Shown here piece by piece: positions 1 to 49,518 of a stretch of 49,518 nt of DNA. A program made the translations under genes and the position numbers. Every line of letters starts with the position of its first letter. The stretch's first letter is position 1. Source of the stretch: an uncultured Erysipelotrichaceae bacterium (GTDB lineage Bacteria; Bacillota_I; Bacilli_A; RFN20; CAG-826); assembly GCA_947166565.1 (NCBI GenBank), contig CAMVEL010000012.1:1-49518 (forward strand), written 5' to 3'. Under the pieces are notes generated by a model. It saw nothing but the letters and a program-made list of their open reading frames with translations, was not told the DNA's origin and ran no database searches.

Positions 1-436
1 CTTCTAACTCATTATTTGCTAGCGATGCCATATTCAATATTGCAGTACGACCTGCCAGTGATTCAGATACCATGTTTTGTAATTCAAACTGATTGGAACC
101 AGTCAAAACATACATGAGTGGAACTGGCACATTGTTTTGCAAACATTTATTCTTTTCACTATCCACCACTACTTTGATTGCATCTAGAAGAGGCGAGGCT
201 TTTTGTATTTCGTCGATAATAATCGGCCAAGGATGTGCTTCTAAAAAGAGCTTTGGGTTTTTATTTGCCAGCGTTCTATTTTCCAGATCATCCAAAGAAA
301 CAATGGTCATTTCTTTTCCGAAAACTTTACCGGCAGTTGTTGTCTTTCCGACTTGTCTAGCACCATAAATAGTGATGACAGCATATTCGTTTTTTATCTC
401 ATTGAGTTTTCTTTCAATTGTTCTAATGTATTCCAT
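1..436 (-). CDS. AAA ATP-binding protein of the DUF4143 type, 3' part outside window
   Basis: The first 145 codons of a leftward gene whose end lies beyond the window. Visible are a Walker A motif GARQVGKTT (about residues 25-33), a Walker B stretch IIIDEIQ near residue 77 and a sensor-like LTGSNQFEL near residue 113. This order is typical of the AAA_14 / DUF4143 family, in which a C-terminal DUF4143 domain would follow. The family is widespread in gut Bacillota; its members are ATPases of uncertain biological role, often near mobile or accessory genes. ATG at 434-436 is the first start in frame. No clear Shine-Dalgarno is seen just before it. Function beyond ATP binding is not claimed. Confidence 0.85.
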   Translation of the reverse strand, partial: MEYIRTIERKLNEIKNEYAVITIYGARQVGKTTTAGKVFGKEMTIVSLDDLENRTLANKNPKLFLEAHPWPIIIDEIQKASPLLDAIKVVVDSEKNKCLQNNVPVPLMYVLTGSNQFELQNMVSESLAGRTAILNMASLANNELE

Positions 437-549
437 ATGATTCAACCTCGATCATATAATACAACTATTTTCGACCAAAACAACAGTGCGATGCGATTTT
501 AGTCGAATAAGTATGTGCATCGACAATTAATGACAAAAAGATGGAATTG

Positions 550-575
550 GACAATCCTGGGGTTGTCTTTTTTTT
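550..575 (+). terminator. Intrinsic terminator without an upstream plus-strand gene
   Basis: Six-base stem (550-555 with 562-567, one G-U pair) followed by nine T. It points rightwards, but both neighbouring genes are leftward, so it has no obvious client transcript in the window. Confidence 0.5.
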
Positions 576-590
576 GATGAAAAAGATATA

Positions 591-627
591 AAAAAAGTGG
601 CATGGGTCGCCTCATTCCACTTTTTTT
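591..627 (-). terminator. Terminator of the leftward GH3 cluster
   Basis: Stem AAAAAAGTGG at 591-600 pairs with CCACTTTTTT at 617-626, loop of 16 bases. It lies 10 bases beyond the stop of the GH3 gene. The A-run/T-run symmetry lets it work in both directions. Confidence 0.8.
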
Positions 628-636
628 AGGATAGGT

Positions 637-3501
637 TTATTGTTCCTTCTTGCGGATCGCGGTGAAGAAGGCGAAGAAGCCCCAAACGGCAAGGCCACCG
701 GCGAGGACGCCATCGACGACGTAGAGGATGACTTCCCAAATCGGAAGCTTATAGCCAAGGATCGTCGCGCGCATCGCGTTGGAATTGACGATCGCGTAGA
801 GGTTGTTATGGGCAGCCCTACGGAGGCAATTGACGTCACCTGGGTTATTCGGATCGGCGGCTTTACGGCCGGCCCATGGCTTATCGGCGGTGAGGTTGAG
901 GTCGCCACCGGCATAGATCATCTGGGCGTTATCCATATAGGCGTCGGTGTGATAATCGCAGATAACGGAACCGACGAAACCCCATTCCTTGCGCAAGACG
1001 ATGGTGACGAGGTTATAATCGCCGCCGGTCCACTTCTGCCCGATACGGTTGAAGGAAGTCATGAGACCGCGGGTCTTGCCTTCCTTGACGGCCATCTCGA
1101 ATGGCTTGAGGTAGAGTTCGCGGATCGCTTGCTCTTTGCACCAGGTGTTGACGCCGTTGAGGGAACGGTGGGTTTCCGCGTCGTTGAGGGCGAAGTGCTT
1201 GACGTTAGCGTAGACGCCTTTTTCCTGAACCTTCTGGATGAGGTGAGCGGCGAATTTGCCGGAGAGGAATGGATCCTCGGAATAATATTCGGTATTCCTG
1301 CCAGAGAATGGCGAACGATGGAGGTTGACGCCTGGGGCGTACCAACCGGTATAAGGAAGACCAGAGCCATTCGGACGCTGGGTATCGCCGATTAGGCATT
1401 CGTTACCAATCGCAGAACCCTGGGCCTCGACGAGATCGAGGTTATAGGTCTGGGCGACGAGGCATTCGGAGCAATAATAGCAGGTATCGTAGATTTCCGG
1501 GTTGCCCTGGAAGTTGACGATGCCGGTAGGACCATCGGCGGAGAGGGTCTTCGGGATGCCTAGTCTTCCAAGTTTCGCGGTGGTTGAATAGCAGCCTTCA
1601 TTGAAGAGGTCGACCATTTCCTGGAAGGTCATCTGATTGAGGAATTCATCCCATAGCTCATCGTTATATTCCTTCCCGACGAGGTTTTTGAATGGGACGG
1701 TGAGTTCGGCGCCTAAGGTTGGCATGACCGAGAGGTCTTCTTTGTTGCCGGAATCGCGGTTATCCTCCGCGGCGATGAATTCCGCGGTGACGTTGCGCTC
1801 GTCATCTCCCGGGATAACGGGGAAGGTGCCCTCGAAATCGGTGCGGGAGAGGTCTTGCTGAATGTGGTCATCGCCATGCTCGAACAATGGCTTGACCTCA
1901 TATCCGGTGACGGGGTCCTTATCGAATTTCTCACCAGAAGCAAGGTTCTTGGTGAAATGGCCGAAGTCGGTATGGGCGTTGATGCCGGCGAAGAAGGTGT
2001 AATCGCCTGCTTCAAGTTCAAAGCCCTTGAAGTCGTTATGGTTCATGTCATCGGAATCGAAGGAAGCGAAGTCATATGGGGTGACGTCGATCGTCAAGGT
2101 TTCCGAAGCGTTAGGCTGAAGCAAGGAGGTCTTGGCGAATCCGACGAGGGTCTTATACGGTTTTTCGATGCCTCCATCCGTATATGGGGTGGAAACGTAG
2201 AGTTGGACGACGTCTTTGCCAGCGACGGTGCCGGTGTTCTTGACGTTGATCTTAACGGAGAAATCCTTCCTCGCGTTAAGGGCCTCGCCCTCAAGCTCGG
2301 TGACGTTAGCGATCTCCCTTTCGAATGTCGTGTAGCTTAAGCCGTGTCCAAAAGGATAGACCACGTTTTGGTTATACCAGTTCTCATCGAGATGGCCACG
2401 GGTCTCATAATAACGGTAGCCGACGTAGATATTCTCTTCGTAATCGATGAAATAATATGGTTGTGGGGTGCCGTTAACGAAATAGTTATCGCCATATTCC
2501 CTTAGGTTATCGGAGAAATTCTGCCAGGTTGGGTCATTCTCATAATGGGTATAGATCGTATCGACGGTATGGCCGCTAGGATTGATTTTCCCAGAAAGGA
2601 TCTCGCCTAAGGCCATGATGCCTTCTCCGCCAGGGGAGCCGATGATCATCGCGGCGTCGATCTTCGCGTTATAGGCGGGGTCGCTCGCGAATTTGAGAAA
2701 ACCCATATCGATCATGTTCGAGGAATTGATGAGGACGATGACGTGCTCGAAGACGTTCGAATCGCAGATATGCTTTAGCAAATCGCGCTCGGCATTATCG
2801 AGTTCAAGGTAATGCCTGGCATCGTTATCGGCGGCTTTCCTTGGGAGGTCCCAGTTTTCGCCGGCGATACGGGAGAAGACGACGAGGGCCGCGTCCTTAT
2901 ATTGCGAATAGGACGAGGTGATGTTGTTCGTGTATTTCTCCTTTGGGGTTTCGCCCGTGCGGAGAGTGGAGACGCCAGCGTTATTCATCTCGGGGTTGCC
3001 GTCGCGAGGATCGCCGGAGGCCCCATTATCCTTATAGAAATTGATGAGGGTAGGGTTGACTTCCATCCCGGCGGCTTCAAGGGAATCGAAGATGGTCTTG
3101 GCGCTTTCGGCCGATTTCGGGGCCGCGGAGCCCGATCCGCCATAGACGAGGTTGACGGAATTCTTGCCGAAGACGGAGACTTTGGCGTTGGCTTTCAAAG
3201 GAAGCGCCTTGTTCTCGTTCTTTAGAAGGACCATGCCCTCCTCGCAGATTTCCTTAACGACCTTATTGCCGTTTTTGAAGGCATCCTCTTTGGTTTTGAT
3301 GCCATCGTCGAGGACGAAGAGGTTGGCGTTTTCGCCTTCTTCGGTAATCGCCCTCTCGCCACCGATCGCTTGGCAGATGACCTGATGGTAGAGGCCGGTC
3401 GCGAGGACGTTAGCGACGATTAAAGTGGCCACGAGGACGGCGGTGGTGATGCCCCAAGCCCAAACCCTCTTGGCTTTGATTATTTTCTTGAACGCGTTCA
3501 T
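637..3501 (-). CDS. Membrane-anchored, domain-permuted GH3 family glycoside hydrolase (beta-glucosidase-like)
   Basis: A 954-residue exo-glycosidase candidate acting outside the membrane. The domain order is the reverse of the usual GH3: an N-terminal membrane segment (about residues 13-38), then the GH3 C-terminal domain (about 80-400, with GMVLLKNE and YPFGHGLSYTTFE), a fibronectin III-like domain (about 420-530), then the GH3 TIM-barrel domain (about 620-900, with RLGIPKTLSADGPTG, VNLHRSPFSGRNTEYY, KHFALND) and a second membrane segment at the C-terminus (about 925-948) with a KKEQ tail. The expected nucleophile is the Asp in GSVICDYH, where many relatives have SDW. This reversed order is known for some rumen GH3 enzymes. 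The ATG at 3501 is preferred over the one at 3522 because AGGGAGG lies 8 bases before it. It is the last gene of a cluster with the lipoprotein and a second permuted GH3. Substrate unknown. Confidence 0.93.
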   Translation of the reverse strand: MNAFKKIIKAKRVWAWGITTAVLVATLIVANVLATGLYHQVICQAIGGERAITEEGENANLFVLDDGIKTKEDAFKNGNKVVKEICEEGMVLLKNENKALPLKANAKVSVFGKNSVNLVYGGSGSAAPKSAESAKTIFDSLEAAGMEVNPTLINFYKDNGASGDPRDGNPEMNNAGVSTLRTGETPKEKYTNNITSSYSQYKDAALVVFSRIAGENWDLPRKAADNDARHYLELDNAERDLLKHICDSNVFEHVIVLINSSNMIDMGFLKFASDPAYNAKIDAAMIIGSPGGEGIMALGEILSGKINPSGHTVDTIYTHYENDPTWQNFSDNLREYGDNYFVNGTPQPYYFIDYEENIYVGYRYYETRGHLDENWYNQNVVYPFGHGLSYTTFEREIANVTELEGEALNARKDFSVKINVKNTGTVAGKDVVQLYVSTPYTDGGIEKPYKTLVGFAKTSLLQPNASETLTIDVTPYDFASFDSDDMNHNDFKGFELEAGDYTFFAGINAHTDFGHFTKNLASGEKFDKDPVTGYEVKPLFEHGDDHIQQDLSRTDFEGTFPVIPGDDERNVTAEFIAAEDNRDSGNKEDLSVMPTLGAELTVPFKNLVGKEYNDELWDEFLNQMTFQEMVDLFNEGCYSTTAKLGRLGIPKTLSADGPTGIVNFQGNPEIYDTCYYCSECLVAQTYNLDLVEAQGSAIGNECLIGDTQRPNGSGLPYTGWYAPGVNLHRSPFSGRNTEYYSEDPFLSGKFAAHLIQKVQEKGVYANVKHFALNDAETHRSLNGVNTWCKEQAIRELYLKPFEMAVKEGKTRGLMTSFNRIGQKWTGGDYNLVTIVLRKEWGFVGSVICDYHTDAYMDNAQMIYAGGDLNLTADKPWAGRKAADPNNPGDVNCLRRAAHNNLYAIVNSNAMRATILGYKLPIWEVILYVVDGVLAGGLAVWGFFAFFTAIRKKEQ

Positions 3502-3525
3502 GAATGCGCCCTCCCTAAACAAATA

Positions 3526-4479
3526 TTAGTCGATGTTGGATTCCTTGGCAGTTGGCCAGGTGATGGTGTTGCCGGAATACATCTTCAAGCAGTCGACCAT
3601 CGGAGCGGTCGAGGCGGCCGTGCCATAAAGGAGCTCGTCGTTATCGGTGATGAGTTCGATCTTGTTCTCGCCTTCCTTCAAATTGATGTTGCCGAGGACA
3701 TAGTCGGTGAATGGGTAACGGGTGCCGCCTTGAGGAGGGACATGACGGAAGGTGAATGGCTTATAGGCCAAAGCCTCGTCGTTGATCTTGACTTTCCATT
3801 TTTCGTTGGTGATTTCGATCGTTTCCCTATATTCCGCGGATACGCGAATCGCGAAGACGACGTTTTCCTCGGCTTTATCCGCGACGAGATCGAAGGTAAG
3901 GGTGTTGCCTTTCATATAGAGGAAATGGACGAAGAAATCGTTGGAGGCATGGTAATCGCCATAGACGTCTTCCCCGATGAGGGCTTTGCCCTGGGTGCCG
4001 CCGGAATAGGTGGAACCCTGCATGCCAAGTCCATCGGTGATGCAGGCGCAGTATTCGGCCTCGAAAACAGTTTCCTTTAGGCTATCTGGAATCCAGAAGG
4101 CCTTGAGGGTGACGTCGCTATCCTCGAGGAATGGCATGTTCTCGAAATCGAAGATATGGCCGTCGGATTCTTTCATCCAACCGCCGAAGCGATAACCGGT
4201 GCGGGTTGGGTCGGCTGGCTTTTTAACCGAATCGAAGGCGTTGACCTTGACGACTTCGCTCGCCGGGCCGCCTTCATAGTTGTAATCGAAGGTAACCTTG
4301 TAGGCGCCTTGCGTAGCTTGGGTATCGGGGGTCGTCAAACCGGTGGCCTTGGAGGTATCGCTGCTAGCATCCGGGGTCGTCAAACCGGTGGCCTTGGAGG
4401 TATCGGGATTATTTCCGCCACCGCAGGAAGCGAGGACTAACGCGGAGAGGATTAAGGGGAATAAGGTAACTTTTTTCAT
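3526..4479 (-). CDS. Lipoprotein with InlB-type repeat and carbohydrate-binding-like domain
   Basis: A 317-residue secreted lipoprotein: signal peptide with lipobox ALVLASCGG, so lipidation is expected at Cys19. It continues with a Thr/Ser/Asp-rich linker containing a duplicated 15-residue unit, one Listeria-Bacteroides/InlB-type repeat (about residues 60-130, ending RTGYRFGGWM and VTLKAFW), and a C-terminal beta-sandwich (about 135-310, starting with VFEAEYC and containing LKEGENKIELIT) that resembles CBM6/CBM35 modules. The gene lies between two permuted GH3 genes and only 24 bases from the downstream one, so a role in holding glycan near those enzymes is inferred. A Shine-Dalgarno-like AAGGAG sits far (about 29 bases) upstream, with a small GGGC/GCCC hairpin in between that could shorten the effective distance. 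No catalytic residues are claimed. Confidence 0.85.
   Translation of the reverse strand: MKKVTLFPLILSALVLASCGGGNNPDTSKATGLTTPDASSDTSKATGLTTPDTQATQGAYKVTFDYNYEGGPASEVVKVNAFDSVKKPADPTRTGYRFGGWMKESDGHIFDFENMPFLEDSDVTLKAFWIPDSLKETVFEAEYCACITDGLGMQGSTYSGGTQGKALIGEDVYGDYHASNDFFVHFLYMKGNTLTFDLVADKAEENVVFAIRVSAEYRETIEITNEKWKVKINDEALAYKPFTFRHVPPQGGTRYPFTDYVLGNINLKEGENKIELITDNDELLYGTAASTAPMVDCLKMYSGNTITWPTAKESNID
4328..4405. repeat. 33-bp direct repeat, 45-bp period, inside lipoprotein linker
   Basis: Copies at 4328-4360 and 4373-4405 are identical over 33 bases. The unit encodes DTSKATGLTTPD in the linker of the lipoprotein, so copy number change would lengthen or shorten the linker by 15 residues without a frameshift. 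Confidence 0.9.
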
Positions 4480-4575
4480 ATTGTTTGTAGGGCGATTTGG
4501 CCCTTCTCCTTTCTTGAATCAATTGGTTTTCCCAAATGTCTTCAGACGAATGACCTTGGGTCTAAATGCGTAAGC

Positions 4576-4612
4576 ACCCGGGCACGTTAGGGTGTCCTTA
4601 ACGTGCCCGGGT
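4576..4612. other. Very stable 17-bp intergenic hairpin within the GH3 cluster
   Basis: ACCCGGGCACGTTA (4576-4589) pairs perfectly with 4599-4612. Three further inner pairs (one G-U) close a 3-base loop. It lies between the first GH3 gene and the lipoprotein gene. On the transcribed (minus) strand it is not followed by a T-run, so RNA stabilisation or partial attenuation is more likely than full termination. On the plus strand it is followed by TTCATTTTT. Confidence 0.7.
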
Positions 4613-4643
4613 TCATTTTTGCTTAACTAGAAGCTAGAGGCGA

Positions 4644-7600
4644 TTAGTCCTCTTTCTTCTTTTTGAGGATGATGAGTCCGGCGGCAGCGGCGATCATCGT
4701 GGCCGCGATGGAGGCCGTGGCGATGCTACCGAAGCAGCCTCCGCCTTGCTTGCCGCCGCCTTGCTTCTCATCGACTGCTTCTTCGAAGCGGACATCGATA
4801 TAGAAGTCATAGCCGCGGATGTCGTTATCTTTCTCTAAGAGGAAGACGACATAGGTCTCGCCGTCTTTTTCGACTTTGCCCTTGAGGGCGCCGTTTTCAT
4901 AAGCGAGTCCCGCTGGGAGTGGGTGACGTGGGTCGACCGAGATGTTGTAGCCTTCGAGGTTCGCGTTGAGGGTGACTGGGATGTTCACTTCTTCGCCGGC
5001 CTTGAGGTTAAGGGTGCGACGTTCGTCGAGTCCTTGGATCGTAAGGGCGTCTTTGACCCTCTGGACGAGCGTGGTGTCCATGGCGCCGCAGTTGACATAC
5101 ATCCAAAGTTCTTCTTTGGCGAGTTTACGGACGGCATACCACCAGGAATAGGATTCGCCGGTCTGGGTTTGGCCGTTTTCATCGGTGTATTTGAAGGTTG
5201 GGGCGCCTTTGCCATCAAAGGCATCGTTGCTCCAGACGCACTCGATTTCGTTGGCGTAGTTCGCGTTCTCTAACTGCGCGTTGCAGCCGGAGAGGGCGCG
5301 GTTGTTGATGTTCTCATAGCACTTATGGTTGAAGGAGCTATTGCCATGGTGATCCATGTCGGAGAGGACGGAGCCCTTGAAGCCCCATTCTTCGCGGAGG
5401 ACCTTGGTGAGAAGAGGATAGGAAGCGGCGGTCTCCATGTTGCCGATGCGGTTATAGGAGGACATGACGCCACGGGATTTGCCTTCCTGGAAGACCATCT
5501 GGAAGGATTTGAGGTAGATTTCGCGGAGCGCTTGCTCGGTGAGGAAGGTGGAGGTGCCTTCACGGCCCTTCTCCTGATCGTTGACGGCGAAGTGCTTGAA
5601 ATAGCAATAGACGCCTTTGTCGGTGGCGGCGCCAACGACGTTAGCGGCGATGCGTCCCATTAGGAATGGGTCGGCGGCATAATATTCGAAGTTACGTCCG
5701 CCGAATGGGGAACGGTGGGTGTTGACCGCTGGGCCGAACCAACCGTATTTGCCGGTGACGGAGCTTCCGCCACCTCCCCATCCCCAGCCACCGGCTGAGA
5801 AGTGGGCTTCGGTACCGACCATTTCGCCTTGGGCTCTTGCAAGCTCAACGTTCCAGGTAGCGGCGACGATTGGGGCGCCGAACCACCAGATCTTGTTGAA
5901 CTGCGATGGGCCGTCGGAGTCGGTGGAGCTTGGTTTGTCGATGCTCGATAATCCTGGGTTATGGAAGGCGCCGTCCTCGACGAAGGTCTGGAGTTCCTTA
6001 TAGGTGAACTCATTGAGGTAGACGTCCCATTCGGGGTCATCGAGTGGGATGTTCTTCATTGCGGCGAGCATCCTGCGGTTATCTTTGGAAAGAGCGGTCT
6101 TCTGCTGTGTCCAGCCCTTCTCCTCGAAGAACGCTTTGTCTTTGTAAGCCTCTTCGGAGACATAGCCGTTATGCTTGATATCGAGGTCTTCGATCCTGAA
6201 TTCGTGGGTGAGGAATTCCTCGACGCGGCTGCCCTCTTTGACCTTGCGGGAGTCGAGGGTTGGGTGGGATGGGAAGGAATTGACCTTGGCTTCGCCGAAA
6301 TCGGCACGGGTCATCTGGGTGAACTCGATGTCGTTTTCAAGTGGGAGGGTGGAGAAGAAATCGTTATCGGAGAAATGGTTCTCGACCTTGACTCCGGTAT
6401 AGCGGTCCTTCTCGTATTTGAAGCCGCCCTCTGGGATGTTGAATTTGAATTCCTCAAACATCCTATGCGCGTCCTTATTGATGGAGAGACGGTATTCGCC
6501 ACCATCGAGCTCATAGCCTTTGAAACCGTTGCCGTTCTTATCCGCGAAGTCGTAGGAGGCGACGTCTTGGAGGTAGAAGCTGAGCTTGAGGGTCTGCTCT
6601 TCGCCTGGTTGGAGAACTTTGGTCTTATCGAAGGCGCAGAGGACTTCGTAGGCTTTCTCGATCTTGCCTTTTTCATATGGGGCCTTGAAGTAGACCTGGA
6701 CGACGTCCTTGCCGGCGACGTTGCCGGTGTTCTTGACCTTGACGGAGATATTCATTCTCCTTCTGTTGCTGTTGATGGTCGCGCCGTCTTTGACGTCGGA
6801 ATCGACGATCGTCTGTTCGAAGGTGGTGTAGGAGAGGCCATAGCCGAATGGGTAGATGACGCCTTCGTTGCCGGCATACCACTTATCGCCCGCGCCTTTT
6901 TCCTTGGCTTCGAGATCCGCGTAACGGGTCTCATAGTAGCGATAGTCGACGTAGATGCCTTCTTCGTAGGAGACGAATTGGGCTGGCTTGACGCCATTGA
7001 GGGCGCCGGCGACGACATGATGGGCTTCGTCTTCCCATCTAGCGGTGGCGGAGGAATTCATCGGGCTGCCATCGGCACGGAGCATCGTGTCGTTAGCATA
7101 ACCTTTGCCATCGATGATGTTGGTCTGGGAGTTATCCGCGAAGTTTTGGAAGGATGGATCCTGAGTGAAGTCGCGGGTCCAGGTATCGACGGTATGTCCG
7201 CTTGGGTTGACGGTGCCGTTGAGGATACGTCCGACGGCGGCCGCACCGGCAGAGCCTGGGGTACCCATCCAAATGACGCCGGAGACCTTGTCGTCCTTCT
7301 CGAAGCGGTCGCATTGGAAGATGTTACCGGAGTTGATGAGGATGACGACCTTGTTGAATTTGGTCTCGATCATATCAAGGAGGGCAGCTTCGTTCTTGGA
7401 GAGCTTGAGGATGTGGTCGGTGGTGTATGGATCGGCTGGGAAGGTGCTATCCTGCCCGTCGAAGTCACGGCCGTCGATCGTCTTGCAGTCCGCGCCTTCC
7501 TCACCGCCACGGGCGATGACCATGATGGCGGCGTCCTTATATTCCTCATAGGAGGATTCGATGCCTTCTGGGTAAGCGGAGAGCGGGGTCTCGCCGACGG

Positions 7601-8057
7601 TGGCCTGGGAGATGCCCTTCCAACCGGAGTTACCGCTTCTGCGGCCGCGTCCAGAGGCCTTTTCATCTTGATAGAATTTGGTGAGTTCGGGGTTAACCTC
7701 ATAACCGGCTTCGGTCAAGGACTTCTGGAGGTTGTATTCGATGTTTCCGCTTCCGGCGCCGGAACCGCCGCCACCATATTGGAGGCTGGTGCTCGCTTTG
7801 CCAAAGACGGAGACTTTCTGAACGTCCTTGAACGGAAGGGTGTTGTCCTTGTTCTTGAGAAGAACCATACCCTCTTCGCCGATTTTGATGTTGAGTTCAT
7901 GACCTTTGGCGATGTATTCGCTTTCGGTTGGGTAATCGGCGATGAACCTGTCGAGGCGCCCGAGGTCCGGTAGTTCGATGTTTCCGCTAGCGCCACCGAC
8001 GGCACCGGCGAGCATCATACCTGCGAGGAGAGCGGGCCAAATAATTTTTTTCTTCAT
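4644..8057 (-). CDS. Large domain-permuted GH3 family glycoside hydrolase with C-terminal membrane anchor
   Basis: A 1137-residue exported enzyme. The N-terminus has a hydrophobic signal-like stretch (residues 5-25). Order of domains: GH3 C-terminal domain (about 55-430, GMVLLKNKDNTLPF and YPFGYGLSYTTFE), FnIII-like domain (about 440-550), a spacer, the GH3 TIM barrel (about 690-930, with VNTHRSPFGGRNFEYY, KHFAVND), an Ig-like module (about 1010-1100, with LPAGLAYENGALKG), a Gly-rich linker and a C-terminal membrane helix ending KKKKED. The expected nucleophile is the Asp in GSVLSDMDHH. Start is supported by AGAGG 8 bases before ATG 8057. Like its neighbour at 637-3501 it is permuted, but the two differ in anchor and in the extra Ig-like module, so they are old paralogues. 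Substrate is unknown; beta-glucoside or beta-xyloside are family expectations only. Confidence 0.93.
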   Translation of the reverse strand: MKKKIIWPALLAGMMLAGAVGGASGNIELPDLGRLDRFIADYPTESEYIAKGHELNIKIGEEGMVLLKNKDNTLPFKDVQKVSVFGKASTSLQYGGGGSGAGSGNIEYNLQKSLTEAGYEVNPELTKFYQDEKASGRGRRSGNSGWKGISQATVGETPLSAYPEGIESSYEEYKDAAIMVIARGGEEGADCKTIDGRDFDGQDSTFPADPYTTDHILKLSKNEAALLDMIETKFNKVVILINSGNIFQCDRFEKDDKVSGVIWMGTPGSAGAAAVGRILNGTVNPSGHTVDTWTRDFTQDPSFQNFADNSQTNIIDGKGYANDTMLRADGSPMNSSATARWEDEAHHVVAGALNGVKPAQFVSYEEGIYVDYRYYETRYADLEAKEKGAGDKWYAGNEGVIYPFGYGLSYTTFEQTIVDSDVKDGATINSNRRRMNISVKVKNTGNVAGKDVVQVYFKAPYEKGKIEKAYEVLCAFDKTKVLQPGEEQTLKLSFYLQDVASYDFADKNGNGFKGYELDGGEYRLSINKDAHRMFEEFKFNIPEGGFKYEKDRYTGVKVENHFSDNDFFSTLPLENDIEFTQMTRADFGEAKVNSFPSHPTLDSRKVKEGSRVEEFLTHEFRIEDLDIKHNGYVSEEAYKDKAFFEEKGWTQQKTALSKDNRRMLAAMKNIPLDDPEWDVYLNEFTYKELQTFVEDGAFHNPGLSSIDKPSSTDSDGPSQFNKIWWFGAPIVAATWNVELARAQGEMVGTEAHFSAGGWGWGGGGSSVTGKYGWFGPAVNTHRSPFGGRNFEYYAADPFLMGRIAANVVGAATDKGVYCYFKHFAVNDQEKGREGTSTFLTEQALREIYLKSFQMVFQEGKSRGVMSSYNRIGNMETAASYPLLTKVLREEWGFKGSVLSDMDHHGNSSFNHKCYENINNRALSGCNAQLENANYANEIECVWSNDAFDGKGAPTFKYTDENGQTQTGESYSWWYAVRKLAKEELWMYVNCGAMDTTLVQRVKDALTIQGLDERRTLNLKAGEEVNIPVTLNANLEGYNISVDPRHPLPAGLAYENGALKGKVEKDGETYVVFLLEKDNDIRGYDFYIDVRFEEAVDEKQGGGKQGGGCFGSIATASIAATMIAAAAGLIILKKKKED

Positions 8058-8233
8058 ATGTTTTTCCTCTTTTACAATCTTTTACCGAAACTAGTCTTTG
8101 CCCCTAAATTCTCTTCCACGAGTAAGTCGCGGCAAAAATGTTTGGTTGATTGCTATATAAAGTTTCCGCGTTTTCACGCGTATAAAGACATGTCAAAGTT
8201 GCTATTCCTTAATGATATTTTTTGGAAGGCTTT

Positions 8234-8260
8234 TTTATAATCGCTAAAGCGATAAGTCAA
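8234..8260 (-). promoter_or_regulatory. Candidate promoter with palindromic operator for GH3 cluster
   Basis: On the minus strand: TTGACT (8255-8260) and TATAAA (8234-8239) separated by 15 bases. The spacer is almost entirely the perfect 14-bp palindrome ATCGCTTTAGCGAT (8240-8253). Spacing is short for a sigma-A promoter, so the -35 call is weaker than the palindrome. Confidence 0.45.
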
Positions 8261-8284
8261 AATAAATATAGACAATAACGGCAA

Positions 8285-9037
8285 TTACTCTAGATTTTTG
8301 CCCTCAAGATAACGATTTTTGAGGAAGTGGAGGAAGAGGAAAACGGCATAGGCGAATGTTGCGATAAAAAATGTTATGTTGAAGGCGAAGAAGGCCGCGT
8401 TCCATTCCCCTCCTCCTAGGGATTTATAAAGATCGTTTTGGGTGAAATTGAAAAGGAAATGGAGGAAGAAGGCGGGCAACAAACCGCCAAGACGGTAAGC
8501 AATCCCAAGAAGAAGGCCAAGGAGGAAGGTATAGCCAACCTGGGCCAAAACCAAAAGGGGATCGGAACCTCCGAACAAAGCGAAAAGATGCATCAAGCCA
8601 AAGACAAGGGCGGAAATCAAAATATCGAAACGGCGGAGGTTGGTTTTGGCAATAGCCTCCATAAGGGCAAAGCGGAAAACCACTTCCTCGATAAGCGCGG
8701 TCATCAAAGTGAAGAGGACCCTCCTATCGATATCAATGAAGGAATGTTCGTTTATTTGGCTTGAAAATGGAAGGGAAGAAAGGTTACCAAAGGCAATAAG
8801 AGCCAGGGGGAGAGTCAATAAAAAGGCCTTGAGAGTGCTTCTGCTTAATCTGAATCCGTCCCCGAAAAGGGAGAAGGCGATGAAGGGGAAGATAAGGAAG
8901 CGCAAGGTCCCCGTGAAGGTTTCCTGCTCCACAAAGCCAAAAGAGGGCACGCTCACCGCGAAAACATAAATGAATATCGCTAGAATCGCTCCATAGAAGG
9001 GTCTTTTCGCCCCCTCATCGATCTTAAATCGTCCCAT
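8285..9037 (-). CDS. CPBP family intramembrane glutamic protease
   Basis: A 250-residue polytopic membrane protein with the three CPBP (CAAX protease and bacteriocin-processing / Abi) signatures in order: EEVVFR (about residue 117), FGLMH (about 147) and HFLFN (about 193). These residues form the intramembrane active site. Substrates in Bacillota are mostly unknown; roles include bacteriocin self-immunity and anti-sigma factor processing. The start overlaps the end of lgt by 14 bases, so the two genes are translationally coupled. No bacteriocin gene is adjacent. Confidence 0.88.
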   Translation of the reverse strand: MGRFKIDEGAKRPFYGAILAIFIYVFAVSVPSFGFVEQETFTGTLRFLIFPFIAFSLFGDGFRLSRSTLKAFLLTLPLALIAFGNLSSLPFSSQINEHSFIDIDRRVLFTLMTALIEEVVFRFALMEAIAKTNLRRFDILISALVFGLMHLFALFGGSDPLLVLAQVGYTFLLGLLLGIAYRLGGLLPAFFLHFLFNFTQNDLYKSLGGGEWNAAFFAFNITFFIATFAYAVFLFLHFLKNRYLEGKNLE

Positions 9038-9800
9038 CGTTAACTTCCTTTGGGAATCTGCCCTTCCTCTTCATCAACACCAAAACGATGATGTATATGA
9101 TTCCAAGAACAACCGCGATGATGCTCCAAAACTGAGATGGGGTGAGCCCTGGGATGAAGCTTCCACGGTAATCGTCGCGGACGAATTCGATGAGGAAACG
9201 CCAAACCCCGTAGGAAATCATGTATATCGGCATCCCAAACGGGGTCTTCCATTTTAGCAAGAGGAAAAGGAGGATGCCGAATAAAAGCAAAAGGAATATG
9301 GCCTCGAACAAATTGGTGGGGACGACCTTATCCGCGGTGGTCTCGAAATGCACCCCATACCAAGCGTCGGTATGCTGTCCATAGCAGCATCCCCCAAGGA
9401 AGCAGCCGATCCTCCCTAAGCCATGGGCGAGGGCGATCGAGGATGGGGCCACGAGAAGGATGGTCCATAGGCCGTTTGGATAATGCTTCTTCCCCCAAAG
9501 GAAATAAAGAAGGAGGAAGGAAGGAACCCCAAAAAGGAGACCGCCATAGAAAGTCAACGACCAATTCCACGAATAATGCGCGGGGTCTTGGATGAAATCA
9601 TAGAGGTTTTGGGTGAGATAAGCCCCGGCAAGGCCAACGGCGATCGCGACAAGGAGGGGGATTTCCAAATAGAACATCTTTCCCGAAGGAACCTTCAAGA
9701 CTTTTCTAAAATAGAATTCAAAAAGGAAAAGCGCGGCGAAAATGCCAAGTCCTAGCATCAGGGCATAGCTTTCGATGAATCCAAATAGACGCGGGGCCAT
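9024..9800 (-). CDS. lgt: Prolipoprotein diacylglyceryl transferase
   Basis: A 258-residue membrane enzyme with about seven helices. It transfers diacylglycerol from phosphatidylglycerol to the lipobox cysteine of prolipoproteins. The signature HGLGRIGCFLGGCCYG (about residues 125-140) and the C-terminal YGVWRFLIEFVRDDYRG (about 199-215) fit the Lgt family branch with a Cys-rich signature. It would modify the many lipoproteins in this window (29655, 3526, 19909, 24185, 39573). No good Shine-Dalgarno is seen before ATG 9800, only a weak GAAGATG. Divergent from the gene at 9877. Confidence 0.9.
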   Translation of the reverse strand: MAPRLFGFIESYALMLGLGIFAALFLFEFYFRKVLKVPSGKMFYLEIPLLVAIAVGLAGAYLTQNLYDFIQDPAHYSWNWSLTFYGGLLFGVPSFLLLYFLWGKKHYPNGLWTILLVAPSSIALAHGLGRIGCFLGGCCYGQHTDAWYGVHFETTADKVVPTNLFEAIFLLLLFGILLFLLLKWKTPFGMPIYMISYGVWRFLIEFVRDDYRGSFIPGLTPSQFWSIIAVVLGIIYIIVLVLMKRKGRFPKEVNDGTI

Positions 9801-9840
9801 ATAAAAATACTAACACATCTTCATCGAAGGTGTCCCTCCC

Positions 9841-9869
9841 TTCAAAGGAAGGGCGTTATCGGTTATTAT
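9841..9869 (+). promoter_or_regulatory. Promoter placed for a leaderless mRNA
   Basis: TTCAAA (9841-9846), 17-base spacer, TATTAT (9864-9869), then only 7 bases to ATG 9877. Transcription would begin at the start codon itself. Confidence 0.5.
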
Positions 9870-9876
9870 TTGGGCT

Positions 9877-10290
9877 ATGGAAAAAGAAGAATTGTTGATT
9901 TGCTTTGACGAAAAGGCAAAGGAAGACGCCCAAAGGGTCATAATGGCCTTAAGGGGCATCGGTTATCAGGTAAAGGAAGGCAACGGCCAAATCAAGGAAG
10001 GCGATTTCGTCTTGCTTCTATTAAATAAGGAAACCACCTTGGAAGGTCTATACCTTTCAAACCCATGGCTAAAGCAACAATTCGAGGACTCCTCCTTCCG
10101 CGGATTCAGGATGATGCCGATCATCCCGCTTCACGGGAAAAGCGAGGATATCGATACTTTATGGGAAAACGGCATCGGCGAGCTTTACGATGAACTCGTT
10201 TCAGGCGAATTCAAACCCTTTGGCTTGGATCTTGATGACCCTGCTTCCATCAAGGAATTCCACCGGGTTTACGAAGAATATAGCGAATAG
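9877..10290 (+). CDS. Small acidic cytosolic protein of unknown function
   Basis: A 137-residue soluble protein without signal or membrane segments. I do not recognise it with confidence. An alternating beta/alpha pattern (LLICFDE, then FVLLLLNKET, then MMPIIPLHG) faintly resembles a TIR- or flavodoxin-like Rossmann half. SNPWLKQQFED and the acidic tail ELYDELVSGEFKPF give no firm family. It stands alone between a divergent lgt and a bidirectional terminator, with no Shine-Dalgarno and a -10 box directly before ATG. Confidence 0.7.
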   Translation: MEKEELLICFDEKAKEDAQRVIMALRGIGYQVKEGNGQIKEGDFVLLLLNKETTLEGLYLSNPWLKQQFEDSSFRGFRMMPIIPLHGKSEDIDTLWENGIGELYDELVSGEFKPFGLDLDDPASIKEFHRVYEEYSE

Positions 10291-10307
10291 CCTTAAACAA
10301 GAAAAAA

Positions 10308-10347
10308 ACGAGTCGCCTTTTGGTCAATCCCTTGAGCGGCTCGTTTT
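10308..10347. terminator. Bidirectional terminator
   Basis: ACGAGTCGC (10308-10316) pairs with GCGGCTCGT (10336-10344), one G-U, flanked by A7 and T4. It serves the convergent genes at 9877-10290 and 10367-10648. Confidence 0.85.
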
Positions 10348-10366
10348 CGTTATGTTTTTCTAAAAA

Positions 10367-10648
10367 TCAGGTTTCCCAGTGATATCCGCACTTTTTGCAG
10401 GTGCAAACCCACCATTTATGGACGGGGCTTGTTTGGCTATAGGCGGATACGTCCGTGGAAGCGCATTTTGGGCAGGTGAAAGTCGGGGTGGAGCAGATCA
10501 ATCCGCCTCCGCTAACCAAAGCGAGTTGTTCGTTAGTTAATTCAACCCCTTCCGCCTTGGCCAAAGAGAGGACTTCCTCTGGGTTCTTGCACGCCTTGAC
10601 CTTGGCGATTTGCTCTTCCGTCAAACCATCGAATAAATCTTTTCTCAT
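10367..10648 (-). CDS. RiPP-leader-like (Nif11/double-glycine) protein with a zinc-ribbon tail
   Basis: A 93-residue protein in two parts. Residues 1-49 look like a Nif11-type/bacteriocin leader: amphipathic helix with DGLTEEQIAKVKACKNPEE, then GVELTNEQLALVSGGG, with the Gly-Gly motif at 47-49. Residues 50-93 form a zinc ribbon, with C59-P-K-C62 and C84-K-K-C87 plus extra C52 and C82, ending CGYHWET. In known RiPP systems the double glycine is cut by a C39 peptidase-transporter; none is encoded nearby. Start is supported by AGGAG 8 bases before ATG, and TATAAT sits at 10672-10677. It may be a precursor, or a domesticated zinc-binding protein that merely kept the leader fold. Confidence 0.8.
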   Translation of the reverse strand: MRKDLFDGLTEEQIAKVKACKNPEEVLSLAKAEGVELTNEQLALVSGGGLICSTPTFTCPKCASTDVSAYSQTSPVHKWWVCTCKKCGYHWET

Positions 10649-10762
10649 AGTTTTTCTCCTGAGTTGCCTTCATTATACTAGACGGTCGTCACAAAAGTGC
10701 CACGGCCTTTTTTACAATTCGGTCGAGGTTATTGGATAGATATCATGGATGGTTTTGTTTTC

Positions 10763-12229
10763 TTATTCCTTATGGAATCCTTTGACGGCAAGCTTCACGG
10801 CTTCATAACCTCCGTTATAGAGGCCTTCGCCCTTAAGCTTCTTGATGGTATTTGCCATATGGATTAGGAGGTCTTTGTCATTAAGGAGGCGATCAAGCAT
10901 CACGTTCATCGTCTTGGTGTCCTCGCATTCCCAAATGGCATCCCCGAATTCGCGGCCATGGATTCCTCCATAGACCTCATGTCCTCCGATATGGCGCATG
11001 AAGATCTTGGGGATAGGATAGAAGACGAGCTCCGAGGGTTTTGTGACCATGAAGTCGGTGACCCTCATGAGGAGGTTCGTCGAATAAACAGCCTCGAAGA
11101 TGCCCTTGTTATAGATGCAGTGGATGCCTTTTTCGTCTTTTTCCTTTAGGGAATCGACAAGATTTAGGACATCATCATAATTCTCGAAATGGGTGACGGT
11201 GAGTTCCTTGAAGGAAGGAACTTTATCGCAAAGATAATCATACATCGTCCTATGGTCGCCGAAATTGAGGAAGAGGGTGGCTCTATTTTCCTTAACCGCA
11301 GGGATGAGGTGACTGATCATCGCGGCGAACTGTTTGGCCCCCGCCCCTGCTCCTCCAACGGTCAAAAGAATGCGCATGGGTCGATTGGTTTTGGCTCTTT
11401 CTATACGCGCGTCACAATCGATTTCGACGTTTTCGACGAGTTCATGGTCGACGTAATGGCCGATTTCGAAGAGTTCTCCATCCGGGATTCCCTTCAACGG
11501 TTTCTTATCCATTCCGTTGAGGATCTTATACCCATAATAGGCAAAAGGGGTCTGCACGGCGTGGATCGCCCCTTCGGAAAGATGAAGGGCCATCGGCCAG
11601 TTATCGGGAATCGCGTTTACGACATGGGTAAGTCCCGCGTGGACCGCGCCTTGGCTAGGCCAGACGTGGGTCGCGACATAAGGGATATCCTTAGGGAGGT
11701 CATTGAAAATAGGGACCAGCAATTCGGAATTCTTTTGGTCCGCGGCATTATAGGAGATCTGACGGAAGCCCTCGGAATTGAGGGGTTCCCAGAAGAAATG
11801 GTTGAAGAGCTTGGATTTTTGGGAGATGCGGGAGGCTTTGGAATAAAGATCGTTTTGATAACGGATCATCTTCGATCCGGTCGCCTCGAAGGACGCGAGG
11901 TCAAGCCAATATGGCTCATATCCAAGCGCCTTCGCGCAGGAAGCGATCGCGATCGAAATCCTATAATGGCCAAAGCCCATGCGGATATTCCCAACCACCA
12001 TCGCGTTAGAAGGGAAGGCGAAAGGTTCCTTTATTTCCTCATTGGAGACGAGATTCATGACACCCATCTTCGATAAGCAGGGGATTGGTTCGGCATTGAG
12101 GTGATAGACCTTATTGCTATCGTCCCCGAACTTCTTGATGAAGGAGGCTTTCTTCTTAGCGGCTTTGGAAACGGTTTTCTTGCTCATCTCGTTTCCAAAA
12201 ATAACAGCACTTCTGTCTTTGATTTCCAT
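10763..12229 (-). CDS. GT-B fold glycosyltransferase-like protein (MurG/MGDG-synthase-like)
   Basis: A 488-residue soluble protein. The N-terminal GNIRMGFGHYRISIA (about residues 81-95) matches the glycine/histidine nucleotide-sugar loop of GT28/MurG and diacylglycerol glucosyltransferases. RILLTVGGAGAGAKQF (about 287-302) starts the second Rossmann domain. HIGGHEVYGGIHGREFGD (about 417-434) is where the donor-binding loop would fall. The N-terminus is Lys-rich. GAGGA lies 7 bases before ATG 12229, and the TetR gene ends 17 bases upstream, so the two form an operon. A lipid or cell-envelope glycosylation role is inferred, not shown. Confidence 0.65.
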   Translation of the reverse strand: MEIKDRSAVIFGNEMSKKTVSKAAKKKASFIKKFGDDSNKVYHLNAEPIPCLSKMGVMNLVSNEEIKEPFAFPSNAMVVGNIRMGFGHYRISIAIASCAKALGYEPYWLDLASFEATGSKMIRYQNDLYSKASRISQKSKLFNHFFWEPLNSEGFRQISYNAADQKNSELLVPIFNDLPKDIPYVATHVWPSQGAVHAGLTHVVNAIPDNWPMALHLSEGAIHAVQTPFAYYGYKILNGMDKKPLKGIPDGELFEIGHYVDHELVENVEIDCDARIERAKTNRPMRILLTVGGAGAGAKQFAAMISHLIPAVKENRATLFLNFGDHRTMYDYLCDKVPSFKELTVTHFENYDDVLNLVDSLKEKDEKGIHCIYNKGIFEAVYSTNLLMRVTDFMVTKPSELVFYPIPKIFMRHIGGHEVYGGIHGREFGDAIWECEDTKTMNVMLDRLLNDKDLLIHMANTIKKLKGEGLYNGGYEAVKLAVKGFHKE

Positions 12230-12246
12230 GGTATGTCCTCGTTAAT

Positions 12247-12825
12247 TCAACGGTTTTTGATCCCGGCGACTATGCATTTGGCCAAGTGGTTGATGGCTTC
12301 TTTGTAGGTGACTCCCGCTTTTTGGAGAAGGTCTTGGGAATAAAGCTGGTTAATCGAGGAGGTGAGGTAAGCTATAACCAAGGTTGGGTTGACGTCTTTC
12401 CTAATCCAGCCGGTCCTCTTGCCTTCTTCGATTAGCATGAGGGGGTAGACCCATTGGTCGGAATAGCTCTTGACGAGTTGATGGTAGACAAGCGGCTCAT
12501 ATTCCCTTACCTCGAAGACGCGGTTGAAATCGAGAATCGATTCGAAGGGGGTCTCGATGGTGAGGATTTCGAAAAGCTTTTCCTCCGGGTTCCTCCCTTC
12601 GGATTCATAGATCTCCTTCTGCCTTTGATGCACATAAAGGTGGCTGCGATCGATGATCGCGTTATAGATATCCGTTTTGGATGAAAAATAACGGTAGATG
12701 GTTTTTTTGGAAATATGGATTCTTTTGGCGACGTTATCAAGGTTGAGCTTGGTCCCATCCGCGTTGAATTCCATGATGAAAGCCTCGATGATTTTGGCCT
12801 TCACAGATTCAGGGTCTTCTCTCAT
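12247..12825 (-). CDS. TetR/AcrR family transcriptional regulator
   Basis: A 192-residue repressor-type protein. The N-terminal helix-turn-helix is clear (NLDNVAKRIHISKKTIYRYF, about residues 27-46, followed by SSKTDIYNAI). The rest is an all-helical ligand/dimer domain. GAGG lies 8 bases before ATG 12825. It leads a two-gene operon with the glycosyltransferase-like gene, so it probably controls that gene and itself. The ligand is unknown. Confidence 0.93.
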   Translation of the reverse strand: MREDPESVKAKIIEAFIMEFNADGTKLNLDNVAKRIHISKKTIYRYFSSKTDIYNAIIDRSHLYVHQRQKEIYESEGRNPEEKLFEILTIETPFESILDFNRVFEVREYEPLVYHQLVKSYSDQWVYPLMLIEEGKRTGWIRKDVNPTLVIAYLTSSINQLYSQDLLQKAGVTYKEAINHLAKCIVAGIKNR

Positions 12826-12900
12826 TTTTCTGCCTCGAACAAAAACAAGTGCCCTTATATTACACTATGGAAACGCGAATTGACAATAAAGTTTCCTACA

Positions 12901-14109
12901 TTAGGCGGTGACGTTGCGAAGGCCCAAGGAGAGGAGGTATTCCTTAATCTCCTTTTTATGGTGACCGAAGAGGATTTGGTGATGATTCCCCAAAGAAGAT
13001 GAGAGGAAATAGGTGACGGGGGCATGCATATGGAGCTTTATTTGGGTACGGCATCTATCTTTCCGGTACTCGTTCTCGATCATCTCCCCTTCCTCACAAT
13101 AGAATTCGTTGATCTCGGCATTGATCTTCAAAACAGTTATTGGACCCTTTGGAAGCTCTCCATGTATCCCAACCCCGATTCCCGATTCGAAATGGGTGTC
13201 CAAACAATAGGAGGTAGCCATATCCAGAGGCAATGTGCAATGGGCGAAATGGATATCGTCATGGAGGGGATTGATCCATTGGGGGTTAGCCTGGAAGCAA
13301 TGCCAGGAAAAGCGCTTTTGCATCAAGAAGGCGGTCAATAACGATGGCACGTCCCCCTCGCATGAAGCGACGAGGCCGTCTTTGTTGAATAAGGCCAAAG
13401 CCAAGCAGGCGGATGAATGGGCCGCGGAAAGGATATCGAAACACCTAATCGTAAAAGCGTCCAATTCGTATTTGGCGACAAGGCGCTTTAAACCTTCGTA
13501 AATGCGTAAAGCCTTCCTTATTTCCTCCTTGGAATAATCGAATTCATCCACCCCTTCCAAAGAATCCATATCGACGGAGAGGATATTCTCGATGACCTCG
13601 CTTTCCTTGATATCGATGAGGTCGACGTTAAGGATGTCCTTGGCCTTCTTATAATCAACATAAGAAGAGATCAACCAATTGGAAGGTTCACCAAAAACGC
13701 CTAAACGGTATACTTTTTCCGTCTTTTTCTCGTTATATAGAGCTTCGATCCTATTTTGGATATAGAGGTTATCCCCATGGAGCACTTCGGCCCTTTTCCC
13801 GTTTTGATGGAGGAAAGTCAAAATCTCCAATGAGGCCGCAAGGGAATTGGAGGAACCATAGGTAAGAAGATAATAAGGGCCTTCGTAATCAGGGAAGACC
13901 TCGGATTTGAAGATCCCTTCCGAACCTCCGCTTTGGATGAGGATAAGCAGGAAATCCCCTTTTCTAGCTTCGTTGATGTTAGAAATGACCTTGAAAGAGT
14001 ATTCCTTCAAGGCGGAAGAAAGGTCATTAAGCAGTGATTCCGAATCCTTGGAGATCATTCCTCCATGCGAAAGAATCGATTTGATGGGGTAGATTTTTAT
14101 TTCCTTCAT
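12901..14109 (-). CDS. L-fucose/L-arabinose isomerase-like sugar isomerase family protein
   Basis: A 402-residue cytosolic protein. The C-terminal half carries the pattern of FucI/AraA relatives: the ACEGDVPS-like segment SCEGDVPSLLTAFLM (about residues 252-266), HCTLPLDM (about 297-304) and GIGVGIHGELPKGPIT (about 317-332). The Glu and His residues in these are expected metal ligands. The N-terminal half has the Rossmann-like pattern of this superfamily. At 402 residues it is shorter than classical FucI (about 590) and close to the minimal branch. GAGGA lies 8 bases before ATG 14109. Substrate cannot be told; it is not linked to an obvious sugar operon. Confidence 0.7.
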   Translation of the reverse strand: MKEIKIYPIKSILSHGGMISKDSESLLNDLSSALKEYSFKVISNINEARKGDFLLILIQSGGSEGIFKSEVFPDYEGPYYLLTYGSSNSLAASLEILTFLHQNGKRAEVLHGDNLYIQNRIEALYNEKKTEKVYRLGVFGEPSNWLISSYVDYKKAKDILNVDLIDIKESEVIENILSVDMDSLEGVDEFDYSKEEIRKALRIYEGLKRLVAKYELDAFTIRCFDILSAAHSSACLALALFNKDGLVASCEGDVPSLLTAFLMQKRFSWHCFQANPQWINPLHDDIHFAHCTLPLDMATSYCLDTHFESGIGVGIHGELPKGPITVLKINAEINEFYCEEGEMIENEYRKDRCRTQIKLHMHAPVTYFLSSSLGNHHQILFGHHKKEIKEYLLSLGLRNVTA

Positions 14110-14133
14110 GGCTAAATCCTCGACATGAGAATT

Positions 14134-14472
14134 TTAGCACGTAGGGATATTGGAAAACAGGCGTTCGTAGACTTCCGATTCCTTGAAAACGCTTTTGAGG
14201 GTCTCGATTTCGTAATTCGGGAAGGAGATGGAATATTCCTCCTCCCCATCCTTGAAGACAAACGAGTAGAAACCCCTGACTAAGATGAAGCCGCTCGCGT
14301 TGATCACGGTTTTGTATTCTTTGTATTTCGGGGAATTCGGCTTTTCCGATTTGTTCCAGGAAGTGACGCTGACGCGCTTATTCGTGTACTCCAGGCGTTC
14401 GATTTTCGACAAGGGGAAGGCGAATACCGAGGCTTGGTCGGAGATGCAAAGGTTATCCCCTTCAAGGAAAAG
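14134..14472 (-). pseudogene. 3' part of a membrane protein gene split by IS110 (PH-like domain)
   Basis: Codons running from CTT at 14472 down to the stop at 14134 give LFLEGDNLCISDQASVFAF and then a beta-rich domain ending in ERLFSNIPTC, which looks like a small bacterial PH-like domain. There is no credible start: the first in-frame candidate is TTG at 14412 inside the domain, and TGA follows upstream at 14473-14475. Joined to 16019-16552 it restores one reading frame of about 290 residues, so it is the tail of the interrupted gene. Confidence 0.8.
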
Positions 14473-14735
14473 TCATATTACAGTCCTGTGTAAAATGGCT
14501 CCGTATCCCTCACGGATGAATTTCCTTGCCGTTTGGGGTATAAACCAAACCATGCCGCGCTACCTTTCCATCGAAATTTTACGGCTCGACCGTTCCGCAC
14601 ATGATCAGGCGCGCGGCTTTTCCTTGCACCGTTGATCAGTTGCCTAACGCTCTGACGTTTCATCGAGGCCGTGATGGTACGGAGGGAGAGCCGCGCGTAC
14701 AAAGGACGCGGCAAAGAAGAAAGGAGCATTTTCAC
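14473..14735. ncRNA. Candidate bridge RNA region of the IS110 element
   Basis: IS110 elements of this layout encode a bridge RNA in the 5' non-coding region, with loops that pair with target and donor DNA. Here 14617-14626 (CTTTTCCTTG) is the exact reverse complement of the target flank CAAGGAAAAG at 14463-14472, and 14638-14643 (AGTTGC) equals the opposite flank at 16024-16029. A further hairpin is GTTTGG/CCAAAC in 14531-14551, and GCCGCG/CGCGGC lies near 14691-14714. Exact RNA ends and the coding strand cannot be set by eye. Confidence 0.6.
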
Positions 14736-15938
14736 ATGCCAAGAAAACTTTACGTCGGCATCGACGTCGGCAAATTCAAGCACGAATGCTGCATCGTCGA
14801 TTACGATGGGGTCGTCGTCAGGGACAGCTTCCCCTTCGACAACTCCAAGGAGGGGTTCGAAGCCCTTCTGAAAACGGCCACGGGGATTCCCGGGGCCGAA
14901 GTCGCCGCCATCGGCTTCGAGGCCACCGGCCATTACGGGGAGAACCTCAAATCCTTCCTCGAACGGGCCGGATGCCCCTACGCCGAGCTTAACCCCGCCC
15001 AGACCCATAGTTTCGCCAAAAGCACGAACGGGAACGGGCAGAAGACCGACAAGACGGACGCGAGGGCGATCGCGTCCTTCCTGCTCGCGACGAGGCAAGG
15101 CGCCTCCCCGCGTCAAGATTATGCCAAAAAAATGCTGAAGGTTCTATGCCGGCACAAGTCGTCGCTGCACAAGAGGAAGGCTGCCTGCTGGAATTCCGCC
15201 ATGCGCTGCCTCGACGTTCTTTTCCCGGAATTCGTCGCGTTTTTGGGCAATGGAAACTCCGCCAGGGGGAGGAAGGCCGTCAAAAGGGCATGGGCCAGGT
15301 CGCTGCTTTCCAGGCACCCCTCAGCCAAATCGATCTCCAAGCTGAGCCCCGAGGCGTCGGAAAAGGCGAGGAGGGAATCGATGGGGTCGTTCTCCAAGGT
15401 AAGGTCGGCCGAGCTCAAGGCGCTGGCGAAGGCGAGCATAGGGGTCGATTCCCCGGCGATGGAATCCGTCCTGAAATCGGAACTGAGGCAGATCGAGTGG
15501 CTCGAGTCGGAGATCTCGAGGGTCGACGCGGACATCGAATCCTCCGTCGCCGAATCCGGGTGCAGGCTGCTGACCATACCCGGCATGGGCCCCTTCCTCG
15601 CCGGCGCGATAATGTCCGAGATCGTCGACTTCGGGAGGTTCCCCTCGGCCGATAAGGCCCTTTGCTACGTCGGGGCGTTCCCAATCGTCAGGCAATCGGG
15701 TGAGCACGAATGGGTCGGCTGGATGGCCAAGAAGGGGTCGCCGGCCCTTCGGTACGCCCTGATGCAGGCCGCGATGATGGTCTGCCTCCATTCCGACACG
15801 TTTTCTGATTATTACCAAAAGAAGATAGGCGAGGGGAAGGCCCCCTTGGTCGCTAGAAGCCACGTCGCGAGGAAGTTGCTTAGGGTGATGTGGGCGATGG
15901 AGACCAAGGGAACCGACTTCGATCCGGCCATGGTCTGA
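14736..15938 (+). CDS. IS110-family transposase (DEDD recombinase)
   Basis: 400 residues. The N-terminal RuvC-like DEDD domain has YVGIDVGKFKHECCIVD (first Asp), FEATGHYGENL (Glu) and KTDKTDARAIASF (Asp pair near residue 105). The C-terminal Transposase_20 domain has LLTIPGMGPFLAGAI and CYVGAFPIVRQSG with the expected catalytic serine. It is a strand recombinase guided by bridge RNA. The start at 14736 is chosen over 14601 because AAAGGAG lies 9 bases upstream and the protein begins directly with the RuvC strand. High GC and rare-codon use differ from host genes. Confidence 0.95.
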   Translation: MPRKLYVGIDVGKFKHECCIVDYDGVVVRDSFPFDNSKEGFEALLKTATGIPGAEVAAIGFEATGHYGENLKSFLERAGCPYAELNPAQTHSFAKSTNGNGQKTDKTDARAIASFLLATRQGASPRQDYAKKMLKVLCRHKSSLHKRKAACWNSAMRCLDVLFPEFVAFLGNGNSARGRKAVKRAWARSLLSRHPSAKSISKLSPEASEKARRESMGSFSKVRSAELKALAKASIGVDSPAMESVLKSELRQIEWLESEISRVDADIESSVAESGCRLLTIPGMGPFLAGAIMSEIVDFGRFPSADKALCYVGAFPIVRQSGEHEWVGWMAKKGSPALRYALMQAAMMVCLHSDTFSDYYQKKIGEGKAPLVARSHVARKLLRVMWAMETKGTDFDPAMV

Positions 15939-16018
15939 AATCCCGCCGGGCCGAAAAGCAGGCCCATCGGGTCGTTTTCGGCATGCCTAGACGCACGCCG
16001 CGGGAAAGAGAAATCAAA

Positions 16019-16552
16019 ATAATAGTTGCATGTGCAAACCACGTTGTTCCTATTGACCAAAGCGGATTGGACGAGTTTTTCCTCGCCTTTGGAATTGGTT
16101 TTCACGAATGAGCAAAGCAAGTCGGCTTCCTTTGCGTCCTCCGGAACGTTGAGCTCGTCCTTAATCTCTTTGATGAAGCGGTCCGATTTCTCGAGGAAAT
16201 CCGAAACCTCAGGGTCCTTCTTCTGCTTTCTTAAAAGAACGAGATGGGCCGCGATAAAGCCAATGCCAAGGAGGAAAATGCCCAAGCCTATATAGAAGAT
16301 ATAGCCCCTATTCTTCATCGCCTCGACGAAACCGTCTTTGGCAACGAACATCAAGACACATAGGAAGAGACCGGTAGCGAGTGCAAAGGCCCCAACGGTC
16401 AAAAGCCAACGGGGGTATTGCTTATCAAGGCTTTGCCCTTCCTGGAGGTGGCTTTCCACCTTAGTCTGGGTTTCCTTTGAAATCGCGCGGATTTCATATT
16501 TCAAACAAACGTTTTCCTCTGGGTTGTGGTGCATTCCGAACATGTCTTTCAT
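16019..16552 (-). pseudogene. 5' part of a membrane protein gene split by IS110
   Basis: Begins at ATG 16552 with AAAGGAG 6 bases upstream. About 178 residues remain: an N-terminal cytosolic segment, two membrane helices (about residues 48-70 and 84-106), and a linker up to NRNNVVCTCNYY. Beyond it the frame runs into the insertion sequence and ends at an artificial stop at 15812. With 14134-14472 it forms a protein of about 290 residues: two membrane helices plus a cytosolic PH-like domain. Function is unknown. The split gene is followed (in its own direction) by the isomerase-like gene. Confidence 0.75.
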
Positions 16553-16635
16553 AACTGCTCCTTTTGCCTAATCAAAAGACGGGCAAACAAAAATATAAGG
16601 CAAAACAATAATTGGAGGAAGTATGGCCTTTAGAT

Positions 16636-17883
16636 TTAGAAACGGATAAACGAGCCGAACATATTACCCAATAAGGCCGAGACCTCATTGGTTTTGTTAC
16701 CTTCGCTTGTCTGCTCCTGAATCATCTTGATGATCTCAAGACGGCTGATTTGGAAGGAGCCTTCCACGAAGGCGATGCCGACGAAGACGATGCCAATGAC
16801 GGGAATCGCGAGGTCGACGATGATGTTATCGTAGGTCTTGCGATAATCGTAGAAGAAGATAAGTGGGATGATTAGAAGCATTGGGACGGTTTTCCCGAAG
16901 CCGATGCTGAGCGTCTCGTTGATGATGGCGTTAACATCAATATATTGTTGCAAATCTGGATTATGGCCCAGGTATTCCGCGGTAAGGTTATATTTGGAGA
17001 CCACCATGGCGGTGAAGGCGATGATATCGATGATCGAGGCTATGACGATCATGATGATGAGGAAGTTAGCGAAATGGGAACGGTTGACGTTGCTCTCCGT
17101 GAAGCGGGCGTAATCCTCATAGGTCTTGCCTTTCTTGATGAAGAAGATTTCACGCCGCTTCATGAAGAAAGCGATGATTACGAAGATAAAGAAGGCGAAC
17201 GGGGGTTTCGTGGTCAAAAGGGGATAAACGATTGGGGGGAGAAACATCATTCCGTTGGAGGCGAAGGTCTTCAAGAGGATGGAAGCGACTTCGTAAAGGA
17301 TGGGGATGATGGCGAAAAGTCGGAAGATATAGATCTTCTTGCCTTGGAAATGCTTGGTTGGACGGTAATTGATGAAAAGGGTCAAGAAGGCGCAGAGGAT
17401 CAAATCGATGAAGATGTTGAAGCAGAAATAGCCGTTCTTCGAGAAGAGTTGTATCAATAATTCCAAAGCATTTCCTTGCACCCCAAAGGCCCCGATATAG
17501 CCAAGGAGGTAATGGAAATACACGACGACGAAGAGGAGGAAGATGCCAACGGCCCCCGCCACATAAACGATAATGAGCCTGCGGTATCCGTCTTTGGCCA
17601 CCAAGATTTGGGAGAAGGCCGCGATTAGGAATAACGGGGCGGGCAAAGCCGAGAAGAAAGTGAAAACGGTGGAAGCGACACCCGCGGCGTTATTATTCGT
17701 TAGTTGGGAATAGGCCCCAAGGATCATGCCGATTTGGGAGATGACGAGCAAGGCCCAACCGATGATTCTGAAATGACGGTAGGAAAGCGGTCCGCGGAAT
17801 AGGCTATCGTTTTCCGGAGTGACCTGATGAATATCTTTTCTGCGCCAGGCCCGTTTTGGTTTTGTTAAAGTCTGTTCTTCCAT
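16636..17883 (-). CDS. Polytopic membrane protein of unknown function
   Basis: A 415-residue protein with a basic 40-residue cytosolic N-terminus and about ten hydrophobic segments, among them ILVAKDGYRRLIIVYVAGAV, PFAFFIFVIIAFFMKRREIF and VPMLLIIPLIFFYDYRK. I do not recognise the family; no transporter signature or catalytic motif is visible. AGGA lies 10 bases before ATG 17883. It is followed after 84 bases by the split membrane gene, which may have been co-transcribed. Confidence 0.8.
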   Translation of the reverse strand: MEEQTLTKPKRAWRRKDIHQVTPENDSLFRGPLSYRHFRIIGWALLVISQIGMILGAYSQLTNNNAAGVASTVFTFFSALPAPLFLIAAFSQILVAKDGYRRLIIVYVAGAVGIFLLFVVVYFHYLLGYIGAFGVQGNALELLIQLFSKNGYFCFNIFIDLILCAFLTLFINYRPTKHFQGKKIYIFRLFAIIPILYEVASILLKTFASNGMMFLPPIVYPLLTTKPPFAFFIFVIIAFFMKRREIFFIKKGKTYEDYARFTESNVNRSHFANFLIIMIVIASIIDIIAFTAMVVSKYNLTAEYLGHNPDLQQYIDVNAIINETLSIGFGKTVPMLLIIPLIFFYDYRKTYDNIIVDLAIPVIGIVFVGIAFVEGSFQISRLEIIKMIQEQTSEGNKTNEVSALLGNMFGSFIRF

Positions 17884-17950
17884 AACTAATTTTCCTAAAG
17901 ATTAGAAATCTTATAGATTGTAGCCAAGAATGGGCTTAACAACAACCACG

Positions 17951-17989
17951 CAAGAAAAAAACGTCCCTGACGATTTCATCAAGAACGTT
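17951..17989 (-). terminator. Terminator, copy 1 of a duplicated 37-bp element
   Basis: On the minus strand AACGTTCTTGA pairs with TCAGGGACGTT and is followed by T7. Apart from one extra A it is identical to 18421-18457. It lies 44 bases beyond the end of the RhuM remnant. Confidence 0.8.
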
Positions 17990-18032
17990 GTAGCCGAGAT
18001 TTAGTAATAAATGACGCTTCCTCAATGCCTAT

Positions 18033-18358
18033 TTATAAATACCATTTTCGGAAATTGGTCCCGACATTACTGCGGACGCGATAGCCGATGGCGAGGACCA
18101 TATCGAGATTATAATGTTTAACATTATATTGCTTACCGTCGCTGGCAATAGTTCGGAATTTCCGAACAGTTGCCTCTTGGACTAATTTCCCCCTTCCAAG
18201 ATGTGCTTAATATGCTCGGAAACGTTCGATTTGCTCGAGTTATAGAGAGATACGATTTGCTCTTGGGTCAGCCAAAGATTTCCGTCGATCAGCTTGACTT
18301 CGACCTTTGTTCCGTTCGATTCGGTGTTATAAATAACGATAATGCCTTTGTCAGACAT
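18033..18358 (-). pseudogene. Remnant of a RhuM family (Fic/virulence-associated) gene
   Basis: From ATG 18358 the frame reads MSDKGIIVIYNTESNG and then LWLTQEQIVSLYNSSKSN, the typical RhuM start, and stops near 18184 after a frameshift in a G-run. The -1 frame continues with EATVRKFRTIASDG, then NVKHYNLDMVLAIGYRVR and GTNFRKW, and ends at TAA 18033-18035. Only about 105 of roughly 330 residues remain. RhuM-like genes usually accompany restriction or mobile loci; none other is left here. Confidence 0.85.
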
Positions 18359-18420
18359 GGTAATGCCTCATTTGAGTATTATTGTTTTAGCCTTTTGATG
18401 AGTGTTTCTCAACTACACCG

Positions 18421-18457
18421 CAAGAAAAAACGTCCCTGACGATTTCATCAAGAACGT
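18421..18457 (-). terminator. Terminator, copy 2 of the duplicated 37-bp element
   Basis: Near-identical copy of 17951-17988, here 63 bases upstream of the RhuM remnant's start. It would end transcription coming from the gene at 18745-19203. Confidence 0.75.
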
Positions 18458-18504
18458 ATTAATCATTTGAGTTTGTCGTAGGTTTTTAATACAATTTCCG
18501 GTTG

Positions 18505-18745
18505 CCGTGCGCGAGTTGCAACCCCCTTGGTCAAAAATACAACCCCCCCTCGTTTATCGAGGTTTTCATCTGTTTGGCATCGAAGGCGTTGTGAAGGAAT
18601 GGTGTTTAGATGGGCCACCATTGAGCAGCCAGGTTCTAGTTTTTACCCGGCCCTTGCAAGGAACTTAACGTCTTCTTTGCCGCGCGCTAATATTTTCGTC
18701 TCAGTAAAAAGAGGATAGCGGTGAATCGGGCTCAATGGTTTCGTT
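18505..18745. repeat. Insertion-sequence-end-like relics
   Basis: GAGTTGCAACCC followed by CCTTGGTCAA (from 18513) recurs at 19310 as GAGTTGCAACCC followed by ACTTTGACAA. A second degenerate copy, TACAACCCCCC, follows at about 18538. In addition ACCATTGAGC (18617-18626) and GCTCAATGGT (18730-18739) form a 10-bp inverted repeat around about 100 bases. No gene is seen in 18458-18744. Multiple subterminal repeats suggest decayed IS ends, but the family cannot be named. Confidence 0.35.
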
Positions 18746-19203
18746 TACACTTTATCGTTTATTGAGTGGCTGTTGCGATCAATCAAAGCCTTTATTTCTT
18801 CTTCCGCCTCAAGGACTTTAGCGACTACCCCAAAAACATATCGTCTGTCTTTCGTTTTCACTGTCAAATAACCGCAGTTATAGGGACCATGCTTAGACGA
18901 CCATCTATGTGAACTCACATCCACTATTTCATCGAATCTATATAGCTTATCTTTTATGAAGAAACCGTCTTGAACAGCGGTTATTATGACTTTTGGGCAG
19001 CCTAAAGTTTGAATAAAAGAAACAAAAAAATACAAACCAAAACACGAAAACAAAATGGCAGGAATTAAGACATAAAGCGTTTTTTCAACCACGAAATAGA
19101 TATAAAACAAAAAACCGCATAAACCCCAGATCACAGCAAAAGATAATATAGAAACAAGTAATCCTTCCACTCCTCTTCGCAAAATGATCTTTTGTTCACT
19201 CAT
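18745..19203 (-). CDS. Small two-helix membrane protein with PH-like domain
   Basis: 152 residues if started at ATG 19203. Two hydrophobic helices (about residues 14-60) are followed by a cytosolic beta-rich domain (DGFFIKDKLYRFDEIVDVSS, then GYLTVKTKDRRYVFGVV) like a bacterial PH domain, ending in a charged helix. The longer frame to 19323 is rejected because its extra part overlaps the promoter and repeat sequence. TATAAT (19211-19216) with AAGACA 17 bases upstream lies so close to ATG 19203 that the mRNA should be leaderless. Confidence 0.7.
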   Translation of the reverse strand: MSEQKIILRRGVEGLLVSILSFAVIWGLCGFLFYIYFVVEKTLYVLIPAILFSCFGLYFFVSFIQTLGCPKVIITAVQDGFFIKDKLYRFDEIVDVSSHRWSSKHGPYNCGYLTVKTKDRRYVFGVVAKVLEAEEEIKALIDRNSHSINDKV

Positions 19204-19415
19204 GGCCATAATTATACTTTTTCGAAACCCAATTGTCTTGTGTCCGCCATATAGGCGGATCCCAGACGAAACCACGATATCCGTATGCGAGTGAAGCCAA
19301 AACGTGTGTGAGTTGCAACCCACTTTGACAAGAGCTTTTAATCAGCTTTTATTGGATAAGCAGTTTCCGTCATTGACTATATAATTGAAAAGTCGCATAA
19401 CATCGATGTTTTCAA

Positions 19416-19441
19416 TGAAAAAAGCTCCTGACACGAACGTA
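19416..19441 (-). terminator. Strong leftward terminator without an obvious gene
   Basis: On the minus strand GCTCTTGATACG folds against CGTGTCAGGAGC and is followed by TTTTTT. It lies directly beyond the tandem 25-bp repeat, so those two could be the body and end of a small RNA. Confidence 0.7.
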
Positions 19442-19470
19442 TCAAGAGCGGATTCATTATGTGTCCTTAA

Positions 19471-19527
19471 GCAACGCGATAAATGACAAGTTTTTATCTA
19501 TTGCAACGCGATAAATGACAAGTTTTT
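19471..19527. repeat. Tandem pair of identical 25-bp repeats
   Basis: GCAACGCGATAAATGACAAG plus TTTTT occurs at 19471-19495 and again at 19503-19527, a period of 32 bases (about three helical turns). Only two copies, unequal flanks and no cas genes, so it is not a CRISPR array. Confidence 0.9.
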
Positions 19528-19766
19528 CTTGACACTTACATAAATATAGTATCTAAAATCGCCCATTATTGCCTGTTTTAAGCAAAATTTTCATTTTTTC
19601 CCTAAATCGACCGTTAAGCCTTTACATCTTAATTTTATATTTTTATGGCAGACGCGAAAAGACGCAGAAAAATGATTGTCAATAGATGGTGACCCCAAAT
19701 TGCTAACAGGCTGTTTTTCAGCAAACCATGCAAAGCCCAAAGCTATTTTAGAGGATCCAAAATAAA

Positions 19767-19793
19767 ACCGACTAAGCGGTTAGCCTAATCGGT
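19767..19793 (-). terminator. Terminator of the LRR lipoprotein gene
   Basis: On the minus strand ACCGATTAGGC pairs with GCTTAGTCGGT (two G-U pairs, 5-base loop), followed by TTTTATTTT. It is 115 bases past the stop at 19909. Confidence 0.75.
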
Positions 19794-19908
19794 CTCAATA
19801 CTATTTAAGTATCTCTAGTTATTTGATTTAATCGGTTTTACTATGGATTAGTTAAATAGGAAGAAAACATCCTCTTTTTTTCAACTAAGCATAATTTAAT
19901 TCAATTGA

Positions 19909-22182
19909 TTAAAGATTGATGTCACCATCAGAGCAATGAATAACGCTAAGTTTGGTGTTTTGATACCAACTATCACCCTTTGACACGTTGTTCCACTCTT
20001 CAATAGTGCCTGCAAAATTGATTGTTTCAAAATTGGAACTGGCATAGAAAACGCTGTTTCCAATAGATGTGATAGTTTTTGGAATATTGATTTCTTTAAG
20101 GCCCTTTATGGTGGCGAAAGCATATTCACCAATTGTTTTTAACCCTTCAGGCAATGTAATGGAAGTAACACCCCAACAAGATTTGAAAGCATATCTATCG
20201 ATAGCAGTTAAATTAATTCCTTCTTCGAAGACAATGCTACTGACTTTATAACAGCAATCAAAAGCGCTTCTAGAAATGGTCGTAACAGACTTAGGAATAA
20301 AAATCGAAGTAAGCACCGTGCACATATTGAATGCACCTTGACCAATAGTAGTTAATTGAGAATTTGCTTCAAAAGAAACTGTCGTAAGCTTAGTGCAATT
20401 ATAGAAAGCGCGGAAATTAATAGAAACGATGGTGTTAGGGATTGTAACGGATGTGATAGCGGCGTTTCTAAAAAAAGCTTCATCTTCAATTACAGTAACT
20501 GGTAATTCACCAATCATAGATGGAATAACTACACTACCAGAGACCTCGGATGTAACCGATGCGATACTATAGGCAGTTCCCGCAGAATTGATTTTGATGT
20601 TGTAGTAAGAAACAACTTGTTTATCAAATAATTCACTTTCAAATTCTGCGCAGATGCCGAGGGTACCAGTATTGTTGCCACTTGGTTCGACGCCAACGCC
20701 AAAGTAAGAATTGACGGTTTCAGTGACCACATGTTCTTCATCATTTCCGCACACGATAGTCGCTGTACATTTAGTTTTATCATCGTTCCATTCATAAACT
20801 GGAGTTCCCCAATTATGTCCTTTTGGATTAAGAACGAGATTATATGTTTGCTTAGCAAAAGCAGGATTTTCAAATTCAACAGTATACTTTCCTTCACCAC
20901 TATCAGTACAAGTGCTTGGGGTAATGACTTCATACGTTGATTGTTTTGTTTCACTTTCAACATGGTTTGCATCACGTTTACAAGTTCTGCTGGCGGTACA
21001 TTCAGTGTGGTCAGCGTTCCACTCATAAGTAGGTTCATTCCAATCGTGGCCAAGTTTTTCAGCAACGACATTACTTAAAGGCTTTGTGCCTAATTCATCT
21101 TCATAGTTCTTCTCGCAAACTTTGCAGTGCCAATGTTCAATATTGCCGTCTTCTTCACATGTTGCTGGTTTAGCTTCAACATGAGTCATTGTGTGGCCTA
21201 AAGCTTCAATTGTTTGATTTTTGGTTTCAGAATGATCCAAGTAAGTAGCGGTCCATGTTCTAAGGCCTTCTTCTTCACATGTTGCTGGAGTTACTAATAA
21301 GTCAGCGACTTGTGCATCATGAAGTTCAACGTGAGTGGCATCATGAGAACAGACATATTTAGCTTTTGCAGCAAAAAATCCTTCCCACACAAATTCTACG
21401 AATTGATAGTCATGGCCAAGAGCTTCAACAGTTCCTTCTACTTCTTGGGTTTCAAATTCTTTGCTAGCAAATGTAGCGGTATATTTAGAAGTACCACTTG
21501 CTTCACATGTTGCAGGAATAATTGTAGTAACTTTAATACTTCCTTTTTCGGTTAAGACATGGCTTGCATCATGAGAGCAAACTGAAGTAGCTACGCATTC
21601 TGTATGATCTTCGTTCCAAACATAAGTTGGTTCTCCCCAGTTATGTCCAGTTGCAGGTAAAGTAATTTCATGAGTTTGAACTTCAAAAGCTTCGTTTTCA
21701 AAAGCAGCATCATAAACTGCACTACCATCTGCATCACATGTTGCAGGTATAGTCTCTGTGTAAGCAGAGTAGACTGTTTCAGTTTCGATGTGATTTGCAT
21801 CGTTTTTACATACTCTAGTTGCGGTGCAAGTAGAATAATCATCGCTCCAGGTATAAGTTGGAGTACCCCATTCGTGGCCGATGGCTTCTAAAGTGATGTC
21901 CTTTGTTTGATCAACGAATGCTTCGCTGGTAAAATCGGCGGTATATCTACCCTTTCCATCCTCTTCGCATTTTGCTTCTTCAACCACTACATAGGTAGAA
22001 TTGACAGTTTCTGTTTCTTTATGCTCTTCATTGCTTTTGCAGACTCTTTCCGCGGTGCAGGTCTTATTGTCTTGAGACCATGTATAAACAACTTCACCCC
22101 AATCGTGAGAGTGTTTATTACAACCCGTTAAAAGAGAGATAGCCATAAGAGCAGACGTCATTAAGACTAATTTCTTTTTCAT
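19909..22182 (-). CDS. Large surface lipoprotein: Cys-containing repeats plus BspA-type leucine-rich repeats
   Basis: 757 residues. A signal peptide with lipobox ISLLTGC puts the lipidated cysteine near residue 21. Residues 25-530 are about seven degenerate units of 60-75 residues, each with GH(D/E/N)WGEPTY, a W.DD.T.CTATRVC segment, a paired Cys and a H..TETV stretch. Similar repeats occur in surface proteins of gut Bacillota. Residues 560-740 are BspA/LRR_5 repeats (EDEAFFRNAAITSVTIP, then AFYNCTKLTTVSF, then AFNMCTVLTSIFIP). Such LRRs mediate binding to host or neighbour cells. AAAGGA lies 8 bases before ATG 22182. Base composition is more AT-rich than its neighbours, which fits horizontal transfer. 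Confidence 0.88.
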   Translation of the reverse strand: MKKKLVLMTSALMAISLLTGCNKHSHDWGEVVYTWSQDNKTCTAERVCKSNEEHKETETVNSTYVVVEEAKCEEDGKGRYTADFTSEAFVDQTKDITLEAIGHEWGTPTYTWSDDYSTCTATRVCKNDANHIETETVYSAYTETIPATCDADGSAVYDAAFENEAFEVQTHEITLPATGHNWGEPTYVWNEDHTECVATSVCSHDASHVLTEKGSIKVTTIIPATCEASGTSKYTATFASKEFETQEVEGTVEALGHDYQFVEFVWEGFFAAKAKYVCSHDATHVELHDAQVADLLVTPATCEEEGLRTWTATYLDHSETKNQTIEALGHTMTHVEAKPATCEEDGNIEHWHCKVCEKNYEDELGTKPLSNVVAEKLGHDWNEPTYEWNADHTECTASRTCKRDANHVESETKQSTYEVITPSTCTDSGEGKYTVEFENPAFAKQTYNLVLNPKGHNWGTPVYEWNDDKTKCTATIVCGNDEEHVVTETVNSYFGVGVEPSGNNTGTLGICAEFESELFDKQVVSYYNIKINSAGTAYSIASVTSEVSGSVVIPSMIGELPVTVIEDEAFFRNAAITSVTIPNTIVSINFRAFYNCTKLTTVSFEANSQLTTIGQGAFNMCTVLTSIFIPKSVTTISRSAFDCCYKVSSIVFEEGINLTAIDRYAFKSCWGVTSITLPEGLKTIGEYAFATIKGLKEINIPKTITSIGNSVFYASSNFETINFAGTIEEWNNVSKGDSWYQNTKLSVIHCSDGDINL

Positions 22183-22316
22183 ATAAATTTCCTTTCTTGT
22201 TATGTATATAATTTACACATAAAAGAAATAATATATTTCTGATATATTTTCAAGCAAAACAAACCTTAACTATACTTTCAGATGTTCAAAGTAAAGTTGT
22301 TGATACATAATAAGTA

Positions 22317-22345
22317 AAAAGACATCCCGATGTAATCGAAATGTC
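22317..22345 (-). terminator. Terminator after tRNA-Pro
   Basis: GACAT/ATGTC outer and GAT/ATC inner pairs over 22321-22345, followed on the minus strand by TTTTTAC. Confidence 0.75.
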
Positions 22346-22358
22346 GCTTTTTTTCGTA

Positions 22359-22436
22359 TGGTCGGGATGGCCGGATTCGAACCGGCGATATCCTGCTCCC
22401 AAAGCAGGCGCCATAACCAAGCTAGACCACATCCCG
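22359..22436 (-). tRNA. tRNA-Pro(TGG)
   Basis: Acceptor CGGGATG pairs with CATCCCG, followed by discriminator A and an encoded CCA. Anticodon loop TTTGGGA in the stem CCTGC/GCAGG gives anticodon TGG. GGTTCGAATCC T-arm present. Confidence 0.96.
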
Positions 22437-22574
22437 GCCCGCATATTTTTCGTTTTTGTCATAACAAAATCAAGCATTATTTTTCATAAATGAAATATTT
22501 TTGTGATTTTCTTATGAAAAGGACCCATTTTTTGGCAAAAGAAAGCCCCGGATCAACCGGGGTAATCTTTCATT

Positions 22575-22648
22575 TGGAGCATCCGAGCAGATTTGAACTG
22601 CTGGTCAGGGAGTTGCAGTCCCTTGCCTTACCGCTTGGCTACGGATGC
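22575..22648 (-). tRNA. tRNA-Cys(GCA)
   Basis: 74 bases with encoded CCA. Acceptor GCATCCG/CGGATGC, discriminator U as usual for Cys, anticodon loop CTGCAAC gives GCA, T-loop GTTCAAATC. It lies on the same strand as tRNA-Pro. Confidence 0.96.
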
Positions 22649-22770
22649 GCGGTGAAGATTATATGGCATCCACCCTTAACTTTAAAGCATTGATTTAAAT
22701 TATTTTCTCCTTGAAGAACTTCTTCTCTTGCATTATATTTAAGCGCTGTCGTGAGAACACGACGGAAAAC

Positions 22771-22847
22771 GCGCCCGTAGCTCAACTGGATAGAGTACCA
22801 GACTACGAATCTGGGGGTTGTGGGTTCGAGTCCCCCCGGGCGCGCCA
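22771..22847 (+). tRNA. tRNA-Arg(ACG)
   Basis: 77 bases with encoded CCA. Acceptor GCGCCCG/CGGGCGC, anticodon loop CTACGAA in stem CCAGA/TCTGG gives ACG, T-loop GGTTCGAGTCC. The ACG anticodon implies deamination to inosine by TadA. Confidence 0.97.
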
Positions 22848-22863
22848 AAAACTATTAATTTAG

Positions 22864-22889
22864 GGAATTCTGAGGAGTTCCTTTTTTTG
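22864..22889 (+). terminator. Terminator after tRNA-Arg
   Basis: GGAATTC (22864-22870) pairs with GAGTTCC (22875-22881), one G-U, followed by T7. Confidence 0.8.
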
Positions 22890-22981
22890 TTTAATGACGT
22901 ATTCCTAACCATCAAATAGTTCTTTTCTTTTTAAGAGATTTAAGAGAAAGATAGGTTTTTGGGTGGAAGATAAGGTTATTC

Positions 22982-24097
22982 TTATTCGAATTCCTTCGCA
23001 CAGAGAACTAGATAATCACGAATGGTCAAATGCTGCGGGCAGGCTTTTTCGCATTTCCCGCATTTGATGCACATGCTCGCTTTTCCCTTATTGCCGAATC
23101 CAAGGTTGCCGTAATAGAAATCGGCATTCCAATCGTTGAAGGCCCGTTTCGTATTGTAAAGGGAGAAGATCTCCGGGATAGGGATATTCATAGGGCAATG
23201 GTTTTGCTCAACGCAATAACGGCATTTGGTGCAGGGGATCGCCGAAACGCCATTAATGATGTCACGTACCTCACCAATTGCGATCATCTCCTCGTCAGTT
23301 AGAGGCTCCGCGTCTTTGGTGGAGAGGACGTTATCCTCCATTTGGGGAAGGTCGCTCATGCCGGAAAGGACCATCGCGATCTGAGGGAAATGCAAGGCGA
23401 AGCGGAGGGCGTAGCTTGCATAGGAACCTCCTCCTAGGTTATCGAAGACCTTTTTCCCGGCGTCAGGAAGATTAACGAGACTCCCGCCTTTGACGGGTTC
23501 CATGACGATGATCGGCTTATTATGCCTTTTGCAGATGTCATAGAGTTTATGGCTTTGGACGCTTGGTGATTCGTAATCGAGGTAATTGAATTGGATTTGC
23601 ACCACTTCTATCTCAGGATAATCGCTGAGGATCTGTTCCAAGACTTCCGCGGTATCGTGGAAAGAGATGCCAACGTGGCGAATAAAGCCCTGCTTCTTTA
23701 ATTCAAAGGCAGTCTCATAGGCATGGCATTTTTTGAAGTGCTCGTAATTGCGGGAATTCTGCGCATGCATGAGGTAATAATCAAAATAATCGACCCCTGT
23801 AGCCTCTAATTGGCTTTTTATGAAGGGGAGGATATCCTCCTGCTTCTTGAAATAAGGCTCCGTGAGCTTATCGGTCAGGAGGTAAGCGGAACGCGGATAA
23901 CGGCTCGTCAGGCATTTTTTGATGGCCTTCTCCGATTCACCTCTGATATAGCCATGGGCCGTATCGAAATAATTGAAGCCCGATTCGATGAATTTATCGA
24001 CCATCCTCGAGAATTCCTTTAAGTCGACGTGGTCGCCTTTCATCGGAAGCCTCATGCATCCGAAGCCGAATCTTTGTTTAGCACCATCCAAAATCAT
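22982..24097 (-). CDS. Aldo/keto reductase with C-terminal 4Fe-4S ferredoxin domain
   Basis: 371 residues. An N-terminal TIM barrel of the aldo/keto reductase superfamily starts FGFGCMRLPMKGD and has FDTAHGYIRGESE (Asp and Tyr of the catalytic tetrad, about residues 44-51). The C-terminus (about 290-365) carries CTKCRYCVEQNHCPMNIP and CIKCGKCEKACPQH, the two cysteine clusters of a bacterial ferredoxin-like domain. This group is common in anaerobic Bacillota, and its physiological substrate is usually unknown. AAGGGGG precedes ATG 24097. It stands alone, between terminators. Confidence 0.93.
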   Translation of the reverse strand: MILDGAKQRFGFGCMRLPMKGDHVDLKEFSRMVDKFIESGFNYFDTAHGYIRGESEKAIKKCLTSRYPRSAYLLTDKLTEPYFKKQEDILPFIKSQLEATGVDYFDYYLMHAQNSRNYEHFKKCHAYETAFELKKQGFIRHVGISFHDTAEVLEQILSDYPEIEVVQIQFNYLDYESPSVQSHKLYDICKRHNKPIIVMEPVKGGSLVNLPDAGKKVFDNLGGGSYASYALRFALHFPQIAMVLSGMSDLPQMEDNVLSTKDAEPLTDEEMIAIGEVRDIINGVSAIPCTKCRYCVEQNHCPMNIPIPEIFSLYNTKRAFNDWNADFYYGNLGFGNKGKASMCIKCGKCEKACPQHLTIRDYLVLCAKEFE

Positions 24098-24145
24098 AAC
24101 TATCCCCCTTCGGGGACATTATAACTTAAGACGAAAAATGGCAAA

Positions 24146-24177
24146 GAAAAAAACGTCCATCCTTGCGAATGAACGTT
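24146..24177 (-). terminator. Terminator of the pot operon
   Basis: AACGTTCA pairs with TGGACGTT on the minus strand (one G-U, 10-base loop), followed by T7. It is 8 bases after the potD stop. Confidence 0.85.
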
Positions 24178-24184
24178 ATTGGTT

Positions 24185-26002
24185 TTATTTCCCGCTTCTA
24201 GCCGCGGCGACGGCTTTGCGTCTAGCGATTTTAATCTTGCGGGTCCTGAATTTGGCGATGAGCCCAAGAGCGATAAGGACCGCGCCTGCGCCGAGGATGA
24301 TCGCGAAGATGATGACCCCTGCTATTGGGAGGTTGTTGCTCTTCACGTCTTCCCACATCGCGAGAACGAATTTGTTGTTGGCCCCGTAATCGGCCATAAC
24401 GCCAAGCTTTGGCAAGAGCTCTTGGGAAGGATATTGGGCAAAGAATTGTCTTCCTGCTAGGGTCGTTTTCTCCCCGATGGTGATTTCCTCAAGGTCCGCG
24501 GTATAGAAGAGATAGGGATTCGTGGAGGGCGTGTCGCCTAATTCGCCTAATTCGTCGCGGTATTCATCGAGGTATTCGTCATCGAGGGTACCTTCGAACA
24601 TATAGGTGAGGTCGACGGTGATCCAGCCTTCTTCGTCGGCGATAGCGTCCCAAGTGGCGATGCCATCAGGGGAACGGAAGTCGCCGTTTTCAAAGCCTTC
24701 CGCTGGGATGTATTCATCGTTTTCGTCATAGACGTAATCGCCTGCTTCCTCATCATATTGATAGAGCATTCCAAGACGTGGGTCATACCATTCCCTGACG
24801 AGGTCGAGGATCGATTCACCAGAGATCGCGGAGGTGTAACCGATGTAATTCATGTTGGAGGCCGCGACTGTTGGGTCACAAAGGAAATCAAGGAATTTGA
24901 GCGCGAATTCGCGGTTCTCCCCTTTGCATTCCTTCGGCATGACCCAGGTATCGAACCAGATGTTTCCACCGGTTTCCGGGATGGAATAATAGAGCTCGAT
25001 GCCCCTTTCTTCTTCCGCGGTATCCATGGAGAAGACGGCGTCCCCACTCCACGCGAGGTTCATGCCGACTAGGCCTTTGACCATGTCTTCTTTGCCGGAG
25101 TCGACTTCGAAGCCGAAGACGTTTTCCTTAAGTTCAAGAAGGGTCTTCTTGACCTTTTCGACCGTTTCCGAATCGGAACGGTTGAAATAATCGTTGGTGA
25201 AGGTTTTGTTATAGCCTTCCATGGCTTCCTCGTATTTGCCGGGGATGAGCTTGAAGCTCTTGCTCTCGTCGAAGCAACCGGATTCGTTTAGGAGGTCGCG
25301 GATTTTCTTGTCATAGGTCTTCATTAAGCCGATCGCATAGGTATCGCGCATCGAATCCTTGACGGACATCTCGTTTTTGAATGTGGGATCCCATAAGGCA
25401 TCCCAGGATTTCATCGCGAATTTGACTTCATCCTCCTCTAATCCCTTATCGGAGGCAACCTTCGAAGGGTTATAGAGGATACCAAGCGTTCCCCACATGT
25501 AGTCGACGCAATAATCATGGAAGTTCTTATCCTCGGAGACGATGGAGGACATGACGTTATGGATATAAGGGGGGCAATAGGCCGCGTAATTTGGGACCTC
25601 GGTCTCGATATCGATTTTTTGGAGCATCCCTTCCCTCATCATCTTCTGACACATATAGTCGGAAGCACAGATGAGGTCATAGGAGGTCCTTCCCGTTTGG
25701 AGGGAGGAATACATCGTCTCGTTGGTATCGTAGGTATCGTAGACGACGGAGACCTTTTTGCCCGTGGTCGCAAGCATATATTCCTCAAAGCCAGAGAGGA
25801 CGTCTTGGAATTCGTATTCGTTTTCGCCGTCGTCGAAGGCGAAGGGTTCGGCGTCGCTTCCCGAGTTGATATAGTCTTCCGCGTTAAGGACATGGAGGAC
25901 GACATCCCCTTGGCCTGAAGAGGCGCAGGAAGCGAGGCTAGCTGAGGCGATTACCGAAAGGAAAAGAAGGGAAAGCGAGCGGGACATACGTGCGTTTTTC
26001 AT
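24185..26002 (-). CDS. potD: Polyamine ABC transporter substrate-binding lipoprotein, C-terminally membrane-anchored
   Basis: 605 residues against about 350 for classical PotD. A signal peptide with lipobox ASLASC puts the lipidated Cys at residue 26. The periplasmic-binding fold of the spermidine/putrescine type follows (SYDLICASDYMCQKMMREGM, MWGTLGILYNPSKV, KGLVGMNLAWSGDA, IWFDTWVMPKE). An extra region of roughly 150 residues follows, rich in Asp and Glu, then a C-terminal membrane helix (LPIAGVIIFAIILGAGAVLI) and a basic tail. Double anchoring is unusual. Its start overlaps the potC stop by four bases (ATGA), so it is translationally coupled. Polyamine specificity comes from homology and operon context. 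Confidence 0.88.
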   Translation of the reverse strand: MKNARMSRSLSLLFLSVIASASLASCASSGQGDVVLHVLNAEDYINSGSDAEPFAFDDGENEYEFQDVLSGFEEYMLATTGKKVSVVYDTYDTNETMYSSLQTGRTSYDLICASDYMCQKMMREGMLQKIDIETEVPNYAAYCPPYIHNVMSSIVSEDKNFHDYCVDYMWGTLGILYNPSKVASDKGLEEDEVKFAMKSWDALWDPTFKNEMSVKDSMRDTYAIGLMKTYDKKIRDLLNESGCFDESKSFKLIPGKYEEAMEGYNKTFTNDYFNRSDSETVEKVKKTLLELKENVFGFEVDSGKEDMVKGLVGMNLAWSGDAVFSMDTAEEERGIELYYSIPETGGNIWFDTWVMPKECKGENREFALKFLDFLCDPTVAASNMNYIGYTSAISGESILDLVREWYDPRLGMLYQYDEEAGDYVYDENDEYIPAEGFENGDFRSPDGIATWDAIADEEGWITVDLTYMFEGTLDDEYLDEYRDELGELGDTPSTNPYLFYTADLEEITIGEKTTLAGRQFFAQYPSQELLPKLGVMADYGANNKFVLAMWEDVKSNNLPIAGVIIFAIILGAGAVLIALGLIAKFRTRKIKIARRKAVAAARSGK

Positions 26003-26919
26003 TTTTCAGCACTCCTTCCTCTCCGGGCACGGATCTTCTTGGCCGCGATATTGCGATGAATGGTGATGCCAATGACGATCAACAAGACGACGGCGAAGAT
26101 GATGGTCGTGAGGGCGCGCATTGCCGGAGGAATCGGGCCCTTCTTGATTTTCGCTTGGACGAGGGTCGAAAGCGTATCGATGGTCTTATCTCCAGAGAGG
26201 AGTCCCGCGCCACGCGTGAAGGCCGTGACGATGAAGTCATCAAGAGACAAGGTGATGGAGAGGAGGAATCCGCTCGCGACGCCCGGCATGATTTCGGGCA
26301 TCGTCGCTTTCCATAACGCTTGATGCTGGGTGCAGCCTAGGTCAAGGGCGGCTTCATAGAGGGCCGGATCCATTTGGATGAGCTTTGGCTTAACGGAAAG
26401 GTAGACGAAAGGCAAGGCGAGGATGATGTGGCCGACAAGAAGGGTCCAGAAACTGAACAGGTTGGCCCCACCGAAGATATATGTTCCGACGAAGACGAAC
26501 ATGACGACGAGGGAGAGGGCGATGACGATTTCGGCGTTGACGACCGGGATCTGGGTGACGTTTTCCACGACTTCGCGGGTCCATTTCTTCTTGGAATAGA
26601 AGACACCGATCGCGCCACAGGTTCCTAGAATCGTCGCGATGATCGCGGAGACGACCGCGATGATTATGGTGTTGCCAAGCGCTGTAAGGATCTCGGGGTC
26701 ATTGAAGAGCTTGACGTAAAGCTCTCCGGAAGGGGCTCCCCAACTACCGATGATCTCGGTATTGGTGAAGGATGAAGCGATAAGAACGAGGATTGGCACA
26801 TACATAAGGATGAGGACGAGCCAAATGACGGATTGGCCGACGACCTTATGGATGATGCGGTTGCGTCTTTCCTTTTTCGCGTTCTCGGTGAAAAGGGAGG
26901 ATGAAGCTTCTCTTACCAT
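25999..26919 (-). CDS. potC: Polyamine ABC transporter permease PotC
   Basis: 306 residues, six predicted membrane helices. The EAA loop that contacts the ATPase is YEAALDLGCTQHQALWKATM (about residues 190-209). The signature near the N-terminus, YVPILVLIASSFTNTEI, is typical of PotC. It overlaps potB by 7 bases and potD by 4, so all are read as one operon. Confidence 0.92.
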   Translation of the reverse strand: MVREASSSLFTENAKKERRNRIIHKVVGQSVIWLVLILMYVPILVLIASSFTNTEIIGSWGAPSGELYVKLFNDPEILTALGNTIIIAVVSAIIATILGTCGAIGVFYSKKKWTREVVENVTQIPVVNAEIVIALSLVVMFVFVGTYIFGGANLFSFWTLLVGHIILALPFVYLSVKPKLIQMDPALYEAALDLGCTQHQALWKATMPEIMPGVASGFLLSITLSLDDFIVTAFTRGAGLLSGDKTIDTLSTLVQAKIKKGPIPPAMRALTTIIFAVVLLIVIGITIHRNIAAKKIRARRGRSAEK

Positions 26920-27767
26920 AGTCCTGCTCCTCTCTGCGGCGCGCCATCGTTATGGAAACGACGGGTCGCGAACATTGTGATGAATATCATGACGAGCATG
27001 ATGAGGGCCATGAAGGACCCTTGGTTCCACATCGATTGGCTGAAGTGGAGGTAGATGATGTTACCAAACAAGGTCAATTTGCCTTCCGAAAGGGTATCGG
27101 AGATGACGTAAGAGGACATCGTTGGCATGAAGACCATCTCAGCGGCCGAGACGATGCCGGGGACCGACTGAGGGAGGATGTTGAGGAAAAACGTTTGAAC
27201 GGGGTTCGCGCCTAGGTCCCTCGTGGCCTCGATTTGGGCTTTGTCGAGCTTTATCATCGTGGTGTAAAGAGGGAGAATCGTGAAGGGTAGGTAGTTATAG
27301 ACCAAGCCGATCATGGTCGCGATATAAGGATGGGTACCGCCTTGGATACCGATCCAGTTGAGGACGTCGCGGGTCGCGCCGGTGCGGAGGACGAAGTTAA
27401 TCCACATCGGCATGATGAAGAGCATGACGAGGACGTAGTTTTGGTTGACCTTCTTATCCGCGAGCAAATAGGCAATTGGGTAGCCAATAAGCAAGCAGAT
27501 GATCGTGTTGAGGATTCCTAAGAAGAGGGAGACCACCAACACGTTTACCTTCGTTGGGGAAGTGAAGAAGGAAAGGAAGGCCGTTCCGGAAGGGAAGACA
27601 AGACTTCCATCCGCGGCGGTGTCCGTGAACGCATAGAAAACGATGATGAGGATCGGAATCAAGACGAAGAGGACGAGGAAGAGGAAATAGGGTATGGTCA
27701 GATATTTGCGTTTGAAGGTGAAGAACCGCTTGACCGAGGCGCCACCTTTCTTACTGATTGACGGCAT
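26913..27767 (-). CDS. potB: Polyamine ABC transporter permease PotB
   Basis: 284 residues with about six membrane helices. The ATPase-contact loop is IEATRDLGANPVQTFFLNIL (about residues 180-199). It begins with a cytosolic basic stretch, then YLTIPYFLFLVLFVLIPILI. It overlaps the end of potA by 17 bases. Confidence 0.92.
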   Translation of the reverse strand: MPSISKKGGASVKRFFTFKRKYLTIPYFLFLVLFVLIPILIIVFYAFTDTAADGSLVFPSGTAFLSFFTSPTKVNVLVVSLFLGILNTIICLLIGYPIAYLLADKKVNQNYVLVMLFIMPMWINFVLRTGATRDVLNWIGIQGGTHPYIATMIGLVYNYLPFTILPLYTTMIKLDKAQIEATRDLGANPVQTFFLNILPQSVPGIVSAAEMVFMPTMSSYVISDTLSEGKLTLFGNIIYLHFSQSMWNQGSFMALIMLVMIFITMFATRRFHNDGAPQRGAGLW

Positions 27768-29298
27768 AGTCCTGGAGGTCCTTCTTCAATTTGAGGACGA
27801 TGTCCTCTGGCTTGATGATGACCGAGACGAGGTCGTTTTCGTTCCATGAATAGGTGGAGTTGACGATGAAATCCTCTTCGTCATCGGTACGAACGATATA
27901 GCGATAGTGGTCGCCAATCCAAACGACCTCGATGATGGTTCCGTTGGAAGAACCGTTGGAGAGGTCATCGGAAAGCTCGATCTTATCGAGGTCGACGAGA
28001 GCGCGAACCTTCGCGCCGCGGAAATCATAGGTTTTGTTGGAAACGGGATCCAAAACGGTTCCGTCTTCCTGGAGTTTTCCGCCAGGAACCAAGGAAGCGA
28101 CGTTGCAGGCGAAGGCGTCTTCGCCGAGGTAGACTTCGTTATCGGAGCTGATCTCGGCATCCTGATATTCGTTGACGGTGACGTCTTTGCGCATGACCTG
28201 GATGTTCTCGGGATCGACCCTCAAAGAGACTTCCGCGCCGACTTCGTAGGATTTGGTATCGCGGCAGGAGGCCTCGGATTTGCCGATTTCGACGACATAG
28301 CCGTAATGGACGCCTTGGAAGATCTTCGAAACGATCTTGCCGTTGACCATCCCCTTGCCTTTTTCGCCGATGATGAAGTCTTCTGGACGAACGACGATAT
28401 CGACTTTCTCGTTGACGGGGAAGTCATCGACGCAATCGAAGGAAGCGCCGATGAAGCGGACCTTCTTCTTGCCGACCATCGTGCCGTTATAGATGTTGGA
28501 TTCGCCGATGAAGTCAGCGACAAAGGCGTTGACTGGCTCGTTGTAGATGTCTTCCGGGGTGCCGATTTGCTGGATGAAGCCATCCTTCATGACGATGATG
28601 CGGTCGGACATCGTGAGGGCTTCCTCTTGGTCATGGGTGACGTAGAAGAAGGTGATGCCGAGTTTCTTATGCATGTCCTTCAATTCGATTTGCATGTCTT
28701 TGCGCATCTTGTGGTCAAGGGCGGAGAGAGGTTCGTCGAGGAGCAAGACGGCCGGCTCGTTGACAATGGCACGGGCGATCGCGACACGCTGCTGCTGGCC
28801 GCCTGACAAAGTATTGACGTCACGGTCTTCCATTTCGTCGAGATCGACGACCTGAAGGGCTTTGGTGACCTTCTCGTCGATGACCTTCGCGGAAAGGTGC
28901 TTCATCTTGTAAACGGGGTTGCCGTTTTTGTCGAGGGCCTGTTTGCCGGTTTTCTTGTCGATGACCGGAACAGGGACCTTCTTGAGTTTAAGCCCAAAGG
29001 CGACGTTATCGTAAACGTCGAGATGGGGGAAGAGGGCGTAATGCTGGAAAACCGTATTGACGGGCCTCTTATAGGGCGGGAGCAAGGAAATGTCCTGGCC
29101 GTTAAGCAAGATTTTGCCTGACGTCGGTAATTCAAAACCGGCGATCATACGCAACGTGGTTGTCTTACCGCACCCAGATGGGCCAAGGATTGTTATGAAC
29201 TCCCCTTTTTTGACTTCGAGATTGAAGTCCTCGACGACGGTTGTCCCGTCGAATTGCTTCCAGACGTTCTGCAAGCTGATGATCGTATTTGCCTCCAT
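27751..29298 (-). CDS. potA: Polyamine ABC transporter ATP-binding protein PotA, extended form
   Basis: 515 residues; classical PotA has about 370. Walker A GPSGCGKTT (about 39-47), Q-loop NTVFQHYALFPHL, signature LSGGQQQR (about 161), Walker B VLLLDEP, and H-loop YVTHDQEEALTMSD are all intact. An insert of about 35 residues (VIDKKTGKQALDKNGNPVYK) sits between Q-loop and signature, and the C-terminal regulatory part holds two TOBE-like stretches. ATG 29298 is chosen because GGGAGG lies 7 bases before it; a TTG 15 bases upstream overlaps that site. It is first in the potABCD operon. Confidence 0.94.
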   Translation of the reverse strand: MEANTIISLQNVWKQFDGTTVVEDFNLEVKKGEFITILGPSGCGKTTTLRMIAGFELPTSGKILLNGQDISLLPPYKRPVNTVFQHYALFPHLDVYDNVAFGLKLKKVPVPVIDKKTGKQALDKNGNPVYKMKHLSAKVIDEKVTKALQVVDLDEMEDRDVNTLSGGQQQRVAIARAIVNEPAVLLLDEPLSALDHKMRKDMQIELKDMHKKLGITFFYVTHDQEEALTMSDRIIVMKDGFIQQIGTPEDIYNEPVNAFVADFIGESNIYNGTMVGKKKVRFIGASFDCVDDFPVNEKVDIVVRPEDFIIGEKGKGMVNGKIVSKIFQGVHYGYVVEIGKSEASCRDTKSYEVGAEVSLRVDPENIQVMRKDVTVNEYQDAEISSDNEVYLGEDAFACNVASLVPGGKLQEDGTVLDPVSNKTYDFRGAKVRALVDLDKIELSDDLSNGSSNGTIIEVVWIGDHYRYIVRTDDEEDFIVNSTYSWNENDLVSVIIKPEDIVLKLKKDLQDYAVNQ

Positions 29299-29654
29299 GG
29301 TGTGACCTCCCAAATATTAATAAATAAGAAGACAAGATGTGGCGTTGAATACTTGGAAAAAGAAGAGTCCGTTTTTCAACGGCGAAATAATGGGGATAAA
29401 ACACCTTTTTTGCAACACTTTTTTTCAATAATTTTTGGGGGTGAAAAATCGCATTTTCAAAAAGTTGGCTTTTCTTCGGCCTTATCGAAAAAAATCAAGG
29501 AAAAAAATCTTCGAAAAACACCTCCGTTTTTTCGCCTGTTTTTTGCTTCGAAAAACCGATTTGTTTTTTCAGCTTGTTTTTCGACCTAGTTTTTGCACGA
29601 AAACCAATCGTTTTTCTTCACCATTTTCGCTTTTCGAATTACAATAGCCATGTT
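29299..29654. promoter_or_regulatory. AT-rich divergent promoter region with phased T-tracts
   Basis: No gene is seen. It separates divergent potA and the lipoprotein gene. From 29527 to 29634 it holds about ten T- or A-tracts of 4-6 bases at a mean spacing near 12, suggesting bent DNA. The right end carries TTCACC (29617-29622), a 17-base spacer and TACAAT (29640-29645) for the rightward gene. Confidence 0.55.
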
Positions 29655-30824
29655 ATGAAAAAATCCATCCTGTTTTTACCGTTTCTATTGACCCCCTTAT
29701 TCGCTTCTTGCGGAGGGAATGGACTAACGAAAGTCTCTTTGACCTTAGGCACCAAAATCGATATGGAGGCCAAGTTCGAAGGGAATTCGCACATGAGCAA
29801 AATCGATGCGAGTTTGCTTAAGAATCTTGTGGACACCAAGCAGAACTTTGTTTTGGTGGCCCATGCGAGCGAAAGAATCGATTGCACCTGCTATAGCGAA
29901 TGGCATGATGATGTCCTTGCCCCCTATATCAAGCGTCATGGGCTTCTCGTTTATTTGATCGAAATGAGCGAAGTCGCGGGCGAAGGGAAGGAAAACTACG
30001 GTTTGAAGCTTAACGCCTTGCAGGCGACCTTGGGGATTTTCGATTCCGGAAAGCTCGTTTATCAACATGATACCGTCGATCAATCGAGCCCTTGGGTCTC
30101 CTCCTATAGGGATTTCGCGGATTGGATGGATGCGAGAATCACTTATCCGAGGATGTTCTATATATCCTTAGAGGAACTAAATAACAAATATAAATCCTCG
30201 ACTCCATTCACCATCTACTTCTCCCGTTCGGGATGCGGGGATTGCTCCTATTTCACAGACAATTATATGAAGGAATATTTCACCAAGAACCAAACCCTTG
30301 AAGAAGGGTATGTCCTTGAATGCGACGTGGTTGGCATCCGTTATGTCGTTGGCGATGATGGGGTCACCTATGGGCCGACAACAGAAAAAAACCCAAACCA
30401 ATACCAAATTGAGGCAAACGAGATGTGGAATGCCTTCAAAGTCGAATACGGTTTAGCCTATAGCGAAGATAACCCAGCTGGTTGGAATAGTGGATACGTG
30501 CCTACCTTATTCCATATCAACCCCTCCTCCAAAGGGGAAAAGACCGGGGATGTCATCGATGGGGCGATGGTTCTTTATAACGACTCCATTTCCGAGAATG
30601 CCATCTCCTCCACCTATTTCACCGCGGAAAGATTGGAGGAAGAATGCCTAGCTTACCTTAAAGAAAGCAAAACCGTCCCCGAAGAAGACAAAATCCTATT
30701 GGGAAAGAAGGTTGGAGAACAAGGGGAAAGAAAGGGCTCCGTCTACCGTCATGAAGAGCTCTCCAAGTACCATAACGCGATAGCGAAAGCCTTCTTCGAC
30801 GCTTATCTAGGTAACGCAAAATAA
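29655..30824 (+). CDS. Lipoprotein with thioredoxin-like domain
   Basis: 389 residues. Signal peptide and lipobox TPLFASC put the lipidated Cys near residue 19. The second half holds TIYFSRSGCGDCSYFTDNY, a CxxC-type (CGDC) thioredoxin active site in a typical setting, and the first half has a related fold with RIDCTCYSEWHDD, where a second Cys pair would fall. An extracellular thiol-disulfide function is therefore inferred. The start at 29655 (the signal peptide) is chosen over 29574. There is no Shine-Dalgarno, and TACAAT ends 9 bases before ATG, so the mRNA is leaderless or nearly so. Confidence 0.82.
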   Translation: MKKSILFLPFLLTPLFASCGGNGLTKVSLTLGTKIDMEAKFEGNSHMSKIDASLLKNLVDTKQNFVLVAHASERIDCTCYSEWHDDVLAPYIKRHGLLVYLIEMSEVAGEGKENYGLKLNALQATLGIFDSGKLVYQHDTVDQSSPWVSSYRDFADWMDARITYPRMFYISLEELNNKYKSSTPFTIYFSRSGCGDCSYFTDNYMKEYFTKNQTLEEGYVLECDVVGIRYVVGDDGVTYGPTTEKNPNQYQIEANEMWNAFKVEYGLAYSEDNPAGWNSGYVPTLFHINPSSKGEKTGDVIDGAMVLYNDSISENAISSTYFTAERLEEECLAYLKESKTVPEEDKILLGKKVGEQGERKGSVYRHEELSKYHNAIAKAFFDAYLGNAK

Positions 30825-30843
30825 GCGACCCATGCATCAAAAG

Positions 30844-30875
30844 AAGGCTTCCGAGCAAATGTCGGAAGCCTTTTT
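30844..30875. terminator. Bidirectional terminator
   Basis: AAGGCTTCCGA (30844-30854) pairs with TCGGAAGCCTT (30862-30872), followed by T5. It is shared by the convergent lipoprotein gene and ldh. Confidence 0.92.
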
Positions 30876-30876
30876 G

Positions 30877-31848
30877 TTATTCACTCATGCATTCAGCGAT
30901 TTTCTCTTTGATGGAATTGCCTGAAGCGATGATGTCAAGCTGTTCGGTCGAAGTGTAATTCGGATGGATGATGTATTCGACTCCACGCGAGCCGACAACG
31001 CAAGGCAGGGAGAGGAATACGTCCTTAAGGTTCCCGTTGAACTCGTTCTCAATATAGGTCGAGACAGTGAGAACATGGTTCTCATCATTGAGGATGACGT
31101 TGAGGATTTTGCTTACCGCGAGAGCGACCGCATAGAAGGTCGCGCCTTTCTTGGCGATGATCTCGTAGGCCTTGTTCCTGACATTATCGTGGAGAGCATG
31201 CAAATTGGCGGCGGAGAATTGCTCAGAGCGGCCATAGCGGGAGCAATAATCGATCAAGGATAGACCGGCGATGGAGGTGGTACTCCAAGCGGCAACCTCG
31301 GAATCGCCATGCTCACCGACCACGAATGTATGGACGTTGCGCGGGTCGATATGGAGAATATCGGAAATCGCGGTTTTCATCCTCGAGGTATCAAGCACGG
31401 TGCCAGAGCCGAATATCTGCCTAGATGGCAAACCGAGTTTCTTATAGGCGAGATAAGTAAGAACGTCGCAAGGATTGGAGACGATGACCACGATCGTTTC
31501 GGGATTCAAATGCGGTTTGATGTTATCGCAAACCGAATTCATGATCGCCGCGTTTTTCTTCAATAAATCCATACGGGTCTCGCCTGGTTTTTGTCCAGCA
31601 CCCGCGGTAATGACGATGATGTGGGCGTCCTCACAATCATCATAATCTCCGGCTTTGATGGTTTTTGGGGAGACGAAGCTCATGCCGTCGCCCATATCGA
31701 GGACATCACCCTCGACTTTGGATTTGTTAACGTCTACGATCGAGATTTCATTGACGGCATGACCCATCATCAAGGTGTAGGCCAAGGTGGAGCCGACCGC
31801 TCCATTCCCGATTATGACGACTTTTCTAGCATTGATTTTACAAGACAT
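30877..31848 (-). CDS. ldh: L-lactate dehydrogenase
   Basis: 323 residues. It reduces pyruvate to L-lactate with NADH in fermentation. The Rossmann loop is GNGAVGST, the substrate arginine lies in GTVLDTSRMK, and the catalytic histidine in VGEHGDSE. ATG 31848 is preferred because GGAGG lies 7 bases before it; the longer frame has no such site. It has its own terminator and lies just past the rubredoxin terminator, so it is monocistronic. Confidence 0.96.
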   Translation of the reverse strand: MSCKINARKVVIIGNGAVGSTLAYTLMMGHAVNEISIVDVNKSKVEGDVLDMGDGMSFVSPKTIKAGDYDDCEDAHIIVITAGAGQKPGETRMDLLKKNAAIMNSVCDNIKPHLNPETIVVIVSNPCDVLTYLAYKKLGLPSRQIFGSGTVLDTSRMKTAISDILHIDPRNVHTFVVGEHGDSEVAAWSTTSIAGLSLIDYCSRYGRSEQFSAANLHALHDNVRNKAYEIIAKKGATFYAVALAVSKILNVILNDENHVLTVSTYIENEFNGNLKDVFLSLPCVVGSRGVEYIIHPNYTSTEQLDIIASGNSIKEKIAECMSE

Positions 31849-31913
31849 TTTTTTACCTCCGAGGCAATTATTCCATAAAGGAATACATTTGTCTTTAGTT
31901 TTGCTTCTTGATA

Positions 31914-31938
31914 AAAGAAAAGGCCGCATTAGCGACCT
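31914..31938 (-). terminator. Terminator of the rubredoxin-like gene
   Basis: On the minus strand AGGTCGC pairs with GCGGCCT (one G-U), followed by TTTTCTTTT. It separates the rubredoxin gene from ldh. Confidence 0.75.
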
Positions 31939-31952
31939 AATGGCACGTCTGT

Positions 31953-32093
31953 TTACTTGATTTCGTTTTCGTCATCGTCGACGGGGACAAGCATGTCTTC
32001 GCCCGCGCCGCAGATGGGGCAAACGCCATTCTCGGGAACAACGATCTCACCGCAGACGAGGCATTTGTACTTCTGGACTTTTTCTTCAGCCAT
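31953..32093 (-). CDS. Short rubredoxin-like iron protein
   Basis: 46 residues. C-L-V-C-G (about residues 11-15) and C-P-I-C-G (about 25-29) are the two iron knuckles, with only about ten residues between them, as in the rubredoxin-like tails of rubrerythrins rather than in full rubredoxin. The C-terminus is acidic. It is a probable one-electron carrier for reductases. AAGGAG lies 10 bases before ATG 32093. The longer frame to 32300 runs over the hemolysin III gene and is not used. Confidence 0.88.
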   Translation of the reverse strand: MAEEKVQKYKCLVCGEIVVPENGVCPICGAGEDMLVPVDDDENEIK

Positions 32094-32140
32094 AGGTCTT
32101 TTCTCCTTAGGCTTTAATTTTACCAAATACCTCTGTTTCC

Positions 32141-32809
32141 TTAAAGCACCAAGAAATAGATTTCCAAGGCCATCGAAATTGCTGCGGCGAGGATAAAGAA
32201 ATGGAATACAACGTGGAATTTTGGGCTCTTCTTTTTTCCAAATGCGTAAAGCATAGCCCCCATCCAATATAGACAGCCGGATAGAAATAGCCATAAGCAA
32301 AATATAAAGCCTTTGGCTAAATATAACGGATAGAGGGCCAAAACGATTGTCGACCCTAGTCCAATGTACAAAACATACGATAGGACCGCGTATTTCTTTA
32401 TGTTAATCGAATTAAGCACAATTCCTAGAATCGATAAGGCATAAACAAAGCAAAATACGAGAATACCCCAAATCTGCTGACCTGATTCATATAAGGCAAC
32501 CAAGGAAAAGGGAGCATAACTTCCCATAATAAGGAGGAAGACACCATCATGATCGAGGATTCTGAACACCCTTTTTCCGTTGTTTCTTCCTAAGCCGTGA
32601 TAAAGGCAAGAGAAGAGAAAGGTAATGAAAAAGGCAAAAAGATAGATGGAAACCGAAATAATAGAGATAACGGTTCCTCGTTCAATTGCCTTGATCATGA
32701 AGAAAGGCGTCATGATTAGAGCGGCAATGGCTCCTAAACCATGACTTATTGAATTCCATAGCTCCTCTTTTAGGCTATAAGAGGGTAATTCGACGTCGCG
32801 GATGCACAT
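32141..32809 (-). CDS. Hemolysin III / PAQR family membrane protein
   Basis: 222 residues with seven membrane helices. The family's metal site is built by HGLG (SCLYHGLGRN, about residue 71), the Asp in RILDHDGVF (about 85) and the His pair in FHVVFHFF (about 200). Known members (TrhA/YqfA) act in membrane lipid homeostasis; haemolysis is a historical name. AAGGAGG lies 8 bases before ATG 32809. Confidence 0.92.
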   Translation of the reverse strand: MCIRDVELPSYSLKEELWNSISHGLGAIAALIMTPFFMIKAIERGTVISIISVSIYLFAFFITFLFSCLYHGLGRNNGKRVFRILDHDGVFLLIMGSYAPFSLVALYESGQQIWGILVFCFVYALSILGIVLNSINIKKYAVLSYVLYIGLGSTIVLALYPLYLAKGFIFCLWLFLSGCLYWMGAMLYAFGKKKSPKFHVVFHFFILAAAISMALEIYFLVL

Positions 32810-32933
32810 AATCAAATCCTCCTTACGACATCTAGTTTACAATACTAGTTCTTAATAATCAATAATCTAGTTTTAATTACTAGATAATGAAAGCGAGCCA
32901 TATTTAGCGTTCAAATAAACTTCGATTTTAGGT

Positions 32934-32979
32934 TCAAAAAAAACTACCGTTTTGCTTTTAATCGCAAGAAACGGTAGTT
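32934..32979 (-). terminator. Terminator of pepC
   Basis: AACTACCGTTT (32942-32952) pairs perfectly with 32969-32979. On the minus strand T8 follows. Confidence 0.92.
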
Positions 32980-32987
32980 ATTTTCAA

Positions 32988-34343
32988 TTAGTCGGCAAGA
33001 GTTCCCATCGGATCCCAAGGAGGTAGATGGGTTGGTTCTTTTTTGGTGGTGGCCATTTCCTTTTCGGTAAGCAAATCCTTCCTAACGACGGCTTGATAAA
33101 CGAATTTTTCAAACCAGGAATCGCTCATGACGTAATAGCCATCGAGGCCACCGGTCTTGCCCCAGGAGTTCTCGATCTTCCAACGGGTTGGTTTGCCATC
33201 GACTAGGTCAACACCAACTATGAGCATCGCATGATTCATGGCGGAGGCCTTGAAATCAAGCATGTCGCCCTTATCAAAGTCTGGTTTGAAGTTTAGTCCA
33301 GAGACATAATCATAGGCGTTATCGTCCCATGCGAAGGAATCTCTATCCCTATAGAAGGAAACATCCGAGCCAAACCAAACGGGGAAGCCGCCTTTGAGTT
33401 GGGCGATGATGGCTTCTTTCATCCTCTTCATGGTGACGTTGAGGTGATTGATTCGTTTTCCCTCAATGACGTTTCCAAGATAATCGATGGTGAAGTTCTT
33501 GTTATATGGCTTATCGTCGGTCGGGGAATTGATGAGAGACTGGTATAGACTCATCTCTTTTCCAATGTATTTCTTCTTGAATTCAAGTGGGGTAAGGCCC
33601 ATTTCAACATGGTATTTGTCCTTCTTATCCGTATAGGCGAAATCGAAGGTTTTTGGAGGAATGCCAAAGGCAGCGATGAACATGTTATAGATATCTTTCA
33701 TCGCTTTTTCCTTTTCTTCCCTAGCCTCCTTGAGTTTGCCTTCCTTCACGAGCTTATGGGCGAGCGCGGCAAAGGCGCGAATGCGGCAATTGCACATGAA
33801 GTCGGTTTCGCGGGTATTCTCGGATTGGTATGTTTCGGGGAAGGCGGATTTAGGAAGAAGGCCGTATTTCTCAACGAGGTTCACGAGCATGTCCCATTGC
33901 CCTCCATCGGAAACGGGATCGTTGAGGATAAAGGCAAGAACACGGTCATCATTCGGCCTATCCGCAAGGGAAAGGACGCTTTCTAAGGCAAAATTGGCCT
34001 TTTCGATTTTATCGAAGAGGGAAATATAGTTTTGGGAAAGCTCGAAATTTGAGAGATTCAATTTCTTGGCGACGATTTCGCGAAGGAAGTTGAGGCCAGC
34101 GAATATCCAGCATCTGCCGGAAGCGCGTTGGTTGGTGACAGGCATCGTCTTCACTTCCACCGAGAAAGCCGGATTAACGTCTTTGACGGAGGCGGGGACG
34201 AAGCTAACGGTGGATAAGGCAGTTCTTGATAAGGCACTGCTTAAGACACGGTTGGCCCTATCTTTCATGAATTGTTTTTGGAGGGCATCCTGACTCGCCA
34301 GATCGAGGACCCCTTCTTCTTTCTTTTTCTTTGTAGTGGTCAT
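32988..34343 (-). CDS. pepC: Aminopeptidase C (bleomycin hydrolase family C1B)
   Basis: 451 residues. A cytosolic hexameric cysteine aminopeptidase that trims peptides. The catalytic Cys lies in NQRASGRCWIFAGLNFLRE (about residue 75), the His in MNHAMLIVGVD (about 365) and the Asn in KIENSWGKTG (about 386). ATG 34343 is favoured over 34349 because AAAGGA then sits at a proper distance. Divergent from pepT. Confidence 0.94.
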   Translation of the reverse strand: MTTTKKKKEEGVLDLASQDALQKQFMKDRANRVLSSALSRTALSTVSFVPASVKDVNPAFSVEVKTMPVTNQRASGRCWIFAGLNFLREIVAKKLNLSNFELSQNYISLFDKIEKANFALESVLSLADRPNDDRVLAFILNDPVSDGGQWDMLVNLVEKYGLLPKSAFPETYQSENTRETDFMCNCRIRAFAALAHKLVKEGKLKEAREEKEKAMKDIYNMFIAAFGIPPKTFDFAYTDKKDKYHVEMGLTPLEFKKKYIGKEMSLYQSLINSPTDDKPYNKNFTIDYLGNVIEGKRINHLNVTMKRMKEAIIAQLKGGFPVWFGSDVSFYRDRDSFAWDDNAYDYVSGLNFKPDFDKGDMLDFKASAMNHAMLIVGVDLVDGKPTRWKIENSWGKTGGLDGYYVMSDSWFEKFVYQAVVRKDLLTEKEMATTKKEPTHLPPWDPMGTLAD

Positions 34344-34360
34344 AATCATTTTCCTTTAAA

Positions 34361-34384
34361 ATATGAACAAACATTCATATAATA
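34361..34384. promoter_or_regulatory. Inverted repeat over the pepC promoter
   Basis: ATATGAA (34361-34367) and TTCATAT (34374-34380) flank CAAACA. It overlaps the probable leftward -10 box TATTAT (34379-34384) and lies in the intergenic region shared with pepT. Confidence 0.5.
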
Positions 34385-34435
34385 GGCTTCGTCAAGAACT
34401 TGTCAATCAAATTGCGTAGCAAGGAGGCAAAAACA

Positions 34436-35635
34436 ATGGACAAAGCACTTCAAAGATTCATCGATTACGTCAAAATCGACACCCAAAGCGACGACACCTC
34501 GTTCTCGGTGCCTAGCCAAGCCAAGGAATTAGACCTTTCCAGAAGGCTAATCGCCGATTTGAAGGAAATGGGAATCTACGCTTATTTAAATGAATATGGA
34601 ATCGTCTATGGAAAGCTTCTTGGTGAAGAGGGATTGGACCCAATTGGCTTGAATGCCCACGTCGATACCGCGCTTGAATGCTCGGGGAAAGACGTCAAGC
34701 CTCAGATCATCAAGAATTATGATGGTGGAGTCATCAGGTTAAACGACGAATATTCCATGTCCCCAAAGGAATTCCCGACTTTAGCAGACCATATCGGAGA
34801 TGATTTGGTCGTCACTTCGGGCGACACCCTCCTTGGGGCCGATGATAAAGCGGGTGTCGCCGAAATCATGGCGGTCCTCGATTATTACGTCTCCCATCCT
34901 GAAGTTAAGCACCATACGATCTGCTTCTGCTTCACCCCCGATGAAGAGATCGGAAGGGGGCCAGACCATTTCGACGCGAAGGAATTCGGGGCCAAATACG
35001 CCTATACGGTCGATGGCGGAATCTACGATGAAATCGCCTGCGAAACATTCAATGCCGCCCATGCGGTCGTGCGCATAAAAGGCGTTTCCATCCACCCAGG
35101 GGAAGCCAAAGGGAAGATGGTCAACGCTTCCGATGTCGCCTTCGCCTTTGATAAGGCCCTTCCAGAAAAGAAAAGGCCTCAATTCACCTCGGGATACGAA
35201 GGATTCAACCACCTCGTTGGGATGACCGGCAGCGTGGACTATGCCGAGATGCATTACATCATCCGTAACCATGATTTAGGAAAACTCGAAGAGCAGAAAG
35301 AGGAATTCCGCAAAGCCAGGGAAGCTGCCCTTGCCTTGTTCCCCTCCGCCTCAATCGATTTGGAAATCGGCGATGATTATCGCAACATGAAGGAAATCCT
35401 TGACCGCAATCCAGAGGCTATCGAGAAAGCCAAAAAGGCTTATGAAAAACTTGGAATAAAGATTCGTTTCAACCCGATTAGGGGCGGAACGGATGGAGCG
35501 ACATTCTCCTTCAAAGGTTGCCCAACGCCCAATTTAGGAACCGGTTCTTATAACCACCATGGTCGTTTCGAATACGTCTCGGTTAGGGAATTCAACACGA
35601 TGATTGAGATTCTCAAAGAGATCGTCAAAGCCTAA
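34436..35635 (+). CDS. pepT: Peptidase T (tripeptide aminopeptidase)
   Basis: 399 residues. M20B di-zinc peptidase releasing the N-terminal residue of tripeptides. Metal ligands lie in GLNAHVDTALE (His, about residue 79), LLGADDKAGVAE (Asp, about 141) and TPDEEIGRG (catalytic Glu and ligand, about 174). RGGTDGATFSF and NHHGRFEYV hold further ligand and substrate residues. AAGGAGG lies 8 bases before ATG 34436. With pepC it forms a divergent peptide-use pair. Confidence 0.95.
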   Translation: MDKALQRFIDYVKIDTQSDDTSFSVPSQAKELDLSRRLIADLKEMGIYAYLNEYGIVYGKLLGEEGLDPIGLNAHVDTALECSGKDVKPQIIKNYDGGVIRLNDEYSMSPKEFPTLADHIGDDLVVTSGDTLLGADDKAGVAEIMAVLDYYVSHPEVKHHTICFCFTPDEEIGRGPDHFDAKEFGAKYAYTVDGGIYDEIACETFNAAHAVVRIKGVSIHPGEAKGKMVNASDVAFAFDKALPEKKRPQFTSGYEGFNHLVGMTGSVDYAEMHYIIRNHDLGKLEEQKEEFRKAREAALALFPSASIDLEIGDDYRNMKEILDRNPEAIEKAKKAYEKLGIKIRFNPIRGGTDGATFSFKGCPTPNLGTGSYNHHGRFEYVSVREFNTMIEILKEIVKA

Positions 35636-35650
35636 GAAAAGCGTTCAAAA

Positions 35651-35680
35651 CGAATTGCAAAAACCCTGCAATTCGTTTTT
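35651..35680 (+). terminator. Terminator of pepT
   Basis: CGAATTGCA (35651-35659) pairs with TGCAATTCG (35667-35675), followed by T5. Confidence 0.92.
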
Positions 35681-35778
35681 ATTTTCCTTGCAAAACCCGA
35701 ATATTTGCATGTTTTTGAATACGCCTATTTTGAGCAAGAAAAAAGGTGGGATTGGAGCCCACCTATTGATTTTCAATT

Positions 35779-35853
35779 TGGCTGGGGTGACTGGGATCGG
35801 ACCAGTGTATGCGGGTTTCAGAGACCCGTGCCTTACCGCTTGGCTACACCCCA
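35779..35853 (-). tRNA. tRNA-Gln(CTG)
   Basis: 75 bases with encoded CCA. Acceptor TGGGGTG/CACCCCA, anticodon loop CTCTGAA in stem CGGGT/ACCCG gives CTG, T-loop GGTCCGATCCC. A separate CTG-reading Gln tRNA fits the moderate GC. Confidence 0.95.
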
Positions 35854-35960
35854 AGGCAAGAGAAAGTATACTCAACTAGGAAAACCGCGCAAGAGCGAAA
35901 TTTCTCCTGCTTGCGTATACTCGTGATTTCCTATTTTATTTATTCCTCCGTTTTTTAGGC

Positions 35961-35966
35961 TATAAT
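35961..35966 (+). promoter_or_regulatory. -10 box of the Pcp-like gene
   Basis: TATAAT 28 bases before ATG 35994, with AGGAGA between. No convincing -35 is seen. Confidence 0.55.
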
Positions 35967-35993
35967 ATTTATAGATATCAGGAGATATTAACG

Positions 35994-36536
35994 ATGAAGA
36001 TTCTCGTTGTGGGCTTTCCAAAATATGCTGACCAACCAGTGAATACCTCGGAACTTTTATTGCCGAGACTAAAAAGGGATGGAATCGCAACCGCGTTGTT
36101 GCCGGTTGAATACGATAAGGCGATTTCCGTCTTTAACGAAGCGGTCGACAAAGAGAAACCGGAGGCGGTTTTGATTCTCGCCCTTTCCCCATTCGTCCAA
36201 CGTCCGACCCTTGAGACATACGCCTATAATCAGATGAGTTCCGTCCAACCAGATGAAGCTGGGATCGTGCGTCAAAACGAAGCCATCCATGAAGATGGCC
36301 TCCCCTCATATCAAAGCTCCCACGATTTATTCTCGCTCCAGCAATACGTTCTTTCCCAAGGTGAGAAGGTCGATATAGCGATTGACCCAGGAAGGTTCGT
36401 GGCTAATGCCGTCTATTACGAAGCCCTCTATAAGAAAAATAGCGCGGTCCTTCTCCACGTTCCAAGCGAGAAGAACTATGCGCTTGACGATACTTTAGAA
36501 ACCGTTAACAGGATTCTTGATTATCTAGATTATTAA
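35994..36536 (+). CDS. Pyroglutamyl-peptidase I-like protein lacking the catalytic cysteine
   Basis: 180 residues, shorter than Pcp (about 200-215). The start MKILVVGFPKYADQPVNTSE and the C-terminal DPGRFVANAVYYEALY and AVLLHVPSEKN follow peptidase family C15. In active enzymes the motif before the helix reads AG-x-x-V/L-C-N. Here it is PGRFVAN, so the nucleophilic Cys is Ala. The Glu (in LETYAYN) and His (in LHVPS) of the triad are kept. It is thus probably a non-peptidase or binding protein. AGGAGA lies 9 bases before ATG. It is followed by its own terminator. Confidence 0.8.
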   Translation: MKILVVGFPKYADQPVNTSELLLPRLKRDGIATALLPVEYDKAISVFNEAVDKEKPEAVLILALSPFVQRPTLETYAYNQMSSVQPDEAGIVRQNEAIHEDGLPSYQSSHDLFSLQQYVLSQGEKVDIAIDPGRFVANAVYYEALYKKNSAVLLHVPSEKNYALDDTLETVNRILDYLDY

Positions 36537-36539
36537 TGC

Positions 36540-36686
36540 CTAAGCGGCATCGTAATGATCCTTATAGGAAGTAGAGCTCGCGGCTAGTCCCGAGCTCTTT
36601 TCATTTTTGTTTGGGGCATAATCCTCTCCGCCTTGGCGGAAGGAGGTCCCTTTGTATTTACGGTATTTCTTCTTTTTCTTAACCAT
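36540..36686 (-). CDS. Possible 48-residue basic protein antisense to terminator
   Basis: MVKKKKKYRKYKGTSFRQGG, then a hydrophilic Ser/Ala-rich tail ending YKDHYDAA. The codons are well formed, but the frame contains the terminator hairpin of the neighbouring gene and has only a distant AAAGG before ATG 36686. It could be a ribosome- or RNA-binding micro-protein or chance. Confidence 0.35.
   Translation of the reverse strand: MVKKKKKYRKYKGTSFRQGGEDYAPNKNEKSSGLAASSTSYKDHYDAA
36573..36600 (+). terminator. Terminator of the Pcp-like gene
   Basis: AGAGCTCG (36573-36580) pairs with CGAGCTCT (36591-36598), followed by TTTTC. Confidence 0.8.
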
Positions 36687-36757
36687 TGCCCATCTATTTT
36701 ACCTTTCATGAAGGAAAGGTTCGAGAGAAAAACGTATAATTAGGGAGGAGGAAAAAC

Positions 36758-37303
36758 ATGAAAGCCTTAATTACCTTAGCAAACGGCTTCGAACAAACCG
36801 AAGCCCTAACCACCATGGACATCTTTTGCCGTAGCGGAATGATTGAGCCAACCCTTGCTTCAATTGATGGGAATATCGAAGTCACTTCTTCTATGGGGCT
36901 TGTCGTCAAAGCCCATAAATTATTGAAGGAAATCAATCCCGATGAATACGATTTCCTCGTTCTTCCTGGAGGAAAGAAAGGTGTTGATAATCTTTTAGCG
37001 TCAAAGGAAGTCAAGGAATTGATTAAGGGCTTTAAGGATAATAATAAGGACGTGTATGCAATATGCGCAGCCCCAAGCATCCTTGGGAAATATGGATATC
37101 TTAAAGGACTTAACTATACCGTCTACCCAGGTTTTGAAGGCGATTACGGGAATTTGGTAAACGAAGGTGTTGTCCAAGATAAGAATATGATCACCGGCAG
37201 AGCGATGGCCTTCACGATTGATTTTGCCCTAAAAATCGTCGAAGCCCATTGTGGGAAGGAAGTCGCGGATAAAGTCCTATATTCCGCGAGAGGGCACATC
37301 TAG
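36758..37303 (+). CDS. DJ-1/PfpI family protein
   Basis: 181 residues. The nucleophile elbow VYAICAAPSILG (Cys about 106) and the Glu in NGFEQTEAL (about 14) are the family hallmarks. Members act as deglycases/glyoxalases or chaperones; ThiJ-like members in Bacillota are often of unknown role. AGGGAGGAGG before ATG 36758 is very strong, and TATAAT lies 21 bases further up. Confidence 0.93.
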   Translation: MKALITLANGFEQTEALTTMDIFCRSGMIEPTLASIDGNIEVTSSMGLVVKAHKLLKEINPDEYDFLVLPGGKKGVDNLLASKEVKELIKGFKDNNKDVYAICAAPSILGKYGYLKGLNYTVYPGFEGDYGNLVNEGVVQDKNMITGRAMAFTIDFALKIVEAHCGKEVADKVLYSARGHI

Positions 37304-37331
37304 ACTATTTCCAAAGGAAAAGCATTCTCTT

Positions 37332-37337
37332 TATAAT
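37332..37337 (+). promoter_or_regulatory. -10 box for a leaderless CBS mRNA
   Basis: TATAAT ends exactly 7 bases before ATG 37345. TTTCCA lies 18 bases upstream. There is no Shine-Dalgarno. Confidence 0.55.
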
Positions 37338-37344
37338 TAGACCC

Positions 37345-37755
37345 ATGAAAGCAAAAGATTTAGCAACCGCGAAAGCGAAGGTCGTTCATTTGTTTAACGA
37401 CATGACCATTGATGAAGCCTTAAAGGTTCTTTTGAAGAGTAACCTCGCTTCCATTCCCGTTTTGGAAAGGGATAGCAACCGTTATCTTTATTCTCTTTCC
37501 GCCTTTGCGATCCTTAAGAAGGTCGCAAACGGAAGAGAAAATCCAGACGTATACAAAGAACCGATTTCTAGCGTCTCACTTGAAAGGTTCATCGTTCCCT
37601 GCACTTTGGATACCGAAATCGATAACCTGATCGATTTGGTAGTCAGTCAGAACTTCGTACCTTTAGTCGATGCTTCCGGAACCTTTCAAGGCATCGTCAC
37701 CCGTAAAGCGGTTATCAATTATATGAGTGATAGACTTTCTGAATCCGAGGAATAA
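37345..37755 (+). CDS. Tandem CBS-domain protein
   Basis: 136 residues, two CBS motifs (about 8-60 and 78-130) and nothing else. Such free pairs bind adenine nucleotides and act as energy sensors. The second ends FVPLVDASGTFQGIVTRKAV, the usual CBS pattern. It is followed after two bases by the Mrp gene, whose Shine-Dalgarno GAGGA lies in its last codons, so both are co-translated. Confidence 0.9.
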   Translation: MKAKDLATAKAKVVHLFNDMTIDEALKVLLKSNLASIPVLERDSNRYLYSLSAFAILKKVANGRENPDVYKEPISSVSLERFIVPCTLDTEIDNLIDLVVSQNFVPLVDASGTFQGIVTRKAVINYMSDRLSESEE

Positions 37756-37757
37756 AA

Positions 37758-38546
37758 ATGAACGATCAAGATGGAAAGAGCATGTTGCTCGAACAAAACC
37801 AGAATTCCAACATTAAAAAAGTTATTGGCGTAGTTTCTGGAAAAGGGGGCGTTGGTAAATCCCTCACCACTTCTTTATTAGCGGTTAGAGCTAGGCAAGA
37901 GGGAAAGAAAGTCGCGATTATCGACGCGGATATCACCGGTCCTTCCATACCAAAGATTTTTGGCTTAACGGAAATGCTTACGGGAACCGAGAAATCGATT
38001 TACCCCGCGAAAACCAAATCAGGGATCGAAGTCGTCTCCTTGAACCTCATGACCGATGACCCAGGTTCACCTGTTATTTGGAGAGGCCCAGTGATCTCCG
38101 GATTGGTAAGACAATTTTGGACCGACGTCGAATATGGCGAAATCGATGAGTTATATGTCGATATGCCACCAGGAACTGGAGACGTTCCATTGACGGTTTT
38201 CCAATCTCTTCCTGTTGATGCGATTGTCGTCGTTGCCACTCCTCAAGATCTAGTCTCCATGATTGTGGAGAAAGCTGTTAGGATGGCCGCCATGATGGAT
38301 ATCCCTGTCATCGGTTTGGTCATGAACATGGCTTATATGGTCTGCCCAAAATGCGGTGATAAATTATATCCGTTTGGAGAAGGTAAGGCTCAGGAACTTG
38401 CAGACAAATTCTCCATTCCATTCGTTGCTGAACTCCCGATCGAGAAGGAATTCTCCGAGGCCTGTGACAACGGCCAAATCGAGGAGAAAGACGTTCCTGA
38501 GATTGCCGAAATAAGTGAGGCCATTCATCGCCTCCACAAACGTTAA
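37758..38546 (+). CDS. Mrp/ApbC family P-loop ATPase, iron-sulfur cluster carrier
   Basis: 262 residues. The deviant Walker A VVSGKGGVGKSLTTSLL (about residues 25-41), IIDADITGPSIPKIFG, and YVDMPPGTGD are the marks of Mrp/Nbp35 proteins. CPKCGDKLYPFGEGKA (about 195-210) is the Cys pair that holds the bridging 4Fe-4S cluster in the dimer. The N-terminal DUF59/MIP18 part of longer Mrp proteins is absent. It is in an operon with the CBS protein. Confidence 0.93.
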   Translation: MNDQDGKSMLLEQNQNSNIKKVIGVVSGKGGVGKSLTTSLLAVRARQEGKKVAIIDADITGPSIPKIFGLTEMLTGTEKSIYPAKTKSGIEVVSLNLMTDDPGSPVIWRGPVISGLVRQFWTDVEYGEIDELYVDMPPGTGDVPLTVFQSLPVDAIVVVATPQDLVSMIVEKAVRMAAMMDIPVIGLVMNMAYMVCPKCGDKLYPFGEGKAQELADKFSIPFVAELPIEKEFSEACDNGQIEEKDVPEIAEISEAIHRLHKR

Positions 38547-38566
38547 AACCGTTCAAAAAAACTTCT

Positions 38567-38615
38567 AAAACCCTGCAATTTTAAATCTTATAGCGAATTA
38601 TTGCAGGGTTTTTCT
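38567..38615 (+). terminator. Terminator of the CBS-mrp operon
   Basis: AAAACCCTGCAAT (38567-38579) pairs perfectly with ATTGCAGGGTTTT (38600-38612), loop of 20 bases. Confidence 0.85.
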
Positions 38616-38981
38616 TTTATCTACCTATTTGAATATGAATCTTCTTTTTTCATACTCATAAAGCCTGAAATTGGCCCGTCTGACCCGCCTGCTGATGGGA
38701 GACAGAAGAGCCCCTTGTTATTCCGAAAATGGAACCCCTTAATTGCCACAGGTACTTATACCAAATTTAACCAAAAGCATAAATAAAATTGGAAGCACTT
38801 CTATCAAAGCTTCGCCTATCTGTTCTATACGCTTCCTTCATCTTTCGTCCTTTTAAAAGTAGACTGCGATACAATGGATTATCAGTTTAGAAAGATTAGC
38901 TCATAATCAATTAGCCATCACAAATGAATACTTGTTTCGCTTTTATTTTTATTGACGAAATTCCGGATATCGTTTTAGCGA

Positions 38982-39007
38982 ACAAAAAGGCTATCTCAAC
39001 GATAGCC
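38982..39007 (-). terminator. Terminator of msrA
   Basis: GGCTATC (38989-38995) pairs with GATAGCC (39001-39007). On the minus strand TTTTTGTT follows. Confidence 0.88.
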
Positions 39008-39029
39008 TAATTGCTTGTAGATATATAGC

Positions 39030-39518
39030 TTATTTCCGTTCTTCCGGTTTTAGTTTAGCCATGTTGATATGGCAATATCCGGCTGGGTTTTTATTGAGGT
39101 AATCCTGATGGTATTCCTCGGCCTTATAGAATGTCGCGAGTTGCTTGACCTCAATTTTGTAATCTGGTCTAAGGGCCTTTTTGAAGTAATCGAGGACGAT
39201 TTGCTTGTCGGCCTCATCTTCATAATAGACCCCGCTGCGATATTGAAGGCCTTCGTCTTCGCCTTGCTTGTTAACCGCGTATGGATCAACGACGCGGAGG
39301 AAGAGTTCGAGAATCGAAGTTAATGGAAGGATTGATTCATCATATTCGATTTCCACGGTTTCAGCAGAGGTGTCCCTGCCTTCCTTTAGATCTTTATATG
39401 AAGGATTATCCAAATTACCGTTCGCATAACCAACCCGCGTGGAAAGGACGCCTTTGGCCATGGAAAAGAATTTCTCCATGCCCCAGAAACAACCTCCGGC
39501 TAGGTAAATTCGCTTCAT
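39030..39518 (-). CDS. msrA: Peptide-methionine (S)-S-oxide reductase
   Basis: 162 residues. It repairs oxidised methionine. The catalytic Cys lies in AGGCFWGMEKFF (residue 10), and the substrate-binding region is YHQDYL with the preceding GLQYRSGVYY. There is no fused MsrB. It follows the Ser/Glu-rich lipoprotein gene by 54 bases, with an imperfect hairpin in between. Confidence 0.96.
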   Translation of the reverse strand: MKRIYLAGGCFWGMEKFFSMAKGVLSTRVGYANGNLDNPSYKDLKEGRDTSAETVEIEYDESILPLTSILELFLRVVDPYAVNKQGEDEGLQYRSGVYYEDEADKQIVLDYFKKALRPDYKIEVKQLATFYKAEEYHQDYLNKNPAGYCHINMAKLKPEERK

Positions 39519-39572
39519 TTTGATTATCCTCTTATAACAACCGTTTTTAGCTAAATAATGGAAAACGGTAGT

Positions 39573-41102
39573 TTATTCGGCGGCGACGAAGTTGACGATC
39601 AAAGCATCGATATAAAGAGCATTCTCGTGGCTGCGAACACCGAAATAGGTCGTTCCTTCAGGGAAATCGTCGAAGGTGTATTCGAGGACATTGGTGCTTT
39701 GATCATATTGGATCGAACCAGCCATCTTGGCACTTCCATCATACATCGCGGAGATATCAAACGCCTTGGTATCCGCATAGACATCAAGAACGCGGATTTG
39801 ATAGGTTTCAGCGTTGAAAACAACAGTGATAGAATCAATGACCAAGTTATTTGGGTTAGAAGTCATTGTCAAACCGGAACCGCTCTTGCCGCGAAGTTGG
39901 ATCGAATCATAGGTTCCAGCCGCGACGGCCTTATAGGAAACGCCGTTTTTGGCAGTGTAGGTTAGGGTGTTGTAGTTGGATCCGCTTGTTCCGAATCCAG
40001 CGCCAGTCAAAACATTGACATAATCGCCTTCTCCTGGAATTTCTGGTTGTTCTGGCTCTTCCTCTTCTGGAAGGGAGAAATAGACATCGATGAAGTTGCC
40101 GACATCGCTCCAGCCAACATCGACGGAAACCCATTTCTCGGAGTCTCCTTTGGTGTAATAACCATCATCATCCAAAACAAATCCATCGGCGACTAATAGC
40201 TCGATGTAATCCTCGGAAAGATCGTAAAGATAACCATCGTTGAAATAAATATCCCCGTAGCCCTCTTCTTCAAAGTACTCGCTGTAATCTGTCCAGCCGT
40301 CATTAATACCAAATTTGAGGAAAGGAAGAGCGAAGCCGAAACAATCGTTCATTAGCTTAAGATCCGCTTCGCTCCAAGCGGTATCAGAGGTCAAACTGTT
40401 ACCGAAAGTATCGTTTGTATCATAGACATATACTTCCAAGAGAGAAGGTTCTTCATCGGCTTCATCGGCGTAAACTAAGGAAATATCGAATTCCAATCCG
40501 CTTTCGCGTGCTTCGTCAACGACCAAAGAAAAACTTCCAAATAAGGAATCGACATAATACTCTTGGTAATCGTTAGCGGAAAGAAGGTCGAAGAATTCTT
40601 CTTCATGAGTGGCTTCCATAACGATGAGAGCGTATTTCCAAGTCTCCTCATCACCTTCAAAGGAAGTATAGGCAAATCCATAGTCGAGGTCTTCGAGGAA
40701 AGCTGGAGCTTCTGGCAAAGTAGCATCGGTGAAGGCTTCCGCAGGGAAAGTATCGGAATAAGCGAGGTTCTCACTTGAATACAGCTCGCAAGCGAGATCG
40801 TACCAATCGACTTCTTCTTCGGAAGAGGAGGCCTCTTCACTAGATTCTTCGGAGGATTCACTTGGATCGACGGAAGGCTCAGATTGCTCTTCGGAGGAAT
40901 CGCCAGATTCTACTGGGGATTCGCTACTTTCATCGCTTGTAACGGATTCAGCGGAGGTTTCGCTTTCTTTGGAATCCTCGCTGGTCAAGGAGGAAGAATC
41001 GCCCTGTTTGGATTCGCTGCTGGTGTTTGATGAGGAATTCCCGCCGCAAGCAACAAGCAACGCGGAGAGGGAAAGAATTAGGGGTAAGTATTTGATTTTC
41101 AT
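39573..41102 (-). CDS. Ser/Glu-rich surface lipoprotein
   Basis: 509 residues. Signal peptide and lipobox ALLVACGG put the lipidated Cys at about residue 19. Residues 22-98 are a low-complexity Ser/Glu/Asp spacer. The globular part begins at VDWYDLACELYSSENLAYSD and ends with a beta-rich domain (about 380-508, LTYTAKNGVSYKAVAAGTYD and TTYFGVRSHENALYIDALIV) that resembles jelly-roll surface domains. No enzyme motif is seen. ATG 41102 is chosen for its signal peptide and AAAGG upstream. Confidence 0.85.
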   Translation of the reverse strand: MKIKYLPLILSLSALLVACGGNSSSNTSSESKQGDSSSLTSEDSKESETSAESVTSDESSESPVESGDSSEEQSEPSVDPSESSEESSEEASSSEEEVDWYDLACELYSSENLAYSDTFPAEAFTDATLPEAPAFLEDLDYGFAYTSFEGDEETWKYALIVMEATHEEEFFDLLSANDYQEYYVDSLFGSFSLVVDEARESGLEFDISLVYADEADEEPSLLEVYVYDTNDTFGNSLTSDTAWSEADLKLMNDCFGFALPFLKFGINDGWTDYSEYFEEEGYGDIYFNDGYLYDLSEDYIELLVADGFVLDDDGYYTKGDSEKWVSVDVGWSDVGNFIDVYFSLPEEEEPEQPEIPGEGDYVNVLTGAGFGTSGSNYNTLTYTAKNGVSYKAVAAGTYDSIQLRGKSGSGLTMTSNPNNLVIDSITVVFNAETYQIRVLDVYADTKAFDISAMYDGSAKMAGSIQYDQSTNVLEYTFDDFPEGTTYFGVRSHENALYIDALIVNFVAAE

Positions 41103-41388
41103 AAATAACACCTTTCTTTTGCGGAATAATCCTTCACCCATTTAGGCAGTTTTTCAAGGTTTTTTGTTTAACAAAAATATGAAACCGCTTTTATGAAAGG
41201 AAACGCGATAAACCCAACAATTTTGAGTAACTGGAATTATTTAGAGCAAGACGAAAGAAGAGAGGTTTTTATTGAAAACTTCAAAATAATATTTTTTCGA
41301 ATAAACAATCTTTGGCAAAGCCGAAAGAAAAAAGGTGCCATAGCACACATTAGGAACAATCGATTTTCGATACAGGGGTCGCTTATTT

Positions 41389-42183
41389 TTAGAATTGGAT
41401 GCAATCAAGAGCGAGCATCACGACGAAACCGATGATGAATGACCAAACCCCAAAATGGTCATGCCCTTCGCTAGTCATCTCGGGAATCATCTCTTCCGCG
41501 ACAACGTAGATCATACAGCCCGCGGCAAAAGCCAGTGCCCAAGGCATGATTCCTTGTATTTGCATAGCCAGGAACAAACCCAAAATCGCGGCAATAGGCT
41601 CGACTATGCCAGAAAGCATGCCGAAAACGAAGGCTTTTCCACTGGATCCCGTCTCCCCTTTTATAGGGAGGGAGACAACCGCTCCTTCAGGGATATTCTG
41701 TATGCCAATACCAATCGCTAGAAGCAAGGCGCCCATTAACAATGCCCCATTATTAGTTTGAGAAAGAGCAACGCCAAAGGCGATACCAACAGATAGGCCT
41801 TCCGGAACATTATGAATGGTAACCGCCAAAAACATCTTGGATGTCTTGGATATCTTTTTGGTTCTAATGCCCTCTTCTTTGTTTTCCTTGGCGTGGAAAT
41901 GGGGGATTAGTTTGTCTATGCCCCATAAGAATAAACCGCCTAGGACTATCGATATAGCGACGACTACCCATGAAGGCATATAGGTGACTTCGCTTTCTAA
42001 GGCTGGCTTAATAAGCGAGAAGAACGAAGCGGAGAACATGACCCCCGCGGCAAAACCCGTGAAGACTTTGTTTAATCTCGGGGAGATATCCTTTTTACGG
42101 ATGAAAAAGACAAAAAAGGCACCGAGGGTGGTGCAGAGGAAGATTAATGGTATTCCGATTAAAGGATACGCGAATTCCGGCAT
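41389..42183 (-). CDS. ZIP family divalent metal transporter
   Basis: 264 residues, eight membrane helices. HNVPEGLSVG (about residues 143-152) and QNIPEGAVVSLPI (about 176-188) are the paired His/Glu metal sites of ZIP helices 4 and 5. A His-containing loop HFHAKENKEE lies between helices 3 and 4. It is the last gene of the feo cluster and is only 4 bases from the HMA gene, so Fe, Zn or Mn import is inferred. Confidence 0.93.
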   Translation of the reverse strand: MPEFAYPLIGIPLIFLCTTLGAFFVFFIRKKDISPRLNKVFTGFAAGVMFSASFFSLIKPALESEVTYMPSWVVVAISIVLGGLFLWGIDKLIPHFHAKENKEEGIRTKKISKTSKMFLAVTIHNVPEGLSVGIAFGVALSQTNNGALLMGALLLAIGIGIQNIPEGAVVSLPIKGETGSSGKAFVFGMLSGIVEPIAAILGLFLAMQIQGIMPWALAFAAGCMIYVVAEEMIPEMTSEGHDHFGVWSFIIGFVVMLALDCIQF

Positions 42184-42187
42184 TTTT

Positions 42188-42436
42188 CTACCTCCAACCG
42201 AATAGCTTCTTTATTGCCTTCTCCTTCTTAAACGAGAGAACCCGATAACCGGATTCAACAAAGGCCTTTTCAAAATCCTCTTTTGTCAATTCTTCTTCCG
42301 AAAAAACCACAAGTTTGTTTGTTAAATGCGAGGCTTTGCTTTTCTTGGCTTTGATTTTCTTTTCGACCGTTTCCTCGACGTGGATCTCGCACATTCCACA
42401 TCTCATCCCGTCGATGCTCAATTCGTATTTGTTCAT
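42188..42436 (-). CDS. Heavy-metal-associated (HMA) domain protein
   Basis: 82 residues. The GMRCGMCEIHVE motif near the N-terminus holds the two metal-binding cysteines of the ferredoxin-like HMA fold, and the C-terminus is Lys-rich. It could bind a metal ion in the cytosol for the transporters around it. Co-oriented and 3 bases from the FeoB-associated gene. Confidence 0.88.
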   Translation of the reverse strand: MNKYELSIDGMRCGMCEIHVEETVEKKIKAKKSKASHLTNKLVVFSEEELTKEDFEKAFVESGYRVLSFKKEKAIKKLFGWR

Positions 42437-42439
42437 GGT

Positions 42440-42625
42440 TCAACGGTATTTCTTATGATATTCCTTAAGAAACTTCTTCGATTTCAAATAGCAGGAGGCG
42501 CAGTCGCCGGTTGGTAGATTATGACTCCTTTTATAGATATACCTACCAACCAGCAACCCGATAAAGCCAAGTGAAAACACTATCGTTAAGACCATTAGCA
42601 ATATCGATAGTGCTTCACCTGACAT
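42440..42625 (-). CDS. FeoB-associated Cys-rich membrane protein
   Basis: 61 residues, one membrane helix (about 8-28), then GDCASCYLKSKKFLKEYHKK with two Cys in C-x-x-C. This small protein type typically follows feoB in Bacillota. AAGGAG lies before ATG 42625. Confidence 0.85.
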   Translation of the reverse strand: MSGEALSILLMVLTIVFSLGFIGLLVGRYIYKRSHNLPTGDCASCYLKSKKFLKEYHKKYR

Positions 42626-42636
42626 CTTTTTACTCC

Positions 42637-44955
42637 TTATGCGTTAGCTTTCGCGTCGCGTTTTTTGTTATAGAAATGGATTCCAAATCCAGCCCCGACG
42701 GCAAGCGCGATCATGCCGACGGTAACGGGGATCGCCCAAGCTAACGACTCGACTGAGAACATCGAGAGGAAGCAATAGACGAAGGATGAACCGATATAGG
42801 AAGCGGCAAGCCAGAAAAGAAGAGTCCATTTGAACTTTCCTTTTGGAAGCTCGGCTTTTGCGGTGGCACAGGCGGCAAAGCAAGGAATCGTCAACATATT
42901 GAAGGTTATGAAGGAAATGCAACCTTGCCAGGTAATGCCGGAAGCGGCAATCATGGCCGTAGCGGCCTCGATACCTTCTTCATCGGCTTCGATTGCGGCG
43001 ATGGCATCAGGAGAAAGCGAAGTGATGACGATGGTCGCCATGGCGATAAAGGTGGCAATGACGTTTTCCTTGGCGATAAGTCCCGTGATCGCGGCAACCG
43101 CGAAGACAAAGCCAAGGGCGGTAAGCTGCGAACCAAAGCCAAGAGGCGTGAAGATCGGCTGAATGAATTGGCCGATACTTTGGAGGATGGAGCCTTCGAA
43201 GGTTCCAAGGTAATGCCAGTTCCAACCGAAATTGGAGAGGAACCAGATGACGATGGTGGAAGCCAAGATGATGGTGAAGGCCTTCTTAACGAAGTGTTTG
43301 GCCTTATCCCAAAGGTGGATCATCAAGGATTTGAATTGCGGTAAGTGGTAAGCGGGAAGCTCCATGATGAATGGGGCGGTGTCGCCTCTCATCGTGGTCT
43401 TCCTCATGATAATCAAGCAGGCAATTGCGGCGATTATACCTACAACATACATCGAATAGGTGATGACGTCAGCGTTAGCAAAGCCGAAATGCTGGACGAT
43501 ACCTCCGGCGATTGCGACGAGGATTGGGAGTTTGGCGCCACAAGAGAAGAAAGGAATGACTCTGATGGTCGCGGTCCTTTCCTTATCATCAGCTAGGGTC
43601 CTTGTGTTGATCATCGCAGGAACCGAGCATCCAAAGCCCATGATCATTGGGATGAAGGCGCGGCCGGATAACCCAAACTTGCGGAAGATCCTATCGAGAA
43701 TAAAGGCGACACGGGCCATGTATCCGGAATCTTCCATGATGGAGAAGAAGAGGAAGAGGAGCAAGATCTGTGGCAAGAAGCCAAGGATCGCGAATAATCC
43801 GCTAAGGACACCGTCAGTAACGAAACCCGTGAACCAGGCCGCCTCTTCTGGTAGCCCTGCTTCCATCGCATTTCTTGTCGCTTCGATTATCGCGGAGAAC
43901 GACATATCGAAGAAATTGAAGAGGATGACGCCGGGTGAATTGATTCCGCCGTCAGTCCAGAAGATGCCTTCGTAAATCGTTCCTTCAAAGCAAGGCGTGA
44001 ATTGGACGCCTGCGGCATGGAGGAAGAACAAATCCTCGGCGAAGGTGAAATGGAAGACAAGGAAGAGGATGGCCGCGAAGATCAACAAACCAAACACCTT
44101 GTGGGTAAGGACCTTATCGATCTTGTCGCTTTTGGTCGTTTTGACCTTTGCTTCTTCGTTTCCCTTTTCTTCTTTTTCTTTTTTGATGATGACTTCAGAG
44201 AAATTTTTGGAAATATAATTGTATCTTTCGTCGGCGATGATGGCCTCGATATCGTCTCCGAAGACATCGTTTTTGATGGTCTTCTTGAACTCACCGACCA
44301 TTTCCATGAGGTCTTGATGGTCTTTGACCTCGATCTCATCGCTTTCCGCGAGTTTGACCGCGTGGAATAAAGGATTGGCTACCCCTTTGCCCTTGAAGGC
44401 GATTTGAAGGTCGCCGATGAGGTGATTGAGGTCCTTATCCTCGATAATGGTGCGGCCGCTTCTTTGTTTGAGGCTAGCTTCATAAGCAGCCTTCATGAGT
44501 TCTTCAAGGTTATCTTCCTTCAAGGCGGAAACCTTGATGACGGGAACCCCAAGTTTCTCAGAAAGAAGCTTTTCGTTGAGGACATCCCCTTGTTTTTCCA
44601 AGACGTCCATCATGTTGATGGCCAAGACGACAGGAACATCGATCTCCAAGAGTTGGGTGGTGAGATAGAGGTTCCTTTCGAGGTTCGTGGCATCTACGAT
44701 GTTGATGACGCAGTCTGGTTTTTCATCGAGAATATAATTTCTCGAGATGACCTCTTCGTTGGTATATGGTGAAAGCGAATAGATACCAGGGAGGTCGATG
44801 ATGGAGACGTGTTCCTTTAGTTTCTTGTAAACGCCGTCTTTTTTCTCAACGGTGACCCCAGGCCAGTTGCCGACGTGGGCGGTTGACCCTGTAAGGGCGT
44901 TGAACAAAGTGGTTTTGCCGCAATTGGGATTTCCGGCTAACGCAAATCTTTTCAT
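42637..44955 (-). CDS. feoB: Ferrous iron transporter FeoB
   Basis: 772 residues. G-protein domain at the N-terminus: G1 GNPNCGKTT (8-16), G3 DLPG (about 58), then a helical spacer. The membrane part (about 290-770) has the two Gate motifs; the first is FGCSVPAM (about 445). It imports Fe2+ across the membrane. It overlaps feoA by 4 bases (ATGA). The C-terminus ends in a short basic tail, and the Cys-rich partner is encoded just downstream. Confidence 0.96.
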   Translation of the reverse strand: MKRFALAGNPNCGKTTLFNALTGSTAHVGNWPGVTVEKKDGVYKKLKEHVSIIDLPGIYSLSPYTNEEVISRNYILDEKPDCVINIVDATNLERNLYLTTQLLEIDVPVVLAINMMDVLEKQGDVLNEKLLSEKLGVPVIKVSALKEDNLEELMKAAYEASLKQRSGRTIIEDKDLNHLIGDLQIAFKGKGVANPLFHAVKLAESDEIEVKDHQDLMEMVGEFKKTIKNDVFGDDIEAIIADERYNYISKNFSEVIIKKEKEEKGNEEAKVKTTKSDKIDKVLTHKVFGLLIFAAILFLVFHFTFAEDLFFLHAAGVQFTPCFEGTIYEGIFWTDGGINSPGVILFNFFDMSFSAIIEATRNAMEAGLPEEAAWFTGFVTDGVLSGLFAILGFLPQILLLFLFFSIMEDSGYMARVAFILDRIFRKFGLSGRAFIPMIMGFGCSVPAMINTRTLADDKERTATIRVIPFFSCGAKLPILVAIAGGIVQHFGFANADVITYSMYVVGIIAAIACLIIMRKTTMRGDTAPFIMELPAYHLPQFKSLMIHLWDKAKHFVKKAFTIILASTIVIWFLSNFGWNWHYLGTFEGSILQSIGQFIQPIFTPLGFGSQLTALGFVFAVAAITGLIAKENVIATFIAMATIVITSLSPDAIAAIEADEEGIEAATAMIAASGITWQGCISFITFNMLTIPCFAACATAKAELPKGKFKWTLLFWLAASYIGSSFVYCFLSMFSVESLAWAIPVTVGMIALAVGAGFGIHFYNKKRDAKANA

Positions 44956-45191
44956 TGCTTGTCCTCCACTTCCAAAACCACCAATTTGGCTTCGCTTAGC
45001 CTAAGCGATAATTCATAGCCTCTAATCGTGATTTCAAGAGGATCGCCAAGCGGGGCTTTTTTACGTAAATAGACTTTCGCTCCAGGGGTAACGCCCATGT
45101 CGAAAAGCCTTCTGCGAAGGCGCCCCTCGCCCTCGACTTTTTTGATTAGGCCAGTCTCGCCTATTTCGAATTTCTCTAGTGTTTTTAGCAT
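44952..45191 (-). CDS. feoA: FeoA-type SH3 domain protein
   Basis: 79 residues. RRRLFDMGVTPGAKVYLRKK is the FeoA signature. It probably binds FeoB and tunes its activity. The start codon of feoB overlaps its stop. Confidence 0.93.
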   Translation of the reverse strand: MLKTLEKFEIGETGLIKKVEGEGRLRRRLFDMGVTPGAKVYLRKKAPLGDPLEITIRGYELSLRLSEAKLVVLEVEDKQ

Positions 45192-45204
45192 GATTCCTAC
45201 CTTT

Positions 45205-45417
45205 CTACGCTACTAGAATTTTGGAGGCGATCAAACGGTCGAGAGCTAGTCTGCCATCTTTGACGACGAGGATAACTCCTCCATTCATGGAGGAAAGGAC
45301 CTTGACCTTGGCTTTCGGAAGAATGCCGAGGCTTTCAAGGTGCTTCTTGTTCTTTTCATCAAGAAGGATCTTCACAATGGTGAGTTCCTCATTTAATGGT
45401 GCTAATGCAATTGGCAT
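45205..45417 (-). CDS. Second FeoA-type SH3 domain protein
   Basis: 70 residues, LESLGILPKAKVKVLSSMNG and LALDRLIASKILV show the FeoA fold. It is the first gene of the operon, AGGAGG 5 bases before ATG 45417, and lies 13 bases before the second feoA. Two small FeoA proteins before feoB are common in Bacillota. Confidence 0.9.
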   Translation of the reverse strand: MPIALAPLNEELTIVKILLDEKNKKHLESLGILPKAKVKVLSSMNGGVILVVKDGRLALDRLIASKILVA

Positions 45418-45432
45418 ATTCGACCTCCTCTA

Positions 45433-45518
45433 GTTAGTTATAACTAACAATCCTCAAAAAAGAATAGTTAGTCTTCACTAACTTGGCAAATTATATAAGG
45501 TCGCCTTTCGCTAGTCAA
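45433..45518 (-). promoter_or_regulatory. feo operon promoter with two palindromic DtxR-type operators
   Basis: TTGACT (45513-45518), 17-base spacer, TATAAT (45490-45495). The first operator GTTAGT-CTTC-ACTAAC (45467-45482) lies at the expected transcription start. The second, GTTAGTTATAACTAAC (45433-45448), is a perfect 16-bp palindrome just before the Shine-Dalgarno. TTAGT..ACTAA palindromes are typical of this regulator class. Confidence 0.8.
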
Positions 45519-45533
45519 ATACAAAAACAAAGT

Positions 45534-45896
45534 TTATTTGCAGATGAATTTTTTGAGTTTTTGGAACGTATCTTCGTCGATGCCGTGCTCTATTTTACAG
45601 GCTTGGTCTTCCGCGGAGATTGGATCAACGCCGATTTTGATGAAGAAAGCCGTGAGGAATTCGTGTTTTTCCAAAGTCTTTTCCGCTACTTCCCTACCTT
45701 CTTTAGTCAAAACCAAAGAACCGTCTTTTTCCACGATTATGAGTTTATCCTGTTTTAGTTTTTTGACGGCAATCGAAACACTAGGCTTACTGAAACCAAG
45801 TTTATTGGCAACGTCAATCGACTTAGGCGAATGGCCTTCGTTCGATAATTGCAATATCGCTTCAAGATAATCTTCTCTAGATTCGCGTTTATCCAT
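45534..45896 (-). CDS. DtxR/MntR family metal-dependent repressor
   Basis: 120 residues: winged HTH (SIDVANKLGFSKPSVSIAVK, about residues 26-45) and the dimerisation/metal domain (KHEFLTAFFIKIG, and AEDQACKIEH near 95-104) with the Glu, Cys and His ligands of this family. The C-terminal SH3 part of DtxR/IdeR is missing, as in MntR. It lies 16 bases upstream of the feo promoter region and is very likely the repressor that reads the two palindromes there. Confidence 0.92.
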   Translation of the reverse strand: MDKRESREDYLEAILQLSNEGHSPKSIDVANKLGFSKPSVSIAVKKLKQDKLIIVEKDGSLVLTKEGREVAEKTLEKHEFLTAFFIKIGVDPISAEDQACKIEHGIDEDTFQKLKKFICK

Positions 45897-45981
45897 AGTT
45901 TTATTTTATCAAATCGGCATTTAAAAGCCATCGTTTTTTTCTTCTCTCAATGTCCTAAACGATGTAATGGGTCCCCTATTT

Positions 45982-46194
45982 TTAGAATAGGAAATCGGTT
46001 TTGGGAGCGCCTGCCTCGTAAATCATCTTGGAGCCGGTTTCATGGCGATGATGTAAAGATAGGCCTTTGTCAATCGCCATTAAACTGGTTAATTCTTCCC
46101 GCGAAGGTTTCGTCGGTTTCTCCCTTCCAGCAATCTCTTCTTGGCTTTCAAATGGCGAAAGTATATCGAAAACGGGACGATTGGGCTTTCGCAA
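45982..46194 (-). CDS. Small hypothetical protein, start uncertain
   Basis: Up to 70 residues, with well-formed codons: RKPNRPVFDILSPFE, then REELTSLMAIDKG and GSKMIYEAGAPKTDFLF. No family is recognised. The only start is TTG at 46194 directly after a stop, so it may be the 3' end of an older gene. It lies between dtxR and the diguanylate cyclase, in a 357-base stretch otherwise without genes. Confidence 0.4.
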   Translation of the reverse strand: MRKPNRPVFDILSPFESQEEIAGREKPTKPSREELTSLMAIDKGLSLHHRHETGSKMIYEAGAPKTDFLF

Positions 46195-46253
46195 TTATAA
46201 ATTCACAAATTTTTTATATGTTATATAATCGTATTATACGAGACTATTCGATA

Positions 46254-47282
46254 ATGAGCACTTCCTCAGAAAAAACGAATTATTACAGCACCATAAGAAA
46301 AACTTGTTATAGTGCGAATATCATTTATTTGGTCGTCAGAGTCTTTTATCTCATCCTCTTCCTTATCGCCGGGTTTCATATCCTTGCGATAGTTGATGGA
46401 GTGACAATCGTCCTCTATTGCCTATTCTTCCTCGTTTTGAACAAAAGGAAGCATTATCTTTACGCCTTGCTTTGCGGGAACGAATTCTTCGTCTTTATCT
46501 CCGTGGCAACCGTAATGCTAGGGTTTGGCGCGGGCTTCCACCTCTATCTAATCGGCTTATGCGTCGTCTCCTTCTTCACTTCCTATTTCTCGAAAGCCAA
46601 GAATTTCAGGGGATCCATCGCTTGGGTCGGGCTTTCCTTAGCGATTTACCTAAGCCTATACTTCGTTACCCAAAACGTCGCCCCTTATTACTATATCGAT
46701 AAGTGGCTCGAAACCACTTTGTTCGTCACCCATGCGGTCGCGGTATTCACCTTCGTCGCCTCTTACCTATGGGTCTTCGTCAAATACGCCTTATCGCTAG
46801 AAAACAGGATCAGGAATGAATCGAGAACCGACGAATTGACTCAAATCAGCAACCGTTATGGCCTCTATGACTACTTTGAGGATGAGGATAAGGATTCCAC
46901 GACACTCGCTTTGTTCGATATCGATGACTTCAAAATCATCAACGATACCTATGGCCATGTCGTTGGGGACGATATTTTGAAAAAGGTCGCGGAGATTACC
47001 GCGGACACTTTGAAGGATGACTTCTTCTGCCGTTATGGTGGCGAGGAATTCGTCATCGTCTTAAGGGAAGGCAAGGAAAAGACCGTCTTCGATAAACTGG
47101 AAGAACTTAGAAAGAGGATTGAGGAAGAGATCTTCCATTACCGTAATACGGAAATCCGCATCACCATCACGGTTGGGGCGAGCGAATATAGGAAAGACCT
47201 GACCTTAGAAAAATGGGTCGAACTTGCCGATGCCAAGATGTATGCCGGCAAGGGCGCGGGCAAGAACCAAGTCGTAATCTGA
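46254..47282 (+). CDS. Membrane diguanylate cyclase (GGDEF)
   Basis: 342 residues. Six hydrophobic helices (about 20-185) form a sensor domain, followed by a short linker and a GGDEF domain (about 195-340). FDIDDFKIINDTYGHVVGDD and the active-site loop CRYGGEEF are intact, so c-di-GMP synthesis from GTP is expected. The allosteric RxxD I-site is absent (LKDD occupies it), so product inhibition there is unlikely. ATG 46254 replaces the longer frame to 45849, which overlaps dtxR. No clear Shine-Dalgarno. Confidence 0.9.
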   Translation: MSTSSEKTNYYSTIRKTCYSANIIYLVVRVFYLILFLIAGFHILAIVDGVTIVLYCLFFLVLNKRKHYLYALLCGNEFFVFISVATVMLGFGAGFHLYLIGLCVVSFFTSYFSKAKNFRGSIAWVGLSLAIYLSLYFVTQNVAPYYYIDKWLETTLFVTHAVAVFTFVASYLWVFVKYALSLENRIRNESRTDELTQISNRYGLYDYFEDEDKDSTTLALFDIDDFKIINDTYGHVVGDDILKKVAEITADTLKDDFFCRYGGEEFVIVLREGKEKTVFDKLEELRKRIEEEIFHYRNTEIRITITVGASEYRKDLTLEKWVELADAKMYAGKGAGKNQVVI

Positions 47283-47293
47283 TAACCAAAAAA

Positions 47294-47325
47294 GGTTGAA
47301 CCGCTAACAGGGGTTCAACCTTTTT
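47294..47325. terminator. Bidirectional terminator
   Basis: GGTTGAACC (47294-47302) pairs with GGTTCAACC (47312-47320), flanked by A-run and T5. Shared by the diguanylate cyclase and mscS genes. Confidence 0.92.
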
Positions 47326-47331
47326 GTTTGT

Positions 47332-48408
47332 TTAGTCTTCTTTAGGGGCGGCGCGGTTAGCTTCGTTAAGCTTACTCGCGATTTCCTTTTCTTCTTCGCT
47401 TGCGGTTTCGCGTTCCCTTTCTTTCTCGTTAACGATATGCATCTTCTTGAATGGAACCTCGATGCCGTTTCTCTTCATGAGGAGATAGAGTTCGCGTTTG
47501 ATGTCACGGATGACCTGGAACCTATCTTCTTCTTGGCAAGAAGCAAAGAAAGTAAGGGTAATTCCGTTTTCCTCAAGCCCATTCGTGCCCTTATAGGAGA
47601 TTTCCCCAATGACCTTCGGGAGGCTATGGGAGATATCGGGGAGGGCTTTGGCGAAGAGGGACTCCGCTTTCTCAAGGTCTTCTTCCTTATCGATGGTGAA
47701 ATCGACCATGATACCTGAAGCAAGCCTAGAGAGGTTGACGACTGATTTAACCTCGGAATTGTTGATGGCTTTGATATTGCCGGCCCAGTCAACCATCTTG
47801 GTTGAACGAAGTCCGATTTCCTTGATCGTGCCGCGGAAGGAATCGATGACGACGATATCATCGACATCGAAGAAATCGTCAAAGACGATGAACACACCGG
47901 CGACGATATCGGCGATAAGGGACTGGCAGCCCAAACCGATGATAAGGGTAACAATACCTAAGCCGGCGACGATGGAAGCGATATCGACCCCCCAAACGGA
48001 AAGGATCATGCCAATTACGATGATCCAGAAAGCATAATGGAACAAACTCTTGATGAGGGAGCCAACCGTGCGGCTGCGCTTTCCTTTCCATGTGATCAAG
48101 GAAACAAGCAAGCTCAGCAAGAAATTAACCGTTACCCCAACCCCAAGGACGAATAGGGTCATGAACCAGCGAACCGCGGAATTGGCTAAGATACCACCGA
48201 GCCACGCCCAACCGTTCTTGCCTTCTCCGAAAAGGGTATCGGCGGCTTCTGGCACTCCCAGTTCCCTAGCGAAGAAAAGCATAAGAAGAATTAGGATGGA
48301 GAATACGGAAATCCCAAGCCCGATAAAGAAGAATACCTTCTGCCTTCTGGTATAGGACTTCCACCACGAGGTTTTGCCTTTCTGCTTTTTGTTTTCTTTC
48401 TCTTCCAT
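47332..48408 (-). CDS. MscS family mechanosensitive ion channel
   Basis: 358 residues. Three to four membrane helices are followed by the pore helix VAGLGIVTLIIGLGCQSLI (about 148-166) and the beta domain DDIVVIDSFRGTIKEIGLRS. The C-terminus is a charged cytosolic helix. It opens on membrane stretch to release solutes after hypo-osmotic shock. Confidence 0.93.
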   Translation of the reverse strand: MEEKENKKQKGKTSWWKSYTRRQKVFFFIGLGISVFSILILLMLFFARELGVPEAADTLFGEGKNGWAWLGGILANSAVRWFMTLFVLGVGVTVNFLLSLLVSLITWKGKRSRTVGSLIKSLFHYAFWIIVIGMILSVWGVDIASIVAGLGIVTLIIGLGCQSLIADIVAGVFIVFDDFFDVDDIVVIDSFRGTIKEIGLRSTKMVDWAGNIKAINNSEVKSVVNLSRLASGIMVDFTIDKEEDLEKAESLFAKALPDISHSLPKVIGEISYKGTNGLEENGITLTFFASCQEEDRFQVIRDIKRELYLLMKRNGIEVPFKKMHIVNEKERERETASEEEKEIASKLNEANRAAPKED

Positions 48409-48424
48409 AAAATCTAGTCTCCTT

Positions 48425-48985
48425 TTATTTAACTGTGACGGTGTATTTCAAAGTATTGATTCGATAATCGAAATTGTTGGTGGCCGAAAAATAAAGACGA
48501 TATTCGCCGATATCATCGAGGGTGAAAACGCCATCATAGGATTTGCTTTCCTTTAATTCAACGCGCTCCTTCTCCTCCTCTTTTTCCGGTAAGACAAAGG
48601 TAAGATAGAGGGAGCATGTATAGTTTTTCGTTGTCGATAGGGTGAAACTATACGAAAGTTCGTGAGGGGTAACAAGAGAATAATTCTCTTTGGAGATCTT
48701 CGGACGCGACAAAACCGGATTCAAGGCCGCTAGACCAGCGACATTGGCCGAAGTCAATGTTGCCATGATGGCGATGATCTTCGGTTTGATATAGGCTCTT
48801 TTTTTCTTCGGGGCGGTCGCCTCCGTTCCAGAGATTTGGGTTTTGTCCTCCAATCTCCCTATATCGCTAGGAGAGTCGCCATAAACTAGGCCCTTCTCGG
48901 AACTAGGGCCATCGAAAGGCTTAACAAAAGCGTCCACTGACTCTGGATTGTTAAAATAAATCGGATTCAACGGAGAATTTGCCAT
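48425..48985 (-). CDS. Single-pass membrane protein with extracytoplasmic beta domain
   Basis: 186 residues. A cytosolic N-terminal 65 residues, then KKKRAYIKPKIIAIMATLTS as the start of the only membrane segment (about 73-92), then a beta-rich outer domain (TTKNYTCSLYLTFVLPEKEE, DDIGEYRLYFSATNNFDYRI). No family is recognised. It ends 16 bases before mscS, so they may share an mRNA. TATAAT (48992-48997) lies 6 bases before ATG 48985, so it could be leaderless. Confidence 0.75.
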   Translation of the reverse strand: MANSPLNPIYFNNPESVDAFVKPFDGPSSEKGLVYGDSPSDIGRLEDKTQISGTEATAPKKKRAYIKPKIIAIMATLTSANVAGLAALNPVLSRPKISKENYSLVTPHELSYSFTLSTTKNYTCSLYLTFVLPEKEEEKERVELKESKSYDGVFTLDDIGEYRLYFSATNNFDYRINTLKYTVTVK

Positions 48986-49043
48986 CGACCAATTATAAAT
49001 GCGAATGGGGTTTGAAGAAAGGGGCGGAAAAAAACAAAACCTC

Positions 49044-49493
49044 TCACTTTTTCTCCCAATCTCCTTTATTGTAATTAATCCATTTCTCTAACAATGGTTT
49101 GCTGTTATGGACATTAGAACCAACAATCGCTAAGCCGGGTTTGATATTGGCTTCCGGGGCATATTTCTTAATGTCTCTAACTATCGAAGCAAGGCCACTG
49201 CCTTCGTGAGTGGAAAACGGCATAATGATTTTGTTTTTGAAATCTAACTTTGATAATTGCGTGAACATCGGTTGAGGCAATGTCCCCCAATAGATTGGTC
49301 CACCGATAAAAACCACATCATAGTCATCGATATTAGGGAGTTCTTTGACTAATTCGGGCAATTCGTTCCTTCTTTGCTCGTCTTGAGCTTCTTTGATACA
49401 AGTCATGTAATCTTTGGAATAAGGGATTTTCCTTTCCACCTTGAACAAGTCCACTCCGACGATGGCTTTTCTTACACTTAGAGCCGAGAACAT
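49044..49493 (-). CDS. Flavodoxin-like protein without its N-terminal phosphate loop
   Basis: 149 residues. The body of a flavodoxin is present: VDLFKVERKIPYSKDYMTC, then DYDVVFIGGPIYWGTLPQPM (the usual FMN-side loop) and KIIMPFSTHEGSG. The usual first strand and the S/T-x-T-G-x-T phosphate loop should lie before residue 1; instead an in-frame TAG occurs at 49503-49505. GGGAG lies close before ATG 49493. Either the gene is 5'-truncated by mutation or a frameshift separates the first 20 residues, which would lie beyond the window edge. Confidence 0.75.
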   Translation of the reverse strand: MFSALSVRKAIVGVDLFKVERKIPYSKDYMTCIKEAQDEQRRNELPELVKELPNIDDYDVVFIGGPIYWGTLPQPMFTQLSKLDFKNKIIMPFSTHEGSGLASIVRDIKKYAPEANIKPGLAIVGSNVHNSKPLLEKWINYNKGDWEKK

Positions 49494-49518
49494 GATCTCC
49501 CTCTAGAAAGAATCCATA

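Follow-up and report, generated by a model that had tools for sequence, protein, structure and literature searches.

The window analysed here, a 49.5-kb stretch of DNA (49,518 nucleotides) from an uncultured Erysipelotrichaceae bacterium, contains an IS110-type element that interrupts a host open reading frame. This raises the question of whether the non-coding region of the element contains guides for the site in which it now lies. The initial annotation of the locus answered that it does: ten bases directly left of the element (14463–14472) are, letter for letter, the exact reverse complement of 14617–14626, and the hexamer AGTTGC at 16024–16029, regarded as right flank, is found again at 14638–14643. 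The two internal segments were taken to be the guides of a bridge-RNA target loop, from which the target specificity of the element could be read. The reading favoured here, with a probability of roughly 0.88, is that the element inserted by means of a sense-strand bridge RNA whose guides are reassigned as described below, at a site that matches them imperfectly.

The element carries an intact DEDD recombinase (PF01548, E 3.5e-32; PF02371, E 6.8e-21), as does IS621, and residues D10, E62, D105, D108 and S321 are all found. These were matched to IS621 by motif and their roles are taken from the accessible text of the IS621 structure paper (PMC11208158). The two recombinases are distantly related (phmmer E 7.6e-16). 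There are 262 bases of non-coding DNA upstream of the gene (14474 to 14735) versus 91 bases downstream (15939 to 16029). The accessible parts of PMC11187229 and PMC11208160 (section 12) describe a longer non-coding region upstream of the gene for the IS110 group and usually downstream for the IS1111 group. The window element has two IS110 domains in a DEDD recombinase, the longer upstream region and a structured RNA with two guide loops, consistent with the IS110 group; the position of the bridge RNA, upstream of the gene and not downstream, does not fit the IS1111 group, whose elements are also marked by sub-terminal inverted repeats of 7-17 bp. The element is an ordinary member of the IS110 family of RNA-guided jumping genes, and its bridge RNA is real. 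Its own assembly (45 contigs, 91.85% complete) contains this one copy, and no second copy was found there. Searches of viral_contigs with the window protein and with that of L003, a same-family relative of about 52% protein identity, gave no copies, and a search of genome_contigs matched one relative, probably L003 itself, and no further copy. Protein matches to the recombinase were found in 81 of the 293 genomes searched, the window's own genome included.

The ends of the element are read from comparison with an uninterrupted allele of the host gene. When the two halves of the gene were searched for in 31 genomes of the genus, each half was found in two, one of them the window's own. The empty allele (L067, genome G025, same genus) forms an open frame of 311 aa and its junction reads CAAGGAAAAG-C-GTGCAAACC. 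It aligns without a break to the left flank up to 14472, so that the ten-base match does end at the left junction as had been stated, and it has a C where the window has a T. The two flanks of the window share 98.9% identity with this allele over 89 bases and 99.2% over 122 bases, respectively. By the junction sequence, the left flank ends at 14472–14473 and the right flank starts at 16032, not at 16024. Since the empty allele resumes at 16032, AGTTGCAT (16024–16031) belongs to the element and not to the flank. AGTTGC is present at both of its positions; the right flank had been placed eight bases off, and the copy at 16024–16029, missing from the empty allele, is part of the element. An empty site guessed from the junctions alone was dropped; the actual G025 allele reads differently.

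The left end CATATTACAGTC was aligned by eye with CGTATTAC (L003), CTTATTAA, CTCATTAA and CTGTTTAA of the relatives, and the right end of same-family relatives is formed around AATAGTTG or a similar sequence, like that of the window. As in IS621, the left end is longer than the right and the two-base core ends in T. By comparison with relatives, the junction cores read GT on the left and AT on the right, with the T common to both, and the empty allele of the other genome has GC at this point. The donor core is AT, whereas that of IS621 is CT; GT, AT and TT cores also supported recombination by IS621, in which a second base T is almost invariant (PMC11208158, accessible text). The junctions of group D relatives (L005, L008, L010 and L016) have a left core TT and a right core AT. 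Here, as in the window, the first base is not the same in the two cores, and cores of this kind may therefore be common in the clade. In L016, at about locus 1230-1300, the left-end sequence TTCGTATTATTCAGTTAAGCCTAG is found twice in tandem beside the element. The features of the locus are collected in Table 1.

Table 1. Features of the interrupted host gene and the IS110 element, in window coordinates.
Feature	Position	Strand	Basis
3' part of interrupted host ORF	14134..14472	-	Alignment to the empty allele (L067)
Left-junction core dinucleotide GT, read as target-derived	14472..14473	+	Empty allele; left-end alignment over subfamilies
Left end of element (right donor), CATATTACAGTC	14474..14485	+	By-eye alignment to relatives
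Bridge RNA, covariance-model match (model bounds, not mapped RNA ends)	14543..14706	+	Model R1
Target-loop closing stem, 5' strand, pairs with 14613-14617	14554..14558	+	Compensatory changes; model alignment
Left target guide position, CCATCGAAATTTT	14568..14580	+	Homologous to flank-matching guides of the relatives as a set
Target-binding-loop hairpin, ACGG-CTCGA-CCGT	14581..14593	+	Rule-based search; covarying pairs
Right target guide, GCACAT (GCAC plus core)	14597..14602	+	Pairs with ATGTGC at 16030-16035; covariation with right flank
Target-loop closing stem, 3' strand	14613..14617	+	Consensus structure; model alignment
Segment CTTTTCCTTG, left guide of the initial annotation; 14617-14624 form the donor-loop helix 5' strand	14617..14626	+	Fold; helix conservation
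Left donor guide, AGTTGC	14638..14643	+	Identical to right end 16024-16029; covaries between subfamilies
Donor-binding-loop hairpin	14646..14660	+	Covarying pairs
Right donor guide, TGAT; complement of AT-CA in the donor, where AT is the core and CA the left end	14672..14675	+	Covariation with left end, 44 elements
Donor-loop helix, 3' strand	14683..14690	+	Minimum-energy fold; helix conservation
IS110 DEDD recombinase, 400 aa	14736..15938	+	PF01548 and PF02371; matches IS621 8wt6 and ISCro4 9t56
Right end of element (left donor), AATAGTTGC	16021..16029	+	Missing from the empty allele; similar in relatives
Right-junction core dinucleotide AT, read as donor-derived	16030..16031	+	Empty allele; comparison with relatives
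5' part of interrupted host ORF	16032..16552	-	Uninterrupted in L067, 311-aa open frame

From 62 relative loci, 50 relative elements were parsed together with the window. Eleven loci were left out by hand, either as fragments or as unreadable (L051, L063 and L065) or with the hairpin missed or mispicked (L043, L052, L058-L062 and L064), and L038 was also left out, there being no hairpin in its available stretch. The target-loop hairpin was picked by rule in 48 of 60 scanned elements, wrongly in one (L043). A covariance alignment of 23 hand-chosen relatives out of the 50, with the window excluded, gave a consensus structure in which a closing stem leads into an internal loop that encloses one hairpin, with another hairpin following downstream; compensatory changes are seen in 16 of its 17 pairs. 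The covariance model built from this alignment (R1) matches the window on the forward strand with 102.3 bits and E 1.5e-23, a rough value from a short calibration, and this is its sole match up to E 1 on either strand of the 49.5 kb. The target-binding loop spans 14554–14617 and the donor-binding loop about 14615–14692; the closing stem of the first and the helix of the second share 14615–14617, so both stems would compete for these three bases in one molecule. As in IS621, the left end of the element contains the bridge RNA, ahead of the recombinase gene, and the RNA has two internal loops, each arranged as 5' guide, hairpin and 3' guide. At the Rfam gathering score no family was found at the non-coding region, and the four tRNAs of the window all lie elsewhere. 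Under laxer settings two weak minus-strand matches appeared in the region, far below the gathering score, and were taken as chance.

Single-sequence folds are better than those of shuffled sequences on both strands (z -3.10 forward, -2.57 reverse), and the choice of strand therefore rests on the covariance model. If the bridge RNA were instead transcribed from the strand opposite to the recombinase gene, the initially reported pair would be canonical in polarity, the reverse-complemented pair having the order and polarity of IS621, and the fold of the minus strand is consistent with such an RNA. However, R1 matches the forward strand only, the covarying guides described below were tested and found on that strand, and one member of the pair, AGTTGC, is not flank, which together leave an antisense RNA a probability close to nil. 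On sequence grounds, the 5' non-coding region encodes a sense-strand bridge RNA with a target-binding loop. The consensus structure and the covariance model bear out the initial annotation in its proposal of such an RNA, though not in the bases that it named as guides.

The guide positions were located by covariation between the RNA and the sequences flanking or terminating each element. Many rows are close copies, so that p values obtained by permutation lack full independence; for the target guides, permutations were additionally made within groups. On the donor side, the left guide matches the right end of its own element better than those of others (6.05 vs 4.58, 0/5000 permutations, n=44 with the window), as does the right guide the left end (5.61 vs 4.05, 0/5000, n=44). 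In the window the left donor guide matches the element's own end over six bases and the right over four, the latter by eye with donor core AT; with core GT the script gave another four-base match (TGAC). The recurrence of AGTTGC is non-random and is explained as this left donor guide: it matches the element's own right end and is not the right target guide for which it had been taken.

On the target side, tests including the window comprised 46 elements for the right guide, 41 for the left guide and for the initially reported pair, and 43 in fixed register. The right guide covaries with the right flank, with an own mean of 6.33 vs 3.28 between groups and 6.23 vs 4.90 within groups (0/5000 permutations each, n=46). 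In fixed register the right guide of the window matches the AT core and four of five further bases, which is equalled by none of 42 other right targets; only four bases plus the core of this match lie outside the element. Subfamilies A, B and C score low in fixed register because their right guide is shifted. The left guide position likewise follows the left flank across the 41 elements (6.02 vs 4.19 between groups, 5.95 vs 5.00 within groups, 0/5000 each), with the relatives' guides matching at varying shifts. This identity holds for the set but fails for the window copy. Its longest run against its own left flank is four bases, which is at chance level, 28 of 40 mispairings giving a run at least as long; its best 9-base window scores 6, a value matched or surpassed in 20 of 40, and the best of seven shifts gives 7 of 12 bases. 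The nearest relative, L003, likewise shows only a four-base run, and its left-guide segment resembles that of the window (CCAT..AAATTTTA) despite different left flanks. In the minimum-energy fold, five of the six bases of 14597–14602 and three of the six of 14638–14643 are unpaired. A search of the element's own genome with the left-guide position, AT and the right target, allowing up to 3 mismatches, gave three sites with 3 mismatches each, and the control gave 0. The target specificity can thus be read from the sequence by half only, and from other bases than those first named, namely the right guide.

The segment 14617–14626 itself is part of a conserved helix. In the minimum-energy forward-strand fold of the window 14617–14624 pairs with 14683–14690, and across the relatives the helix at this position scores 8.11 in an element's own sequence vs a permutation mean of 6.99 (0/5000, n=50 with the window), or 8.24 vs 7.05 with one element per group (0/20000, n=25). 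The best 9-base stem of the window in this test, 14612–14620 with 14687–14695, continues the same helix. The initial annotation had itself proposed that guide bases in closed stems would speak against it, and it is in such a stem, kept in the relatives, that this segment is found.

That 14617–14626 and 14638–14643 are nevertheless the two target guides is very improbable. The matches are exact over 10 and 6 bases, the longer abuts the left junction, and when the 263-base non-coding region was resampled 200,000 times under a Markov model, the 10-mer arose in either sense in 0.07% of cases; it is the longest own reverse-complement match among the 41 elements, and the left-guide position homologous to those of the relatives fails at this very flank. 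Over the 41 elements, window included, the pair scores 3.90 vs 3.63 (permutation p 0.032). Against this, the score within groups is 3.76 vs 3.76 (p 0.60), and the homologous segment does not track the left flanks of the 40 relatives when the window is omitted (3.75 vs 3.61 between groups, p 0.20). The hexamer lies inside the element, the bases of the 10-mer sit in a helix and the sense of the pair is opposite to the known guide polarity on both sides, so that it does not have target-loop geometry. When the purine-rich left flank of the window was compared with the 40 other non-coding regions, a 10-base reverse-complement match was found in one (L040) and matches of at least 9 bases in four (L040 and the near-identical L053-L055), and three of all 1640 cross comparisons reach 10 bases. 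The 10-mer is thus unusual, yet it is not compelling, given that the flank is purine-rich, that cross matches occur and that the match came from free inspection of the 49.5-kb window. Most likely, the complementarity is a chance overlap of a purine-rich flank with a pyrimidine-rich helix strand, and the two highlighted matches are a helix strand and a self-recognition (donor) guide, not landing-site guides.

A further role for the pyrimidine strand was considered, in which 14617–14626, lying 3' of the right target guide, would pair collinearly with that guide on the top strand of the target and so replace the failed left guide. GCAC followed by CUUUUCCUUG would face CAAGGAAAAG-T-GTGC across a bulged closing stem, once the donor-loop helix had opened. 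In the accessible parts of PMC11208160, PMC11208158 and PMC11187229 no description of such one-strand target reading was found, and we consider it most unlikely.

With the guides as reassigned, insertion via the sense-strand bridge RNA may be pictured as follows. We infer that the RNA, which has the orientation of the recombinase gene, is transcribed and bound. Its first internal loop would bind the target, with the left-guide position facing the left target in a poor fit, and its second loop would bind the element's own joined ends, AGTTGC recognizing the right end and TGAT the left. Strand exchange at the two-base core would then join the left target and GT to the left end, and the right end and AT to the right target, the T of the core being shared and the first core base being target-derived at the left junction and donor-derived at the right. 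In its donor core, in its guides and in its poorly matched left target the window element differs from IS621. Since the left guide is mismatched at its own flank, either an imperfect site was used or something changed after insertion. An imperfect, partly guided insertion is probably what occurred. One or two mismatches are typical of the commoner off-targets of reprogrammed IS621, and the CT core was found at 102 of 117 off-target sites (PMC11208160, section 9, accessible text).

The other branch, a variant of the same explanation, is that the guides paired fully at landing and that the left guide or the flank changed later, or that homologous recombination moved the element. The presence of one copy in the assembly, the differing junction cores and a mismatched left guide beside a matching right guide are all consistent with such a change. 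However, because the flanks are so nearly identical to the empty allele, any change in them looks small, and the left-guide segment resembles that of L003 at about 52% protein identity and so is not obviously drifting. A later change is accordingly possible but doubtful, and use of an imperfect site is preferred.

The same-family relatives (L003, subfamilies A, B and C, L004 and others) have the same RNA architecture as the window. Most of the relative copies tested lie at gene starts, whereas the window copy is antisense inside an ORF; the counts come from 41 relatives' junctions tallied by hand and are raw, without a chance-ORF baseline. In subfamilies A, B and C and in L004, 16 elements in all, an ATG is completed by the right core; five of these run off the contig, and in nine of the other 11 the ATG begins an ORF of 100 codons or more. 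An ATG is likewise read at the right core of L003 and of the window, but no ORF of 40 codons starts from it. On the opposite strand, an ATG 5–13 bases left of the core opens at least 98 codons in 19 of the 25 other elements with a usable left flank. The target motif of IS900 from Mycobacterium avium subsp. paratuberculosis, CATGNNNNNNTCTCCTT in the accessible text of PMC8141618, resembles, at the level of the published motif, the CAT to the left and CTCC to the right of many relatives' targets, and gene-start targeting is therefore not claimed as new. The window's own site is without the IS900-type layout. In subfamilies A and B, the left flanks (L017, L019, L033 and L034) contain, in the left target, a TATAAT box separated from the ATG by a few bases, and the right end of the element contains a GATAAT box at a similar distance; insertion could therefore rebuild a promoter beside the start codon.

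For the IS110 family, the locus corrects a plausible misreading: donor sequence at the right end can be mistaken for flank and, as a consequence, a donor guide for a target guide, and distinguishing them requires an empty allele together with relatives. Through the comparison, all four guide positions are mapped by covariation in IS110 elements from a single bacterial family and its relatives. The window copy, which appears to be a natural insertion whose left half is mismatched and whose core is mixed, bears on how much of the guide is needed for IS110 insertion.
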